Shown piece after piece: positions 1 to 64,000 of a DNA stretch of 64,000 nt; within the stretch, counting starts at the first letter, position 1; the number at the start of each line of letters is the position of its first letter. The notes under the pieces are model-generated. The model saw only the letters and a list, made by a program, of their open reading frames with translations. It did no database searches and was not told where the DNA came from. A program made the position numbers and the translations under genes. Source of the DNA: Limnohabitans sp. (GTDB lineage Bacteria > Pseudomonadota > Gammaproteobacteria > Burkholderiales > Burkholderiaceae_C); assembly GCA_030158125.1 (NCBI GenBank), contig JAOATL010000015.1, positions 248,001-312,000 on the forward strand, given 5' to 3'.

Positions 1-583
1 CTTGCTGAACGTGTGACCACAAGGTCTTGTAGGTGGTGGGATCGATGCCCGCAATGGAGCCCCACCGTGTGAGCGTCAAGGCATAGATGTCGACAGGTCC
101 AATGTGTGCGCCTGTCAGCCACGCTGCGTGCTGGCCTTTGCGTTGCACCAGATCGTCTAGCTCGCTTAACAAGTTGGCATATGTCTGCGTGTTAAAGGTT
201 TTCAAGGCGGCTTGTACGTCAGCCTGGTCGCAAAATTTTTGCGGCATGAACACGTGGGTGAACGTGGGGTGAACGGTGTTGTTCATCCAAGCCAGTGTCT
301 CGATGGCTTTGGCCCGCGGCAAAGCCTCAGAAGGCAAAAAGTGCGCGTCAGGAAACTTTTGATCGAGGTACAAGATGATGGCCAAAATTTGAGTGATCAC
401 ATGGCCATCGTCCACCAGCACGGGCACCTGGCCGCGGGGGTTGATGGCCTTGTACTCGTCGCCGTTTTGTTCGCCCTTGTGCAACTTGACCATCTGGGGT
501 TCGTAATCGACACCAGAGAGTTGCAACAGGCAGTGCGGTACAAATGAACAGGCACCGGGGGCAAAATAAAGTTTCAAGCTCAT
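1..583 (-). CDS. Glutathione S-transferase, beta class (3' end outside window)
   Basis: Translating the reverse strand from the ATG at 583 gives an open frame of 194 codons that runs off the left edge. The first residues, MSLKLYFAPGACSFVPH, match the N-terminal thioredoxin-fold strand of beta-class bacterial GSTs, whose conserved cysteine in PGACS (residue 12 here) binds glutathione. A GQVPVL segment follows with the cis-proline of the glutathione site, and a helical C-terminal half has begun before the cut. Such enzymes conjugate or reduce electrophiles with glutathione in the cytoplasm; the substrate cannot be told. The start overlaps the stop of the preceding small gene by ATGA, so it is probably translated in the birA operon. 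The C-terminus is missing only because the window ends. Confidence 0.85.
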   Translation of the reverse strand, partial: MSLKLYFAPGACSFVPHCLLQLSGVDYEPQMVKLHKGEQNGDEYKAINPRGQVPVLVDDGHVITQILAIILYLDQKFPDAHFLPSEALPRAKAIETLAWMNNTVHPTFTHVFMPQKFCDQADVQAALKTFNTQTYANLLSELDDLVQRKGQHAAWLTGAHIGPVDIYALTLTRWGSIAGIDPTTYKTLWSHVQQ

Positions 584-762
584 GGGGTATTCCTCGTGAT
601 GTGCACGCTGTCAGGTTGAATTTGTTGCAATGTGCGTGCGGGCTCGCGTGCCGATGCTGGCGCGAAGCCCCAACTTTCAAAAATGCCTTCGCGCCAAATA
701 TAAAACATCCCATTCACAATCATCAAGATCAAAATGAGCCAGCGCAGTTTCATGTGGTTCAT
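580..762 (-). CDS. Small single-span membrane protein downstream of birA
   Basis: A 60-residue protein starting at the ATG at 762, whose first bases overlap the birA stop (ATGA), and whose own stop overlaps the GST start in the same way. I chose this start for that overlap; the ATG at 753 (MKLRWL...) is an alternative. Residues about 6-18 (RWLILILMIVNGMFYIW) form a single hydrophobic segment with basic residues in front, so the protein is probably anchored in the inner membrane. The tail is rich in Ala, Arg, Glu and Gln (EPARTLQQIQPDSV). Small proteins of this shape next to birA are familiar to me from related Burkholderiales, sometimes carrying a SPOR-like extension that is absent here. The function is unknown. 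Confidence 0.6.
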   Translation of the reverse strand: MNHMKLRWLILILMIVNGMFYIWREGIFESWGFAPASAREPARTLQQIQPDSVHITRNTP

Positions 763-1532
763 TTGGGGCGAACACTCACTTCCGAACTGTTGATCGACTT
801 GCACCCTTCAGGCGTGAGAATTTGCAAAGCGCCTTGGTGGTCCACGCCTTCGCACAGGCCTTCCAAACCATCGCTGGTGGTGATGACACGCCCGCGCAAG
901 GCGTCGCGTGCGTTGAAGCGCTGCTGAAGCGGCGCAAAACCTTGCGTTTCAAATAGACGCAGCGTGTCCAGCAAAGGCTTGGCTACGCGCTCAAGCACCG
1001 TTGGGGCAGTAGCCGCCGCCCAAAAAGCTGAGATGGCGGCTGCGGGTGTTCTGAGGTCCTGGCTGGGGGGCATCTGCACATTCAGACCCACGCCAATCAC
1101 TGCATAGCTGTGACCGCCTTGGCTGGCCGCTTCGATCAAGATGCCGCCGAGTTTGTTTTGCTGACGCCACAAGTCGTTGGGCCATTTGAGCTGGATGTCC
1201 GAGCCAAGCGACTCGGCCAAGCTGAGTCCGACCGCCAAAGACAGCCCGGACCAGCTTTGCGGCTGGTAGGGCAAGCCGATTGAAAATGTCAGCGCGTGCC
1301 CAGCTTCACCCAGCCACGTGCGCCCCAAGCGGCCACGGCCAGCAGTTTGTCGCTCTGCGATCAGCAAAATGGGATCGTGGCGGCCTTGTCGGGCTCGCCG
1401 CATGAGTTCGGTGTTGCTGGAGTCGATTTCTGGCAGGATTTCGATGCTGAATTCTGGCCACGTGGGTACCACCGATTGCCATATGGCCTCGGCGGGCCAA
1501 CGTTGAGGCGTGCCTAGGATGTTCAAGTTCAC
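759..1532 (-). CDS. birA: Biotin--[acetyl-CoA-carboxylase] ligase
   Basis: 257 residues. It activates biotin with ATP to biotinyl-AMP and attaches it to the lysine of the acetyl-CoA carboxylase carrier protein (AccB) and other biotin enzymes in the cytoplasm. The class signature GRGRLGRTW near residues 65-73 is the biotinyl-AMP loop, followed by LKWPNDLW, which contributes substrate-binding Lys and Asp. There is no N-terminal winged-helix DNA-binding domain: the catalytic domain starts within the first 30 residues (EIDSSNTELM). It is therefore a monofunctional, non-repressor BirA. A short C-terminal SH3-like domain is present (GRVITTSDGLEGLCEGVD). It heads an operon with the 60-aa membrane protein and the GST, each joined by 4-base overlaps. 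Confidence 0.95.
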   Translation of the reverse strand: MNLNILGTPQRWPAEAIWQSVVPTWPEFSIEILPEIDSSNTELMRRARQGRHDPILLIAERQTAGRGRLGRTWLGEAGHALTFSIGLPYQPQSWSGLSLAVGLSLAESLGSDIQLKWPNDLWRQQNKLGGILIEAASQGGHSYAVIGVGLNVQMPPSQDLRTPAAAISAFWAAATAPTVLERVAKPLLDTLRLFETQGFAPLQQRFNARDALRGRVITTSDGLEGLCEGVDHQGALQILTPEGCKSINSSEVSVRPK

Positions 1533-1568
1533 CTCAACGCGTGTCAGTCTGTTTCTGGGCCTGGTTTG

Positions 1569-2198
1569 TCAGGCGGCTTTTTTCTTCACCACTTTGAGCT
1601 CTTTTTTGAGCTTCTTGATCTTCTTTTCAATCTTTTTAATTTGACTGGGAATTTTGGGTGTGGCGGGTCGGCGCTTGGGGGCCAGCAATGTTTTGCGGCA
1701 AAGGGGGCTACCACACCAGCAAGGGTATTCCGCCTTGAGTTTGGGCGTGTAGGGCTCGTCAATGATCAAGCCGTAGTCGTAATTGAGTTCTTCACCCGCT
1801 TTGATGTTGCGCAGGGCTTTGATGTAGATGCGGTCGTTCTCTTCATCGGCTTCACAGTTGGGGTTGCAGCTGTGGTTGATCCAACGCGACGAATTGCCGC
1901 CATGCAGGGCATCAATGACCTTGTCCTCGTTCACATGAAAGTAGAAGGTGTGATTGGGATCGGAGGGGTCGTGGGGGTGGCGGTCTTGCGCTTCGTCCCA
2001 GCTGATGATTTCACCGACATATTCAAACAAGGTCTCGCCCTCTGCAATGTCTTGCAGGGCAAACACGCCTTTGCCGTGGACGCCCGAACGGCGCACTTGC
2101 ACGCGGCGGCCTGATGCAGACGGTGCTTTGGCCGGTGCAACAGGCTTGGTGGCGGGCTTTAAAGTCGATTTTGTCGACTGAGTTGTTTTTTTGACCAC
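1569..2198 (-). CDS. SET-domain protein-lysine N-methyltransferase
   Basis: 209 residues. A complete SET domain spans about residues 32-160: VQVRRSGVHGKGVFA opens it, SSRWINHSCNPNC is the SAM-binding and pseudoknot motif, EELNYDYG carries the catalytic Tyr, and CWCGSPLCR is a post-SET zinc-binding cysteine cluster. Enzymes with this layout transfer methyl groups from SAM to lysine side chains of proteins. The N-terminus (TKSTLKPATKPVAPAKAP) and C-terminus (about 30 residues dominated by KK and KKLKKELKVVKKK) are lysine-rich and histone-tail-like. The only start in frame before the domain is the GTG at 2198, with no clear ribosome site, so the exact N-terminus is uncertain. It is divergent from topB, whose product also has a lysine/alanine-rich tail. 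The substrate is unknown. Confidence 0.88.
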   Translation of the reverse strand: MVKKTTQSTKSTLKPATKPVAPAKAPSASGRRVQVRRSGVHGKGVFALQDIAEGETLFEYVGEIISWDEAQDRHPHDPSDPNHTFYFHVNEDKVIDALHGGNSSRWINHSCNPNCEADEENDRIYIKALRNIKAGEELNYDYGLIIDEPYTPKLKAEYPCWCGSPLCRKTLLAPKRRPATPKIPSQIKKIEKKIKKLKKELKVVKKKAA

Positions 2199-2220
2199 GG
2201 CGTGAAAAATTTGTTATGGT
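2191..2220 (+). promoter_or_regulatory. Putative topB promoter
   Basis: TTGACC at 2191-2196 and TATGGT at 2215-2220 lie 18 bases apart and resemble sigma-70 -35 and -10 boxes. Transcription would start near 2227, at the edge of the alternating purine-pyrimidine tract. The -35 box overlaps the start of the divergent SET gene. Confidence 0.4.
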
Positions 2221-2232
2221 GAAAACATGTGG

Positions 2233-2283
2233 GCGCGCGTGTGCGCGTGCCCGTGTGTGTACACGTGCGCATGCGCGCACGCG
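2233..2283. other. Alternating purine-pyrimidine tract (Z-DNA candidate) in the topB leader
   Basis: Positions 2233-2250 (18 bases) and 2253-2283 (31 bases) alternate purine and pyrimidine without a break, made of GC, GT, AC and AT steps. They are separated only by two C residues. The stretch also contains self-complementary segments such as GCGCATGCGC. Such runs are the classical substrate for left-handed DNA under negative supercoiling. It lies between the putative promoter and the topB start codon. Confidence 0.75.
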
Positions 2284-2300
2284 AGACCGGATTGTATGAG

Positions 2301-5267
2301 ATGAAAACATTGGTAATTGCAGAGAAGCCTTCAGTGGCTCAAGACATCGTGCGTGCTTTGACGCCGATTGCAGGTAAATTTGAAAAACACGAGGACCACT
2401 TTGAGAGTGAAACCTATGTGGTGACCAGTGCGGTGGGCCACTTGGTAGAAATTCAGGCGCCCGAGAAATTTGACGTGAAACGCGGCAAGTGGAGCTTTGC
2501 CCATTTGCCCGTCATCCCGCCCTACTTCGACTTGAAGCCTGTCGACAAGACCAAAACCCGGCTGAACGCTGTGGTCAAGCAAGCCAAGCGCAAAGACGTG
2601 GGCGCCTTGGTCAATGCCTGTGACGCGGGGCGTGAGGGTGAGTTGATCTTTCGTCTGATTGAACAGTATGCCGGCACGCAAAAGGCGGGGCAGACCATTC
2701 CGTTGGGCAAGCCTGTGCAGCGCTTGTGGCTGCAAAGCATGACGCCCCAAGCCATTCGCGATGGTTTTGACAAGCTTCGTTCGAACCAACAAATGCAAGG
2801 CCTGGCCGATGCCGCGCGCAGCCGCTCTGAAGCCGATTGGTTGGTGGGCATCAATGGCACCCGTGCCATGACGGCCTTCAACTCTCGCGATGGTGGTTTC
2901 TTCTTAACCACCGTGGGCCGTGTGCAAACGCCTACGCTGGCCGTGGTGGTGGAGCGCGAAGAGCAAATTCGCAAGTTCATCAGCCGCGACTATTGGGAAG
3001 TGCACGCACAGTTTGATGCGGCGGCGGGCACCTATCCAGGCAAGTGGTTCAACACGGCCTGGAAGAAAGACGCCGAAGATGCCGAGAAAAAAGCCGATCG
3101 CGTGTGGACCGCTGCCGAGGCCGAAGCCATTGTGCAAGCCGTGAAAGGCGCCAAAGCCACCGTCACAGAGGAAGCCAAGCCCACCACCCAGGCCAGCCCC
3201 CTGCTGTTTGATTTGACGTCTTTGCAGCGCGAGGCCAACGGTAAATTTGGCTTCTCGGCCAAAACCACCTTGTCGCTGGCGCAGTCTTTGTATGAGCGCC
3301 ACAAAGCTCTCACCTACCCCCGTACCGATTCACGTGCCTTGCCCGAAGACTACTTGCCTGTGGCCAAGGACACCTTCAACATGCTGGCCGACAGCGGTAT
3401 GAAGCATTTGGCCCCCCATGCCCTCACAGCGCTCAACAATGGCTATATCAAGCCGTCTAAGCGCATTTTTGACAACGCCAAGGTCAGCGATCACTTTGCG
3501 ATCATTCCCACCTTGCAGGCCCCTTCTGGCTTGTCTGACGCGGAACAAAAGCTGTACGACTTGGTGGTGCGCCGCTTTATGGCGGTGTTTTTCCCCAGCG
3601 CCGAGTACATGGTGACCACACGCATCAGCACCGCCGCCGGCCACAGCTTTAAAACCGAAGGCAAGGTCTTGGTCAAACCCGGCTGGTTGGCCATCTATGG
3701 CAAAGAAGCCGCCAATGAAGTGGACGACGCCAAAGAAGGCGACAAAGGCCAAAACCTGGTGGCCGTGGCGCCTGGTGAGCAAGTGGGTGTGGGTTCCATA
3801 GAGACCAAGCCGCTCAAAACACGGCCGCCCGCACGCTATTCAGAAGCCACCTTGCTGGGCGCCATGGAAGGCGCCGGCAAGATGGTGGACGACGATGAAC
3901 TGCGTGAAGCCATGCAGGAAAAAGGCTTGGGCACACCAGCCACGCGTGCGGCCATCATTGAGGGCCTGATCAACGAGAAATACATGTTGCGTGATGGCCG
4001 CGAAATGATTCCCACGGCCAAAGCCTTTCAGCTCATGACCTTGTTGCGTGGCTTGGGCGTGGAAGAGCTGTCTAAGCCCGAATTGACCGGTGAATGGGAA
4101 TACAAGTTGTCGCAAATGGAGCAAGGCAAGCTCAGCCGCGAAGACTTCATGAAGCAAATTGCCGACATGACCGAGCACATCGTCAAGAAGGCCAAGGAAT
4201 ACGACCGCGACACCATCCCAGGTGACTACGCCACCTTGAGCACGCCATGCCCAACTTGTGGTGGTGTGGTCAAAGAAAACTATCGCCGTTATGCCTGCGT
4301 GGGCAAAGACGCTGGTGCCGATGACACGGCTGCTGCGGGATGCGGCTTCTCATTTGGCAAAACACCCGCCGGCCGCACCTTTGAGCAAGCCGAAGTGGAG
4401 CAATTCCTGCGTGACAAGAAGATCGGTCCACTGGAAGGCTTCCGCTCTAAAGCCGGTTGGCCATTCACTTCGGAAATTGCGCTGAAGTACAACGAAGAAG
4501 AGAAAAACTGGAAGCTGGAATTTGACTTTGGCAACGACAAAAACAGCGAAGAGACCGGCGAGATTGTTGACTTCACCGGCAGCGAGTCTTTAGGCGCTTG
4601 TCCCAAATGCGGCGGCGCTGTGCACGAGCACGGTAGCAATTACGTGTGTGAAAAATCGGTGCCCACTGAAGCGCAACCCACCCCCACTTGTAATTTCAAG
4701 AGCGGCAAAATTGTGTTGCAGCAAGTGGTGGAACGCGAGCAAATTGCCAAGTTGCTCAGCGCGGGTAAAACAGACTTGTTGGAAAAGTTTGTGAGCAACC
4801 GCACGCGCCGCGCCTTCAAGGCTTTCTTGTCGTGGAACGCGGAGGAAGACAAAGTGGTGTTTGAGTTTGAGCCGCGCACCAGCAAGTTCCCGCCGCGCAA
4901 GACGCCTGCGAAATATGCAGCTGGCGCTAAAACGGCTGCTGGAAAAACTACGGGCAAGGCCGCCGCGAAAACCAAAGCGCCTGCCAAAAAAGCCGCGGCT
5001 AAGAAAACCGCAGCTGCTAAAACTCCGCGCAAAGCGGCCGTGGGCAACCTCACGCCCAGCGCAGATTTGGCCGCCGTCATTGGCACCGACAAAGTGGCGC
5101 GCACAGAGGTGGTGAAGAAGTTGTGGGACTACATCAAGGCGCAAGGCTTGCAAGATCCCATCAACAAACGTGCCATCAACGCTGATGCCAAACTGAAACC
5201 CGTGTTTGGCAAAGATCAAATCACGATGTTTGAATTGGCGGGTTTGATTGGGAAACACTTGTCTTGA
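2301..5267 (+). CDS. topB: DNA topoisomerase III with zinc-ribbon, lysine-rich linker and SWIB domain
   Basis: 988 residues starting at the ATG at 2301 (MKTLVIAEKPSVAQ), which begins the Toprim domain; an upstream in-frame extension would translate the alternating tract and is rejected. The order is Toprim (about 1-150, with DAGREGE as the metal motif), type IA cleavage core with the active-site Tyr in LTYPRTDSR (about residue 345), two zinc-ribbon-like cysteine modules (CPTCGG...C and CPKCGG...C, about 650-800), a basic linker of AAKTKAPAKKAAAKK type (about 885-920), and a C-terminal SWIB/MDM2-like domain (about 925-988: DKVARTEVVKKLWDYI, KRAINADAKLKPVFGK, MFELAGLIGKHL). The enzyme relaxes and decatenates DNA by single-strand passage. 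The E. coli protein is about 650 residues, so roughly 330 are added here. SWIB fusions to type IA topoisomerases occur in chlamydiae and some betaproteobacteria. Confidence 0.95.
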   Translation: MKTLVIAEKPSVAQDIVRALTPIAGKFEKHEDHFESETYVVTSAVGHLVEIQAPEKFDVKRGKWSFAHLPVIPPYFDLKPVDKTKTRLNAVVKQAKRKDVGALVNACDAGREGELIFRLIEQYAGTQKAGQTIPLGKPVQRLWLQSMTPQAIRDGFDKLRSNQQMQGLADAARSRSEADWLVGINGTRAMTAFNSRDGGFFLTTVGRVQTPTLAVVVEREEQIRKFISRDYWEVHAQFDAAAGTYPGKWFNTAWKKDAEDAEKKADRVWTAAEAEAIVQAVKGAKATVTEEAKPTTQASPLLFDLTSLQREANGKFGFSAKTTLSLAQSLYERHKALTYPRTDSRALPEDYLPVAKDTFNMLADSGMKHLAPHALTALNNGYIKPSKRIFDNAKVSDHFAIIPTLQAPSGLSDAEQKLYDLVVRRFMAVFFPSAEYMVTTRISTAAGHSFKTEGKVLVKPGWLAIYGKEAANEVDDAKEGDKGQNLVAVAPGEQVGVGSIETKPLKTRPPARYSEATLLGAMEGAGKMVDDDELREAMQEKGLGTPATRAAIIEGLINEKYMLRDGREMIPTAKAFQLMTLLRGLGVEELSKPELTGEWEYKLSQMEQGKLSREDFMKQIADMTEHIVKKAKEYDRDTIPGDYATLSTPCPTCGGVVKENYRRYACVGKDAGADDTAAAGCGFSFGKTPAGRTFEQAEVEQFLRDKKIGPLEGFRSKAGWPFTSEIALKYNEEEKNWKLEFDFGNDKNSEETGEIVDFTGSESLGACPKCGGAVHEHGSNYVCEKSVPTEAQPTPTCNFKSGKIVLQQVVEREQIAKLLSAGKTDLLEKFVSNRTRRAFKAFLSWNAEEDKVVFEFEPRTSKFPPRKTPAKYAAGAKTAAGKTTGKAAAKTKAPAKKAAAKKTAAAKTPRKAAVGNLTPSADLAAVIGTDKVARTEVVKKLWDYIKAQGLQDPINKRAINADAKLKPVFGKDQITMFELAGLIGKHLS

Positions 5268-5314
5268 AATCATTTATCCTTGCATATTCGTCACGGCGTG
5301 ACTAAAATGCAAGG

Positions 5315-6484
5315 ATGTTTGAAAGACTAACCCGCGCCAAAATTGCTGAACAGCTTCTATGGAGTCCGGCCGTTGGCATCCTGGGGCCTCGCCAGGTGGG
5401 CAAGACAACTTTGGCCAAGGACGTGGCTGTAGACCTTCAAAAAGCCGTTTATTTAGACTTGGACACTGCGCAAGCCATGGCGCAGTTGGGTAACCCGTCT
5501 TTGTTTTTTAAGGCGAACCGTGATCGTTTGGTGGTTTTGGATGAAATTCAAAATCAACCTGAACTGCTGAATGAATTGAGAGGCGAAATCGACGCAGACC
5601 GTCGCCCAGGACGCTTCTTGTTGTTGGGGTCAGCCTCGTTTAAGTTGTTGAAGCAGTCGCAATCTTTGGCCGGCCGCTTGTCATTGGTCGACATGTCGCC
5701 ACTTGTACTGAGTGAGGTATTTGAAAAGTTTGAGGATACCCAGACACTTTGGCTGAGAGGCGGGTTTCCAAACAGCTATCAAGCGAAAACCAGCGAAGCA
5801 TCTTGGGATTGGCGCCAAGCTTTAACTCGTCATTTTTTAAATTCAGACTTGCCAGCACTTGGCATCAATGTATCGCCAACTTTGATGCACCGTTTTTGGC
5901 GCATGGTCGCCCATTTGCATGGTCAGATGTTCAACGCATCCGCGGTAGCGGCATCCTTGGGTATTTCAGCCTCATCTACCGGTCGATATTTAGATCATCT
6001 TTGCGACACCTTGATGGTCCGAAAACTAGAGCCCTACTTTGTGAATCTCGGCAAACGGCTTGTTAAATCGCCTAAAGTTTATGTGCGGGACAGTGGCTTG
6101 TTGCACAGCTTGCTGGGCATCCAAGAAGTCAACGATTTGTTAGGACACCCAAGCACGGGCGCGTCTTGGGAAGGGTTTGTGATTGAGCAGATATCAGCAC
6201 ACTTGCCATCAAGTGCCAGCATGTCTTTTTATAGAACAGCAGCCGGCGCAGAACTCGATGTGGTGGTGGAGTTGGGCCGAAAAAAAATTGGTTTTGAAAT
6301 CAAGTTCTCAAGTGCACCCAAAGTCACCAAAGGTTTTTGGCAGGCGTGTGAGGATGTCGGCGTTGATGAGGCGTTCATCGTGGCGCCGGTTGAATCTGGC
6401 TGGCCTGTTGAGGAGGGTGTCAGTGTGATTGGTGTCATGGACATTGCAAAGCGAATGCAAGCCCTCAAAAAAAAGGCCCAGTGA
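5315..6484 (+). CDS. AAA-type ATPase of the DUF4143 family
   Basis: 389 residues. GPRQVGKTT (about 24-32) is the Walker A loop and LVVLDEIQ (about 72-79) the Walker B. A GSASFKLL sensor-like segment and a winged-helix region follow. The C-terminal part (about 310-350: GAELDVVVEL, KKIGFEIKFS) has the E-D...E-x-K pattern of a PD-(D/E)xK nuclease-like fold usual in DUF4143 proteins. These ATPases are widespread in bacteria, often solitary or next to toxin-antitoxin genes. No cellular role is established, so I give no function. AAGG lies directly against the ATG, too close for a normal ribosome site, so translation may be weak or leaderless. Base composition is lower in GC than the flanking genes, which fits acquisition. 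Its last codons (KKKAQ) overlap the terminator of the convergent gapA. Confidence 0.85.
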   Translation: MFERLTRAKIAEQLLWSPAVGILGPRQVGKTTLAKDVAVDLQKAVYLDLDTAQAMAQLGNPSLFFKANRDRLVVLDEIQNQPELLNELRGEIDADRRPGRFLLLGSASFKLLKQSQSLAGRLSLVDMSPLVLSEVFEKFEDTQTLWLRGGFPNSYQAKTSEASWDWRQALTRHFLNSDLPALGINVSPTLMHRFWRMVAHLHGQMFNASAVAASLGISASSTGRYLDHLCDTLMVRKLEPYFVNLGKRLVKSPKVYVRDSGLLHSLLGIQEVNDLLGHPSTGASWEGFVIEQISAHLPSSASMSFYRTAAGAELDVVVELGRKKIGFEIKFSSAPKVTKGFWQACEDVGVDEAFIVAPVESGWPVEEGVSVIGVMDIAKRMQALKKKAQ

Positions 6485-6500
6485 AAACCACCGGGCCTTT
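6467..6500 (-). terminator. Rho-independent terminator of tkt-gapA
   Basis: On the reverse strand GGCCC pairs with GGGCC around a loop that itself contains GTG/CAC pairing, followed by eight T residues (A-run at 6467-6474). It lies 20-50 bases after the gapA stop and inside the last codons of the convergent ATPase gene. Confidence 0.85.
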
Positions 6501-6520
6501 GCTTCAGAAAAAAAACGTCA

Positions 6521-7522
<1,002 letters not shown>

Positions 7523-7567
7523 CTATTTCCTTTAAAGTTAAATTTAAAACTGTTTCAAGCGCAGCTT

Positions 7568-9610
7568 TTATTTTTTCTGCAAAGCTGCTTGCACGGTTTC
7601 GGCCACGTTTTCTGCCGTGAAGCCGAAGTGTTTAAACAACACGGGCGCAGGTGCAGACTCGCCATAGGTGTCGATGCCGACCACCGCTGCCACCCCATAT
7701 TTCCACCAGCCATCGGTGCTGCCCATCTCAACCGCAACGCGTGGCAAGCCAGCTGGCAAAACTTCAGATTTGTAGCTGCTGTTTTGACGGTCGAAGGTGG
7801 TGGTGCTGGGCATAGAGACCACGCGCACGCCAATTTTCTTCTCGGCCAACAACTCTTGTGCTTTCAAGGCCAACTGAACTTCAGAGCCTGTGGCAATGAT
7901 CACGGCCTTGGCTTTGGCAATGCCCACGCGTGTGGGTTCTGCCAACACGTAAGCACCGCGGCTGATGTCGCCCAAATCGGACTTCGGTGCGTAAGGCAAG
8001 TTTTGGCGTGACAACAACAAGGCTGTGGGGCGGTCTTTGTTTTCCAAAGCCACGGCCCAAGCCACAGTGGTTTCGGCGGTATCCGCAGGACGCCACACAT
8101 CGAGGCCAGGAATCAAACGCAAGCTGGCGGCGTGTTCAATAGACTGGTGTGTGGGGCCGTCTTCGCCCAAGCCAATAGAGTCATGGGTGAACACATGGAT
8201 CACGCGTTGCTTCATGAGCGCTGCCATGCGAATGGCGTTGCGTGAGTAATCGCTGAAAGTCAGGAAGGTACCGCCGTAAGGAATGAAGCCGCCGTGCAAA
8301 GTGACACCGTTCATGATGGCGGCCATGCCAAATTCGCGCACGCCGTAGTTGATGTGGCGGCCCATTTGGCCCTTGTCATTTTTCACCACATCGCCGGCCA
8401 AGTTCATGCGAAGTGCAGGTGTTGAAGACGTGTTGGTGAGGTTGGAACCTGTGAGGTCAGCAGAGCCGCCCAGCATTTCAGGCAAGGCAGCCGTGAAAGC
8501 TTCCAAAGCCAATTGGCTGGCCTTGCGGCTTGCAACTGTTTCGGCTTTGGTGTGCGCAGCAATGACCGCGTCAACAGCGGTTTGTGCAAAGTTCTTGGGC
8601 AACTCGCCTTTCATGCGGCGCACAAATTCTTTGGCCATTGCGGGGTGAGCTGCTTTGTAGGCGGCAAACGCTTTGTTCCACTCGGCTTCGCGTGCTGCGC
8701 CGCTTTGCTTGGCATCCCAGTTGGCGTACACGTCTTTGGGAATGACGAAAGGCTCATGCGCCCAGCCCAAAGCTTCGCGTGTGAGTTTGATTTCTTCGGC
8801 GCCCAAAGGTTCGCCGTGCGCTTTAGAGGTGTTAGCGCGGTTGGGGCTGCCTTTACCGATCGATGTTTTGCAAACAATCAAGGTGGGTTTGTCGGCGCTG
8901 TTTTTAGCGTCAGCAATGGCTTTGCTCACAGCAGCAGCGTCATGGCCGTCCACTGCATCAATCACGTTCCAGCCGTAAGCTGCAAAACGCTGTGGTGTGT
9001 TGTCGATGAACCAAGGGGCCACTTGGCCATCAATGGAGATGCCGTTGTCGTCGTACATGGCAATCAACTTGTTGAGCTTCCAAGCGCCCGCCAAAGCGCA
9101 TGCTTCGTGGCTGATGCCTTCCATCAGGCAACCATCGCCCATGAACACATAGGTGTGGTGGTCAACGATGTTGTGGCCAGGCTGGTTGAATTCGGTGGCC
9201 AACAATTTTTCGGCCAAGGCCATGCCCACAGCATTGGTGATGCCTTGTCCCAACGGACCGGTGGTGGTTTCAACGCCAGGGGTGATGCCCACTTCGGGGT
9301 GACCGGCGGTTTTGCTGTGCAACTGGCGGAAGTTTTTCAACTCAGTGATGGGCAGCGGATAGCCTGTGAGGTGCAGCAACGCATAAATGAGCATGGAGCC
9401 GTGGCCGTTGGACAAAACAAAGCGGTCGCGGTTGGCCCAGTGGGGGTTTTTGGGGTTGTGTTGCAAGTGCTCGCCCCACAAAGCCACAGCCATGTCGGCC
9501 ATGCCCATGGGCGCACCAGGGTGACCCGAATTGGCTTGTTGAACAGCGTCCATCGCCAGGGCACGGATTGCGTTGGCCATTTGATGAGCTGCGGGTTGGG
9601 TGATTGCCAT
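7568..9610 (-). CDS. tkt: Transketolase
   Basis: 680 residues from the ATG at 9610 ([10 protein letters not shown]), which has GGAG seven bases upstream; the frame is open further but lacks a ribosome site. The enzyme moves two-carbon ketol units between sugar phosphates in the non-oxidative pentose phosphate pathway using thiamine diphosphate. Visible motifs are [11 protein letters not shown] near the N-terminus, the thiamine diphosphate motif beginning [10 protein letters not shown] (about residue 155), the transketolase signature around [14 protein letters not shown] (about 475-490), and a C-terminal transketolase domain that ends in FGFTAENV. It is transcribed ahead of gapA, linking the pentose phosphate pathway and lower glycolysis in one unit. 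Confidence 0.96.
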
Positions 9611-9709
9611 GGGGGCTCCAAAAAATAAGTCGGGGAAAATTAACAACTAAGCCCGATATTTTACTGCGCGGGAGCTTGCGCAACCCCTACAGCGTGGCAA
9701 CATAGCGGC

Positions 9710-10522
9710 ATGCGTTTGAATACCTTGGATTCCAATTTAGAACCTGCCACGCCAAAAGCTTGGCTTGGCACTTCAGACCTCAACCTGGCCACGGCCATGG
9801 TTTTGGCCGCGGGTCGTGGCGAACGCATGCGACCCCTCACAGATCAATCGCCGAAACCCCTGTTGAGGGTCCATGACAAGCCTCTGATGCAGTGGCACAT
9901 GGAAGCTTTGGCCAAGGCTGGCCACCACGATCAATTGGTCAATACCGCCTGGCTGGGTGATCAAATTGAGTCGCGCTTCGGCCTGAATCCCGACTTGCCG
10001 CAGGGTGGACGCATTCGGCTGCGCTACTCGCATGAAGGCAAAGACTTTGGCTATGCCCTTGAAACAGCAGGTGGCATTGTTCGCGCCATGCCTTTTCTGG
10101 CGCCTATTTTTTGGGTGGTAGCGGGCGACATTTACGCCCCAAATTTCAAATTTGAGAACGATCAAGCCAACGCTTTTGAACGCAGTCACAACTTGGCACA
10201 CATTTGGTTGGTGCCCAACCCTGCGCACAACCCGAGCGGTGACTTTGGTTTGGCAGACGACGGACAGGCCTTGAATTTGCCAAAACCCGGCAAGCTGTTC
10301 ACGTTCAGCACCTTTGCGCTGTACAAAAAAGAATTCTTTGATACCCGTTGGACCGACATGCCAGAAGGCAATCCGCAAGGCAAAGCGGCGCCTTTGGCGC
10401 CGTTGCTGCGCGCAGCCATGGACCGTGGCCAAGTGGGTGCCAGCCTTTATACCGGTGCTTGGACCGATGTCGGTACCCCTGAGCGCCTCAGGGAATTAAA
10501 TCAAATTTCACCGCCCGCTTAA
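9710..10522 (+). CDS. murU: N-acetylmuramate 1-phosphate uridylyltransferase-like nucleotidyltransferase
   Basis: 270 residues. The signature AMVLAAGRGERMRPLT, followed by SPKPLLRV, is the nucleotide-binding loop of sugar-1-phosphate nucleotidyltransferases. VVAGDIYA holds the metal-binding Asp region and GAWTDVGTPERL the C-terminal product site. The short length and the details fit MurU, which makes UDP-MurNAc from MurNAc-1-phosphate in cell-wall recycling. An amgK-like kinase, which supplies that substrate in Pseudomonas, lies about 10 kb away, supporting the call. The start at 9710 gives about 28 residues ahead of the usual N-terminus and has no clear ribosome site, so translation may begin later. 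A mannose-1-phosphate or glucose-1-phosphate enzyme is the main alternative. Confidence 0.8.
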   Translation: MRLNTLDSNLEPATPKAWLGTSDLNLATAMVLAAGRGERMRPLTDQSPKPLLRVHDKPLMQWHMEALAKAGHHDQLVNTAWLGDQIESRFGLNPDLPQGGRIRLRYSHEGKDFGYALETAGGIVRAMPFLAPIFWVVAGDIYAPNFKFENDQANAFERSHNLAHIWLVPNPAHNPSGDFGLADDGQALNLPKPGKLFTFSTFALYKKEFFDTRWTDMPEGNPQGKAAPLAPLLRAAMDRGQVGASLYTGAWTDVGTPERLRELNQISPPA

Positions 10523-10553
10523 ACTTGTTCCACGTTCATTCAGTCTTCACAAC

Positions 10554-11954
10554 ATGACCTTTGATTCAACTTTGTATGCGCAACGCCGCGCTCAATTGGC
10601 CGCGCACATGGCGGCGCAAGCCCCCAACAGCATTGCCATCATCCCTACCGCGCCCGAGCGTCAACGCAATCGAGACAGTGATTTTTTGTTCAGGCATGAC
10701 AGCTACTTTTACTACCTGACGGGCTTTACCGAGCCCAACGCCTGGCTGGTGGTCACCTCTGATGGCCACGCCAGTGTGTTTTGCCAACCCAAAGATCTGG
10801 AGCGAGAAATTTGGGATGGCGTGCGTTTGGGCCCTGAGGCTGCACCTGCCCACCTGGGGGTGAGCCAGGCTTGGTCAATCGCGGCACTGGATGCCAAGTT
10901 GCCCACGTTGTTAGAAAACAAGTCGGTGGTGTGGTACCCCTTTGCCACGCACAAAGACTTGTCATCTCGCATCGAGACGGGTCTGAATGCTGTGCGCGCC
11001 CGTGTTCGCTATGGCGCTTTGTGCCCAGAACAACAGCGCGATGTTTGTGGCATTTTGGATGAAATGCGCATGGTCAAAGATGACCACGAGTTGGCCATCA
11101 TGCGTCGCGCCTCTCAAATCAGTGCGGGTGCTCACATACGAGCAATGCAGCGCTCTGCTGCCATGTTGCGTGCAGGACAAGAGGTTCGTGAATACCATCT
11201 GGACGCAGAACTGCTGCACGAATTCCGTCAGCACGGCTCGCAATACCCGGCCTATGGCTCTATCGTGGCCGGTGGCGCCAACGCCTGTGTGCTGCACTAC
11301 CGCGCCGACGTCGCCCCTATCTTGAATGGTGACTTGGTGCTGATTGATGCTGGCTGTGAATTGGATGGGTATGCCAGTGACATCACCCGTACATTCCCTG
11401 CCAATGGCAAGTTCAGCCCCGCACAACGCGAGTTGTATGACCTGGTTTTGGCATCGCAGGAGGCGGCCATTGCAGCCACGCACGAAGGTGCACGTTTTGT
11501 CGATCCGCACGAAGCCACGGTCAAGGTGTTGGCACAAGGCATGCTGGATGTGGGCTTGCTCGATGCCAACAAAGTGGGCAACGCGCAAGACGTCATTGCC
11601 AACCGCAACTATTTTCAGTTTTACATGCACCGCACCGGCCACTGGCTGGGCATGGACGTGCACGACTGCGGCAGCTACGTTGAACCGACTGAGGTCGGCA
11701 CTTACAGTGAGCGCAAAGACCCCTTAAGCGGCGAACTCATCAAAGACCGACCCAGCCGCATTTTGCGCCCCGGCATGGTGCTGACCATCGAGCCAGGCAT
11801 TTATGTGCGCCCTGCACCTGGTGTGCCTGAACGCTTCCACAACATCGGCATTCGAATTGAAGACGATGCGGTGGTCACGGCCAATGGCTGTGAGCTGATC
11901 ACCCGCGGCGTGCCCGTGAAAGCCGATGAGATTGAAGCCTTGATGCGCGGCTGA
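10554..11954 (+). CDS. pepP: Xaa-Pro aminopeptidase (aminopeptidase P)
   Basis: 466 residues. It removes N-terminal residues that precede proline, using two manganese ions in the cytoplasm. An N-terminal creatinase-like domain (RDSDFLFRHDSYFYYLTGF) is followed by the pita-bread domain. The five metal ligands are visible: two Asp in LIDAGCELDGYASDITRTFP, the His in HRTGHWLGMDVHD, and two Glu in TIEPGIY and IRIEDD. RDVCGILDEMRMVKDDHE marks the start of the catalytic half. It begins 31 bases after murU in the same direction, with no strong ribosome site (CTTCACAAC before the ATG). In several betaproteobacteria pepP is near ubiquinone genes, which are not seen here. Confidence 0.95.
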   Translation: MTFDSTLYAQRRAQLAAHMAAQAPNSIAIIPTAPERQRNRDSDFLFRHDSYFYYLTGFTEPNAWLVVTSDGHASVFCQPKDLEREIWDGVRLGPEAAPAHLGVSQAWSIAALDAKLPTLLENKSVVWYPFATHKDLSSRIETGLNAVRARVRYGALCPEQQRDVCGILDEMRMVKDDHELAIMRRASQISAGAHIRAMQRSAAMLRAGQEVREYHLDAELLHEFRQHGSQYPAYGSIVAGGANACVLHYRADVAPILNGDLVLIDAGCELDGYASDITRTFPANGKFSPAQRELYDLVLASQEAAIAATHEGARFVDPHEATVKVLAQGMLDVGLLDANKVGNAQDVIANRNYFQFYMHRTGHWLGMDVHDCGSYVEPTEVGTYSERKDPLSGELIKDRPSRILRPGMVLTIEPGIYVRPAPGVPERFHNIGIRIEDDAVVTANGCELITRGVPVKADEIEALMRG

Positions 11955-12050
11955 ACTTTGTGTCAGGCCCATCCCAAGCGCATTTGTGCCAAGCTCAGTT
12001 GTGCGTCTAAGTTAAAACTCAGCATACTTTGAGTGCGGTTTTCCACAAGA

Positions 12051-12072
12051 AGACCGGTACGCACCCCGGTCT
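12051..12072. other. Hairpin in the pepP-maeB intergenic region
   Basis: AGACCGG and CCGGTCT are perfect inverted arms around an 8-base loop, about 75 bases before maeB. No T-run follows on either strand, so it could be a leader structure or an operator rather than a terminator. The rest of this 190-base gap shows nothing I can identify. Confidence 0.4.
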
Positions 12073-12145
12073 AAAATGAAACCATGCAGAACTTAAGCCC
12101 GTTCACCCAGTGAGTGGGCAGTTGCTGCGCAACAGGAGACAGAAT

Positions 12146-14446
12146 ATGACGAAGGTCAATGCAGAAGAACGACGCGCACAACTGCGCCGCGCGGCTCTCG
12201 AGTATCACGAGTTCCCAACCCCCGGCAAAATTTCCATTGCGGCCACCAAACAACTGGTGAACCAACATGATTTGGCCCTGGCCTACTCGCCCGGCGTGGC
12301 CGCACCTTGCGAAGAAATCGTCAAAGACCCAGCTGCTGCGTTCAAGTACACCAGCCGAGGCAATTTGGTGGGCGTGGTCACCAACGGTACCGCGGTGTTG
12401 GGCTTGGGTGACATTGGGCCCTTGGCTGGCAAGCCTGTCATGGAAGGCAAAGCCGTTTTGTTCAAGAAGTTCTCGGGCATCGATGTCTTTGACATTGAGA
12501 TCAATGAGAAAGACCCAGAAAAACTGGTTGAAATCATTGCCTCCCTCGAGCCCACGTTCGGTGGCATCAACCTAGAAGACATCAAAGCGCCCGATTGTTT
12601 CTATGTCGAGCGCAAATTGCGTGAACGCATGAAGATACCCGTCTTCCACGACGACCAACATGGCACGGCCATCACAGTGGGCGCTGCTATTTTGAATGGC
12701 TTGAAAGTGGTGGGCAAAGATCCCAGCAAGGTCAAGTTGGTCACCTCCGGCGCAGGCGCTGCGGCCCTTGCTTGTTTGGGTTTGTTGGTCAAATTGGGCA
12801 TTCCCCGCGAAAACATTTGGGTCACCGATTTGGCTGGACTGGTCTACGAAGGCCGCACCGAGTTGATGGACGAAGACAAGATTCAGTTTTCACAAAAAAC
12901 CGCACAGCGCACCTTGGCCGAAGCCATAGAAGGTGCCGACGTGTTCTTGGGCTTGTCCGCTGGCGGTGTGTTGAAGCAAGACATGGTCAAAAAAATGGCC
13001 GCCAAACCCTTGATCTTTGCACTGGCCAACCCCAACCCAGAAATTTTGCCAGAGGATGTCAAAGCGGTCCGCGACGATGCCATCATGGCCACGGGCCGCA
13101 CCGATTACCCCAACCAGGTTAACAACGTTTTGTGCTTCCCCTATATTTTCAGGGGCGCATTGGACTGCGGTGCCACCACCATCACCCAAGAGATGGAAAT
13201 TGCGGCGGTCTACGCCATCGCCGAATTGGCCCAGGCTGAGCAAAGCGAAGTGGTGGCCGCGGCGTATGCCGGCGAGCCGTTGGTGTTCGGCCCCGAGTAC
13301 TTGATTCCAAAGCCCTTTGACCCCCGCTTGATGATCAAAATTGCACCTGCAGTGGCGCAAGCCGCAGCTGACAGTGGCGTGGCTTCAAGGCCCATTGCAG
13401 ACATGGAGGCGTATCGCGAGCGCTTGCAAAGCTTTGTGTATGCCTCAGGCACCACCATGAAGCCTATCTACACAGCGGCCAAACGCGGTTTGAAAAAACG
13501 CGTGGCCTACAGTGAGGGTGAAGAGGAACGCGTTTTGCGCGCCGCCCAAATTGTGTCGGACGAAGGCTTGGCGCGCCCCACCCTCATTGGCCGTCCAACT
13601 GTCATTGCCGAACGCATCGAGAAGTTTGGTCTGCGCTTGAAGGAAGAGTTGGACTACGACGTTGTGAACGTTGAAGATGACCATCGCTACCGCGACTTCT
13701 GGCAAACCTACCACCGCATGACGGAGCGCAAAGGCATCACGGTTCAAGTCGCCAAGATTGAAATGCGACGCCGTTTGTCCTTGATTGGCGCCATGTTGCT
13801 GCACAAAGGCGACGTGGACGGTCTCATTTGCGGAACGTGGGGAACCAATGCCACGCACTTACCGTATGTCGATCAGGTCATTGGCAAGCGAGCCGGTGTC
13901 AACACCTTTGCCTGCATGAATGGCCTGTTATTGCCCAATCGCCAAGTGTTCTTGGTCGATACGCATGTCAACTACGACCCCACAGCAGAGCAATTGGCCG
14001 AAATCACGGTCATGGCCGCGCATGAAATGAAGCGATTTGGCATTCGTCCCAAAGTAGCCTTGTTGTCTCACTCCAACTTTGGTACCTCGAATGAGCCAAG
14101 CGCTGTGAAGATGCGCCAGACGCTGGCTTTGCTGCAAAAGAACGCGCCTTGGCTGGAAGTGGATGGCGAAATGCATGGCGACATCGCCTTGGATGGCGAT
14201 GCGCGCGCGCTGCAAATGCCCAACGGGACTTTGCATGGCGACGCCAATTTGCTGGTCTTGCCCAACATTGATGCGGCCAACATCTCTTACAACTTGCTGA
14301 AAACCGCCGCTGGCGGCAACATTGCGGTCGGCCCGGTCTTGTTGGGTGCTGCAAAGCCTGTTCACATCTTGACGCCAAGCGCCACGGTGCGCCGCATTGT
14401 CAACATGACCGCACTGACGGTGGCCGACGCCAACGCTGTTCGCTGA
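12146..14446 (+). CDS. maeB: NADP-dependent malic enzyme with phosphotransacetylase-like domain
   Basis: 766 residues from the ATG at 12146, which has AGGAGA in front; the upstream in-frame start at 12110 is rejected. The N-terminal half (about 1-430) is malic enzyme: YSPGVAAPC, the catalytic Tyr/Lys region [24 protein letters not shown] for the metal, and [13 protein letters not shown] as the nucleotide fold. The C-terminal half (about 435-766) resembles phosphate acetyltransferase ([18 protein letters not shown]-like [27 protein letters not shown]). This MaeB form decarboxylates malate to pyruvate, making NADPH. The C-terminal domain is regulatory in characterised members and usually lacks transacetylase activity. 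A hairpin terminator follows the stop. Confidence 0.96.
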
Positions 14447-14464
14447 CACAACAGTTGGCATCAC

Positions 14465-14508
14465 TGCAAGGAAATCCCTCTGATTGGGGAAAGTACTTGC
14501 ATTTTTTT
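14465..14508 (+). terminator. Rho-independent terminator of maeB
   Basis: TGCAAG (14465-14470) pairs with CTTGCA (14496-14501) and the interior adds TCCC/GGGG pairing; seven T residues follow at 14502-14508. It lies 18 bases after the maeB stop. Confidence 0.75.
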
Positions 14509-14572
14509 GCACCATGCGGCACACTAGCGCCTTCGAATTTCCGGGTTTACCCGAGGATTTTGAGGGTTGTAA

Positions 14573-14977
14573 ATGGGTATCAAAACGCTTAACTTTGCTG
14601 CTTTAGCCGTCAGTTTGGCGTTTTTCGCAGGTTCCTGCACCAGTTTGGTGCAGGCAAAATCGACGCCAAACGCAGTTGTTTCGGCACCCATCGCTGTACA
14701 GGAATTGCCCAAAGAGGGCCAAGAAACTTATTCACTCATCCGTCAGGGTGGGCCTTTTCGGTATGAAAAGGATGGATCTGTTTTTGGCAATCGTGAAAAG
14801 CTATTGCCTTCAGCAAAACGCGGTTTTTACCGCGAGTACACCGTCAAAACCCCAGGTGAAAGAAGCCGTGGTGCACGTCGTATTGTGTGTGGTGGCGAAG
14901 AGCCTCGCTTGCCGAAGCAGTGTTTTTACACGCAAGACCATTACACAAGTTTTCGCGAAATCGTGATGACGCCCTAA
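14573..14977 (+). CDS. Secreted guanyl-specific ribonuclease of the N1/T1 (barnase-like) family
   Basis: 134 residues. A signal peptide covers about residues 1-28 (hydrophobic NFAALAVSLAFFAG, then LVQAKS), so the mature enzyme is exported. The mature part matches microbial RNases of the Sa/barnase group: LPKEGQETYSLIRQGGPF, then KDGSVFGNRE, YREYTVKTPG with the catalytic Glu at residue 88, RGARRIVCGG with the arginine at 102-103, and DHYTSFREI with the general-acid His at residue 123. Two cysteines (106 and 117) could form the disulphide found in this family. Such enzymes cut RNA after guanine. A barstar-family gene follows 121 bases downstream and would protect the cytoplasm. The maeB terminator lies upstream, so it probably has its own promoter. 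Confidence 0.92.
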   Translation: MGIKTLNFAALAVSLAFFAGSCTSLVQAKSTPNAVVSAPIAVQELPKEGQETYSLIRQGGPFRYEKDGSVFGNREKLLPSAKRGFYREYTVKTPGERSRGARRIVCGGEEPRLPKQCFYTQDHYTSFREIVMTP

Positions 14978-15017
14978 GCCAGGTGACCGCAGAATTTTGG
15001 AATGAATCAAGAGAAGG

Positions 15018-15035
15018 GTGTTTGCATGCAAACAC
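15018..15035. promoter_or_regulatory. Perfect 18-bp palindrome between RNase and barstar genes
   Basis: GTGTTTGCATGCAAACAC is perfectly self-complementary with no loop and lies 64 bases before the barstar start. A site like this usually binds a dimeric regulator or acts in RNA as a hairpin. No regulator gene is adjacent. Confidence 0.5.
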
Positions 15036-15098
15036 TCGGTATTTGTCAATCAAAAGCCCACAAGGCTGGTTTTAAAAAATAAGAGAGTGAGAACGGCG

Positions 15099-15710
15099 AT
15101 GGACAAGCCAATTCGACAGGACCAAGAGACACCTTTGAAGGGTGTGCGGACGAACATCGTCCAGTCGATTCGTGCATTTCGCGTGAGTGATTTGCAAGAA
15201 GCGGCTCAGGGTTTGGGACAGCATTTTCTGTATGCCAATTTGTCAAAGGCACAAAGCAAGCAAGACGTCTTGGACCTGATTGCCGCGCAATTCACATTGC
15301 CCACGCATTTTGGGAAAAACTTTGATGCTTTGTACGATTGCATGACAGACCCTCTGCACAAGTCGGGTCCTCAACCTGGTTTCATTGTGGTGCTGGAACA
15401 GATTCCGGCCAACACCAAGTTTGACAAAGAAGCCCGTGAGCAGTTGTTGGACATCTTCCGCGACACGGCCGATTATTGGGGCGACCGCAAGGTGCCTTTC
15501 CGTTGCTTCTACTCCTTCTCTGTGGCCCGTGCGGCCACGGCTGGCGCAGAAAAATTGGCAGACGCCACGCCTGAGCTCGATGCTGAAGGCGTAGAAATGC
15601 TGGCTGAGGAAGGCGAAAAAATGCCGACAGACAAGTTGGTCGACGTGTCGCCCTTGGCCTTGCGCATGAGCAGCCCCTTCAACGCCGGTTACTGGTTGGC
15701 TGCGGCTTAA
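15099..15710 (+). CDS. Barstar-family ribonuclease inhibitor
   Basis: 203 residues from the ATG at 15099, preceded by AAGAGAGTGAG; the frame is open upstream across the palindrome but without a ribosome site. Residues about 35-140 hold the barstar fold: FRVSDLQEAAQGLG, a helix-strand segment SKAQSKQDVLDLIAAQFTLPTHFGKNFDALYDCMTD, and FIVVLEQIP. The FGKNFDALYDCM segment contains the acidic residues by which barstar blocks the barnase active site. The protein is about twice the length of barstar (about 90 residues), with an N-terminal and an acidic C-terminal extension (PELDAEGVEMLAEEGEKMP). It has no signal peptide, so it acts in the cytoplasm and should neutralise any RNase that fails to be exported. 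Confidence 0.88.
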   Translation: MDKPIRQDQETPLKGVRTNIVQSIRAFRVSDLQEAAQGLGQHFLYANLSKAQSKQDVLDLIAAQFTLPTHFGKNFDALYDCMTDPLHKSGPQPGFIVVLEQIPANTKFDKEAREQLLDIFRDTADYWGDRKVPFRCFYSFSVARAATAGAEKLADATPELDAEGVEMLAEEGEKMPTDKLVDVSPLALRMSSPFNAGYWLAAA

Positions 15711-15734
15711 TCACCCAGCGCAAGCGCCAACAAA

Positions 15735-15771
15735 AACGGTGCACGCCAAAAGGCGGTGCACCGTTTTTTTT
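15735..15771 (+). terminator. Rho-independent terminator after the barstar gene
   Basis: ACGGTGCACGCC and GGCGGTGCACCGT pair with one bulged G around AAAA, followed by eight T residues. A short A-run on the other side makes it usable from the convergent rsmA side as well. Confidence 0.85.
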
Positions 15772-15789
15772 ATGACCTTCAACATGGCA

Positions 15790-16545
15790 TCAAGCGTTGA
15801 GGGCCATTGCCAAATGCAAGTACTCATCAACCGGCACTTCCTCGGCCCGTCGCTGTACATCGAATGTGCCCGCAAAATTTCGCTCTGTGAGCCAAGCGCC
15901 CAGCGTGTGCCTGAGCAGCTTGCGACGTTGGCTGAAGGCCACCTGCACCAGCTTCTCTAACAACTTGGGGTCGATGGCCGCAGGCGCGCTTCGGGGCACC
16001 ATGCGGACAACGGCACTGTCTACACGTGGCGGGGGATCAAAGCTTTCCGGCGGTACAAAGAGCACATTTTCCATGGCGTAGCGCCATTGCAGCATGACCG
16101 ACAAACGGCCGTAATCGGACGTTGCAGGAGATGCGACCATGCGGTCGATGACTTCTTTCTGAAGCATGAAATGTTGGTCTTCAATGACCGCGACATGTTC
16201 CAGCAAATGGAACAAGATGGGCGTAGAGATGTTGTATGGCAAATTGCCCACCACGCGCAACTTCTTGCCTGCTGCCAACGCCGTGAAGTCAACCCGCAAC
16301 ACATCAGATTCCACCACGGTGAGTTGCTTGTGAAGACGCAAGCGCAACGCCAAATCACGGTCTAACTCAATGACGGTGAGATGGCCCAAGCGTTCAACCA
16401 AGGGTTGTGTGAGGGCCGCAAGGCCGGGCCCAATTTCAACCATGGGTTGACCAGCTTGGGGTGCAATGGCATCGACGATGGCATCAATGATGCCGCCATC
16501 TGACAAGAAGTGCTGACCGAATCGCTTGCGTGGGATGTGTTTCAT
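15790..16545 (-). CDS. rsmA: 16S rRNA (adenine1518-N6/adenine1519-N6)-dimethyltransferase
   Basis: 251 residues (also called ksgA). It dimethylates two adjacent adenines in helix 45 of 16S rRNA late in small-subunit assembly. [10 protein letters not shown] at residues 6-15 is the family N-terminus. [14 protein letters not shown] is SAM motif [15 protein letters not shown] the catalytic NLPY motif, and a C-terminal helical domain follows ([17 protein letters not shown]). The start overlaps the surA stop by ATGA, so translation is coupled to surA. In E. coli pdxA lies between surA and rsmA; it is absent here. The stop is close to the bidirectional hairpin at 15735-15771. Confidence 0.96.
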
Positions 16546-17942
16546 TGGGGTGCGTCGCGCAATTCAACATAGGCACGACCACGCAGTTCTTCAACCCAAG
16601 CGGCATACATCTCGTCTATTTTTTTCTCGCGCAATTGGCTGCGAACCATCTCGCGCTGCTCGCGCACCGTCAAGGGCACTTCGCGGCGTTCCATGACTTG
16701 GATGAGGTGCACACCAAAGCGTGACACCAAAGGATCGCTGATTTGCCCAGGACGCAAGCGCGCCATCACTTCTTCAAACTCGGGCACAAATTGACCGGGG
16801 CTGGCCCAACCCAAATCACCGCCAGTTTGTGCGCTGCCGTCTTGTGAAAATTGACGTGCCAAGTCGGCAAAGTCAGAACCTGCTTGAATGCGTTGTTTGT
16901 AAGTCAGTAAACGATTGCGCGCGGCGCTTTCATTCAGTTCATTGCTGAGGCGCAGCAGGATGTGACGCGCGCGAGTTTGAACCATCAGGGTGCTGCTCAA
17001 CTCACTTTGTTTTTTGTCGAGTACTTTTAAAATGTGAAAGCCGGCACCAGAGCGCACAGGTTCTGAGATGTCACCTTTGCCCAAACTTTGCGTGCTGTCG
17101 ACGAACAAGGTGGGATAGCGGTTGGCAGGACGCAAGCCCATTTCACCGCCATTGGCACCTTTGTCGGCCGCTTGGGAAAGCGTTGCTGCCAGCGTGGCAA
17201 AATTTTCACCCGCTTTGGCGCGCTTCGATATTTGCAAGGCCTTGTCTTGCAAATCGGAGACCTCTTTGGCCGATGCATTTTCAGGCACGGCCACCAGAAT
17301 CATGGCCAAGTTCAAGTCGATGGGTGGGGCTGCTGCGGGTTGACCGGCCTGCTGCGATTGGATGAATTGTTCAACGTCGGTGTCGGAAATGCGAGCGCGA
17401 TTGTCAACTTCACGCTCGCGCAATCGGCTGATCATGAGTTGGTTGCGCATTTGCTCTCTGAATGCAGCAACACTCAAGCCTTCGATGGCAACGCGTTTGT
17501 ACAACTCTTCTTTGGAGACTTGGTTTTGACGCGCGATGTTGGCTTCCGCTTGGTCGACTTCTGAATCGTCTACGCGAATGCCGTTGTCGCGCGCTTGCTG
17601 CAGTTGCGCCTTCTCATTGATCAACTGGTCTAAGGCCTGCTGAGTGAGTGCTGTGGCATTGGGTTTTGGGCTGCCCGGCGCCGCTTGTTTTTCCAAGCGA
17701 AGTTTGAGGTTCTGTACGTCGTTGTTGGTGATGGGTTCTGAGTTCACCACAGCCACGATGTAATCGGCGGCGCGAGCTTTGGTCAAACCTTGCGCAGAGG
17801 CATTGGGGGCCAGTCCCGCAACAGCCAACAAGCTGAGGCCGAAACCCAAGCCGATCAGTGCGTGCAGCAATTTGCTTTTGGGGTGACGCCACAAACGGCC
17901 AGATGGCTGCGTGCTTGCATTCAAAGAGAAAGAGTTAGTCAT
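16542..17942 (-). CDS. surA: Periplasmic chaperone and peptidyl-prolyl isomerase SurA
   Basis: 466 residues. SurA escorts unfolded outer-membrane proteins, including LptD, across the periplasm. A signal peptide ends near residue 51 ([19 protein letters not shown]). The N-terminal chaperone domain contains [15 protein letters not shown] and the helices [19 protein letters not shown]. Two parvulin (PpiC-type) domains follow, at about 215-320 ([28 protein letters not shown]) and about 335-435 ([44 protein letters not shown]). The second has the stronger active-site signature. The signal region is preceded by about 20 extra residues rich in Ser, Gln and Arg. Its start overlaps the lptD stop by 8 bases. 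Confidence 0.95.
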
Positions 17943-20358
17943 ATGAGGTGAATCTGCTGGTGGGCGCCAAGTCTTCGCGGAGATACTGGTAACGGGGGAT
18001 ATTGTCGCGCAATGTTTTCAGCGGGCTGGAGCCGACGCGTGCCAAACCCACAAATTCGAGTTGGAACAAAATTCGGCTGCGAGAGGTGCTGGTGGTACTT
18101 TGAAGTCGCTCGTACACAACGCGGCCCAGCCAGCAACCCGCGTCGTACTCAAAGCCCAGAAGGGTGTCGACCATTTTGCGATCTTTGAGGCTGAAGTTCA
18201 TCCGGCCTACGCTGTACCAGCGGTCTGCACCCAAGCCTTGGCCAGGGGCCCATGTTTGCCCCGGCGCGGTGTCCGCACTGCCAAAGGAGAAGTCGCGCAA
18301 AGGCCATTGCCAACCGAGGTCAATTTGCTCGCTTTGGTCACGCGTTAGGCGATAGGCTGTGTTGAACACGCGGTAAGGGCTGGGGTTGAAGCGCGTGGTG
18401 AGCGTGGTGCGGGTGGTGCGATGCGTTTGCGCGTCGAACTGCAAGGTGGAATCGAATGTCCAGCGGTTGTCCCATCGCAGTCCTGCGCCCAGCAAAATGT
18501 CGCTGAAACCCGATGCTACGGGCAGCTCGCCCGGTAACCTGACCCGTTGATCAGAAAAGCGATAGCGCTGGGCGATACCAAAGCGCGCCAACTCAGCGCC
18601 AGTGCCGGCATCAAACAAGCGGCTGTTGACGCCCAATGTGACCAAGTTGTTGTCGGCAATGCGATCTTGACCTACGTACGGATTCTCGGAATAGACCGTG
18701 GTGAGGTTGAAGTCTGTGGCGCCACTGTCGTAACTGGGCAGTTGGGTTTGGTCTTTGTACGGTGTTCTGACAAAAAACGCGCGCGGCTCGAGGGTTTGCC
18801 GCAGGCCTCGGCCAAAGAAAGATGCGTCGCGTTCGTAGACCAGCCCCGTGTCTAAGCTGAAGGTGGGTAACAAACGGTTGCTTTCAGATTGACCATTGGC
18901 CAAAGGCGTGTCCAATTGATAGCGCGTGCCGTGCAGTTGAATTTTGGGGATGACAAAACCCCAAGGCTTGAGCCAAGGGTGGCTGATTTGCGCTGCGGCA
19001 TAGCTGCGCTGGCCATTGCGCAAGATGGCACTGGTACCGCCGGGGATTTGGCTGTAATCGGCCTCAAAGCGCGTGGTGTCAGCGGTCAGTCCAACATCAA
19101 AACCCTGGACATCCCACTTGTTGTAACGCGCCACCACTTGTGGTGAACGGTCGTAGGGTGGGGTGATCGGGGAGCTGATGTCTTGCAGGGTTTGAAATTT
19201 CAAAACTTGCGTCATCAAGGTCCAGTCGCCTTGGCCCCAATACACGCTGCCAGAAGCGGGCAACAGCCGCTGTGTCAAAGACAAGCCAGCACGTGGAAAG
19301 TCACGCCAGTAGTTGTCGTCGCTGACACGGTTTAAATTCACATTCACACCCAAACGACCCAAAACGCTGTTGCCGGTGTCAATGCCGCCCAGGTGCTGCG
19401 CAGACAAGCCCCAGCGCGACTGTTGGCGCAGGGTGTCGTTGGGCATCATGTTGAGCCGAGCTTGCCCCTGACTGTCTGTTTCCAAATAACGAAACTCTGA
19501 ATCGAGCGCGACCCCCCGCTTGGTCATGACCGTGGTGGTCAAGGTGGCATCACGGTTGGGGGCAATGTTCCAGTAGTAAGGCGAAGAGACTTCGATGCCG
19601 CTGACCGTGTCAATGCCAATGAGGGGTGCCAGCAAGCCAGACTGCCTGTCGTTGTTCAAAGGAAAGGTCAGCGACGGGGCGGCCAAAATGGGCACATCTT
19701 TGAAGCGCAGTTGCAAGTCTTTGGCTTGAACGGTGTTGTCTTCTTCGTTGATCTGCAAGCTGGCCGCTTTAAGCACCCATTCTGGCAGCCAACTGGGTCC
19801 AGGAACGCGCGAGCACGTGGTGTATGTGGCGTTTCGAATCACGGCACGTTGCGCATCTAAGAATTCAATGTCAGTCGCTTGCCCATGGCCGCCGCCCTTG
19901 AGCAAGCGATAGGCGGGCTGTGAAAACGTGCCTTGAAACGAGTCTGCTTGCAGTGTTAAGGCGGTGCCTTCAAACACATTGCCTTCGCGGCTAATCTTCA
20001 CCTGCCCTTGTGCTTTGAGGGTGTCTTGCGTTTGGTCGTATTCAATGCGCTGGGCTCGGACTGTCAAACCTTGTTTTCGCAAGCTGGCGTCGCCTTCAAT
20101 GAGCAAGTCAAGGTCGGGCCGTGCTTGAAGACGCTGTCCTGAAACAAACAAAGGGGACTGTTTGCGCTCGATGTCGGAGATTCTTTCTGCCAAGCGGATG
20201 CTGTTTTTCAGAACCACACCAGAGGCTGCTGGCGCTGTTGGGGGCGGGGCCATGTGCCCCTTTTCTTGCGCGCCACTTGGCAATTGCCACAGCAATGCGC
20301 CCCACAAAGTCAGGGCTTGTGCAAGCTTTTGTTTCTGAAATGTGTGGGTGGTCTTCAA
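17935..20358 (-). CDS. lptD: LPS-assembly outer-membrane protein LptD
   Basis: 807 residues. LptD is the beta-barrel that inserts lipopolysaccharide into the outer leaflet together with LptE. The N-terminus (QKLAQALTLWGALLWQLPSGAQ) is a signal peptide. A periplasmic OstA/LptA-like domain follows (VRAQRIEYDQTQDTLKAQGQVKISREGNVFEGTALTL), then a long barrel rich in alternating aromatic strands. Cysteine positions (TTCSRVPG and DAGCWLGRVVY) correspond to the disulphide sites of the family. Reading back from residue 1, no ATG precedes an in-frame stop, so the TTG at 20358 is the only start that keeps the signal peptide. A four-codon ATG mini-frame ends exactly on that TTG. It heads the lptD-surA-rsmA operon. 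Confidence 0.94.
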   Translation of the reverse strand: MKTTHTFQKQKLAQALTLWGALLWQLPSGAQEKGHMAPPPTAPAASGVVLKNSIRLAERISDIERKQSPLFVSGQRLQARPDLDLLIEGDASLRKQGLTVRAQRIEYDQTQDTLKAQGQVKISREGNVFEGTALTLQADSFQGTFSQPAYRLLKGGGHGQATDIEFLDAQRAVIRNATYTTCSRVPGPSWLPEWVLKAASLQINEEDNTVQAKDLQLRFKDVPILAAPSLTFPLNNDRQSGLLAPLIGIDTVSGIEVSSPYYWNIAPNRDATLTTTVMTKRGVALDSEFRYLETDSQGQARLNMMPNDTLRQQSRWGLSAQHLGGIDTGNSVLGRLGVNVNLNRVSDDNYWRDFPRAGLSLTQRLLPASGSVYWGQGDWTLMTQVLKFQTLQDISSPITPPYDRSPQVVARYNKWDVQGFDVGLTADTTRFEADYSQIPGGTSAILRNGQRSYAAAQISHPWLKPWGFVIPKIQLHGTRYQLDTPLANGQSESNRLLPTFSLDTGLVYERDASFFGRGLRQTLEPRAFFVRTPYKDQTQLPSYDSGATDFNLTTVYSENPYVGQDRIADNNLVTLGVNSRLFDAGTGAELARFGIAQRYRFSDQRVRLPGELPVASGFSDILLGAGLRWDNRWTFDSTLQFDAQTHRTTRTTLTTRFNPSPYRVFNTAYRLTRDQSEQIDLGWQWPLRDFSFGSADTAPGQTWAPGQGLGADRWYSVGRMNFSLKDRKMVDTLLGFEYDAGCWLGRVVYERLQSTTSTSRSRILFQLEFVGLARVGSSPLKTLRDNIPRYQYLREDLAPTSRFTSYD

Positions 20359-20477
20359 AGGGCGGTCATCCGGTAGGACGGGTGTTTGTAGAATGGATTA
20401 TCCATGAGTGCCGCCCTTGTGCATCACGCAATGTGAACGGGCGCCATTTGCCGTCGATTTTTTACTGGAATGAGACC

Positions 20478-21566
20478 TTGAATTCGGATCAGACATCAAA
20501 CGCCCCTGTGACGTGGGCAGACCCTCAGCGTCAGTTGGCTTGCGAGGCGTGGCTTCAGTCCTTGGTTGCCACACGGGGTGTTTTGCCGCACACCCTGCGC
20601 ATTGCGTCTGCGGATGCCAGCTTTCGACGCTACTTAAGGGTTGACAGCCAGTCAGGCGCCAGCCTGATCGTGATGGACGCCCCGCCCGATAAAGAAAATT
20701 GCGAGCCTTTTGTCAAAGTGGCCAAGTTGATGCAAGCGGCCGGCTTGAAAGCGCCAGAGGTCTTGGCCTGGAACGCGCCACAAGGCTTCATGCTGCTCAC
20801 GGACTTGGGCGACAAGACCATGATGTCAGCCATCAATCCGCAAAACGCGCAGGCCAATCATGGTCTGTACATGCAAGCGGTCGATGCGTTGATCGCCTGG
20901 CAGCTGTCTTCTAAGCCGGGGCTCTTGCCGCTTTACGACCAGGCATTGCTTCAGCGCGAATTGAGCCTGTTCCCCGATTGGTACCTGTCGCAGCACCGCG
21001 GGCTGACTGTAGAAGGCAAGATGCGCAACACCTTGGACCATGCCTTTCAAATGGTGATCGCGCGCAATTTGGCCGCGCCATCGGTGTTCGTGCACCGAGA
21101 CTTCATGCCGCGCAATTTGATGATGCCCACAGGTTCAGATTTGGCTTTAGGTGTTTTGGATTTTCAAGATGCGGTTTATGGCCCGGTCACCTACGATGTG
21201 GCCAGCCTGATGCGCGATGCATTCCTCTCTTGGGAGGAAGACTTTGTGCTGGACGTCACCATTCGCTATTGGGAAAAAGCCCGCAAAGCCGGCCTGCTCG
21301 ATTTCGAAGATTGGCACCAAGACTTTGGCGCCTTTTACCGTGCGGTGGAGTGGATGGGCTTGCAGCGACACCTTAAAGTGGCGGGCATTTTCGCGCGCCT
21401 CACTTTGCGCGATGGCAAAGAAAAGTACTTGGCCGATGCGCCGCGTTTCATTGCCTACATTCGGGCCACAGCGTCTCGTTACATTGAACTCAAACCTTTG
21501 CTGCGTTTGATCGAAGAGGTCGAAGGCACCGACGGTGTCACAGGCTTTGCTTTTGGCCGAATGTAA
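20478..21566 (+). CDS. amgK: Aminoglycoside-phosphotransferase-family sugar kinase, AmgK-like
   Basis: About 362 residues if translation begins at the TTG at 20478 (LNSDQTSNAPVTWADP), which has GGAATGAG in front and gives the family's usual N-terminus. ATG starts lie only inside divergent lptD. The kinase fold is visible: SFRRYLRVD and SLIVMDAPPDKE in the N-lobe, LLTDLGD hinge, FVHRDFMPRNLMM with catalytic Asp and Asn, and LGVLDFQDAVYGPVTYDVASL with the metal-binding Asp. AmgK phosphorylates MurNAc and GlcNAc at the anomeric carbon, feeding MurU in peptidoglycan recycling. A murU-like gene at 9710 and the location beside lptD, as in Pseudomonas, support this call. A different small-molecule kinase is possible. 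Confidence 0.82.
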   Translation: MNSDQTSNAPVTWADPQRQLACEAWLQSLVATRGVLPHTLRIASADASFRRYLRVDSQSGASLIVMDAPPDKENCEPFVKVAKLMQAAGLKAPEVLAWNAPQGFMLLTDLGDKTMMSAINPQNAQANHGLYMQAVDALIAWQLSSKPGLLPLYDQALLQRELSLFPDWYLSQHRGLTVEGKMRNTLDHAFQMVIARNLAAPSVFVHRDFMPRNLMMPTGSDLALGVLDFQDAVYGPVTYDVASLMRDAFLSWEEDFVLDVTIRYWEKARKAGLLDFEDWHQDFGAFYRAVEWMGLQRHLKVAGIFARLTLRDGKEKYLADAPRFIAYIRATASRYIELKPLLRLIEEVEGTDGVTGFAFGRM

Positions 21567-21570
21567 AACC

Positions 21571-22326
21571 ATGTCTCAGTTGCCACGTTTTCATTGCCCT
21601 TCGGCCCTGCAACCAGGGGACGAACTCGATTTGCCTGCAGGCACCGCGCGGCATGTGCAAGTTCGCCGAATGCAGCCGGGTGATGAGATCACCTTGTTCA
21701 ATGGCGAGGGGGGTGAATGTGTGGCCACCATCACGCGCATGGGTCGCAGTGATGTGGGTGTGCGTGTCGTGCAACACATCGAAGTCGAGCGCGAATTGTC
21801 TGTTCGCATCCACCTGTGGGCCGGTATCACGGCCAACGAACGCATGGACTGGCTGCTTGAAAAAGCCACCGAATTGGGCGCCAACACGCTCTTGCCCATC
21901 ACCGCCGAAAGAAGTGTCCTGAAGCTCAAGGGTGAGCGTGCAGACAAAAAACTTGCCCACTGGCAGGCCATTGCTGTGGCATCCAGTGAGCAATGCGGTC
22001 GCAATCGCGTTTTGCAGGTGGCGTCGCCACTCACTTTGACACAGGCCATTGCCGCTTCGCCCCACCCAGCACCGAGCACCCGTTGGATTTTGTCATTGGC
22101 CAATGGCACCCAAAGTTTGCAAGAAGCCCTGCGTGCTTTGCCGCCCACTGAGGGCGCTTCAGCGCAAGAAATCGTGCTCTTAAGTGGTCCCGAGGGCGGA
22201 CTCAGTCCAGCGGAAGAAGCAGAAGCCTTGGCTGCCGGCTTCTTGCCTGTGAGTTTGGGTCAACGGGTCTTGCGAGCCGAAACCGCACCTGTCGCCGTTT
22301 TGTCTGCTGTGGGCTTGCTGATCTAG
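21571..22326 (+). CDS. rsmE: 16S rRNA (uracil1498-N3)-methyltransferase
   Basis: 251 residues from the ATG at 21571, four bases after the amgK stop. A longer in-frame start would overlap amgK by 32 bases. RsmE is a SPOUT-family enzyme that methylates U1498 in the decoding centre. The N-terminal PUA-like domain contains GTARHVQVRRMQPGDEITLFNG. The knotted methyltransferase domain ends with VLLSGPEGGLSPAEEAEAL and VSLGQRVLRAETAPVAVLSAVGLL, the SAM-binding trefoil-knot signature. NERMDWLLEKATELGANTLLPITAERSV is also characteristic. It is probably co-transcribed with amgK and perhaps the MFS gene 14 bases downstream. Confidence 0.95.
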   Translation: MSQLPRFHCPSALQPGDELDLPAGTARHVQVRRMQPGDEITLFNGEGGECVATITRMGRSDVGVRVVQHIEVERELSVRIHLWAGITANERMDWLLEKATELGANTLLPITAERSVLKLKGERADKKLAHWQAIAVASSEQCGRNRVLQVASPLTLTQAIAASPHPAPSTRWILSLANGTQSLQEALRALPPTEGASAQEIVLLSGPEGGLSPAEEAEALAAGFLPVSLGQRVLRAETAPVAVLSAVGLLI

Positions 22327-22340
22327 ATACACTCGGGTGT

Positions 22341-23507
22341 ATGAACCCAAATCTGTTTTTATTGGCCTTGTGCCAAGGTCTGTTCCTGACCAACAACGTG
22401 ACCTTCATCGCCATCAATGGCTTGGTGGGCTTGAGTCTGGCGCCGGTGGGGTGGATGGCCACTTTGCCAGTCATGGGCTATGTGGTGGGCGGCGCGCTGT
22501 CAACAGGCTTGGTGGCCAAGTCGCAAGCCAAATGGGGACGTCGAGTGTCCTTTCAGTTGGGGCTGCTGGTGGGCTTGTTGTCTGCGATCTTGTGCGCCTA
22601 TGCCGCCTACACCCAAAACTTTGCGTTGTTAACCGTGGCCACGTTGGTGGCGGGTTATTACAGTGCCAATGGCCAGCTCTATCGCTTTGCGGCTGCAGAA
22701 CTGGCCGAGGCTTCATTTCGCGAGAAGGCCGTATCGTGGGTCATGGCCGGAGGTTTGATTGGTGCCATCTTGGGGCCTAACCTGGCCTCCAAAAGCAAAG
22801 GCTGGTTTGAGACACCGTTCATGGGCGCCTATGTGGCGCTCACGGTGGTGGCTGTCTTGGGCATGGTGCTGATGCACTTTGTCAAGTTTCCCCCCGTTGT
22901 TGAAAAAGCCAAAGGCAGCTCGGAAGGTCGGCCTTTGGCTGAAATCGTGAAGCAACCTGTGTTCATCGTGGCCGCGGTCTCGGCCGCCATGAGTTATGGC
23001 GTGATGAACTTGTTGATGGCCGCCACCCCCTTGGCCATGCAAGTGTGTGGTTATCAGTTCAGTGATGCGGCACTGGTGCTGGAATGGCACGTGATTGGCA
23101 TGTTTGCGCCGGGCTTCTTCACGGGCCACCTGATTAAAAAATTTGGCACCGTGCAAATCATGGCAGTGGGCGTGCTGTTGAATTTTGTGTGCATCGCCGT
23201 GGCGCTGTCGGGCACCGACCTCAACCAATTCCTGGTGGCCTTGTTCTTGTTGGGTGTGGGTTGGAACTTTGTGTTCACGGGCAGCACCACTTTGTCGATG
23301 AACGCTTGGCGCCCTGAAGAGAAAGACCGTGGTCAAGCTGCGATCAACTTCTGCGTGTTTGCCACCATGGCCTTCACTTCATTTGCTTCAGGCGCGCTGG
23401 TGACCACGCAAGGCTGGACGTGGTTGAACTACGGCTCCTTGGTGCCAGTGATGCTGATTGCACTGTCGCTGGCTTGGCTGGTATGGCGCCGAAAAAAACC
23501 GCTGTAA
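22341..23507 (+). CDS. Major facilitator superfamily transporter
   Basis: 388 residues with about twelve hydrophobic segments and the short cytoplasmic loop motif KSQAKWGRRVSF after helix 2, typical of MFS carriers. Helix pairs such as LGLLVGLLSAILCAYAAYT and VVAVLGMVLMHFVKF are easily seen. The middle loop carries EKAKGSSEGRPLAEIVKQP. A substrate cannot be read from the sequence. It is close behind rsmE (14 bases), and it is convergent with the M20 peptidase and the threonate genes, so it need not belong to that pathway. The end converges on a shared hairpin terminator. Confidence 0.85.
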   Translation: MNPNLFLLALCQGLFLTNNVTFIAINGLVGLSLAPVGWMATLPVMGYVVGGALSTGLVAKSQAKWGRRVSFQLGLLVGLLSAILCAYAAYTQNFALLTVATLVAGYYSANGQLYRFAAAELAEASFREKAVSWVMAGGLIGAILGPNLASKSKGWFETPFMGAYVALTVVAVLGMVLMHFVKFPPVVEKAKGSSEGRPLAEIVKQPVFIVAAVSAAMSYGVMNLLMAATPLAMQVCGYQFSDAALVLEWHVIGMFAPGFFTGHLIKKFGTVQIMAVGVLLNFVCIAVALSGTDLNQFLVALFLLGVGWNFVFTGSTTLSMNAWRPEEKDRGQAAINFCVFATMAFTSFASGALVTTQGWTWLNYGSLVPVMLIALSLAWLVWRRKKPL

Positions 23508-23520
23508 CCCAATTGTGAAA

Positions 23521-23544
23521 CCCCATCGCACAGTGGCGAAGGGG
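23521..23544. terminator. Hairpin between convergent MFS and M20 genes
   Basis: CCCC-A-TCGC and GCGA-A-GGGG pair around ACAGTG with a single A-A mismatch. It lies between two convergent stop codons, 14 bases after one and 11 before the other. T-runs are weak, so termination strength is uncertain. Confidence 0.6.
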
Positions 23545-23554
23545 CTTCAGAATA

Positions 23555-25036
23555 TCAGGGCAGCGATGCCATCACCTCGGCCACAGAGGCCGTGAGTTTT
23601 TTGGCATAGGGTACATGCAAGAACTCGTTGGGGCCGTGGGCATTGCTCTTGGGTCCTAACACACCACACACCATCATTTGTGCTTTAGGGAAACCTTGGC
23701 TGAGCATGCTCATCAAGGGAATGGTGCCGCCTTGCCCGATGTAACCCACCGATGCGCCAAAGTGCGATTGGCTGGCAGTTTGCAGTGCCTTCTCGAACCA
23801 AGGTGTACTGCTGGGTGCGTTCCAACCAGTGGCGCCACCATTGGATTCAAACGTGACACGTGCTTGATACGGTGCGTTGTCTTCCAGCAAGGTTTTCATT
23901 TCTGCCACAGCAGAGGCTGCGTCCACCAAGGGTGGCAAACGCAAACTGAGCTTGAAGGCTGTGTAGGGGCGCAATACATTGCCGGCATTTTCCAAAGAAG
24001 GGAAACCTTCAGCACCTGTCACGCTCAGTGTGGGCGTCCAAGTGCGGTTGAGCAAAGCTTGCAAGGGGTCTGTGGTGGTGGGCAGTGCAAAGGTGGTGGC
24101 GCCACCGCAGTCGTAGTGTGCCCAAGGAAACCGTTTGTAAACCTCTTCGCCCAAGATGCCGGCGGTGGCTTTGGCTTGTGCCAAACGGTCGGCGGGCACT
24201 TCGCAGTGAAAACTGGCGGGCAATAAGCGCCCCGACTTGCTGTCTTCCAAGCGGTCAAGCACTTGGCGCATGATGCGGAAACTGGACGGCACCAAGCCAG
24301 ATGCGTCGCCTGAGTGAATGCCCTCAGTCAAGATTTCAACTTTCAAGGTGCCACTGGCCATGCCGCGCAAGCTGGTGGTGAGCCAAAGTTGGTCATAGTT
24401 GCCAGCGCCGCTGTCTAGGCAAATGACCAAACCCACATCACCCAAACGAGGACGCAAGCTGTCGATGTAGGGCAACAAATCGTAAGAGCCTGACTCTTCG
24501 CAGGTTTCAATCAAACCCACAATGCGCGGGTGCGGCGTGTTCTGATTTTTGAGCGCTTGCACCGCGGCAATGCTGGCGTAGGCAGCGTAGCCATCATCGG
24601 CGCCGCCGCGGCCATACAACTTGCCTTCTTCGTACTTGGGTGTCCAAGGGCCAAGGTCGTTGCGCCACCCGCTGAACTCGGGTTGCTTGTCAAGGTGGCC
24701 GTACATCAACACGGTTTGGCCAGAGCCTTCAGATTGGGCGCGCGTGGCGGGAATGTCGAAGTACAGAACAGGCGTGCGGCCTGGTAAACGAATGATTTCC
24801 AAGGTGAGTCCGGCCACCTTCTGCGCTTCAATCCATTGTGCCGTTTGACGCAGCACGGTGTCGAGGTAGCCATTGGCTTCCCAGTTGCTGTCAAAGGACG
24901 GTGACTTGGCAGGAATCTCAATGTACTGCGTGAGTTCTTTGAGAATTGTGGTGTCCCAAGCTTGCGTCACATCGCGCAGCGCCGTTTCGGCATTCAGTAA
25001 ACCAGCCGGCATTTCTTTGTGAAGAGGTGCGTTCAT
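23555..25036 (-). CDS. M20-family metallopeptidase
   Basis: 493 residues from the ATG at 25036, which has GGAG six bases upstream; the TTG at 25048 would swallow that ribosome site. The fold is that of dizinc M20 peptidases: VLMYGHLDKQPE carries the first metal His and the Asp two residues on, LYGRGGADDGYA the bridging Asp, ETCEESGSYDL the catalytic Glu pair, and a lid domain sits in the middle (SGDASGLVPSSFRIMRQVLDRLED). HGPNEFLHV near the end supplies the last His ligand. Members cut dipeptides or N-acyl amino acids. The substrate is not apparent. It follows otnI by 16 bases and may be the last gene of the threonate operon. Confidence 0.88.
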   Translation of the reverse strand: MNAPLHKEMPAGLLNAETALRDVTQAWDTTILKELTQYIEIPAKSPSFDSNWEANGYLDTVLRQTAQWIEAQKVAGLTLEIIRLPGRTPVLYFDIPATRAQSEGSGQTVLMYGHLDKQPEFSGWRNDLGPWTPKYEEGKLYGRGGADDGYAAYASIAAVQALKNQNTPHPRIVGLIETCEESGSYDLLPYIDSLRPRLGDVGLVICLDSGAGNYDQLWLTTSLRGMASGTLKVEILTEGIHSGDASGLVPSSFRIMRQVLDRLEDSKSGRLLPASFHCEVPADRLAQAKATAGILGEEVYKRFPWAHYDCGGATTFALPTTTDPLQALLNRTWTPTLSVTGAEGFPSLENAGNVLRPYTAFKLSLRLPPLVDAASAVAEMKTLLEDNAPYQARVTFESNGGATGWNAPSSTPWFEKALQTASQSHFGASVGYIGQGGTIPLMSMLSQGFPKAQMMVCGVLGPKSNAHGPNEFLHVPYAKKLTASVAEVMASLP

Positions 25037-25052
25037 GTAGGACTCCAAAAAT

Positions 25053-25883
25053 TCAAACAGATTTCAGCCAAGACAAACCGCGCGAGGTGCCACCACCGGT
25101 GGTGTCTGCGGGCACGTACTCGCAGCCAATCCAACCTTGCCAGCCACATTCTGCCGACAGACGGTCAATCAGGTCAAACAAGTACGGCCAATTCAATTCA
25201 CCGGTGCCGGGTTCGTGGCGCAAGGGCACATCGGCAATTTGAAAGTGACCCACCTTGCCCGTGGGCAAGTAGCGCTCAATTTTGGTGGTGACATCGCCTT
25301 CCACGATTTGGCAGTGGAACAAATCCATCTGCACTTTCAGATTGGGCTGGTTCACCTCGGCCAAGATCTCGTGCGCATGGTCTTGGCGGTTGACAAAAAA
25401 TCCGGGAATGCCGCGCTGGTTGATGGGTTCAAGCAGCACATCCAGGCCGGCACTTTGCGCTTCTTGGCAAGCCCACTTCAAATTGGCCACCAATGTTTTT
25501 TGTGCTTGCTCGCGCGACACGCCGGCCGGCAGGACCCCGGCCATGGAATGTATGCGGGGGCAATTGAGGACTTCTGCGTAACGCAGGGCGCGGTGCACCC
25601 CTGCTTTGTATTCTGATTCTCGACCTGGGATACAAGCCGTGCCGCGATCACCGCGGTCCCACGCACTCAAGGTTGTGGCATCGTCGCTGCCGCCGGGGGG
25701 CATGTTGAACAAGACTTGTTGCAAACCGTTGCCTTTGAGTCGTGCGGCCAGTTCTTCGGCGGCATAGGCGTAGGGGAACAAATATTCGACCGCCTTGAAG
25801 CCATCTTTGGCCGCCGCTTCGAATCGATCTAAGAAATCCATGTCGGGGTACATCATGGACAGGTTGGCGGCAAATTGAGGCAT
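25053..25883 (-). CDS. otnI: 2-oxo-tetronate isomerase
   Basis: 276 residues of the hydroxypyruvate-isomerase family, a TIM barrel. MPQFAANLSMMYPDMDFLDRF is the typical N-terminus. FKAVEYLFPY contributes the first Glu, VLLEPINQRGIPGFFV the catalytic Glu of the metal site, and QMDLFHCQIVEGD and HFQIADVPLRHEPGTGELNW further metal ligands. The last Glu lies near GCEYVPADTTGGG. Old annotations call such proteins hydroxypyruvate isomerase. Here the company of ltnD, otnK and otnC points to OtnI, which converts 2-oxo-tetronate to 3-oxo-tetronate. The gene lies 71 bases after otnC in the same direction. Confidence 0.9.
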   Translation of the reverse strand: MPQFAANLSMMYPDMDFLDRFEAAAKDGFKAVEYLFPYAYAAEELAARLKGNGLQQVLFNMPPGGSDDATTLSAWDRGDRGTACIPGRESEYKAGVHRALRYAEVLNCPRIHSMAGVLPAGVSREQAQKTLVANLKWACQEAQSAGLDVLLEPINQRGIPGFFVNRQDHAHEILAEVNQPNLKVQMDLFHCQIVEGDVTTKIERYLPTGKVGHFQIADVPLRHEPGTGELNWPYLFDLIDRLSAECGWQGWIGCEYVPADTTGGGTSRGLSWLKSV

Positions 25884-25954
25884 GGTGTGCTTTCAAGAAA
25901 ATTGTCGGTGTCAGATGGCGCGGCGTTTCCGCAATGTGTGGTTTCAGTGCAAGT

Positions 25955-26644
25955 TCACCAAGCCGCGCCAAAATTCTGACGCAATTCTTCGATCTGCGCA
26001 TCCGATAAATTTTCGGGCAGATGAGGTGCCAGGTTTTGAACCAGCTTGGCGGTTTCTTCCAACTCTTCCAGCGTGGCCATGGCCTGCGTTAAATCCTGAT
26101 GCCACACATTAGGACCCAAGCGCGACAACATGACTGCGCGAATGGGCGTGTCCACTTTCGCATAGTGAAGAATGGCATCGGCCACAGCATCGGCGGCCAA
26201 CACATCGCCAGGACGGAAATAAGGAATCAGGGGCACATGGCCGACCTTCATCACAAAGTAAGGCGTGATGGGGGGCAACAACTCAGGTCCTTTGGCACGC
26301 AAGCTCACACCCACGCAATGCGTGCTGTGGGTGTGAATGACACAGCGCGCAGGCCAACTGCCCGCTGCGTGATCGGAGGCTTCATAAATTTTGCGATGCA
26401 GGGCAATGGTTTTGCTGGCGCGTTTGCCACTCAGTTGGTGGCCTTCGTGATCGAGCAGCGCCAAATCTGCAGGATCTAAAAAACCCAAGCAGGCATCGGT
26501 GGGGGTGATTAAAAAACCGTGGTCCAAACGCACGCTGATGTTGCCAGCCGTGGCATGGACATAACCGCGCTGAAACAGGCTTTCACCCACACGGCATATT
26601 TCTTCGCGTGCTTTGGCTTCGCTCATGTTCACAGCGGCCGTCAT
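25955..26644 (-). CDS. otnC: 3-oxo-tetronate 4-phosphate decarboxylase (class II aldolase fold)
   Basis: 229 residues from the ATG at 26644, which overlaps the otnK stop as ATGA; an internal ATG at 26626 is a second possibility. Class II aldolase/adducin features are visible: GYVHATAGNISVRL, LITPTDACLGFLDPADLALLD, and the metal histidines in VIHTHSTHCVGVSL (HTH). VGHVPLIPYFRPGD follows. Members act on phosphorylated sugars. With otnK upstream and otnI downstream the assignment is OtnC, which decarboxylates 3-oxo-tetronate 4-phosphate to dihydroxyacetone phosphate and CO2. Fuculose-phosphate aldolase, a common annotation for this fold, is less likely in this context. Confidence 0.9.
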   Translation of the reverse strand: MTAAVNMSEAKAREEICRVGESLFQRGYVHATAGNISVRLDHGFLITPTDACLGFLDPADLALLDHEGHQLSGKRASKTIALHRKIYEASDHAAGSWPARCVIHTHSTHCVGVSLRAKGPELLPPITPYFVMKVGHVPLIPYFRPGDVLAADAVADAILHYAKVDTPIRAVMLSRLGPNVWHQDLTQAMATLEELEETAKLVQNLAPHLPENLSDAQIEELRQNFGAAW

Positions 26645-27921
26645 GCAGTGGTCTCCGCCAAGACGTTCAATGCTTTGGTAAAAAAGTCGGGGGTGCCAAA
26701 GTTGCCAGACTTTAAAGTGAGGTGTCCTGCCGGGTGTTGCGGTGCAAAACACCATGGCACGCCAGGATCAATTTGCGGGCCGATTTGCATTTGGGTGATG
26801 TTCAAAGCTTGCACACATGCACCCGAGGTTTCGCCGCCGGCAATCACCCATTGCTTCACGCCCAATGCTTGAAGGCCAAGGCACACTTGCGCCAAGGCCG
26901 ACTCCATCCATTCGCCGGCTTGCTCGCGGCCAAATTTGGCCTGCACTTTTTGCAAGGTATCGGCATCCGTGGTGGCATACACCAGGACAGGGCCTTGTGC
27001 TAACAAAGGTTTGGCCCAAGCCAATGCAGCTTCTACATCGGCTTTGATTTGTGCGGGCACATCTTGCGTTGTCCAATTGAGGGGTTTGAATTGCCAACTG
27101 GGTCGGCCCGTTGAAATGTAGTGCGCCACTTGGCCTTGCGTGGCCAATGAACAACTGCCTGACACAATGGCTTGATGACCAGTGGGTGCCGGCAATGCGG
27201 CCGCTTGTGCAGAAGATTGCAAACCCCAATTGCCAGGCAAGCCAATGGCCACGCCAGAGCCGGCGGTTACCAAGGGCATGCCTTTCAGCGCAGGGCCCAA
27301 AGTTTTCAAATCGTCGTTGCTGGTGGCGTCCACAATGGCGACGCCCACACCGTCTGCTTCAAGTTGCTTGATTTTGTCGGCAATGGCCTGTGTGCCCTTG
27401 GCCAGGGTGGTGTGATCGATCAAGCCCACCTTGCGTTTGGTTTGCGCTTGCATCACGCGTACCAGGTTGGCATCGGTCATGGGTGTCAGCGGATGGTTCT
27501 GCATGCCGCTTTCATTCAGCAAGACAGCACCTGCAAACAGATAGCCTTTGAACACTGTGCGGCCGTTGTCGGGAAAAGCCGGTGTGGCAATGGTGAACTT
27601 GCAATGGAGTGCATCCATCAAAGCTTCGGTGACGGGGCCAATGTTGCCTTCGGGCGTGCTGTCAAACGTGGAGCAATATTTGAAATAGATTTGCTCGGCA
27701 CCTTGTGCCTGCAACCATTGCAAAGCTTCTAGCGATTGCGCAATCGCTTCGTTCGCAGGAATGGTGCGAGATTTCAAAGCCACCACCACGGCATCAACCG
27801 CTGAAGACAGTGGCGCTGTAGGCACCCCAAAGGTTTGCATCACACGCATGCCCGAGCGAACTAAATTGTTGGCCAGGTCGGTGGCGCCTGTGAAGTCGTC
27901 CGCAATACAAGCTAATTTCAT
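26641..27921 (-). CDS. otnK: 3-oxo-tetronate kinase (four-carbon acid sugar kinase)
   Basis: 426 residues of the former DUF1537 family. CIADDFTGATDLANNLVRSG at the N-terminus is the substrate-binding signature. YFKYCSTFDSTPEGNIGPV continues the N-terminal domain, VTAGSGVAIGLPGNWG sits in the hinge, and VIAGGETSGACVQALNI near residue 380 is the ATP-binding C-domain motif. The enzyme phosphorylates 3-oxo-tetronate at C4. DUF1537 kinases are split into OtnK and DtnK types; linkage to otnI and otnC favours OtnK. It starts 41 bases after ltnD. Confidence 0.93.
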   Translation of the reverse strand: MKLACIADDFTGATDLANNLVRSGMRVMQTFGVPTAPLSSAVDAVVVALKSRTIPANEAIAQSLEALQWLQAQGAEQIYFKYCSTFDSTPEGNIGPVTEALMDALHCKFTIATPAFPDNGRTVFKGYLFAGAVLLNESGMQNHPLTPMTDANLVRVMQAQTKRKVGLIDHTTLAKGTQAIADKIKQLEADGVGVAIVDATSNDDLKTLGPALKGMPLVTAGSGVAIGLPGNWGLQSSAQAAALPAPTGHQAIVSGSCSLATQGQVAHYISTGRPSWQFKPLNWTTQDVPAQIKADVEAALAWAKPLLAQGPVLVYATTDADTLQKVQAKFGREQAGEWMESALAQVCLGLQALGVKQWVIAGGETSGACVQALNITQMQIGPQIDPGVPWCFAPQHPAGHLTLKSGNFGTPDFFTKALNVLAETTA

Positions 27922-27962
27922 GTTGATCGCCTTTAGAGTTTGTCAGCTGCGTGGCGCTAGAT

Positions 27963-28871
27963 TTATTTTGCTTTGGGCAATTCAATGCCAGGGAAAATTT
28001 TGATCACAGCACTGTCATCTTCTTTGGCAAAGCCAGCCGTGCTGGCTTGCATGAACATTTGATGCGCCGTGCTAGAGAGCGGCAATGGAAATTTGCTGGC
28101 GCGCGCCATGTCTAGCACAAGGCCCAAATCTTTCACGAAAATATCCACCGCAGACAGGGGCGTGTAATCGGCCGCTAACACGTGCGCCATGCGGTTTTCA
28201 AACATCCAACTGTTGCCAGCACTGTGCGTGATCACTTCGTACAGTGCATCGGGGTCGACACCTTCACGCAAGCCCAGCGCCATGGCTTCTGCGGCAGCTG
28301 CAATGTGCACGCCAGCCAACAGTTGGTTGATGATTTTGACTTTGCTGCCCGCGCCCGCGCTGTCACCCAGTTTGTAAACCTTAGCGGCCATGGCATTCAA
28401 GAAGCTTTCTGCTTTTGCATACGCTTCTGGTGTACCGGCTGTCATCATGGTCATCTGACCCGATGCCGCCTTGGCTGCACCACCGGAGATGGGCGCGTCG
28501 ATGTACAGCAAGCCTTTGTCGTTGAGTGTCTTTTCCAAGCCCACAGAAAATGCAGGGTCGACGGTAGAGCACATCACAAACACACTGCCGGGTTTGAGGT
28601 GGTTGATGCAGCCCGATTGCGCAGTACCGTCGCCCATCAACACCGATTCAGTTTGTGCCGCATTCACCACCACCGAAACCAACACATCGGATGCTTTGGC
28701 GATGTCCGCCAAACTGGCGCAAGCCACGCCCCCTTCGGCTGCAAACTTTTGTGCCACTTCAGCGCGCACATCAAACACATTCACCACATGGCCGGCACGG
28801 CGCAATGACTGCGCCATGCCCATGCCCATGGCGCCCAAGCCAATGACGCCTACGCTTAATGAGTTGCTCAT
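27963..28871 (-). CDS. ltnD: L-threonate dehydrogenase
   Basis: 302 residues of the 3-hydroxyisobutyrate dehydrogenase family. VGVIGLGAMGMGMAQSL (residues 7-23) is the NAD-binding Rossmann motif, YIDAPISGGAAKAASGQMTMM the substrate-binding segment, and GAGSKVKIINQLL carries the catalytic Lys. LtnD oxidises L-threonate at C2 to 2-oxo-tetronate, the first step of the route completed by otnI, otnK and otnC. Tartronate semialdehyde reductase and 3-hydroxyisobutyrate dehydrogenase are relatives; gene context decides. It begins 3 bases after the quinone oxidoreductase stop. No DeoR- or GntR-type otn regulator is present in the window. Confidence 0.92.
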   Translation of the reverse strand: MSNSLSVGVIGLGAMGMGMAQSLRRAGHVVNVFDVRAEVAQKFAAEGGVACASLADIAKASDVLVSVVVNAAQTESVLMGDGTAQSGCINHLKPGSVFVMCSTVDPAFSVGLEKTLNDKGLLYIDAPISGGAAKAASGQMTMMTAGTPEAYAKAESFLNAMAAKVYKLGDSAGAGSKVKIINQLLAGVHIAAAAEAMALGLREGVDPDALYEVITHSAGNSWMFENRMAHVLAADYTPLSAVDIFVKDLGLVLDMARASKFPLPLSSTAHQMFMQASTAGFAKEDDSAVIKIFPGIELPKAK

Positions 28872-28874
28872 GAA

Positions 28875-29879
28875 TTATTCCCCTGCGACGGTTAACATGA
28901 TCTTGCCAATGTGCTGTGACGACTCCATCAGTGCATGGGCTTGTGAAGCGTCGTTCAAATCGAACACTTTGTAAATGACGGGCGCCACGGTTCCGGCGGC
29001 CAGTAAGGGCCAAACTTGCTGCTTTAGCTCGTTGGCAATTTGTGCTTTGTCTGCTGCACTGCGAGGACGCAAAGTGGAGCCTGTAAAGGTCAAGCGCTTG
29101 GCCATGAGAGAGACCCAATCGACCTCTACTTTGGAAGGTTGCAAGAACGCAATTTGCAACAGGCGACCTTCAATGGCCAGCGCTTTCAAATTGCGTTGCA
29201 TGTAGCTGCCACCCACCATGTCCAAAATGGCATTCACACCTTTTTGATCGGTCAGCTTGAGAACCTCTTCAACATAGTCTTGGGTCTTGTAATCGATGGC
29301 CACATCGGCGCCCACTTTTTTGCAGGCTGCCACTTTGTCTGCATTGCCGACCGTGCAAAAAACTTTGGCGCCAAATGCATGCGCCAGTTGAATGGCGGTG
29401 AGGCCAATGCCCGAAGAGCCGCCATGGATCAAAATGCTTTCGCCAGCCTTTAACTTGCCGCGTTGAAACACGTTGGTCCACACCGTGAAATAATTTTCGG
29501 GTAACGCTGCGGCTTGCAACATCGAGTAGCCTTTGGGGATGGGCAGTGCTTGGCCTTCGGGCACCGTGACGTATTCGGCATAAGCACCGCCGTTGGTGAG
29601 TGCGCAGACTTTGTCGCCCAATTGCCAGTGAGTGGCACTTTCACCCAGCGCCACCACTTCACCTGAGACCTCCAAGCCGACGATGGTTGATGCGCCGGGA
29701 GGGGGTGGGTATTTGCCGCTGCGTTGCAAACAATCGGGCCGATTGACACCTGCGAAAGCCACCCTGACCAAGACTTCGCCTTTTTGAGGTGTGGGGATGG
29801 GGCAAGTGCTGGGGCTTAAAACTTCTGGCCCTCCGCCAGTGCCATGGTCAACAAATTTCATGGTGGATGGAAGCGTCAT
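28875..29879 (-). CDS. NAD(P)H quinone oxidoreductase, PIG3/QOR-like
   Basis: 334 residues of the zinc-free medium-chain dehydrogenase family. KGEVLVRVAFAGVNRPDCLQRSGKYPPPPGAS and VGLEVSGEVVALG form the GroES-like N-domain without zinc ligands. ILIHGGSSGIGLTAIQLAHAFGAKVFCTVG is the NADPH-binding fold. LLQIAFLQPSKVEVD and LTFTGSTLRPRS match the PIG3 group. Enzymes of this type reduce quinones and enones. It has AAGGAC in front of the ATG. It sits between metW (31 bases upstream) and ltnD (3 bases downstream), bridging the methionine and threonate genes; no functional link is known. Confidence 0.88.
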   Translation of the reverse strand: MTLPSTMKFVDHGTGGGPEVLSPSTCPIPTPQKGEVLVRVAFAGVNRPDCLQRSGKYPPPPGASTIVGLEVSGEVVALGESATHWQLGDKVCALTNGGAYAEYVTVPEGQALPIPKGYSMLQAAALPENYFTVWTNVFQRGKLKAGESILIHGGSSGIGLTAIQLAHAFGAKVFCTVGNADKVAACKKVGADVAIDYKTQDYVEEVLKLTDQKGVNAILDMVGGSYMQRNLKALAIEGRLLQIAFLQPSKVEVDWVSLMAKRLTFTGSTLRPRSAADKAQIANELKQQVWPLLAAGTVAPVIYKVFDLNDASQAHALMESSQHIGKIMLTVAGE

Positions 29880-29910
29880 GGAAGTCCTTTGCTTGGCTGA
29901 TGAAACAGCG

Positions 29911-30492
29911 TTAACCTTTTAATTTAAAAACGGCCGTGCCCGCCATGAGGTTGGGCCAGCCTCGAACTTCTTGGCCTTCTTGCAAGCCAAAGCTGTCGAT
30001 GATCTTCAAATGATTTTGTGTGGCCAGTTGCGCAAAATCAGCATAGGTGCCTACGCGAATGTTGGGCGTGTCGTACCACTGATATGGCAAGCGCTTGGTG
30101 ACAGGCATGCTGCCCGTCAAGATGCTCAAACGATTGGGCCAGTGCGCAAAATTGGGAAAGGCCAAAATACCGGTGCGACCGACGCGCACCGTCTCGCGCA
30201 ACATAACCTCTGCATTGCGCAAATGTTGAAGGGTGTCAATTTGCAAGACCACGTCAAAAGACTGATCGGCAAACATGGTGAGGCCTTCGTCCAAATTCAG
30301 TTGCAGCACATTCACGCCCCGTTTGATGCAGGCTTGAATGTTGACGTCATCAATCTCGACGCCGTAACCAGTGCAACCGCGATGCGTTTGCAAATAATCC
30401 AAGAGCGCACCATCACCACAGCCCAAGTCCAAAACGCGCGCACCTTCAGGCACCAGGCGCGCAATGGCGTGCATGTTCACGTGTTCACTCAT
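29911..30492 (-). CDS. metW: Methionine biosynthesis protein MetW
   Basis: 193 residues. A class I SAM-methyltransferase fold is evident from [21 protein letters not shown] (motif I), [15 protein letters not shown] and [49 protein letters not shown] is diagnostic for MetW. In proteobacteria MetW works with MetX in acyl-homoserine formation. It is needed for activity in several betaproteobacteria, although its own reaction is not settled. The ATG overlaps the metX stop by 4 bases, so synthesis is coupled and equimolar expression is likely. Confidence 0.95.
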
Positions 30493-31646
30493 GCGGGGCC
30501 TCCCATCGTCAAAGTTCTGGCGATGTTGTCAAAATAAGAGCCCACCACATTCATGTAACGTGCATCGTTCAGTAAAAAGGCGTCGTGGCCGTGCGGTGCA
30601 TCGATTTCGGCGTAACTGACGTCGCGTTTGTTGTCGAGCAAGGCGCGCACCATTTCACGGCTGCGCGCAGGAGAGAAGCGCCAGTCGGTGGTGAAGCTGA
30701 CCAACAAGAACTTGCAAGCGGCTTGTGCCAGCGCTGCCGTCAAATCGCCGCCCAAAGTTCGTGCAGGGTCGAAATAATCCAGGGCCCGCGTGATCAAGAG
30801 GTAGGTGTTGGCGTCAAAGTACTCGCTGAACTTGTCGCCCTGATAGCGCAGATAACTTTCAATTTGGAATTCCACATCTTGCGTGGAGTAGCGGTAACCC
30901 GTTGCGTTGTGGGTGACGGCTTCACGCAGTTGACGTCCGAATTTTTCATTCATAACGTCGTCACTGAGGTACGTGATGTGGCCAATCATGCGGGCAATGC
31001 GCAAGCCACGTTGCGGCACGACACCGTGCTTGTAATAGTGACCGCCATGAAAATCTGGGTCTGTGACGATGGCGCGGCGCGCCACTTCGTTGAACGCAAT
31101 GTTCTCGGCCGTGAGGTTGGGCGCGCTGGCCACCACCACGGCATGCGCCACACGTTCTGGATAACGCAGTGCCCACGACAAAGCTTGCATGCCGCCCAAA
31201 CTGCCGCCCATGACGGCGGCCAAGGTTTGAATGCCAAGGGTGTCCAGCAGGCGGGCTTGTGCATCCACCCAGTCTTCCACTGTCACCACAGGGAAATTGG
31301 CGCCATAAATTTCACCCGTATCAGGGTGCGCATGCATCGGGCCAGTTGAGCCAAAGCAAGAGCCCAAGTTGTTCACGCCAATGACAAAAAAGCGGTTGGT
31401 GTCGACAGCTTTGCCGGGGCCAATCATGTTGTCCCACCAGCCTTCACTTTTGTCTTGGCCAGGGTACACGCCAGCCACATGGTGAGAGGCGTTCAAGGCA
31501 TGACAGATGAGCACGGCATTGGATTTGTCGGCATTCAAGGTGCCATAGGTTTCGTAGGCCAGGTGATAGGCACGAATAGAGGCGCCACTTTGCAAGGCAA
31601 GTGGTGCTTCAAAAAACATCGACTGTGGCGTAGCGATCAAAGGCAT
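30489..31646 (-). CDS. metX: Homoserine O-acyltransferase
   Basis: 385 residues of the alpha/beta-hydrolase fold. It acylates homoserine with acetyl-CoA or succinyl-CoA, opening the methionine branch. [10 protein letters not shown] contains the nucleophile Ser149, and HGHDAFLL near residue 355 the catalytic His; Asp lies in the preceding strand. [16 protein letters not shown] and [21 protein letters not shown] line the active site. Which acyl donor is used cannot be decided reliably by eye, and several betaproteobacterial MetX enzymes use succinyl-CoA. The leader carries a SAM-II type riboswitch and a hairpin terminator. No strong ribosome site precedes the ATG. Confidence 0.94.
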
Positions 31647-31695
31647 GAATCCATCAACCCAGAAATGAGTCTAAAAGTGAGCCAAACGGAACCCG

Positions 31696-31731
31696 AAAAA
31701 AAACCGGTTCAGCTGAAAAAGCGAAACCGGT
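31696..31731 (-). terminator. Rho-independent terminator in the metX leader
   Basis: On the reverse strand ACCGGTT (31731-31725) pairs with AACCGGT (31709-31703) around a 15-base loop. Eight T residues run over positions 31703-31696. It lies between the SAM-II aptamer and the metX start, about 50 bases before the ATG. The bases between aptamer and stem (GAACCAGTTCC) could form a competing pairing. Confidence 0.7.
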
Positions 31732-31740
31732 GGAACTGGT

Positions 31741-31806
31741 TCTCTCTTTAGCTGAATTTACAAACGATTGAGTTTGCGCGCCCGCAAGCTGGAGCAAATC
31801 GGCGCA
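31741..31806 (-). ncRNA. SAM-II riboswitch in front of metX
   Basis: Read on the reverse strand the segment begins GCGCCGATTTGCTCC, continues AGCTTGCGGGCGCGC, then an A/T-rich linker, and ends TAAATTCAGCTAAAGAGAG. These blocks are in the order and spacing of the SAM-II aptamer as I recall it: the 5' stem (GCGCC with GGCGC), the GATTT block, the TTGC and GCGCG block, a TAAAT segment, and a 3' AGCTAAA block whose following GAG can pair with CTC in the loop to form the pseudoknot. It starts almost exactly at the predicted transcription start. SAM-II senses S-adenosylmethionine, classically ahead of metA or metX in alphaproteobacteria, normally controlling translation. A covariance search would settle the call. 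Confidence 0.8.
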
Positions 31807-31811
31807 AGCAC

Positions 31812-31840
31812 AGTATAAAGGCTCTCTCGTAAAAAAGTCA
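31812..31840 (-). promoter_or_regulatory. Promoter of the metX operon
   Basis: On the reverse strand TGACTT (31840-31835) and TATACT (31817-31812) are 17 bases apart, a good sigma-70 pair. The start would fall near 31805, the first base of the aptamer stem. The promoter sits within two bases of the upstream gene's stop codon. Confidence 0.65.
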
Positions 31841-31841
31841 C

Positions 31842-32462
31842 TCAGGGCGCTGCGGCGACAGCTGGTGTTGCGGGGGCCGGCGAGGCGGGGGCTTGCGCAC
31901 TTGGGCCGCCCCACAAGGCCAGTGCGCCCAAGATTGCAAAGATCACAGCGGAAACTCGGTGCACCAGTGTCAGCGAAATTTTGCGAGTGATCGCGTCGCC
32001 CAGCCAGACCACGGGGGCGTTGGCCAACATCATGCCCAGCGTGGTGCCTGCCACAACCCAGAACCAACTTTGAAATTGAGCAGCCAGCATCACCGTTGCA
32101 ATTTGGGTTTTGTCACCCATTTCCGCCAAGAAGAAGGCAATCACGGTGGTTGCAAAAATGCCCCAACGCGGGTTGGTTTGTTCGTCTTCATCGTCCAGCT
32201 TGTCTGGAATCAAGATCCAGATGGCCATGGCGATGAAGGAGCCGCCTAAAAACCAACGCAAGGCTTCAGGGCCAAGTTGGGTGGTGACCCAGCTACCGAC
32301 AGCACCTGCCAATCCGTGATTGGCCAGTGTGGCCACCAAAATGCCCCAGACGATGGGCCAGGGTTTGCGAAACCGAGCAGCCAACACCAAGGACAACAAT
32401 TGTGTTTTGTCGCCCATTTCTGCGAGTGCGACGATACCAGTAGAGACGAGAAATGCTTCCAT
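31842..32462 (-). CDS. mneA: Manganese exporter of the UPF0016/TMEM165 family
   Basis: 206 residues from the ATG at 32462 (MEAFLVSTGIVAL); the longer in-frame start lacks family similarity. Two copies of the signature EMGDKTQ lie in the first and fourth of six membrane helices (VALAEMGDKTQLL and FFLAEMGDKTQIA), separated by an acidic cytoplasmic loop (KLDDEDEQTNP). This duplicated half-transporter pattern defines the Gdt1/TMEM165 group. Bacterial members (MneA in Vibrio) export Mn2+. Many are controlled by a yybP-ykoY manganese riboswitch, but none is visible in the 121-base gap upstream. The tail is Ala/Pro-rich (APASPAPATPAVAAAP). It is divergent from amtB. Confidence 0.85.
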   Translation of the reverse strand: MEAFLVSTGIVALAEMGDKTQLLSLVLAARFRKPWPIVWGILVATLANHGLAGAVGSWVTTQLGPEALRWFLGGSFIAMAIWILIPDKLDDEDEQTNPRWGIFATTVIAFFLAEMGDKTQIATVMLAAQFQSWFWVVAGTTLGMMLANAPVVWLGDAITRKISLTLVHRVSAVIFAILGALALWGGPSAQAPASPAPATPAVAAAP

Positions 32463-32516
32463 GCCTTGGATCATATCTGGCGGCGATTTGAAAATTAGGC
32501 GTGTTTTTTGCTTAAT

Positions 32517-32556
32517 TTTGGTGCGTACGGGCCAATTCAGGTATTTGCGCACCAAA
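32517..32556. promoter_or_regulatory. Inverted repeat in the mneA-amtB divergent region
   Basis: TTTGGTGCG (32517-32525) and CGCACCAAA (32548-32556) are perfect inverted arms 22 bases apart. They lie 28-67 bases ahead of amtB. The half-site resembles the GGTGCA half of NtrC sites, but the spacing is about two helical turns larger than a canonical NtrC dimer site. No sigma-54 promoter is evident. Confidence 0.4.
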
Positions 32557-32583
32557 TTAATTCAAAAATAAGCAGAGATAAAC

Positions 32584-33786
32584 ATGGAAGCACTAAAACA
32601 GGGCGCGGATGCGCTCTTTATTTTGTTGGGCGGCATCATGGTGTTGGCCATGCACGCGGGATTTGCCTTTTTAGAGCTGGGCACCGTACGCAAGAAAAAT
32701 CAGGTCAATGCCCTGGTCAAGATCTTGGTGGATTTCTCAGTGTCCACCGTGGTCTATTTTGTCGTTGGCTACAGCGTTGCCTATGGCACTGGCTTTTTTG
32801 TTGGCGCCGAAACCTTGGCCGCCAAAAATGGTTATGACCTGGTCAAATTCTTCTTCTTGCTCACCTTTGCTGCTGCCATTCCCGCCATCGTGTCGGGTGG
32901 CATTGCCGAGCGTGCCAAGTTTTGGCCGCAATTGATCGCCACCGCTTGCATTGTGGGTTTTGTGTACCCCTTCTTTGAAGGCATTGCATGGAACCAGCAC
33001 TTTGGCGTGCAAGCTTGGATCAAAGCCACCACGGGTGAAGAGTTTCACGATTTTGCGGGCTCCGTAGTCGTACATGCCATGGGCGGCTGGATTGCTTTGC
33101 CTGCGGTTGTATTGTTAGGTGCGCGCTACAACCGATATCGCAAAGATGGTGCGGTGTCTGCACATCCACCCTCCAACATTCCGTTCTTGGCCTTAGGTGC
33201 ATGGATATTGATTGTGGGCTGGTTCGGTTTCAATGTGATGAGTGCCCAAACCTTGGACAAGATTTCTGGCTTGGTGGCGGTCAACTCCTTGATGGCCATG
33301 GTGGGCGGTACCCTGACTGCACTGCTCTTGGGTAAAAATGACCCAGGCTTTGTTCACAATGGGCCATTGGCTGGATTGGTGGCCGTTTGCGCGGGTTCAG
33401 ATTTGATGCATCCCTTTGGCGCCTTGGCTGTGGGTGCCGTGGCCGGCGCATTGTTTGTGGTGATGTTCACCCTCACTCAAAACAAATGGCAGATCGATGA
33501 CGTCTTGGGTGTCTGGCCATTGCACGGTATTTGCGGTGCATGGGGCGGTATCGCTGCTGGTATTTTCGGCTTGCAATCTTTTGGTGGCCTGGGCGGTGTT
33601 TCGTTCACAGCCCAAATCATCGGTACTTTTTTGGGCGTGGCCTGGGCTTTGGTGGGTGGCACTGTGGTCTATGGTGTGTTGAAGCTCAGCTTGGGCCTGA
33701 AGATGAGCCAAGAGGAGGAATACGAAGGCGCCGACCTGACTGTTCACAAAATCAGCGCTACGCCAGACCGTGAAGTCAGTTGGTAA
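32584..33786 (+). CDS. amtB: Ammonium transporter
   Basis: 400 residues with eleven predicted membrane helices. The twin pore histidines are present in VVVHAMGGWIALP (about residue 161) and PLHGICGAWGGIAAG (about 313). GFAFLELGTVRKKNQVNALVK is the conserved first-helix block. AmtB conducts ammonia or ammonium through the inner membrane as a trimer and is gated by PII proteins. No cleavable signal peptide is visible: helix 1 follows about eight residues after the start, whereas E. coli AmtB is processed. The C-terminal tail (SLGLKMSQEEEYEGADL) carries the PII-contact signature. No glnK gene is beside it here. An unusual inverted repeat lies upstream. Confidence 0.95.
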   Translation: MEALKQGADALFILLGGIMVLAMHAGFAFLELGTVRKKNQVNALVKILVDFSVSTVVYFVVGYSVAYGTGFFVGAETLAAKNGYDLVKFFFLLTFAAAIPAIVSGGIAERAKFWPQLIATACIVGFVYPFFEGIAWNQHFGVQAWIKATTGEEFHDFAGSVVVHAMGGWIALPAVVLLGARYNRYRKDGAVSAHPPSNIPFLALGAWILIVGWFGFNVMSAQTLDKISGLVAVNSLMAMVGGTLTALLLGKNDPGFVHNGPLAGLVAVCAGSDLMHPFGALAVGAVAGALFVVMFTLTQNKWQIDDVLGVWPLHGICGAWGGIAAGIFGLQSFGGLGGVSFTAQIIGTFLGVAWALVGGTVVYGVLKLSLGLKMSQEEEYEGADLTVHKISATPDREVSW

Positions 33787-33876
33787 TGCGACAAAAACGC
33801 GTCGAATCCCAAGTATTTAAAGGCCTTTCAAAGAATTAACTTGCCAAACGCTTTGTTTTATGGCCCATAATGGCTT

Positions 33877-33901
33877 AACACACGTTTCAAGAGCGTGTGT
33901 T
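33877..33901 (+). other. Hairpin between amtB and the RNA-binding protein gene
   Basis: AACACACG and CGTGTGTT pair perfectly around a 9-base loop, about 90 bases after the amtB stop and 115 before the next start. A short T-run follows. It may end the amtB transcript or be the 5' structure of the downstream leader. The remainder of the 228-base gap is A/T-rich without a recognisable site. Confidence 0.45.
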
Positions 33902-34014
33902 TAGTTCGCGGTGTACAGGTGTCAGTTTCGCTTCCTTCCAGAGTTTTTTAGGTTTGTTGATGCGTTTTTGGGGCTCCATCGCTTTTGTTTCTGTGTTTAG
34001 AGGAGTCCCTTTCA

Positions 34015-34500
34015 ATGGGCAAAAAACTATACGTCGGCAACCTGCCGTACTCGGTTCGTGATGGTGATTTAGAGCAGGCTTTTGGCCAGTTCGGCGCCGT
34101 GACCAGCGCTAAAGTCATGATGGAACGCGACACAGGTCGCTCCAAAGGCTTCGGCTTTGTGGAAATGGGTTCTGATGAAGAAGCTCAGTCTGCTATCAAT
34201 GGCATGAATGGCCAGCCTTTGGGCGGTCGCAGTGTTGTTGTGAACGAAGCACGTCCCATGGAAGAGCGTCCTCCCCGTTCCGGTGGCGGTGGCTTTGGTG
34301 GCGGCGGTCGTCGTGAAGGCGGCGGCGGTTACGGTGGCGGCGGTGGCGGCTACGGCGGCGGTGGTGGTGGTGGCGGTCGTCGCGAAGGCGGCGGCGAGTC
34401 CGGTTTCCGCAGCCCCTACGGCTCCGGCCCACGCGGCGGTGGTAATGGTGGTGGCGGTCGTCGCGAAGGCGGCGGCGGTGGCTACGGCGGCGGTTATTAA
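34015..34500 (+). CDS. Glycine-rich RNA-recognition-motif protein
   Basis: 161 residues from the ATG at 34015, ten bases after GAGGAG. A single RRM fills residues 3-80: RNP2 is KLYVGNLP (4-11) and RNP1 is KGFGFVEM (44-51), with the aromatic residues that stack on RNA in place. The C-terminal half is almost all glycine, with repeated GGGGRREGGG and YGGGGG units (RGG-box-like, about 95-161). Bacterial proteins of this build bind single-stranded RNA and are often cold-induced; the leader of more than 100 bases would fit this. The low-complexity tail resembles those that promote condensates. The specific RNA targets are unknown. Two hairpins follow the stop. Confidence 0.92.
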   Translation: MGKKLYVGNLPYSVRDGDLEQAFGQFGAVTSAKVMMERDTGRSKGFGFVEMGSDEEAQSAINGMNGQPLGGRSVVVNEARPMEERPPRSGGGGFGGGGRREGGGGYGGGGGGYGGGGGGGGRREGGGESGFRSPYGSGPRGGGNGGGGRREGGGGGYGGGY

Positions 34501-34517
34501 TCGCTGGTTCCTACCGT

Positions 34518-34572
34518 ACTCACACTTTCGGGTGTGAGTCAAAAAAGAAGCCCTGCTTGCAGGGCTTTTTTA
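34518..34572 (+). terminator. Tandem hairpin terminator
   Basis: ACTCACAC/GTGTGAGT (34518-34539) is followed by AAGCCCTG/CAGGGCTT (34548-34567) and a T-run to 34571. The second is a standard intrinsic terminator; the first may stabilise the 3' end. Confidence 0.85.
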
Positions 34573-34589
34573 ATTTGCGCGTTCGCTTT

Positions 34590-35384
34590 TTAATTTGCCC
34601 GATGCTTGCGTGGCTGATTCTTAAAGGCACGGTCAAACAGCGCATCCGGCAAGATGCGAAGTATGCGTGCCACCCAAGCCATGGGCGTTGGGATGACGCG
34701 AAAGCTGGTGCCCCTTTCAATGGTCTGAAAAGCCTGGTCTGCAAAGGATGCGGCAGACATCAAGAAGGGCATGGGGAATTTGTTTTTTTGGGTTAACGGT
34801 GTCTTGATGTAACCCGGCGCCAAGGTGACTACCTTGAAGCCCTGAGGCTTCAACTCGCCCCTCAAACTCTCGCAATAACTGATGGTTGCCGCTTTGCTGG
34901 CGCAATACGCTGCATGGCCCGGCATGCCGCGAATGCCTGCCACACTTGCAATGCCCACCAAGGTGCCCATACTGCCATGGCGTCTGTCTGACAGATCACG
35001 CGACCTCATGGCTTCTATGAAGGGATGGAAGGTGGCGGCCATGCCGGTGACGTTGGTGGTCAAGACTTGCTGAAGCACGTCCAGATCTTGTCGCACGCTG
35101 GTGTCCATGCCAATGCTGATGCCTGCGTTGGCAATCACGACGTGTGGCACACCTTGCGTGCGCAGGCAGTGGTGTGCTGCTGCAATGATGCTGTTGGCAT
35201 CGCTGACGTCGGCGCTGTAACACTGGCCATCGTCAGCGCCGACACCATGGGTGAGCAACCAAGCTTGCATCTCTGATTGTCTGCGAGCTGCCAATGCCAA
35301 GCGCCAACCGGCTTGGTGATACCGCAGGGCCAATGCCTGTCCAATGCCGCTGGAGGCGCCGGTGATGAAAACCAAGGGGCGCAT
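34590..35384 (-). CDS. Short-chain dehydrogenase/reductase
   Basis: 264 residues from the ATG at 35384, which has GGAAAG in front; an upstream ATG at 35435 would overlap lptC. FITGASSGIGQALALRY is the nucleotide-binding TGxxxGIG motif, VIANAGIS the structural NAG, and GIASVAGIRGMPGHAAYCASKAA holds Ser, Tyr and Lys of the active site (YxxxK as YCASK). Substrate and cofactor preference are not evident; the Arg-rich segment after strand 2 (ALAARRQSEM) suggests NADPH. It follows lptC by 34 bases on the same strand and may share its transcript, but no role in LPS assembly is implied. Confidence 0.88.
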   Translation of the reverse strand: MRPLVFITGASSGIGQALALRYHQAGWRLALAARRQSEMQAWLLTHGVGADDGQCYSADVSDANSIIAAAHHCLRTQGVPHVVIANAGISIGMDTSVRQDLDVLQQVLTTNVTGMAATFHPFIEAMRSRDLSDRRHGSMGTLVGIASVAGIRGMPGHAAYCASKAATISYCESLRGELKPQGFKVVTLAPGYIKTPLTQKNKFPMPFLMSAASFADQAFQTIERGTSFRVIPTPMAWVARILRILPDALFDRAFKNQPRKHRAN

Positions 35385-35418
35385 AGGCGTCTTTCCAATG
35401 GGTTGAAGGTGCTTCGAT

Positions 35419-36030
35419 TCAGCGTTGTGTGGCATTCACCACACCGCGCACTTTACCGCTCAATTCATACTCGCCTGTTTTGCTGTTCATTTGCATGCGT
35501 TCAGCGGTGAACACATCTTGACCGCTGCGAATTTCAACCGGAACATCGCTCACCACGCGCTCTGCCTTGATGTCCACTTTGATTTCTTGGCTACGCAATT
35601 CAGTGGCGGCCTGCGATGGGGCGCCGCGCGCGCTGGCAGGTTGTGAAAACTGAACGCTGCCCATGAAGGTCACCTGCGAGCCATCGCCTTTGGCGAGCGC
35701 ACGCTCGGCGCGTGCACTTGCACGCTTGCCATCTTGGTTTTGGCCATGCATCACAACGTTACTGATGTCGAGGGTGTCGGTGTCTGGGAAATGCTGTGCG
35801 CGATCACCGCTGATTTCGCGCGTGAGACGCCCAGAACTGTCAAACGACTTCACAGAAAAATGCTCGAGGAAATAATCGGGGGCGTGGCGAACTTGCTTTG
35901 CAGAAGGTTCGGCAAAGAAGCTGGGCAAGCTGCGAACCAGCCACCAACTGCCTAATGCAAAAAACGCCATCAAAATGGCCGGCAAATAAAGTGCCAAGCG
36001 GTCAAGCAAGCGCCTAAGTGCATTCATCAT
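35419..36030 (-). CDS. lptC: LPS export protein LptC
   Basis: 203 residues from the ATG at 36030, which overlaps the kdsC stop as ATGA; a longer in-frame start would lie deep inside kdsC. Residues about 10-32 (LALYLPAILMAFFALGSWWLV) form the single inner-membrane anchor. The periplasmic part is a beta-jellyroll with the family pattern APDYFLEHFSVKSFDSSGRLTREISGDRAQHFPDTDTLDI and AERMQMNSKTGEYELSGKVRGVV. LptC takes LPS from the LptBFG complex and hands it to LptA. The context kdsD-kdsC-lptC is the conserved KDO/LPS export cluster; lptA and lptB are not next to it here. Confidence 0.92.
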   Translation of the reverse strand: MMNALRRLLDRLALYLPAILMAFFALGSWWLVRSLPSFFAEPSAKQVRHAPDYFLEHFSVKSFDSSGRLTREISGDRAQHFPDTDTLDISNVVMHGQNQDGKRASARAERALAKGDGSQVTFMGSVQFSQPASARGAPSQAATELRSQEIKVDIKAERVVSDVPVEIRSGQDVFTAERMQMNSKTGEYELSGKVRGVVNATQR

Positions 36031-36593
36031 GCGGCCGATGAGGAGCCCACACGCGACAAGAGTTGACCGTAGTGACCACTGGCCACCACCAGCAAATCGC
36101 ACAGTTCGCGTGCAGCGCCGTGACCACCCTGGCGCAAGGTGACATGGTGCGCCAGTGCCAGAGCTTGCGCGTGAGCGTTTTGAGGCGCGCAGGCAAAAGC
36201 GGCGCGTTGCATGACAGGCAAGTCGGGCCAATCGTCGCCCATGGCGGCAGCTTGGTGCCACCCTAAGCCTAAGCTTTGCAAATAGTCTTCGGCAGCAGGC
36301 AGCTTGTCCTCGGTGCCAAAGCGCGCGTGCGCGATACCTAAAGCCTTAAGCCGCACACGCAATGGGGCAGAGTCGCGGCCTGTGATGATGACCGGTGTGA
36401 TGCCCGCATGCTTCAACAACTTCAAGCCATGACCGTCCAAGGTGCTGAAACGTTTGAGGGTTTCGCCTTGTTCTGAAAAATACAAACCACCATCCGTGAG
36501 GACACCGTCGACATCAAAAAAAACCACCTTGATGCCCTGCGCTTGCAGCAGCAACTCGGGTGCGAAATTCAAGGCGGGAACAATGGCTTTCAT
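36027..36593 (-). CDS. kdsC: 3-deoxy-D-manno-octulosonate-8-phosphate phosphatase
   Basis: 188 residues. KVVFFDVDGVLTDGGLYF (residues 22-39) is HAD motif I with the nucleophile and acid/base Asp pair. TPVIITGRDSAPLRVRLKAL is motif II, and AAMGDDWPDLPVM motif IV. The small C1-type cap-less architecture and length are those of tetrameric KdsC, which removes phosphate from KDO-8-phosphate to release KDO for lipopolysaccharide. It follows kdsD by 4 bases and overlaps lptC by 4, forming a tight cluster. Confidence 0.94.
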   Translation of the reverse strand: MKAIVPALNFAPELLLQAQGIKVVFFDVDGVLTDGGLYFSEQGETLKRFSTLDGHGLKLLKHAGITPVIITGRDSAPLRVRLKALGIAHARFGTEDKLPAAEDYLQSLGLGWHQAAAMGDDWPDLPVMQRAAFACAPQNAHAQALALAHHVTLRQGGHGAARELCDLLVVASGHYGQLLSRVGSSSAA

Positions 36594-36597
36594 GGAC

Positions 36598-37575
36598 TTA
36601 AATTACTTTGGCACGCATCAAGTCATTGCTGTTCAGTGCACCACACAAAGTGCCTGCCGTGTTGACCACCAAGACGCTGGTAATTTGAAACTGCTCCATG
36701 AGCTCTGCCGCCTCAACAGCCAAGGCGTCTTGACTGACGGTGCGCGGGTTGGCGTGCATCACGTCTTTGGCCAACAGGGCGCGCAGATCGACGCCTTTTT
36801 CGATCAAGCGGCGCAAATCGCCGTCCGTGAAAATGCCAAGGATGTTGTGCTTCTCGTCGACGATGGCTGAGGCACCCAAACCCTTGTAGCTCATCTCGCG
36901 CATGAGTTCGGAGAAGCTGGCGTTGGCGCCTACTTGCGGTACCTGATCGCCTTTGCGCATCACATCACTGACGTGGGTTAGCAAGCGACGGCCCAGAGAA
37001 CCACCAGGGTGCGATCGGGCAAAATCTTCTGCCTTGAAACCACGCGCATCGAGCAAGGCAACGGCCAAGGCATCGCCCAAAGCCAGCTGCGCTGTGGTGC
37101 TGGCGGTGGGGGCCAGGTTCAACGGACAGGCTTCTTTTTCAACGCTGCTGTCGAGTACCACGTCGGCGTGTTGGGCCAATGCGGAACTCATGCCGCCGGT
37201 CATGGCAATGAGGGGCACGCCCTGGCGCTTGAGCACGGGCAAAATGGACACCAGTTCATCGCTCTCGCCGCTGTTGGAGATGGCCAAGACCACGTCGACG
37301 GCTTTGATCATGCCCAAGTCGCCGTGGCTTGCCTCGCCCGGGTGCACAAACATGGCGGGTGTGCCAGTGGACGCCAAGGTGGCTGCGATTTTGGAGCCGA
37401 TGTGACCGCTTTTGCCCATGCCCGTGACGACCACGCGGCCCTTGACGTTGAGCATCATTTGAACGGCTTGTGTGAAACGAGCGTCCAAACGCGATTTGAG
37501 GCCCAGCAGGGCAGCCGCTTCAATGTCCAAAGTCTCGCGCGCGAGTTGGAGGGCTTGTTCGGGGTTGAATGACAT
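36598..37575 (-). CDS. kdsD: D-arabinose-5-phosphate isomerase
   Basis: 325 residues. The N-terminal SIS domain (about 35-185) has VVVTGMGKSGHIGSKIAATLASTGTPAMFVHPGEASHGDLGMI, with the catalytic His and Glu region, and AISNSGESDELVSILPVLK. Two CBS repeats fill the C-terminal half (about 200-325: GANASFSELMREMSYKGLGASAIVDEKHNILGIFTDGDLRR and AKDVMHANPRTVSQDALAVEAAELM). The enzyme turns ribulose 5-phosphate into arabinose 5-phosphate, the first step towards KDO. It is divergent from apt across an 81-base gap that must hold both promoters. Confidence 0.95.
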   Translation of the reverse strand: MSFNPEQALQLARETLDIEAAALLGLKSRLDARFTQAVQMMLNVKGRVVVTGMGKSGHIGSKIAATLASTGTPAMFVHPGEASHGDLGMIKAVDVVLAISNSGESDELVSILPVLKRQGVPLIAMTGGMSSALAQHADVVLDSSVEKEACPLNLAPTASTTAQLALGDALAVALLDARGFKAEDFARSHPGGSLGRRLLTHVSDVMRKGDQVPQVGANASFSELMREMSYKGLGASAIVDEKHNILGIFTDGDLRRLIEKGVDLRALLAKDVMHANPRTVSQDALAVEAAELMEQFQITSVLVVNTAGTLCGALNSNDLMRAKVI

Positions 37576-37656
37576 GGGGCCTATTTTAACGAGGGATGGC
37601 TGAAAGCGTGACTATGATGACGATCTAAACCAGAAAGCCCCATCGGAGTGAAAGAA

Positions 37657-38217
37657 ATGAGCGAAGTTGCCTTGTCCGTGAACGACTATTTGAGAAACAA
37701 CATTCGCACGGTGCCCGATTGGCCGATGGCAGGCGTTCAATTTCGCGACATCACGCCTTTGCTGCAAAACCCCAGGGTCTTTCGCGTTTTGATTGATGCG
37801 TTTGTGCACCGTTACATGGCACCAGAGATGCGCCCGGATGTGGTGGCGGGCTTGGATGCACGTGGCTTTATCTTGGGGGCGGTGGTGGCTTACGAGTTGA
37901 ATGTGGGTTTTGTACCCATTCGCAAAAAGGGCAAACTGCCATTCACCACCGTAGAAGAAACCTATGAGCTGGAATATGGCACGGCCACGGTGGAGTTGCA
38001 CACCGACGCCGTGAAGCCAGGTCAGAAGGTGCTGTTGATCGATGACCTGATTGCGACAGGCGGCACCATGATGGCGGGCATGAAATTGCTGGAGAAACTG
38101 GGTGCCCAGGTGCTTGAAGGCGCCGCCATCGTGGACTTGCCGGAATTGGGCGGCTCTGCAAAATTAAGAGCCGCTGGGTTGCCGCTGTTTACGTTGGTGA
38201 ACTTTGACGGTCATTGA
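37657..38217 (+). CDS. apt: Adenine phosphoribosyltransferase
   Basis: 186 residues from the ATG at 37657, which has GGAG nine bases upstream; the GTG at 37648 overlaps that ribosome site and is rejected. It condenses adenine with PRPP to AMP in purine salvage. [18 protein letters not shown] is the PRPP-binding loop (about residue 125). FRDITPLL and [17 protein letters not shown] are typical of Apt, and [10 protein letters not shown] is the flexible loop. Its last 29 bases overlap the 3' end of the convergent ABC transporter gene. Confidence 0.95.
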
Positions 38218-39994
38218 ATTGCAGTGCGGCCAAGCCTGCATAGACCCCGCCCATTTCAACCAGTTCGGCATGCTTGCCTTGCTCTACCAAGCGGCCATGC
38301 TCTAAGACCAAAATTTGATCGGCTTGTTGCACGGTGGCCAAGCGGTGCGCAATGACCAAGGTGGTTCGTCCGCGCATGGCCGATTCTAGGGCCGCTTGGA
38401 CCATGCGCTCGCTGTGCGCATCCAGTGCACTGGTGGCCTCGTCGAGCAACAACAAGGGTGGGTTTTTCAGCATGGCACGTGCAATCGCAATGCGTTGACG
38501 CTGTCCGCCAGACAAACGCACACCGCGTTCACCTAAAAAGGTGTCGTAGCCCTCCGGCAAATCCACAATGAACTCATCGGCAAACGCGGCGCGAGCGGCT
38601 GCCTTGACTTCTGCATCGGTGGCATCGGGTTTGCCGTAGCGAATGTTTTCCATGGCACTGCTGGAAAACAGCACAGGCTCTTGCGGAACGATGCCAATGC
38701 GCTGCCGTAAATCGTGCAAGCTGAGGTTTTGGATGGGGACACCATCCAACACAATTTGACCTTGCTGCGGATCGTAGTAACGCAGCAGCAAACCAAACAG
38801 CGTGGTTTTGCCCGCACCGCTGGGGCCCACCAAAGCCACCGTTTGACCCGCATGAACCTGGACGGAGAAGTTTTCCAATGCGGCCTGGAGAGGCCGTGAA
38901 GGGTAATTAAATTGAAGGCCTTCAAACGCAACTGTGCTGCCTGTTGCAGGGGGCACAGACGTCACAGGATGCAAAGGCGACTGCACGGGTGATGTGCTGC
39001 CAAGCAACTCCATGAGCCTTTCGGTTGCACCTGCTGCGCGCAACAAATCGCCATACGTTTCGCCCAAAACGGCCACGGCACCCGCAAAGATAATGACGTA
39101 CAAAACAGCCTGCCCCAATTGTCCGGCAGAAAGTTCGCCAGCAATCACCGCTTGTGTGCCTTGGTACAAGCCCCACAACAAGAACGCTGCGTTGGCAATG
39201 ATGATGAAGGCCACCAACACAGAGCGCGCGCGCGTGCGGCGAATGGCGGTTTGAAAACCTTGTTCGGTGGCGCCAGCAAAGCGAGCAGCTTCGCGCACCT
39301 CAGCCGTGTAGCTTTGCACCACGGGCATGGCATTGAGAATTTCAGTGGCAATGCTGCTGGCATCGGCCACACGATCTTGACTGGCGCGCGACAAACGGCG
39401 AACTCGGCGTCCATACAACGTGGCAGGCCAAACCACCAGAACCACCGTGACCACCAGTTGCAGCATGACGGTAGGGTGCGCCCACACCAACATGGCCAAA
39501 GCACCTACGCCCATGACTGCATTGCGCAAACCCATCGACAAAGAACTGCCCACCACCGTTTGAACCAAGGTGGTGTCGGCCACCAATCGGCTGATCACTT
39601 CGCCGGTGGGCGTGGTTTCAAAGAAGGCCGGACTTTGCTGCAAGACGTGGCTGTACACCGCATTGCGCAGATCGGTGGTGACCCGTTCACCCAACCAGCT
39701 GACGGTGTAAAAGCGTGCTGCAGAAAATAAGCCCAAAGCCACAGCCACTCCAAAGAGCATGAGGAAGTTGCCGCGCAGTGCCATCGCCTGTGCGCCTGGA
39801 TCGGGGTGTTGTAAACCGTTGTCGATGAGTTGGCGCAATGCCACAGGAAAGACCAAAGTGGAGGCTGCCGCCAAGACCAGAAATACAAAGGCCAAACCAA
39901 TTTGCAAACGATAAGGTTTGAGGAACGGCATCAGGCCGCTCAAAGATTTGGGACTTTGGGGTGCAGGGCGATCAATGACAGCGGACTTGGCCAT
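38189..39994 (-). CDS. ABC transporter with fused membrane and ATPase domains (multidrug/lipid exporter type)
   Basis: 601 residues from the ATG at 39994. Six membrane helices fill about residues 30-330, with [37 protein letters not shown] as the conserved first coupling-helix region. The ATPase domain has the Walker [11 protein letters not shown], signature motif [16 protein letters not shown], Walker [13 protein letters not shown], and the H-loop VIAHRLATV. It is a half-transporter that would work as a homodimer, exporting a lipid or drug. MsbA is one relative, but nothing here proves LPS transport. The 3' end overlaps apt by 29 bases. It lies 4 bases after mnmE. Confidence 0.92.
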
Positions 39995-39998
39995 GGGT

Positions 39999-41432
39999 TT
40001 ATTTACCAATGCAAAAGCTAGAGAAGATAACGCCAAGCAAATCGTCGGCACTGAACTCGCCGGTGATCTCGTTCAAGGCCGATTGAGACAAGCGCAGCTC
40101 TTCTGCTAACAAGTCAAGTGATTGCGCTTGTGCGCGCAAATGCGCATCGGCAATTTCAAGATGAGACTGCACGCGCTTGAGCGCTTGTACGTGACGTTCG
40201 CGGGCAAGGTACAAGCCTTCATTGGCGGGTTGCCAACCAGCGGCGGCAAGCAGCTGCGTGCGCAGCAGATCAATGCCTTGCCCTGTTTTGGCCGACAAGT
40301 GGATGTCGTGTTGCTGCTTTGAGGGGACAGATACGTGTGACGTCTCTTGCGCCAAATCACACTTGTTCCAAACATGGATCAAGCGTACACCTTGCGGCAA
40401 TTGTGTCGACAAGGTGTTTTGAATTTGCGCATCGGCCTGCGTGTAGTCTGCCATATGCTGGCGTGTGAGGTCGTGCAAAAACAAGACCGCATCGGCAGCT
40501 GCAATTTGATCCCACGCCCGTTGAATACCAATCTGCTCTACTTGATCAATGCCCTCGCCCTCGCGCAGACCCGCTGTGTCAATGACATGCACGGGCACCC
40601 CTTCAATCTGAATGGTTTGTTGCACGACATCGCGCGTGGTGCCCGCAATGGGTGTGACGATGGCCAATTCGGCACCGGCCAAGGCATTGAGCAGCGAGCT
40701 TTTTCCAGCGTTGGGTTGGCCGGCAATAACCACCTTGATGCCTTCGCGTAACAGTGCGCCTTGCTGTGTGCGTTCTAGAACTTTGGACAACTGTGATTGC
40801 AAGCGATCGAGTTGCCCTTGGGCATCGGCCTTTTGCAAGAAATCAATTTCTTCTTCCGGAAAATCCAGAGTGGCTTCTACCAGCATGCGCAAGTGCACCA
40901 GCTTGTCGCGCAGCACATGAATTTCTTTGGAGAAGTCGCCGGCCAATGAGCGGCTGGCACTGCGTGCTGCAGCACCTGTCGAGGCATCGATCAAATCGGC
41001 AATGGCTTCGGCTTGTGCCAAGTCAATCTTGTCATTGAGAAATGCGCGTTGTGTGAACTCGCCTGGTTGTGCCAATCGCAAGCCCTGCAGAAATGGCATG
41101 CCGCTGACGGCGTTGACCTGGTTGGCGGCTTCCATGCATCGCGCCAATAGCAATTGCAAAACCACTGGCCCACCATGTGCTTGCAACTCGAGCACATCTT
41201 CGCCGGTGTACGAGTGTGGACCTGGAAAGAAGAGTGCCAAACCTTGGTCAATGGGTTCGCCCTGGGCATCGTTGAAGGGCAGGTAATGCGCCTGACGTGC
41301 GTGCAATGATTTGCCGCACAAAAAATCGGCCCAGTCTTTGAGCTGAGGGCCAGAAATGCGCACGATGCCCACCGCACCGCGGCCGGGCGCCGTGGCGATG
41401 GCGATGATGGGGTCTTGGTGGCGAGACAACAT
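39999..41432 (-). CDS. mnmE: tRNA modification GTPase MnmE
   Basis: 477 residues. With MnmG it forms the 5-carboxymethylaminomethyl group on wobble uridine-34 of several tRNAs. [21 protein letters not shown] opens the N-terminal folate-binding domain. The G domain in the middle shows [16 protein letters not shown] (G1), GTTRD (G2), DTAGLREG (G3) and NKCDL (G4). The very end, FCIGK, is the invariant C-terminal motif with the catalytic Cys. The gene belongs to the conserved row rpmH-rnpA-yidD-yidC-mnmE beside dnaA. Confidence 0.96.
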
Positions 41433-41468
41433 GGTGTGCTTGCAAGAATGAATGAGTGTGTTTCAAAG

Positions 41469-41496
41469 CAACAAGGCCGCATGAGCGGCCCTGTTG
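41469..41496 (-). terminator. Strong hairpin after yidC
   Basis: On the reverse strand CAACAGGGCCGC and GCGGCCTTGTTG pair over 12 bases with one G-T wobble around TCAT. There is no long T-run, so it may be a 3' stabiliser or an attenuator ahead of mnmE rather than a full stop. Confidence 0.55.
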
Positions 41497-41540
41497 GAGA
41501 TGCTGCTACTCAAGTGGTGACCGAGTAGCGGTTCATCGGC

Positions 41541-43226
41541 TCAATTGAATTTTGGCAGATTGAACTGTGGCGGTACACCCATGCGTGTGTTGATGACCCA
41601 CTGCTGAGCAATTGACAAGATGTTGTTGGTAATCCAATACAGCACCAAGCCGGATGGGAAGAAGAAGAACATCACGCTGAAAATGAGGGGCATGAACCAC
41701 ATCATTTTGGCTTGCATGGGATCTGGCGGCGCGGGGTTAAGGGCCGTTTGTAACAAGGTGGACAAGGTCATGACCACGGGCAAGATGAAGTAAGGATCGG
41801 GCGCTGACAAATCTTGAATCCAGCCAATCCAAGGTGCATTGCGCATCTCGACAGAAGACAACAACACCCAATACAAAGCAATGAACACGGGGATTTGAAC
41901 CATGATGGGGAAGCAGCCACCCATCGGGTTGACTTTTTCTTCACGGTAAATGCGCATCATCTCTTGCTGCATTTGTTGTGGGTTGTCTTTGAGACGCTCG
42001 CGCATTTCCATGATGCGTGGGTTGATGGCTTTCATTTTGGCCATGCTGGCATAGGCCTTGGCATTGAGCCAATAGAACGCCAGTTTCAACAAAACGACCA
42101 AAGCCACGATAGACCATCCCCAGTTGTGCAAGAAACCAAACAAGCGGTCAAGCAACCAGTACAAAGGCTTGGCCAGCACGGTTAGCCAGCCATAGTCTTT
42201 CACCAGTTCCAAGCCTGGCGAAAGAACTTCCAACATTTTTTCTTCTTGCGGACCCACAAACAAAGTGGTGTCCAATGTTTTGGTTTGTCCGGGCGCGATG
42301 TCGCTAAATGGCGTGATCATGCCAACGGCGTACAAGTTGTTGTCGACCTTGCGCGCAAAGTTTTCACGCGCAGTGTTGTCGGGCAGCAACCAAGCGGAAG
42401 CAAAGTAATGCTGCACCATGGCCACATAGCCTTGTGGGCTGGTTTTTTCAAATTCAGCTTTGCTCTTTTCAATGTCGGTGAATTCGATCTTTTGGTACTT
42501 CTTGGCGTCGGTGTAAACCGCAGGGCCTGTGAAGGTGGAATAGAAGGAAGACTCGCCGTCGGGCTTGTTGCCATCGCGTACCAGCTGCACATAAAGCTGA
42601 GGTGATGCGGTCACGCTGCCGGTGTTGATCACTTGGTGTGCCACTTTGAGTGCGTAACTGCCCCGTGTGAGGGTGTAGGTTTTGACCAGCTTCACACCAC
42701 CGACATCGGCCGATTCAAACTTCAGGCTCAATTCGTTTTGGCCGTCTTTCAAGGTGCGCTCGCCAGTGAACTTCATGGGCGTTTTGTGCGAAGCAAAGGC
42801 GCCGCCAATCAGGCCCGTCTGAGCAACATAAACGCGGGCCTTGCTTTCGTCGAGCAATACAAAAGGTTTCTTGTTGTCTTGCAAGTCGCTGAACTTGACA
42901 AACTCTGTGCGCAACAAGCTGCCGCCTTCGGTGTCAAAACTGAGTTTCAAGACGTCGGTGCTGACCTCAATGCGTTCGCGGGGTGTGGCAACAACCGGTG
43001 CGGCAACGCCAGGCACTTGGGCCGGTCCTGCGGGTGCTGCGGCTGTCGGCGCACTTGCAACAGGGACGCCTGCCGGCGTGGCTGCATTGGCTTCAGGCGC
43101 CGTGGCTGTGACGGGTTTGGGGAAAAAAGTGGCTTTGTGACCGTTGTAGATCTGCCATTGGTCCCAAAGCAGAACCATGGAGAAGCCAAAGATGACCCAT
43201 AAAAAGGTGCGGCGAATATCGTTCAT
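41541..43226 (-). CDS. yidC: Membrane protein insertase YidC
   Basis: 561 residues from the ATG at 43226 (MNDIRRTFLWVIFGF), overlapping the yidD stop. Helix 1 (TFLWVIFGFSMVLLWDQW) is an N-terminal anchor. It is followed by an Ala/Pro/Val-rich linker and a large periplasmic beta domain (about 95-345). The insertase core has five helices, including LDRLFGFLHNWGWSIVALVVLLKLAFYWLNAKAYASMAKMKAINPRIMEMRERLKD, MGGCFPIMVQIPVFIALYWVL and VLYWITNNILSIAQQWVI. It inserts proteins into the inner membrane alone or with SecYEG. Confidence 0.97.
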   Translation of the reverse strand: MNDIRRTFLWVIFGFSMVLLWDQWQIYNGHKATFFPKPVTATAPEANAATPAGVPVASAPTAAAPAGPAQVPGVAAPVVATPRERIEVSTDVLKLSFDTEGGSLLRTEFVKFSDLQDNKKPFVLLDESKARVYVAQTGLIGGAFASHKTPMKFTGERTLKDGQNELSLKFESADVGGVKLVKTYTLTRGSYALKVAHQVINTGSVTASPQLYVQLVRDGNKPDGESSFYSTFTGPAVYTDAKKYQKIEFTDIEKSKAEFEKTSPQGYVAMVQHYFASAWLLPDNTARENFARKVDNNLYAVGMITPFSDIAPGQTKTLDTTLFVGPQEEKMLEVLSPGLELVKDYGWLTVLAKPLYWLLDRLFGFLHNWGWSIVALVVLLKLAFYWLNAKAYASMAKMKAINPRIMEMRERLKDNPQQMQQEMMRIYREEKVNPMGGCFPIMVQIPVFIALYWVLLSSVEMRNAPWIGWIQDLSAPDPYFILPVVMTLSTLLQTALNPAPPDPMQAKMMWFMPLIFSVMFFFFPSGLVLYWITNNILSIAQQWVINTRMGVPPQFNLPKFN

Positions 43227-43507
43227 GAAGACTTCTTCGAGGTGGGGTGAGTTAACGGGTGATGCAACAAACGCGAAAGCCACTGAGGCGCCTGTTCGGG
43301 CACCGGGTCATGACCGCCGTTGCACCAGGGGTGGCAACGGCCTAAGCGTTTGAGTGTGAGGTAGCTGCCGACACCTGCGCCATGTTGCTGGAGTGCATCC
43401 AGCGCATAAACGGAGCAGGTAGGCTCAAACCGACATGCCGATCCTAACCAAGGGCTGAGAAAAAGGCGATAGCCTTTCACAATGCCGATCAATAGTTTTT
43501 GGATCAT
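43223..43507 (-). CDS. yidD: Membrane protein insertion efficiency factor YidD
   Basis: 94 residues. It contains the family core GYRLFLSPWLGSACRFEPTCSVYALDAL followed by LTLKRLGRCHPWCNGGHDPVP, with three conserved cysteines. YidD is a small amphipathic inner-membrane protein that helps YidC. Both its start (with rnpA) and stop (with yidC) overlap neighbours by 4 bases, a translationally coupled chain. Confidence 0.94.
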   Translation of the reverse strand: MIQKLLIGIVKGYRLFLSPWLGSACRFEPTCSVYALDALQQHGAGVGSYLTLKRLGRCHPWCNGGHDPVPEQAPQWLSRLLHHPLTHPTSKKSS

Positions 43508-43914
43508 GACTTGTTGGCTGCGCGTTCAAACAATTGCTCAAGCTCTTGCCTGACGGCCAGCTTGAGCATGGGTGAGGTGGCGCTGATGAATTGTTGGCGG
43601 TCAAAGCCAGATCGCAAGCGAACCACGTGGGCCGCGCAAGGCAGTCGCACTTCAAACTGCGCACTGACGGCGTAGATTTGACGCTTGATGGCATTGCGCG
43701 TGACTGCACGTTTGGCCCATCGCTTGGGCACCATGGCACCCAGCCAAACATCTTGAGAATGGAAGAGGGGGATGTGCGCGCCTGATGACTCAGGCGTTGC
43801 CTGGGGCTGGCTTTCGGGCAGCTTAAGGCGATGCAAAGCGAAATGTGGGGTGCGAGAAACCGTGCCACCAGCGAGGGTGGCCTGGAATTGAGGGCGGGTT
43901 TTTAAACGCTGCAC
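43504..43914 (-). CDS. rnpA: Ribonuclease P protein component
   Basis: 136 residues. The RNR signature KRWAKRAVTRNAIKRQIYAV lies at about residues 64-83, and the beta strands HVVRLRSGFD follow. The protein assists the RNA subunit in cutting the 5' leader from pre-tRNA. It is slightly longer than the E. coli protein because of an insert around LPESQPQATPESSGAHIPLF. It lies 82 bases after rpmH in the usual order. Confidence 0.94.
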   Translation of the reverse strand: MQRLKTRPQFQATLAGGTVSRTPHFALHRLKLPESQPQATPESSGAHIPLFHSQDVWLGAMVPKRWAKRAVTRNAIKRQIYAVSAQFEVRLPCAAHVVRLRSGFDRQQFISATSPMLKLAVRQELEQLFERAANKS

Positions 43915-43996
43915 ACCACTGCCGAGTCATGAATTTGCTCAGCAGCCAAGCCATGAGAGGGCTAGCGGAGGGGCTAGGCTCACGTGGCAACTGCGA

Positions 43997-44131
43997 TTAG
44001 GCAGCCAGACGCTTGCGGCCTTTGGCGCGGCGTGCATTGATCACAGCGCGGCCGCCACGTGTCTTCATGCGGACCAAAAAGCCATGTGTGCGTGCGCGTC
44101 GTGTTTTAGAAGGTTGGTAAGTGCGTTTCAT
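43997..44131 (-). CDS. rpmH: 50S ribosomal protein L34
   Basis: 44 residues, read directly from the reverse strand: [20 protein letters not shown], then [20 protein letters not shown] and RLAA. This is the near-invariant sequence of bacterial L34, which binds 23S rRNA in the large subunit. It has 18 Arg/Lys. The ATG is at 44131 and the stop at 43999-43997. It is the first gene leftward from the origin region and heads rnpA-yidD-yidC-mnmE. Confidence 0.98.
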
Positions 44132-44380
44132 TTTGAGTCGTTCCTGATGACAGCCCCCCAAAACCACATGGTTCTTTTTGGAGGAAACCGGCGATTATCG
44201 CAAACTTTCTAGGGGCTGGCAAACCCTAGGGCCTCACGGCCTCGAAAAAATCCGTGTTTCAGTTCAAATATTCTGGTTTATGATGCCCCAAGCCCTTCAA
44301 ACTGCATGTGGATAAACTCTTGATAAAGTGATTTTGAACGCCATGAATTTTCAAACTGTCCACACCCAAGGCAAGCACGC
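44132..44380. other. rpmH-dnaA intergenic region, probable oriC/dnaA promoter
   Basis: This 249-base gap lies between the divergent rpmH and dnaA genes, the usual site of oriC in the order. One perfect DnaA box (TTATCCACA on the reverse strand) is at 44307-44315. A weak one, CTGTCCACA (7 of 9), is at 44356-44364. An A/T-rich stretch (about 44240-44285) could melt. I find no cluster of boxes, so this may be only the autoregulated dnaA promoter, with the working origin partly elsewhere. Confidence 0.5.
44307..44315 (-). promoter_or_regulatory. DnaA box
   Basis: The reverse strand reads TTATCCACA, identical to the consensus high-affinity DnaA site, 65 bases ahead of dnaA. It could serve replication initiation or dnaA autoregulation. 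Confidence 0.7.
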
Positions 44381-45781
44381 ATGAGCAACGGACAGCACCC
44401 TCACGACGCCGACGATGCAGGCCAGGCGCTCTGGCAAGTCTGCCTAGACGAGCTGTCTCAGGAGATGCCTGAGCAACAGTTCAATACGTGGATCAAACCC
44501 CTCACCGCGCAAGTATCTGACGACCTGTCCAAGGTCACTTTGTACGTGGCCAACCGTTTCAAATTGGACTGGATTCGGGCGCAGTACAGTGCCAAGTTGG
44601 CCGACGTGCTGTCTCGTTTGCATGGCCAAAAAATTCAAATTGAGTTAGCGCTTGCTACCAGAGAAGTGCAAGGAAAAACCGCATTTTCAATGGCCAAAGC
44701 GGCATTGGAGGCCCGTCCAGAAACGGTAGAGGTGCCCGATGAGGCGCCAGCCGATGGGCATCGCCATCGCCTGAACACGGCACTCACCTTTGACACCTTG
44801 GTCGAGGGCTCGGCCAACCGCATGGCGCGCGCTGCAGCCATGCACGTGGCCACCATGCCTGGCCATCTTTACAACCCGCTGTTCATTTATGGTGGCGTGG
44901 GTTTGGGCAAGACCCATTTGGTCCATGCGGTGGGCAATAAGTTGCTGGCCGACAAGCCCGATGCCAAAGTTCTCTACATTCACGCTGAACAATTTGTATC
45001 AGATGTGGTTAAAGCCTATCAGCGCAAAACTTTTGACGAGTTCAAGCACCGCTACCACTCACTCGACTTGCTGCTGATTGACGATGTGCAGTTCTTTGCC
45101 AACAAAGACCGCACCCAAGAAGAATTCTTCAACGCCTTTGAGGCGCTGCTGGCCAAAAAATCGCACATTGTGATGACCAGCGACACCTATCCCAAAGGCT
45201 TGGCCGACATCCATGAGCGATTGGTCTCGCGTTTTGATTCGGGACTCACGGTGGCCATAGAGCCGCCCGAGCTTGAAATGCGCGTGGCCATTCTGATCAA
45301 CAAAGCCATCAGCGAGGGCAGCGTCATGCCCGAAGAGGTGGCCTTCTTTGTCGCCAAGAACGTGCGCTCTAACGTGCGCGAACTGGAAGGCGCCTTGCGC
45401 AAAATTTTGGCGTATTCACGTTTCAACCAGAAGGAAATTTCCATCCAGTTGGCACGTGAAGCCCTGCGCGACCTGCTGTCGATTCAAAACCGCCAGATCA
45501 GCGTTGAAAACATCCAAAAAACGGTGGCCGATTATTACAAGATCAAGGTCGCCGACATGTATTCCAAAAAGAGACCTGCCAGCATTGCGCGGCCGCGGCA
45601 AATTGCCATGTATTTGGCCAAAGAGTTAACCCAAAAGAGCTTGCCCGAGATTGGCGAGCTGTTTGGCGGCCGCGATCACACCACCGTCTTGCATGCCGTG
45701 CGCAAAATCAGTGCCGAGCGTCAGCAACTGACCGAGCTGAACCAGCAATTGCACGTTTTGGAGCAAACCCTCAAAGGCTAA
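44381..45781 (+). CDS. dnaA: Chromosomal replication initiator protein DnaA
   Basis: 466 residues. Domain I (about 1-85: [25 protein letters not shown]) mediates self-association. Domain II is a short linker. Domain III is an AAA+ ATPase with [16 protein letters not shown] (Walker A), [10 protein letters not shown] (Walker B) and a sensor II region at [12 protein letters not shown]. Domain IV binds DNA with [18 protein letters not shown]. The ATG at 44381 follows a 249-base gap containing one consensus DnaA box. Confidence 0.98.
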
Positions 45782-45951
45782 ATGAGGGGCCGGAATGAAG
45801 CCCCTCAAAAAGGGCTTGACCGGGGGGGTGGTCGAGCCCCTCTAAAGAATGCCGAATTAAGCGGCCAAAAGCTCAATTTAGGCCCAAAAATCAGCGAAAA
45901 TCTAGGGGCTCCCAAATTCCAAATTGGGGCCCCCCGAAAACAGAGGAAGAC
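45782..45951. other. dnaA-dnaN intergenic region with three hairpins
   Basis: Three inverted repeats crowd this 170-base gap: GAGGGGC/GCCCCTC just after the dnaA stop, GGGCTTGACC/GGTCGAGCCC with one mismatch around 45809-45836, and CCCAA/TTGGG near 45910-45930. G- and C-runs surround them. None has a clear T-run on the coding strand. They may limit readthrough into dnaN. I see no DnaA box here. Confidence 0.45.
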
Positions 45952-47061
45952 ATGATCGTACTGAAGGCCACCCAAGACAAATTGCTGTCTGTTTTGCAAT
46001 CCGTTTCTGGCATTGTGGAACGTCGTCACACATTGCCTGTTTTGGCCAATGTGCTGATTCGCAAAACTGGCAAAGCATTGCAGTTGACCACCAGCGATCT
46101 TGAAATTCAAATCCGCACCACCGCCGAAATGGATGGCGATGCTGGCGACTTCACCACCACCGTGGGTGCGCGCAAACTGATCGACATTTTGCGCACCATG
46201 CCTTCCGACCAAACAGTCAGTTTGGAATCCAGCCAAAGCAAATTGATTTTGAAGGGTGGCAAATCCAAGTTCACGTTGCAGACCTTGCCTGCAGAAGATT
46301 TTCCGCTGGTGCAAGAAGCTGCCAGCTTTGGCCCCGTGTTCAGCATTCCGCAAAAAACCTTGAAGCAATTGCTCAGCCAAGTTTCGTTTGCCATGGCTGT
46401 GCACGACATTCGTTACTACCTCAACGGCATTTTGTTTGTGGCAGAAGGCAAGCAGTTGTCTTTGGTGTCCACCGATGGTCACCGTTTGGCCTTTGCGTCA
46501 GCCACCTTGGACACCGATGTGCCCAACAAGCAAGAAGTCATCTTGCCGCGCAAAACCGTGCTCGAAATGCAGCGCTTGCTCAGCGATGCCGAAGGCGCCA
46601 TCGACATGCAGTTTGCCAACAACCAAGCCAAGTTCAGTTTTGGCGGCATGGAGTTTGTGACCAAACTCGTTGAAGGCAAGTTCCCCGATTACAACCGCGT
46701 CATTCCTAAAGGCCATCGCAACAACCTGACGCTGGGTCGTCAAGCTTTGTTGTCGTGCTTGCAGCGCACTGCCATTCTCACCAGCGACAAATTCAAAGGC
46801 GTTCGCCTCAATTTGGACCCTGGTACTTTGCGTGTGGCCTCCACCAACGCCGAGCAAGAAGAAGCCGTGGACGAGCTCGACATTGACTACGGTGGTGACA
46901 GCATTGAAATTGGCTTTAACGTGACCTACATCATCGATGTGCTCACCAACATGGGCCAAGACATGGTGCGCATTGATTTGGCCGATGCCAACAGCTCTGC
47001 GCTCATCACCATTCCAGAAAACGACCAGTTCAAATACGTGGTGATGCCCATGCGCATTTAA
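45952..47061 (+). CDS. dnaN: DNA polymerase III beta subunit (sliding clamp)
   Basis: 369 residues. The ring-forming clamp holds polymerase III on DNA. Three repeated clamp domains are visible, with MIVLKATQDKLLSVLQSVSGIVERRHTLPVLANVLI at the start, FAMAVHDIRYYLNGILF and LVSTDGHRLAFA in the second domain, and the hydrophobic peptide-binding cleft closing with FKYVVMPMRI at the end. AGAGGAAGAC precedes the ATG. Confidence 0.98.
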   Translation: MIVLKATQDKLLSVLQSVSGIVERRHTLPVLANVLIRKTGKALQLTTSDLEIQIRTTAEMDGDAGDFTTTVGARKLIDILRTMPSDQTVSLESSQSKLILKGGKSKFTLQTLPAEDFPLVQEAASFGPVFSIPQKTLKQLLSQVSFAMAVHDIRYYLNGILFVAEGKQLSLVSTDGHRLAFASATLDTDVPNKQEVILPRKTVLEMQRLLSDAEGAIDMQFANNQAKFSFGGMEFVTKLVEGKFPDYNRVIPKGHRNNLTLGRQALLSCLQRTAILTSDKFKGVRLNLDPGTLRVASTNAEQEEAVDELDIDYGGDSIEIGFNVTYIIDVLTNMGQDMVRIDLADANSSALITIPENDQFKYVVMPMRI

Positions 47062-47077
47062 GGCCTGAACTGCTTGA

Positions 47078-49771
<2,694 letters not shown>

Positions 49772-50024
49772 TGTTGTAGGTTCTCAGATGTCTTGCAAAG
49801 ATTCTCAGAATTCTGCAAACGCTTTTCAAGGTCTTTAGAGCTGACGAATCTCATTGAGTTTTGAACTTCTCAATGAGTTCGAAGGCATGAGCTCCTCTAA
49901 GCGCGCATCAACAAAGAAGTGCCTGATAAATGTGGGGAATTTGCATTAAGCCAATTCCCCAACAAAATTAATTAGACGGCTTGTCAAGAAAACAACGCTG
50001 GTCGAAATTCCCGCTATCTCATGC
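49772..50024. other. gyrB-thsA intergenic region: border of the defence island
   Basis: A 253-base gap with three pieces of structure. Two imperfect direct repeats lie end to end at 49780-49801 and 49801-49822 (TTCTCAGA followed about 8 bases later by TGCAAA). CTCATTGAG and CTCAATGAG (49850-49877) form a perfect 9-base hairpin extended by GAA/TTC. GGGGAATT and AATTCCCC (49934-49960) form another, followed by an A/T-rich run. The two hairpins could end gyrB and thsA transcripts. No integrase or att-like core is recognised. Confidence 0.45.
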
Positions 50025-51509
50025 TTATGCAAGCCTTGCAGACGCAGCTTGCTCAGCGCGTTGGAGCAGTTCCAACACTGCATGGGTGATTTGCTCGTTA
50101 GTGGCAAACGAATCACCAAGCACTCTCAACTCTTTGGTCGCATTGAGGCCCGGCAAGAAAATTTCTGGTTCAGCCATCGCTTGCTGCCAATATGAATGAG
50201 CCACATGTCCACTGATTCCGACAGGAATCACGGGTTTGCCCATGCTCAAGGCAATGCTCACTTCTTCCTCTACACCTGCAGAAGCCACATGCAAACCGTT
50301 GCCGTCATCTTTGTTGCCGGAGACGATCACGACTGCACCGACACGTGAAATCATGTCTTCGCGATGCCGTTTGAATGCCACGTTTCGTCTGGCTACAGGT
50401 GTATTGCCAGGGAATGGACGGATCAAAACTCGATCTGCAGGCTGCACCTGCTGACACTCATAGACCGCATGGTAGGCACCCAATATGGTCTGCTCTGCAA
50501 TTCCGACGCCGAACCCAGACACCAGATTAAATCCACGACGAATGATTTCACCTCCAAGCCGCTTGCTCAGATCATTCAATCGATCCGCCCCAAGTGGTGA
50601 CGGGTCATGGGCCGCACCAGAAACGAATACACCTCGTCGCGTGACGAACGACTCTAAAAGACGCAACAAATCAGGGATCTGTTCGTACTCGTCTACCCAT
50701 ACCGTCTGGATACCGTATCGCAATAAATCTTGGCTTTGAAGCTCTGCCTTGCGCTGCTCGTAGGCGAGCTCTTCATCAGTGCGTATGCCGTTTACGCACG
50801 TTGCAGGCGAACGTCGGGTAATCCAGTAATGGGTTCTTTGATTCACGCCAAGTTGCCCACGGACCTTTGCCAAGATGCGTTCAACGTTGGGGTCTGTGAA
50901 GCTGAACCCTAGAAATAGCAACGTTTTTTCGATGAAGTCACCCTTCAAACTGTCGGTGAACAATCGACGCGTGACGTCATAGTCTTCGTAATCTTGTTTG
51001 GTTAGAACTGCTTGATGTGTCTGTGTGACGCAGCCGTGCATTTTGTAAATCGTGACGTCTCGCCCCTTTCGAGCTTGTGCCAAATTTTCAATCGTCAGTT
51101 TGATCTCGACGTGTCGACCTGCGCTCTTATAAGCATCCTCCAATATTTGGTCGTAGTTGGTTGTCCATACGGTATCAATCGGCAATCGCGTCAGCATCTC
51201 ATGGACAACAGTTGGTTGCGCGTCCCGGAGGAATGCGTCCATCAAGTGTTGATTGAAGTCGCCACGGCCGCACCTGGCATTGACCTGATACTGCGCAAGC
51301 GCTAACAGGTCGTGTTCTTTGTCAATGTCCAGGTCCAATTCATGCGCGGTCTCCCGTAACAAGCCTTTCCAGTCGATGAACCCCGCTTGACGTGAAACAC
51401 CCGCTCCGATGAAGAGTCCCGCCTCACCGTTGAGCACCCTCTCACCGAACCTGCGGACGAAGCCGAGCTGATCCTTGCTCGGCTGCCAAGTTTGTACCGC
51501 GCCGCTCAT
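50025..51509 (-). CDS. thsA: Thoeris NADase effector ThsA (SIR2 + SLOG)
   Basis: 494 residues from the ATG at 51509, which overlaps the thsB stop as ATGA. The N-terminal SIR2-like domain (about 15-280) shows GLFIGAGVSRQAGF (GAGVS at 35-39), TVWTTNYDQ with the catalytic-type Asn118, and KMHG with His158. These residues correspond to the NAD-cleaving pair of Bacillus cereus ThsA. A SLOG domain follows (about 298-460: VFVSGAAHDPSP, NLVSGFGVGIAEQTILGAYHAV, GAVVIVSGNKDD, EEEVSIALSMGKPVIPV), the sensor of the cyclic ADP-ribose isomer made by ThsB. In known Thoeris systems this signal switches ThsA on, it destroys NAD+ and the phage-infected cell stops. It is the last gene of the leftward island. 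Confidence 0.92.
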   Translation of the reverse strand: MSGAVQTWQPSKDQLGFVRRFGERVLNGEAGLFIGAGVSRQAGFIDWKGLLRETAHELDLDIDKEHDLLALAQYQVNARCGRGDFNQHLMDAFLRDAQPTVVHEMLTRLPIDTVWTTNYDQILEDAYKSAGRHVEIKLTIENLAQARKGRDVTIYKMHGCVTQTHQAVLTKQDYEDYDVTRRLFTDSLKGDFIEKTLLFLGFSFTDPNVERILAKVRGQLGVNQRTHYWITRRSPATCVNGIRTDEELAYEQRKAELQSQDLLRYGIQTVWVDEYEQIPDLLRLLESFVTRRGVFVSGAAHDPSPLGADRLNDLSKRLGGEIIRRGFNLVSGFGVGIAEQTILGAYHAVYECQQVQPADRVLIRPFPGNTPVARRNVAFKRHREDMISRVGAVVIVSGNKDDGNGLHVASAGVEEEVSIALSMGKPVIPVGISGHVAHSYWQQAMAEPEIFLPGLNATKELRVLGDSFATNEQITHAVLELLQRAEQAASARLA

Positions 51510-52003
51510 TGATTGGCCCGAATCGTGATGGCCTCTTCGATCCACTTTTCAAGGTTGTCCTTGATGTGTTTGTAGACCGCAGTGCTGTCGCTGCCAGGTG
51601 GGTCATAGGTTTTGACCACGTTGGACAAGTTCTTGGTGCCGTTCTTCAGTGTGAAGCCATCGAATGGATTGGCTCCCTTTGTGCTGGTCTTCCCATCACT
51701 GTTCTTGAGGCCATGGATATGCACTCCCAGCAGGCCCTTGCCAGAAGCCCAAGCCTTCTTGATTTCATGGTCAATCCATTTCCGATTGGCCGTGGCCGAC
51801 CCGATGAGGACCACAACGCAACTGCGTCCCGTCATCTGCTCATCGATCCATTTCCCAATGGCCTTGTCGCCACCTTTTGTGACAGTTTCCCAGTCGTTGT
51901 CTTTCGCCGGTTTGTTGTCCTCGATGGCACCAATGTTACGCACCTGAGAAACCCGCCAGTTGTCGGGTAGGTAATGAAAGCTGTAAAAAACCTTGCGAGC
52001 CAT
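51506..52003 (-). CDS. thsB: Thoeris TIR-like sensor ThsB
   Basis: 165 residues from the ATG at 52003, which has AAGGA five bases upstream; a longer in-frame start lacks a ribosome site. The N-terminus MARKVFYSFHYLPDNWRVSQVRN matches the TIR-like (DUF1863) ThsB fold. CVVVLIGSATANRKWIDHEIKKAW carries the catalytic-type Glu80, GLLGVHIHGLKN follows, and KGANPFDGF is the conserved loop after it. ThsB recognises infection and converts NAD+ into a cyclic ADP-ribose isomer that activates ThsA. Coupled translation with thsA supports the system call. The upstream 215-base gap is very A/T-rich and probably holds its promoter, but no clear boxes stand out. Confidence 0.92.
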   Translation of the reverse strand: MARKVFYSFHYLPDNWRVSQVRNIGAIEDNKPAKDNDWETVTKGGDKAIGKWIDEQMTGRSCVVVLIGSATANRKWIDHEIKKAWASGKGLLGVHIHGLKNSDGKTSTKGANPFDGFTLKNGTKNLSNVVKTYDPPGSDSTAVYKHIKDNLEKWIEEAITIRANQ

Positions 52004-52218
52004 ATACGTCCTTTTGCATAAAAATCCCAATCGACCACCGATCGGGGACACAGAACAAACAGCGAAAAGCATGCCAACAACATTCACCATTACGAATCAA
52101 CAACTTAGATGCTTTCCACTTAAAAAAAGAAGCGGAGAAGGTAAGAAAATTTCTGTAAATAGAAAATATTTATACGCTTGAGATCTTGTCTATTACAAGC
52201 AATGCCAAGATTGAATGG
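52004..52218. other. A/T-rich gap upstream of thsB
   Basis: This 215-base stretch between the GHKL-nuclease gene and thsB is much richer in A and T than its surroundings, especially 52110-52200. CTTGT and ACAAG (52184-52198) form a short inverted repeat. A TATAAATATT block on the reverse strand could serve as a promoter element. It suggests that the Thoeris pair is transcribed separately from the genes above it. Confidence 0.35.
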
Positions 52219-53970
52219 CTACTGTTGAACTGAAAGCTGCCAGTCAACCATCCGCCTTGCAGACGAAATGACGTCAAGAAACGAATAAGCCTCAACGTCA
52301 CCTTCACGATTTGTCATCGGAAAGTCAGCTGATCTGCTGCCGCCCATCACTAACACCTTGATCGGCTTCATCATGTATTTTGAGAGCTCGTGCCGGTAGC
52401 TAATGGCCTGCACGTAATCATCGTGGTTCAACGGGTGAGACGGGCGCTTGAACTCAATGAGTAAGCATGTCTCGTTCAAATCTTCGTTCAACAATAAGTC
52501 AGGGCGTTCCGAGGCCTTGGCACCCCCATACTTCTTGCCCAACATGTCTTCGACTGTCCGCTTGAGTGTCTGGTTGGACCGAAAGAAGGTGTATCCCGTA
52601 CCCAGAATCCACAGGTTGCGCTCGATCGCTTTGTGCATCTCTGCCTCGCGCGTCTCGGGGTTCCTTGCAAGCGCTTCGAGTTCGTCAAGAAACTGGGTTC
52701 GTGCTTTGGCCTGACTGACCAACAAGGCCATGTCTGCCATGCCAAATTCATCAAGAGCCGCCGAGATGGCCGCAACGTCCTTTTTGGAAGCGTCATGGAT
52801 GTGCGACAAAACCGCGCCGTACTCTGCGTTTTCGATTGCGTCGAGCAGTACATGAACATACTGCTCTAGCTTTGTCGGCTCCTCGCCGTAGAAGCGTTCC
52901 AGAACGCGCCGCACAGCCTTGTCCGCAAACTCCCGCCGATGCTCTGGCATGGCAGCGAGCCTGTCTTTGATCGACCGCTTGATTCGAGCTTCAGCAAGTT
53001 GAATTTCTCGGCTGTATCGTTCTTTGAACGCGGCAATCAAAACCGGTTGAATCTGCTCGGTGACCGCCGCCAAAAGATTGCTGTTCTCGATCACACTGTC
53101 CCAGCCTGCTGTAACGTGGTCACGAAGTCCGTCAGCTTCGATCTCTCCGTACAACTTGGTTTTCAGCTTCTGTGGAAAGTCTTCGCGCTCATCAAGCCCA
53201 AAGAAAGAGGGTTTGCCCACTACCTTTCCATCCACGCGCAAGACAATGCCTGCCTGCCGTTGAGCGGATTTTTCATCAGCAATCGCAAATCGTAGTTCTA
53301 CTGGACCGACCCCAGATACATCTACTTTCTGGTTTGTGAATGTACCGACGACGTCGTCGACACCCAGCAGCTTGTGATCGACATAAACGGAAAATTCTGA
53401 CGCGCGCCCGTACTCAAAGATCAGGACCTGCCGCATCCTTGCAGCTTCAGGGAAGGCCAGCTCACCATGGAGAGAATTCAACGTAATGGTGGTGCCATGC
53501 GAATCCGGGTCACAACGCTCGGTATCAATCTGAATTGGCAGATGTTCAATGTCTTCAACACCCGCGAGATCTTTCAAGCGCAGTGTAAATCGGCTGAGTG
53601 TTCCTCGCGTGCGCGTTTCCAGCGTCATCTCAGCTGCAGCCATCAGGCCAGCAAATTTACCAATGCCTTTTCGACCTTTGACAGGCCGTTGCTTGCCAGC
53701 AGTCCGCTCACCTCGATGCTCGCGCCTGTTCCTGGCAATGGCCAAGTAGTGTGATTCAAGTTCAGCCCGCGTCATACCTGTGCCATCGTCTGAAATAACG
53801 ATGGGCGCATCAGTCATAGGGGCTGGCAGTGAGATGTGGACGTTCTCAGCGTCAGCATCCCATGCGTTGTCGACCAATTCCTTCAGTGCTTTCTCCGTCG
53901 ATGGGTACTCCTGGCTTAAAAGCCGAGCCAACCTCGAATCAACTTGAAAGCGTGCAGTCTTTGCTGCCAT
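52219..53970 (-). CDS. GHKL ATPase fused to a PD-(D/E)xK-like nuclease domain
   Basis: 583 residues with a strong ribosome site (GGGAGGA) before the ATG. The N-terminal half is a GHKL/HSP90-type ATPase: EKALKELVDNAWDADA (metal-binding Asn35), VISDDGTGM (61-65, DxGxG) and GRKGIGKFAGL as the lid, close to MutL/MORC-like proteins. A helical middle region follows (about 300-460). The C-terminus (about 460-583) has the nuclease pattern RPDLLL (Asp491), LLIEFK (Glu506, Lys508) and a Q-x-x-x-Y motif in YVQAISY, with FRSN and LWILGTGY upstream. This resembles the DUF4263 (Shedu) type of nuclease, but I cannot confirm it. I infer a defence effector whose ATPase clamp controls DNA cutting. I do not recognise a named system. 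Confidence 0.75.
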   Translation of the reverse strand: MAAKTARFQVDSRLARLLSQEYPSTEKALKELVDNAWDADAENVHISLPAPMTDAPIVISDDGTGMTRAELESHYLAIARNRREHRGERTAGKQRPVKGRKGIGKFAGLMAAAEMTLETRTRGTLSRFTLRLKDLAGVEDIEHLPIQIDTERCDPDSHGTTITLNSLHGELAFPEAARMRQVLIFEYGRASEFSVYVDHKLLGVDDVVGTFTNQKVDVSGVGPVELRFAIADEKSAQRQAGIVLRVDGKVVGKPSFFGLDEREDFPQKLKTKLYGEIEADGLRDHVTAGWDSVIENSNLLAAVTEQIQPVLIAAFKERYSREIQLAEARIKRSIKDRLAAMPEHRREFADKAVRRVLERFYGEEPTKLEQYVHVLLDAIENAEYGAVLSHIHDASKKDVAAISAALDEFGMADMALLVSQAKARTQFLDELEALARNPETREAEMHKAIERNLWILGTGYTFFRSNQTLKRTVEDMLGKKYGGAKASERPDLLLNEDLNETCLLIEFKRPSHPLNHDDYVQAISYRHELSKYMMKPIKVLVMGGSRSADFPMTNREGDVEAYSFLDVISSARRMVDWQLSVQQ

Positions 53971-54058
53971 CGTCTTCCTCCCTAAATATCTGAATTTTCA
54001 GAGTTATTTGTCGATACTCATTTGTCAACAGATGGCAAGTTATAAAGCCCTCTAACGC
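53971..54058. other. Gap between PLD-like and GHKL genes
   Basis: An 88-base A/T-rich gap with CTGAATTTTCAG as a small hairpin and the ribosome site of the GHKL gene at its left end. It may carry a promoter for the GHKL gene, since the six genes above it are more tightly packed. Confidence 0.35.
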
Positions 54059-55018
54059 TCAAAACTTTTGGAGCTTGCGCCTGAACTGCGGGTCACCGTC
54101 AGTGAACTCATCACGTACGTCATTTGCATCATGAGGTGAAAGCATTGACCACCTAGTTGCCTCATTCTTCTTTGTGGTGTCAAAGCCGTATGGGACTGAA
54201 ATTCCCATCAAATTCGTGACAAGGTAGCGATCGTGAAACTCATCCCAAATAAATACCTTGATGTTCAGACTCTTTAGAACAGGATCAGCTTTGATGACTT
54301 GATCGAAGCTTTTCTTCCAGTCGCCAGCAGAACGCAGTTGTCCGCCATTGACAGTCTTTATCTGCCTGTGTAACTCAATATCAACACTTGGATTAATCGT
54401 CGTAATCGCCTTGAGTAGGATCAAGAAGTCTTGGTAATTCGCCGCTTGCAGGTCAAGATAGGGATCAATGAACATCAACGAACGGCTGTACTTGATCAAT
54501 GGCTTCAAGACATTGATGTACGCAACAATGTTCCGATCGACTTTTATCGAATAGCCGCCGCCTGAAAATGGCGGGCAAAAAGGTATCTTAGAGATACCCC
54601 TCGGCAAATCTTCATGTTCTGACGCCCTCAACGAGGCACAGAACTCATCGGTTCCGAAAAATTGGGTGATCTTAGGGTCGCCAATATGGGACGCCAACGC
54701 CTCTGCCAACCACTCGCCTTCAGCCGTAGGAGATCCCTGATTTTGGGCTGCGGCAGGAACGACTCTTCCGTTGACTCTGAGCTTCTTTAGTAGCTCGCGT
54801 GACCTGACATGTAGATCTTCCTTCCGCTCATCCAGAGCATTTCCCCACTTTCCATTTGAGAGATCGCGGATCACGCCAAACCGTTCGATGCCTTTCCATA
54901 GCGACGCAAGAGCGAGATGACCATGAGCTTCTCCAGGAATGAACGCACCTTGATCAGTCTTAACACCGAAGGCTGTCGGAAAAAAGATATCGGGGCTAAA
55001 GGCGAACTCATGCAACAT
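54059..55018 (-). CDS. Phospholipase-D-like protein paired with an AAA ATPase
   Basis: 319 residues, starting 2 bases after the ATPase stop. I do not recognise a named family for the N-terminal half (about 1-170: MLHEFAFSPDIFFPTAFGVK, ELLKKLRVNGRVVP). The C-terminal half looks like a single phospholipase-D-type fold: LMFIDPYLDLQ (DPYL at 185-188), then a strand-helix stretch, and DEFHDRYLVTNLMGISVPYGFD with His262-x-Arg in place of the usual HxK. The pattern is like the MIT-C/PLD-like domains. Such folds cut nucleic acid or phosphodiesters, or merely bind them. Only one HxR motif is present, so activity would require a dimer. The gene is lower in GC than its neighbours. Coupling to the ATPase argues for a two-component module. 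Confidence 0.6.
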   Translation of the reverse strand: MLHEFAFSPDIFFPTAFGVKTDQGAFIPGEAHGHLALASLWKGIERFGVIRDLSNGKWGNALDERKEDLHVRSRELLKKLRVNGRVVPAAAQNQGSPTAEGEWLAEALASHIGDPKITQFFGTDEFCASLRASEHEDLPRGISKIPFCPPFSGGGYSIKVDRNIVAYINVLKPLIKYSRSLMFIDPYLDLQAANYQDFLILLKAITTINPSVDIELHRQIKTVNGGQLRSAGDWKKSFDQVIKADPVLKSLNIKVFIWDEFHDRYLVTNLMGISVPYGFDTTKKNEATRWSMLSPHDANDVRDEFTDGDPQFRRKLQKF

Positions 55019-55020
55019 GA

Positions 55021-56691
55021 TCAGAAGGTTTCCCTGAGTGATTCTTCAAAAAGCCCCTTCGGCCAGGGTTTCAGGAATTCACCTCGCTCGTTCATGCGCA
55101 TTTGCATGATCGCCACGCCCTTGCCTTCGTTTTGTATGAGGTATACGGCGATGTCGCTAGAACTCGCGGGCGGCACGCCTGGCGGTAGTTCGCCATCTTG
55201 GGTTTGGCGTATGCGCTTCATCATTCGGAGAAGCAATGCCTCGCTGTGTGTTTCGATCAAAAAATTGCGCCCGAAGTTGGCGGCTGATTGGAGATACAGG
55301 TCTCCGAGGCCGACTTGTACGCGAGGATGTATATGCAACTCCGGTTGCTCGATCAGTAGTAAAGTTCCGTGTGAGTCTACGGAGGCCGCTACTACAGGGA
55401 TCAATTGCGACAGTCCGACCCCTACGTCGTGCGGCGTTACACGCACATGGTTCTTGGTATCGACAAGCCAAACACGACGATTGACGGGAAGAGCATCGAC
55501 CGAGGCCCAATTCAGATCAAAAGCAGTACTTGCGCCCGAACGAACCGCATCTAAGTACTGCAGAGGAACTTCCCGAAACTCCTCTCGCTCTAGACCATAC
55601 CCCGTACCTAGTCGATTAGGGTCGTAGAGCCACGAGCTAACTTCAGCGAGTTGTGCTGCTGAACACTCATGAAGACGAGACCAGGCAGCTAACCCCCCGT
55701 ACCAACCCACCTCGTTCGCAAAACTATCCAGATTCAAGCGTCGCTTGGGTATGGCTCTCAGTGGGCCAATCGCTCGAGAATCAACAAGAAGATCGCGTAG
55801 CACCTCAAGAGGCCCAACGATGAGTTCAGTCAAAACTCCAGGAGCTATTTCAATGAGATCAACATCGTCTGCACTTTCCTCGAATTTGTCGACAGTGATC
55901 TCATCAAACGCGGGAGATGAAACGACCTTCCCCCAGCGCGGTAAGCCGTTTCTAAAACCGGTAACTGGATACTTGAGTAGATCACGATGCTCGCTATGCC
56001 ATGTGTACTCAGCAGCCAACTCTAGTTTTCTCTCTTCGCGGCGTGACTCAATTTCCTCTTGGCTCGCGCCGACAAGCTCGGCGTCGAGAAAATCGTCGTC
56101 CTCAGTCCTGGGGATTAACTTACGTAGATCCAACGCAACTGTTGGCGCTACTGTTTCAACGCTTCTTGCGGCGGACTCAAGCAATGGGTGACGAACGTTG
56201 ATGTGTGCAAGCCTCTTCCTGCCTGCAGCCACTTGCACGGTGTCTGGCATCACCAGCGCAACATCGGCACCGTTCAATGAAACAAGGTAGTAGTCGAGCT
56301 TGGGTGAGTGATCTTGGTCGTCCGCGCTGAACCCAAATTCGACATAGGCCTCCCTAAGCTTGTTGCTAATGGAAATAGAAGACGTTGCCCCGTACTCTGG
56401 CAGGTCAATGTTGTTGAGATTCAAGTCGTATCCCAGCACCATCCGGCGTCCGATGCTGTGCTTGTGGAGCAAATTCAAAAATCCACCGAGATCGATGTCA
56501 TCTGTAGCGTAAGGCGAACCCATGGGGTTCAATTCGTAGTTATCTAGCACTCCCCGTATGAAGTGCATGGAATGGAGAATCGAACTCTTGCCGGCGCTAT
56601 TCACACCGTACAGCAAGGTGACTGGTTTGATCGGAATTTCTATGGGGCCTTCGATACCTTTAAAGTTCTGAATTCTCAAACCGGTCAGCAT
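55021..56691 (-). CDS. AAA-type ATPase (DUF3696-like) embedded in a type I restriction operon
   Basis: 556 residues. LTGLRIQNFKGIEGPIEIPIKPVTLLYGVNSAGKSSIL gives an ABC/SMC-like head with Walker A at 29-37. LLLIEQPELHIHP (444-456) is Walker B and the signature region, and FLIETHSEALLLRM (478-491) a D-loop/H-loop block. The ending MNERGEFLKPWPKGLFEESL is typical of DUF3696 proteins. There is no Toprim domain, so this is not an OLD nuclease. Related ATPases act as the switch in defence pairs such as Septu (PtuA) and in retron modules. The start overlaps the hsdS stop by 7 bases and the PLD-like gene follows after 2 bases, so all are translated from one message. Confidence 0.8.
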   Translation of the reverse strand: MLTGLRIQNFKGIEGPIEIPIKPVTLLYGVNSAGKSSILHSMHFIRGVLDNYELNPMGSPYATDDIDLGGFLNLLHKHSIGRRMVLGYDLNLNNIDLPEYGATSSISISNKLREAYVEFGFSADDQDHSPKLDYYLVSLNGADVALVMPDTVQVAAGRKRLAHINVRHPLLESAARSVETVAPTVALDLRKLIPRTEDDDFLDAELVGASQEEIESRREERKLELAAEYTWHSEHRDLLKYPVTGFRNGLPRWGKVVSSPAFDEITVDKFEESADDVDLIEIAPGVLTELIVGPLEVLRDLLVDSRAIGPLRAIPKRRLNLDSFANEVGWYGGLAAWSRLHECSAAQLAEVSSWLYDPNRLGTGYGLEREEFREVPLQYLDAVRSGASTAFDLNWASVDALPVNRRVWLVDTKNHVRVTPHDVGVGLSQLIPVVAASVDSHGTLLLIEQPELHIHPRVQVGLGDLYLQSAANFGRNFLIETHSEALLLRMMKRIRQTQDGELPPGVPPASSSDIAVYLIQNEGKGVAIMQMRMNERGEFLKPWPKGLFEESLRETF

Positions 56692-57887
56692 GGTTCGATC
56701 TCCCTTTGACCGGCGTGATTGAGGAGACTGGCACTTAGCGCCTCACGAAGTGCCTCTGCCTCGCGCAAGAACGCATGGTGCTTCTTCAAGCGCTGCTGCA
56801 TGGCCACAACAATATTTGCGAACTTGTCTTGCTGTGCGATGGGTGGCAGTAGCAATGGAATGTCTTGCATGTCCTGTGCATTAATATTTGCCATGCCTAC
56901 GATGCTCTTGGCGCGGCCTTCCAGGGTTCGCTTCCCGTGCGCAGAATTCAGATACCCGGAAACATAGTGCGCGTTGCCGCGCTCGTTCATCCGCACGCGC
57001 ACTAAGTAGCCAGCAATTGCCATGGGCTCGTCTCGCATGTAGACGGCAGTTTTACCGACCAACTCCTTGCTATTGGTTCGGTTGAACAAGAGGTCGCCCT
57101 TTTTTGCCATGTACTTGTGGGCGGACGTCTCATCAAGATCGACATACTTCATCGAGGAAAAGTCCCAGCCGCCGCCATAAGTGATGTTGTTCATCCGAAG
57201 GATGGGGTACTGCCCCATATGTTCATTAGCTTTCTCAGAAGTCCCATAGTTTGCCGAACTTACCAAGTCGCGAATCGTGCCCTTAGGAAATGACTTTTGG
57301 TTTGTCTCCGGATCGCCAAACATGTCGATGAACACCGCACGAAGAAACTCCTCGGTGAGGCTGATGGCTTTCAGGCGTTTGCGGCGAATGCTATCTGCCT
57401 TGTCGAGAATGGCGGCGATTCGTTGTTGTTCAAAAAAAGAAGGCGGAGAAAACGGAAGCGACTTGATCGTTTTGTCGGAAACGGCGGGGTAGTTTGCACC
57501 TGTGGCAAGTCCCACCAGTTGCTTTACAGTGGCTTCGGATGAAATCCAATGAAAGAGGTAACGAGCGTCTAGCTTGCCTGGCTGTGCGCGCAACACACAA
57601 AACCCTGTGGATGCGATCGCACCTGCATGCTCGTTAGTAATGACTGCGACGGTGTTGAGATTTGGTCGAACTGTTGAAACGATAACGTCATTCTCAGCCG
57701 TCTCTTGCTTAGCTCGGCTTGGCGCTTGGTTGGTTGGAACTACTTGAGGATTAATGATTGCCCGTAATTCTCGGTCAACTGAAGAGATGTCCACATACGT
57801 GAAGTGTGATTCACCAAGCAGGAAAATTGAATTGACATTTCTAACGGGCGAAACATAGTCACCCAACTTGCTCTGCGTTGCAGTCAT
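56685..57887 (-). CDS. hsdS: Type I restriction enzyme specificity subunit
   Basis: 400 residues. Two target-recognition domains are joined by conserved helical spacers. The first repeat ends PPSFFEQQRIAAILDKADSIRRKRLKAISLTEEFLRAVFIDMFGD (about 155-200), the second PPIAQQDKFANIVVAMQQRLKKHHAFLREAEALREALSASLL (about 345-390). The domain between (YGTSEKANEHMGQYPILRMNNI and YMAKKGDLLFNRTNS) is a typical target domain. HsdS fixes the bipartite DNA target for both methylation and cutting. Sequence alone does not tell the target. The start overlaps hsdM by 4 bases. Confidence 0.93.
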   Translation of the reverse strand: MTATQSKLGDYVSPVRNVNSIFLLGESHFTYVDISSVDRELRAIINPQVVPTNQAPSRAKQETAENDVIVSTVRPNLNTVAVITNEHAGAIASTGFCVLRAQPGKLDARYLFHWISSEATVKQLVGLATGANYPAVSDKTIKSLPFSPPSFFEQQRIAAILDKADSIRRKRLKAISLTEEFLRAVFIDMFGDPETNQKSFPKGTIRDLVSSANYGTSEKANEHMGQYPILRMNNITYGGGWDFSSMKYVDLDETSAHKYMAKKGDLLFNRTNSKELVGKTAVYMRDEPMAIAGYLVRVRMNERGNAHYVSGYLNSAHGKRTLEGRAKSIVGMANINAQDMQDIPLLLPPIAQQDKFANIVVAMQQRLKKHHAFLREAEALREALSASLLNHAGQREIEPC

Positions 57888-59425
57888 CCTAATAGCTCCT
57901 GAAGGCTATCGAGCTCAGCTTGAATGGATGCTTCGAGTTCCTGCAAAGCCAACAAAATTTCCTTGGGAGTTGCATGGTGCTGTTTGGTGTGCACCTGCCG
58001 CTTGTATCGATTGATCGAGAGGTCATAGCTTTGTGCCCGAATGTCACCAACTGACACCTCAAACGACATCGCCGAACGGTCGCTGAAATCACCCTGACCT
58101 TCGCACCACTGCAGGTACTTAGCCTGCACGTCAGGCATATCTCCCTTACCGTCGCCGATCTTGGTTCGCTTGTCATCCAGAGAGAAACCATCGGACTGCA
58201 CATCGTAGAAAAACACGTTCTCGGTCTTGCCGCCCTTAGCAAAAATGATGATGGCAGTCGATACGCCTGCATAGGGCTTAAATACGCCCGAGGGCAGCGA
58301 GATCACTGCCTCCAGCTGATTATTTTCGATCAAGTGTTGCCGTAATTGCACGTGGGCCTTGCTAGAACCGAAGAGCACACCGTCTGGCACGATGGTGGCG
58401 CTGCGGCCGCCCACCTTGAGCATACGCAGGATCAAGCCGATGAAGAGCAACTCGGTCTTCTTGGTCTTGACAATTCGCAGGATGTCTGGGGCCACGTCTT
58501 GCTCGTCCAGACTACCCTTGAATGGTGGGTTGGCTAGGATGATGTCGAAGGCGTTTTTGGAACCCTTGGGGTGGCGCTCTTCGAAGCTCTGGCTCAGCGT
58601 GTCTTGGTAATGGACATCGGGTTGCTTTACACCATGCATCACCAAATTCATGGTGGCGATGCGCAGCATAGTGGCATCAAAGTCATAGGCATGAAACATG
58701 TCTGTGTCGACGTGTGCACGATGCTCACCCAGCAGGTCACCGCTGTAACGGATTTGCTCTTCACCGTCGACCACTTCCTTGTGCGTACCGGCATCGCTGC
58801 TATGTTGGCGCAAGAGGTAGTCATAAGACTCGATCAGAAAGCCTGCGGTACCGCAGGAAGGGTCGCAAATGCGGTCTGTTGGTTGGGGCTGCATCAACTC
58901 CACCATCATGCGGATGATGTGGCGAGGGGTGCGGAACTGGCCATTGATACCGGCGGTGGTGAGCTTGCTGAGCAGGTACTCATAAAGGTCACCCTTGGTG
59001 TCGCCTTGTTCCAGCGGTAGGTCGTGAACGGCGTTGACGGCTTTGATCAGCAATGATTCTTTTTGAATCATCAGCTGTGCGTCTTTCATGAAGGCAGCGA
59101 ACTGGCTGCCTTCTCCGCTGCTGCGTTCGGCCATACGGCGAAAGTGCGGAAACACGCGGTCGCGCACATGGGGCAGCATTTCTGGGCCGCCGTAATGACG
59201 CCAGGTTTCCCAGCGGCAATCTTGGTCGCCCTCACCAAACAAACTGGGTTCGCGCTTGCCTGTGATCGCGGCCCGCTTTTCTTGCGTCCGCTCTTGCATG
59301 TCCAGCAGACGGCTGTACATGAGGAATGTGATCTGCTCAATAACGGTGAGCGGGTTGGTGATGCCACCGGTCCAGAAGTCGGTCCAGAGGCTGTCGATGC
59401 GGCTTCTTAATGCGCCATTAATCAT
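57884..59425 (-). CDS. hsdM: Type I restriction enzyme methyltransferase subunit
   Basis: 513 residues. The N-terminal helical domain (MINGALRSRIDSLWTDFWTGG) precedes the N6-adenine methyltransferase core: DPSCGTAGFLIES at 188-200 is SAM motif I, and ILANPPF with NPPF at 299-302 the catalytic motif IV. GDTKGDLYEYLLSKLTTAGINGQFRTPRHIIRMMV is conserved before motif I. Two HsdM with one HsdS make the modification enzyme; HsdR is added for restriction. It lies 26 bases after hsdR and overlaps hsdS by 4. Confidence 0.95.
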   Translation of the reverse strand: MINGALRSRIDSLWTDFWTGGITNPLTVIEQITFLMYSRLLDMQERTQEKRAAITGKREPSLFGEGDQDCRWETWRHYGGPEMLPHVRDRVFPHFRRMAERSSGEGSQFAAFMKDAQLMIQKESLLIKAVNAVHDLPLEQGDTKGDLYEYLLSKLTTAGINGQFRTPRHIIRMMVELMQPQPTDRICDPSCGTAGFLIESYDYLLRQHSSDAGTHKEVVDGEEQIRYSGDLLGEHRAHVDTDMFHAYDFDATMLRIATMNLVMHGVKQPDVHYQDTLSQSFEERHPKGSKNAFDIILANPPFKGSLDEQDVAPDILRIVKTKKTELLFIGLILRMLKVGGRSATIVPDGVLFGSSKAHVQLRQHLIENNQLEAVISLPSGVFKPYAGVSTAIIIFAKGGKTENVFFYDVQSDGFSLDDKRTKIGDGKGDMPDVQAKYLQWCEGQGDFSDRSAMSFEVSVGDIRAQSYDLSINRYKRQVHTKQHHATPKEILLALQELEASIQAELDSLQELLG

Positions 59426-59451
59426 GGGTGTTCTTCTTTGTTGTTGTGGTT

Positions 59452-62400
59452 TCAGTGTGCAGCGGGTGGCTGCAGGGGCTCGCCAAAGGCACGCACCAAG
59501 CGCACCACTTCGTCGAGTTGTGTTGGGTTAGGGAAGATGCCGCCAAGGCCTTCGGCGTGGACGGTGTTGAACGGCGCATCAAACAACTGCCCAACAGCGA
59601 TAGCACCAAACTGACGGATGTGGTCCTTCAGCAGGGCCAGAAAGCGCAATTGTTGACTGTTGAGTGCATGCGCCTGCGCGAAGACAGAGAACTGCACATC
59701 CACGGCTGCGTGATCAAGGCCAACGATTCCTCGCAGAATTTGCGTCAGCTGGACTGCGGTATCGGGGTAGAACTCCCGCAGGGTGGCAAGATCGACATCG
59801 GGGTTGCGGGTATGTAGCAAGCTGTTGAGCTTGTCCAGCTCTTCTGCCGTGATGGATTCTCCCCGCCGCAGCTTGAGCAGAACAGGGTCGGTCTCGAATA
59901 ACGGCTCCAAGGCAGATTGCACGGCTTTGCGATAGATGCCGAAATCGACGGACTTGATCTTGGTGGGCCGTACCTGAACTTGGTATTCAGCAGCATCCTC
60001 ACGGACGTCCAGCTGCGTAGTAGGCAGGGGTGGAGGCAACACGGGGCGATCAGCCAATTCCATGATGTCGCGTAAGGCTGTGCGCATGGCATCGAGTTGA
60101 GCAAAAGTTGGCTCTTGCCAGAAGGCATCAGAGCGCAGGACTTGCAGCTCTTTGGCCTTGGCGCGCACAGGATTGAGATGCGGGGGCAGACGTCCAACCC
60201 ACTCCAAGATGGCTTCACGGTGAGCATTAGGTTTGCTGGACTCGGCAATGGCTGCGGCTTCTGCTTTCGCAAGCAGCAGGTCCCATCGCAGGGCGTCACC
60301 CTGGCCGCGCACGTCTAGGGCGCTCATCAAGGGTGCGACTGTTTCCGCCAACAGTTGACGAGTGACGGGCGCGAACTGGTGGACCAACTTGGCGTCTCTC
60401 GCTTGGTTCACGGCTTGCCAGTTTTCACGCACGGAGATGCCACCATCGGGCAGCGCTGCAGCGTCCTGCTGAAGCTGAAGTGCCAGAGCGTCGAAAGCGG
60501 GAATGTCTGATCGAGCCAAGGCCAAAGCAGCAAGTTCAATACGTGCTTCGTAGCGCCGCTGCGTCAGAGGCTTGGGTACATTGGGCTCCACCTCTTCCGC
60601 GTTCAGGTCGTGGAAGGCGAAATTGCCCCAGTGGTCAAAAATCAGAAACTCACTCTTGTCTTGGCCAGGCCCGAACAGGTCTTTGCATAGCCGCGTACCG
60701 CGGCCAATCATTTGCCAGAATTTCACCTTGCTCTTGACCGGCTTGGCGAAGACAAGATTCACCACTTCGGGCACGTCGATACCGGTGTCCAGCATATCAA
60801 CCGAGACGGCTATGCGCAGTTCGCCCTTGGGTTCTTTGAACTGGTCGATCAGTTCTTCGGACCGTGGTTCCTTGGAGTGGATGACGCGGCAAAACTTACC
60901 AGCAAACTGTGGGTACATCTCGTTGAAAAGATCTACCAACAGGCGTGCATGATCGATCTTTCGCGCGAAGATGATGGTCTTGCCGGGAAGCTGACCATCG
61001 GCGTCGCGGATGCCGTTGTCCATCAGGTTGCGCAGAATGACACGGTTGGTGTCTTTATTGAAGACGGCGTCGTCAATTTCTTGGGCGTCGAAGTCCAGGG
61101 TGTTGGGGTCTATGCCTTGGTCTTCGAGCTGGGCTATCTGCTCGTCCGTCAGATGTGCTGCCTTGATGCCATCGCGCATGAACTTGGTCGTGTGGGCAAC
61201 CACGCGGAAGGGCACCAGCTTGCGATCTGCAATGGCTTGTTCTAATGGGTAGTTGGCAGTAGGCAGCTTGTAGTCGCAGCCAAAGAGCTGACAGGTGCTG
61301 CGGCTAACCATCTCCACTGGTGTGGCAGTCAGGCCGACTTGAAGGGCATCGAAATACTTGAAGAGATCGCCGTAGAGGTTGTAGATCGAACGGTGCGACT
61401 CGTCGGCAATGATCAAGTCGAAGAAGCCGACATCGAAAGACTCATAGTCATTGATGAGGCCCTGATAGATTCCGATGTAGATGCGTGCATCCATCTTGCC
61501 CACATCATTGGCCTGCCCGATGACGTAAATCGGCTCACGCACGAAATCAGTGAAGGCGTTCTTGGCCTGCTTGCGCAGTTCCTTGCGGTCACACAAAAAC
61601 AGTACGCGCTTGACCCATCGTGCATCGATCAGAAGCTTGGCCAGCGAGATGGCAACGCGGGTCTTGCCCGTGCCTGTGGCTTGCACCACCAAGGCTCGAC
61701 GATGACGTTGTGTGAATCGTTCGGCGACGCGGGTGATGCTTTCGATTTGGTGAAGGTAGCCAGCAATATTTGCATCGGGCCGAACATCCTTCAACAAATC
61801 AAGCTTTTCCTTGCGCTGAAAACCGATGCGGTATTGCAGCGTGTCTTTGGAATAGAACCCGTAGACTGAGCGGGGTGGGTAGCCACCCGCGTCGTCCCAT
61901 ACCCAGATATCGTGCCCATTGGTATAGAAGATCATGGGCCGCTGGCCATGCACCTTTTCTAGGGCATCAGCGTAAAGCTTGGCTTGCTCTTGTCCTGCGC
62001 GTGCATCAACCTGAGTTTTCTTGGCTTCCACAACGGCAAGAGGCTTGCCGTTGTCGTCCCACAGCACGTAGTCACAGTAGCCCTTGCCGCTGGCGGTAGG
62101 TTGGTGTGGTACTTCAACTTCCTGCCCGACAGAGTCATTCGAAGTTGTGCCAGGCGGAACATTCCAACCCGCCATGCGCAGGTCGCGGTCAATGAGCCAC
62201 TTGCGGGTGTTGTCTTCACTGAAACGCAGTTGGTTGGCTGCAGCTGCGGATGATTGGCTGGCACGTTGCAACTGCAAAGTCGTTGGCGTCGGCGATGCTT
62301 GTGCGGCGACTGAGGCGGTCCGGTCAGCTGCACGTAGCTTGGCCAGCTCCTCCAGAGCTTGTCGCAGGCGCTCTTCTTTAAGGTTATTTTCCTCAGCGAG

Positions 62401-62904
62401 GGCTTTGGCCTTGCGTTTGATTTCAGCTTTGCTGTCGATACCCTCAGCGGGAGGCTGCTTGAACCCAGCAAAGTCATCTACTTGACCACCAAGGAAACTG
62501 ACATGGAGCCAGCGTGCGAGTTGCCAGGCCTCTTGAACACAGCGAACCGCGTCAGTGACATCCACATCCTCACCGTGGGCCGCACGGTTTCCTACCCGGC
62601 GAATCAAATGCAGCTTGTCGAGGACCAGCGGTTGAGCTATTTCCCTAAAACTGGAGTTGTTCAACAAATCCACAAAATTGGACTGTGGAAGACGTTCCAA
62701 TTTGAGCTTGTCGTAGACCCGGTCGACCAACCGCTCGGCAAAATTGCGCAATTTGACGAGTGCGCTCTCGGGGTCACTGTGTGCGTAGTGCTCGGCATGC
62801 CCGCCCATATTGGCGAGCTCCGGATACACCGCACGCAGTGGCTCGAAGTTTAGTGATCGAAGATCTTGCATCCAAATTTGGACGGTTCTCACGTTTGGGC
62901 TCAT
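59452..62904 (-). CDS. hsdR: Type I restriction enzyme nuclease/translocase subunit
   Basis: 1150 residues from the ATG at 62904, which has AAGGGATG in front; the frame is open further without a ribosome site. The N-terminus (about 30-130: ESALVKLRNFAERLVDRVYDKL, IRRVGNRAAHG) is a DUF4145-like domain. A coiled-coil-like stretch follows (about 160-195). The PD-(D/E)xK nuclease lies at 278-295 (CDYVLWDD...VVEAKK; Asp278, Glu293, Lys295). The helicase-like motor has ATGTGKTRVAISLAKLL (409-416), IADESHRSIYN (501-504) and SVDMLDTGIDVPEVVNLVFAKPVKSKVKFWQMIGRGTRL. An EcoEI-like C-terminal domain ends the chain. It translocates unmethylated DNA and cuts at a distance. Confidence 0.94.
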   Translation of the reverse strand: MSPNVRTVQIWMQDLRSLNFEPLRAVYPELANMGGHAEHYAHSDPESALVKLRNFAERLVDRVYDKLKLERLPQSNFVDLLNNSSFREIAQPLVLDKLHLIRRVGNRAAHGEDVDVTDAVRCVQEAWQLARWLHVSFLGGQVDDFAGFKQPPAEGIDSKAEIKRKAKALAEENNLKEERLRQALEELAKLRAADRTASVAAQASPTPTTLQLQRASQSSAAAANQLRFSEDNTRKWLIDRDLRMAGWNVPPGTTSNDSVGQEVEVPHQPTASGKGYCDYVLWDDNGKPLAVVEAKKTQVDARAGQEQAKLYADALEKVHGQRPMIFYTNGHDIWVWDDAGGYPPRSVYGFYSKDTLQYRIGFQRKEKLDLLKDVRPDANIAGYLHQIESITRVAERFTQRHRRALVVQATGTGKTRVAISLAKLLIDARWVKRVLFLCDRKELRKQAKNAFTDFVREPIYVIGQANDVGKMDARIYIGIYQGLINDYESFDVGFFDLIIADESHRSIYNLYGDLFKYFDALQVGLTATPVEMVSRSTCQLFGCDYKLPTANYPLEQAIADRKLVPFRVVAHTTKFMRDGIKAAHLTDEQIAQLEDQGIDPNTLDFDAQEIDDAVFNKDTNRVILRNLMDNGIRDADGQLPGKTIIFARKIDHARLLVDLFNEMYPQFAGKFCRVIHSKEPRSEELIDQFKEPKGELRIAVSVDMLDTGIDVPEVVNLVFAKPVKSKVKFWQMIGRGTRLCKDLFGPGQDKSEFLIFDHWGNFAFHDLNAEEVEPNVPKPLTQRRYEARIELAALALARSDIPAFDALALQLQQDAAALPDGGISVRENWQAVNQARDAKLVHQFAPVTRQLLAETVAPLMSALDVRGQGDALRWDLLLAKAEAAAIAESSKPNAHREAILEWVGRLPPHLNPVRAKAKELQVLRSDAFWQEPTFAQLDAMRTALRDIMELADRPVLPPPLPTTQLDVREDAAEYQVQVRPTKIKSVDFGIYRKAVQSALEPLFETDPVLLKLRRGESITAEELDKLNSLLHTRNPDVDLATLREFYPDTAVQLTQILRGIVGLDHAAVDVQFSVFAQAHALNSQQLRFLALLKDHIRQFGAIAVGQLFDAPFNTVHAEGLGGIFPNPTQLDEVVRLVRAFGEPLQPPAAH

Positions 62905-62911
62905 GCATCCC

Positions 62912-64000
62912 TTATTGCGAGAACTGTGCCATGCCTCCCTGATCTGATTCTTTTGTCTGATCCATGCCAAGCCGCTTAATCCAATTACCAAGCGTTTGGT
63001 AGTTCTCGAAGCCTAACAGCTTGGCCGCAGCCGTTTTTCTTTGTCCGGACTTCGCCATGGCTTGGCTGATCAACTCTCTGGCTGCATCGTCCAAAAATCT
63101 TTGCAAATTAACACCTTGGCCAATTTTTGGAATAACCGATGCCGGTTTTTTGGCTGGAACCAAGAGCCTTGATTTTTCAATATCTCTAGCACTGATTTCA
63201 GCCCCTACAGACCAGATTGCTGCCCTCATGAGGGTATGGTAAAGCTCGCGAATGTTACCTGGCCATACATGCAGATGAAGAATTTTTCTTGCATTTACAG
63301 AAATTTCTTTATGCAATGCTTCGGGTCGACCTGCTGCATCGGCATTGATGATTGCCATGAAATGATCAATCAACGTGTCAAGGTCATCCGCTCGATCCCG
63401 CAATGGCGGCAAACGAAGAATGCCTACTGCTAGTCTGTAAAACAGATCCTCCCGGAACCTACCTGCCGAAATGTCAGCACTGAGATCTCGGTGAGTCGCT
63501 GCAATGATCCGGGTATTGACCTTGACTGATGTGGACTGTCCCAAGGGTGTGACTTCGCCAGACTGAAGCACGCGAAGGAGGCGGACCTGAGTGTCAAGGG
63601 GTAGGTCGCCCACCTCATCTAGAAAAAGCGTGCCGTCTGAAGCTTCTTCAAAGTGTCCCTTGCGGTCAAAAGTAGCACCCGTAAATGCACCTTTCTTGTG
63701 GCCAAACAGTTCAGAGTTGGCCAATTCTGAAGTTAACGCGCCGCAGTTGACCGCCAGAAATGGCTTTGCGTGACGCGGGCTCGCAGCATGGATGGCTTCG
63801 GCAAACAACTCCTTACCGGTACCGGTTTCTCCAAGAATAAGCACCGGCACTTCGTAACCCGCCATCCGACGCGCCAGTGCGATTTGTTCCGCCACGGCTG
63901 AACTGTTGTAAATGATCTTGCTGAATTCAGGCGTTGTGCTCTGCTCTGCACTGGCTAATCGCTCAGCGCGCTCACCGCTTCGGCGCAAATATTCCGGCAG
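62912..64000 (-). CDS. Sigma-54-dependent transcriptional activator (5' end outside window)
   Basis: 362 codons are visible; the frame is open to the right edge (LPEYLRRSGER), so the signal-receiving N-terminus is missing. The AAA+ activator domain is complete: ILGETGTGKELFAEAIH (Walker A), FGHKKGAFTGATFDRKGHFEEA with the GAFTGA loop that contacts sigma-54, GTLFLDEVGDLPLDTQVRLLRVLQ (Walker B), FREDLFYRLAVGILRLPPLRDR, and WPGNIRELYHTLMRA. A Fis-like helix-turn-helix closes it (KSGQRKTAAAKLLGFENYQTLGNWIKRLG). The stop lies 7 bases before the hsdR start, so it shares direction and probably transcript with the restriction genes. Control of the island by sigma-54 is an inference. Confidence 0.9.
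   Translation of the reverse strand: MPEYLRRSGERAERLASAEQSTTPEFSKIIYNSSAVAEQIALARRMAGYEVPVLILGETGTGKELFAEAIHAASPRHAKPFLAVNCGALTSELANSELFGHKKGAFTGATFDRKGHFEEASDGTLFLDEVGDLPLDTQVRLLRVLQSGEVTPLGQSTSVKVNTRIIAATHRDLSADISAGRFREDLFYRLAVGILRLPPLRDRADDLDTLIDHFMAIINADAAGRPEALHKEISVNARKILHLHVWPGNIRELYHTLMRAAIWSVGAEISARDIEKSRLLVPAKKPASVIPKIGQGVNLQRFLDDAARELISQAMAKSGQRKTAAAKLLGFENYQTLGNWIKRLGMDQTKESDQGGMAQFSQ

Follow-up and report, generated by a model that had tools for sequence, protein, structure and literature searches.

The closest described systems are two-gene defence modules built around an ATPase of the OLD-ABC type. In the available text of PMC12839542, dyads of an OLD-ABC ATPase with a Toprim, HNH, PD-(D/E)XK or PIN partner are presented as backup effectors, and PARIS is stated to sense Ocr through its OLD-ABC protein. 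The same text judges HRD variants of BrxL, which carry the K to R change also met below, to be likely active DNases; no dyad of OLD-ABC with an HKD partner is named there. Menshen combines a DUF262 component with an OLD-nuclease-like protein, according to the accessible part of PMC10952713. In addition, RtcR-like CARF-sigma54 proteins are reported beside restriction-modification (RM) systems in the excerpted text of PMC4012209, and superoperons headed by RtcR, in which type I RM is joined by ancillary genes, are described in that of PMC11090510, on CoCoNuT. Within these excerpts of PMC4012209 and PMC11090510 no mention of a pair formed by an ATPase and a phospholipase D (PLD)-like protein was found. 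Our literature searches, which were not exhaustive, returned nothing on such a pair, nor on DUF3696 in connection with either type I restriction or phospholipase D.

Here we describe a pair of this kind in a window of 64,000 nucleotides from Limnohabitans sp., the term window denoting the whole stretch of DNA that was analysed. The genes on its minus strand follow each other in the order sigma54 activator, hsdR, hsdM, hsdS, ATPase and PLD-like partner (Table 1). The hsdS gene overlaps the ATPase gene by 7 bases (hsdS end at 56685, ATPase start at 56691), and 2 bases separate the ATPase from the partner (55021 and 55018). These distances had been given in an earlier note on this DNA and are correct, and the coupling to hsdS is tight in the window. 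The coordinates of hsdR are counted from its first TTG; the start probably lies downstream, at about 62871, as judged by eye against the HsdR of locus L038.

Table 1. Features of the locus in the window
Feature	Position	Strand	Basis or remark
Predicted sigma54 activator, RtcR/CARF-like	62912..64000, continues beyond window end	-	PADLOC RtcR_PspF2 CARF_AAA_HTH 6.2e-141 on in-window part
Sigma54 -24/-12-like promoter motif	62916..62931	-	One mismatch, in -12 element; regulator gene 3' end, just before hsdR
hsdR, type I restriction subunit	59452..62991	-	PADLOC REase_I 8.1e-271; Pfam ResIII and EcoEI_R_C
hsdM	57884..59425	-	PADLOC MTase_I 1.2e-175; N6_Mtase 1.1e-56
hsdS	56685..57887	-	PADLOC Specificity_I 4.3e-96; Methylase_S 5e-17
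ABC ATPase, OLD/Rad50-type, presumed sensor/gate of the pair	55021..56691	-	Pfam, PADLOC, alignment, profile, model
Partner, 319 aa: N-terminal half and C-terminal PLD-like domain (HRD-type, MIT_C/BrxL-like), residues ~157-293	54059..55018	-	Alignment, profile, model

The ATPase matches the Pfam families AAA_15 (3.7e-15) and AAA_21 (8.4e-13). It had been called AAA/DUF3696-like, of which the first half stands, whereas the DUF3696 match is below threshold (12.7 bits against a cut-off of 22). No Toprim family is among its Pfam matches, and the motifs Walker A, GxGxSQ, EQPE and ETHSE are invariant or nearly so in 31 aligned sequences, including that of the window, which bears out the proposed ABC-type head lacking Toprim. 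Residues invariant in this alignment are G29, N31, G34, K35 and S36 of the P-loop, G426 and Q429 of the GxGxSQ signature, E448/P450/E451, E480-T481-H482 and a C-terminal W-P-x-G-x-F-x-E motif. Compared with solved chains, the ATPase profile is nearest to the OLD nuclease 6p74 (TsOLD, 2.5e-13), followed by PtuA, GajA and a retron ATPase at 4.5e-5 to 7.9e-5 and, at lower rank, by more GajA, SMC and Rad50 chains and AriA (0.0023). The structural model (mean pLDDT 81) has its best PDB matches by Foldseek in Rad50, OLD (6p74), the heads of SMC, cohesin and condensin, GajA and retron ATPases; their TM-scores are modest and the rmsd large, so the likeness covers the head and not the whole chain. We class the protein as an ABC ATPase of the OLD/Rad50 type, closest to OLD ATPases; its split head of Rad50/SMC kind shows the Walker A, signature-like, Walker B and H-loop motifs.

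The partner had been described as PLD-like, with DPYL and HDR motifs and no HNH nuclease. We find the two motifs at residues 185-188 and 262-264, a PLD-like fold in the model and no HNH match. D185, H262, R264 and G278 occur in all 36 aligned members, the window's among them, while H217 is kept in 35/36 and R162 and E215 in 33/36 each. With respect to the HKD-type motif HxK(x)4D, the H is present in 36/36 and the K is replaced by R in 36/36; the last position of the resulting HxR(x)4[DE] motif is acidic in 34/36, and the window protein has N there. Ten more members outside the alignment keep the H and the R; five of them have another residue at the acidic position, namely N (L002), K (L005), Q (L026) or A (L006 and L025). 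On the partner tree, no row diverges more than that of the window protein (end branch 4.48).

Pfam gave no consistent family for the 36 members (12 families with one member each, best E 0.0027), and MIT_C (PF16565) was matched by none of the 36 at E up to 1. The window partner has no match in NCBIfam or PHROGs, and a PDB search with the partner profile gave no convincing match. In PADLOC the partner matches BrxL alone, in 3/36 members (best 5.5e-5), the window protein weakly (0.014). The partner profile also matched two BrxL proteins elsewhere, whose C-terminus is the PLD-like domain Pfam MIT_C; in a profile alignment (90% probability) of this domain with the partner, DPY falls on DPY and the HxR...GLD stretches are aligned. 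These sequence comparisons suggest that the kin of the partner are the HRD-type PLD domains of BrxL.

In the structural model of the partner, residues 157-293 mostly have pLDDT >=90, with a dip at 221-240, and the N-terminal half is of low confidence. According to this model, the C-terminal half has a PLD-like fold, and the N-terminal half, given the TrmBL2 matches, may be a winged helix. TrmBL2 ranks first in Foldseek, but the superposition is poor (rmsd ~20); PLDs, the PLD restriction enzyme SauUSI (7.4e-4) and, more weakly, MITD1 (2.6e-3) follow. To our knowledge, the PLD folds of MITD1 and of TrmB type are not enzymes. The partner might thus carry a non-catalytic PLD-like domain that binds a ligand, a membrane or DNA, with the pair regulating or stabilising the restriction operon, as the TrmBL2 and MITD1 matches, the K to R change and the N of the window protein would allow. 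We regard this as unlikely, since H, R and D are invariant in 36/36 members across several phyla, the TrmBL2 superposition is poor and the pair is also found without upstream restriction genes.

We collected 52 loci for a neighbourhood survey, comprising two IMG/VR contigs, 38 GTDB genome contigs, four plasmids and eight other genome stretches. The ATPase gene lies directly before the partner gene in 51/51 loci with readable DNA ahead of the partner or behind the ATPase, the count leaving out L043, where the partner is cut by the contig start; in most loci the two genes overlap by one or a few bases. The earlier note had named rare co-occurrence of the two genes as a refuting result; in this survey they were always together. 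When the ATPase profile was run on 398 Pseudomonadota genomes, 23 matched at E <=1e-30, namely 11 over the full or nearly full profile (G719 in two pieces) and 12 over the C-terminal part only (<=146 bits). The partner is present in 11/11 genomes with the full-length ATPase and in 0/12 with the C-terminal match only. Conversely, the partner profile listed 14 genomes, of which two have BrxL; the remaining 12 are the 11 full-ATPase genomes and G918, whose contig is that of L047. The ATPase and the partner are an obligate pair, far beyond chance, and the adjacency and co-occurrence counts reject accidental neighbours.

Some copies are incomplete. Among the 51 loci, L064 has a remnant of the ATPase, the gene is spread over two open frames in L042 and L073, and in L061 and L066 it is cut by contig ends; the last ~20 residues of the ATPase remain in L047, beside an apparent transposase end, and the partner is cut in L036. 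Duplicates with confirmed shared sequence were set aside (L027=L047, L028=L072, L029=L070, L032=L071, L003=L004), as were L001 and L011-L024, which are shorter cuts of loci included in longer form, and the non-members L007-L010 (other partners) and L035 and L037 (BrxL). The near copies L050/L051, L039/L047 and L006/L025 stay in the counts, and L051 is out of the alignments and the tree. More distant DUF3696 ATPases on plasmids pair otherwise, with PDC-M55B in L008 and L009 and with other partners in L007 and L010.

The pair ranges over alpha-, beta- and gammaproteobacterial groups, Magnetococcales, Planctomycetaceae, Verrucomicrobia, Acidobacteria, Nitrospiraceae, Desulfuromonadales, Binatota and Deinococcus, many of the genomes being MAGs. 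Used as a single query against 369 genomes of the class and 299 of the family, the window protein found nothing beyond the window's own copy; because the profile added three genomes from that class, this null tells more of the divergence of the window protein than of absence. Viral contigs searched with the window protein alone, and phages searched by tblastn with the Methylocella partner, gave nothing useful.

With respect to type I restriction, an hsdS gene on the same strand precedes the pair in 31/52 loci, or 31/42 informative ones, leaving out 10 loci with <3 kb upstream and no hsdS; these fractions come from a sample that is not neutral, its seeds being mostly hsd-linked and its matches having had to share short peptide patterns. 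The distance from hsdS to the pair is <=70 bases in 16 loci, 222-769 bases in nine and 1.3-3.7 kb in six. At 11/42 informative loci, no hsdS was found in the >=3 kb of upstream DNA. The earlier statement that the pair is built into a type I operon therefore describes a strong tendency, but not a rule. Since these 11 loci lack upstream hsdS, restriction is not required, and we reject the reading of the pair as an integral component of the enzyme; L068, where hsdMSR lies downstream, also speaks against it. Another of these exceptions, L058, has an N6-methyltransferase downstream. A close HsdM is found in 21/249 genomes, 9/21 of which are on the partner list, although the two genome samples may not coincide fully.

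On a quick partner tree with 40 labelled rows, 19 of whose 44 inner branches are starred and 12 open, the fewest changes of hsd state number 8 (L068, with hsd genes on the downstream side, counts as hsd there). With at least 8 changes, the link between the pair and hsdS has probably been made or lost repeatedly. The pair might also be an auxiliary restriction nuclease, which would itself cut foreign DNA, together with HsdRMS or alongside it and without suicide, much as SauUSI and BrxL may do with their PLD domains. The predicted PLD-like fold, SauUSI among the Foldseek matches and the HRD domain shared with BrxL, a predicted DNase in the available text of PMC12839542, are in line with this; however, the pair comes without a helicase or translocase, and the 11 informative loci have it without upstream hsdS, and we hold a direct auxiliary nuclease to be rather unlikely. 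Apart from type I genes, a BrxA gene directly follows the pair in L075.

The head of the operon had escaped the earlier note, both the regulator and the promoter motif. The full regulator gene of the window (L078:10912-12471) encodes 519 aa and matches Sigma54_activat (6.2e-67) and an HTH, with the RtcR N-terminal domain at 22.1 bits against a cut-off of 23.1. A leave-one-out profile built from the regulators of the other loci hits its N-terminus at 2.7e-48, and by leave-one-out profiles the N-termini of all 15 sigma54 activators form one family (E 4.2e-25 or better). The literal GAFTGA is present in 13/16 regulators tested, the window's among them. Judged from its sequence, the window regulator is an RtcR/CARF-like sigma54 activator with a CARF-like N-terminus, a sigma54 AAA+ domain and an HTH. 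A sigma54 gene was found in this genome. RtcB was not found in it by a search that was positive in 9/14 controls, which suggests that the window regulator is probably not serving an Rtc repair operon here.

A recognised regulator stands at the operon head in 26/52 loci, 15 with a sigma54 activator and 11 with WYL; L055, with a weaker, downstream sigma54 activator, was left out of the former. A -24/-12 motif with <=1 mismatch lies beside the regulator in 13/15 sigma54 loci (six exact) versus 0/11 WYL loci, as scanned in a fixed 300-base interval beside the regulator, where the expectation from the same DNA is 0.013 per 300 bases. In L058 the motif is 65 bases before the ATPase, outside the interval, and was scored as a miss. 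Upstream hsdS is absent in 8/15 sigma54-regulator loci, where the regulator may act on the pair independently of restriction.

These loci also bear on what might trigger the pair. In line with the idea of the earlier note, the ATPase could act as a guard against anti-restriction proteins: on meeting a DNA mimic from a phage, or a restriction complex that is inhibited, it would unleash the PLD partner, in the manner of PARIS and Ocr. The upstream hsdS in 31/42 informative loci, the at least 8 changes on the quick tree and the BrxA gene of L075 would agree with a guard, as would detection of Ocr by PARIS via OLD-ABC (PMC12839542, available text). However, 11 informative loci lack upstream hsdS, and among the loci free of it the sigma54 regulator is directly before the pair in L054, L067 and L068 and divergent beside it in L060. 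The trigger of a guard thus cannot rest on upstream type I restriction everywhere, guarding cannot be the whole story, and we think a guard in this sense rather unlikely.

We lean, by a modest degree, towards an inducible module in which an ATPase gates a PLD nuclease, serving as a backup or abortive effector that is made together with type I restriction here. The basis for this is the obligate pairing of the two genes, the folds predicted for their products, the conservation of active-site-like residues, the recurrent linkage to hsdS and the regulator with its motif; from these we infer PLD catalysis, a nucleic-acid target, control by the ATPase, the trigger and induction during infection. 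The RtcR/CARF-like sigma54 activator would meet an infection or damage signal and switch the operon on. Because a single operon stands under this activator, restriction and backup would rise together. The OLD-family ABC ATPase would sense infection and gate its partner, a putative phosphodiesterase of the PLD superfamily (HRD-type), and this partner, once released or activated, would serve as backup or abortive effector by cutting nucleic acid. Points that weaken this model are the divergence of the window partner and its N in place of D/E, a position that is also non-acidic in the five members named above, the Arg in place of the HKD Lys, the likeness to TrmBL2 and MITD1, the low confidence of the partner's N-terminal half, the 11 informative loci free of upstream hsdS, the mismatch in the -12 element and the MIT_C null. 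It is possible, if short of probable, that the CARF-type activator reads an infection-derived nucleotide or RNA-end signal and turns on both restriction and the ATPase-gated HRD-type PLD effector, as a two-tier immunity that spans phyla and whose backup half also occurs alone and has been re-recruited to different restriction systems.

If the gated backup effector is real, a PLD-type effector would be added to the OLD-ABC family of defence dyads, and 'hypothetical protein' genes behind hsdS would gain a role. The restriction system would probably be inducible via a predictable sigma54 promoter, and the ligand of RtcR-like CARF regulators at RM loci, as well as guards against anti-restriction in RM operons, would become addressable.

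The earlier note knew of no named system made of this pair, and indeed no match to it was found in PADLOC, Pfam, NCBIfam or PHROGs. As far as these libraries and the searched literature go, the pair is unnamed, some ABC-ATPase and Menshen literature being outside this scope. It resembles the OLD-ABC dyads with a nuclease (PARIS AriAB, Septu PtuAB, Gabija GajA, ABC-HNH) in having a defence-linked OLD/Rad50-type ATPase; in most of those dyads the operon also encodes a small nuclease, and RM or BREX genes are often found next to them. In contrast to them, the window partner is of HRD-type PLD-like kind and matches none of their Toprim, HNH, PD-(D/E)XK or PIN models. PARIS was rejected, its Toprim-like AriB or a fused AriAB being absent and the AriA match of the ATPase partial (9.6e-17). 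Septu was rejected as well, with no PtuB/HNH match of the partner and a PtuA match of the ATPase (3.6e-7) at the P-loop only.

The closest PADLOC models of the ATPase are PDC-M55A of the candidate system PDC-M55 (1.5e-36) and NsnB of Menshen (2.5e-34), both best over the C-terminal part. The genes of Menshen are presumably NsnABC, and we take NsnA and NsnC to be the Menshen models in PADLOC. Menshen was rejected: NsnB covers only part of the ATPase, Pfam gave no DUF262 for nine window proteins, and the partner has no Nsn match in PADLOC among the best 25 entries of the longest lists. PDC-M55 was rejected because the partner and 35 aligned relatives have no PDC-M55B match; the partners in L008 and L009, which have DUF262 neighbours, match PDC-M55B, unlike the window partner.

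BrxL with a C-terminal PLD-like domain (MIT_C, the 'HKD-endoDNase' of the available text of PMC12839542) is similar in its DPY, H-x-R and GLD-like motifs and by profile match. In BREX, however, that domain is fused to AAA+ BrxL, whereas the window partner is a protein by itself, differs in its N-terminal half and comes with an ABC ATPase of its own. The type I RM superoperons with RtcR/CARF-sigma54 (PMC4012209 and PMC11090510, both in excerpt) are alike in that an RtcR-like regulator heads RM and ancillary defence genes, but no CoCoNuT-type gene is among the nine window proteins scanned. In the parts of the literature that were searched, a PLD partner type for OLD-ABC dyads has no earlier report. 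The OLD-ABC/nuclease dyads are thus the known part of this locus, and the predicted new part is a partner family absent from the searched libraries together with a regulatory layer. The pair most likely works as PARIS, Septu and further dyads of this class do, but through a partner of PLD type.

The island that carries the ATPase-partner module in the window was compared with the stretches that follow gyrB in three congeners. All three congeners (L134-L136) carry different genes downstream of gyrB, and no module genes were found in the 19 kb fetched. In the window, yajC-secD lies after the island; the same genes lie about 9-11 kb past gyrB in L134 and L135, and the stretch fetched from L136 did not reach them.

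Downstream of the module, the window also carries a complete Thoeris pair, ThsA and ThsB. The gene lying 88 bases past the partner encodes a protein of 583 aa that contains a GHKL ATPase domain and has a C-terminus weakly similar to Shedu SduA_C; partial similarity to the BbrUII/HgiDII restriction enzymes was also detected. A single-sequence profile search found this protein at none of the other surveyed loci.

Coordinates of features in the window and at surveyed loci
Sequence	Positions	Feature	Remark
Window	49771-64000	Region compared with congeners	
Window	50025-52090	Thoeris pair	Same strand as module; ThsA 9.5e-151, ThsB 1.4e-75
Window	52219-53970	GHKL protein	
L002	4727-6484	Gene preceding pair	Piwi-domain match 2.8e-5
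L026	2636-4525	RmuC-family gene	
L047	1-184	ATPase remnant and transposase-like stretch	
L067	4696-10909	Tandem pairs	
L075	6688-8348	BrxA gene overlapping partner gene	

The hsdRMS-ATPase-partner operon is also present on two IMG/VR viral contigs (L038 and L039), with hsdR cut in L039. In L038, the operon is followed by long opposite-strand frames that read as possible phage tail genes.

The pair itself occurs in variant arrangements. An Acidobacteria MAG (L067) carries two tandem ATPase-partner pairs behind a single sigma54 activator. In L075, the final part of the partner gene is overlapped by BrxA, which places the module next to a BREX gene too. At L047, the ATPase ahead of the partner is reduced to about 20 C-terminal residues, beside which a stretch at the contig edge looks by eye like the end of an IS3-type transposase.

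Restriction genes and neighbors vary as well. In an Azotobacter plasmid (L005) and Marinicella (L056), hsdR and hsdM are broken into several frames and the ATPase frame is single; at 268 aa, the partner in Marinicella is short. In L039-L041 and L046, hsdS and the ATPase are separated by a gene for 186 aa, judged GIY-YIG-like by eye only. The gene preceding the pair on a Deinococcus plasmid (L002) gave a weak Piwi-domain match, below the cut-off. In L026, an RmuC-family gene is placed between hsdR and hsdM, a position similar to the ShdA arrangement of PMC11090510.
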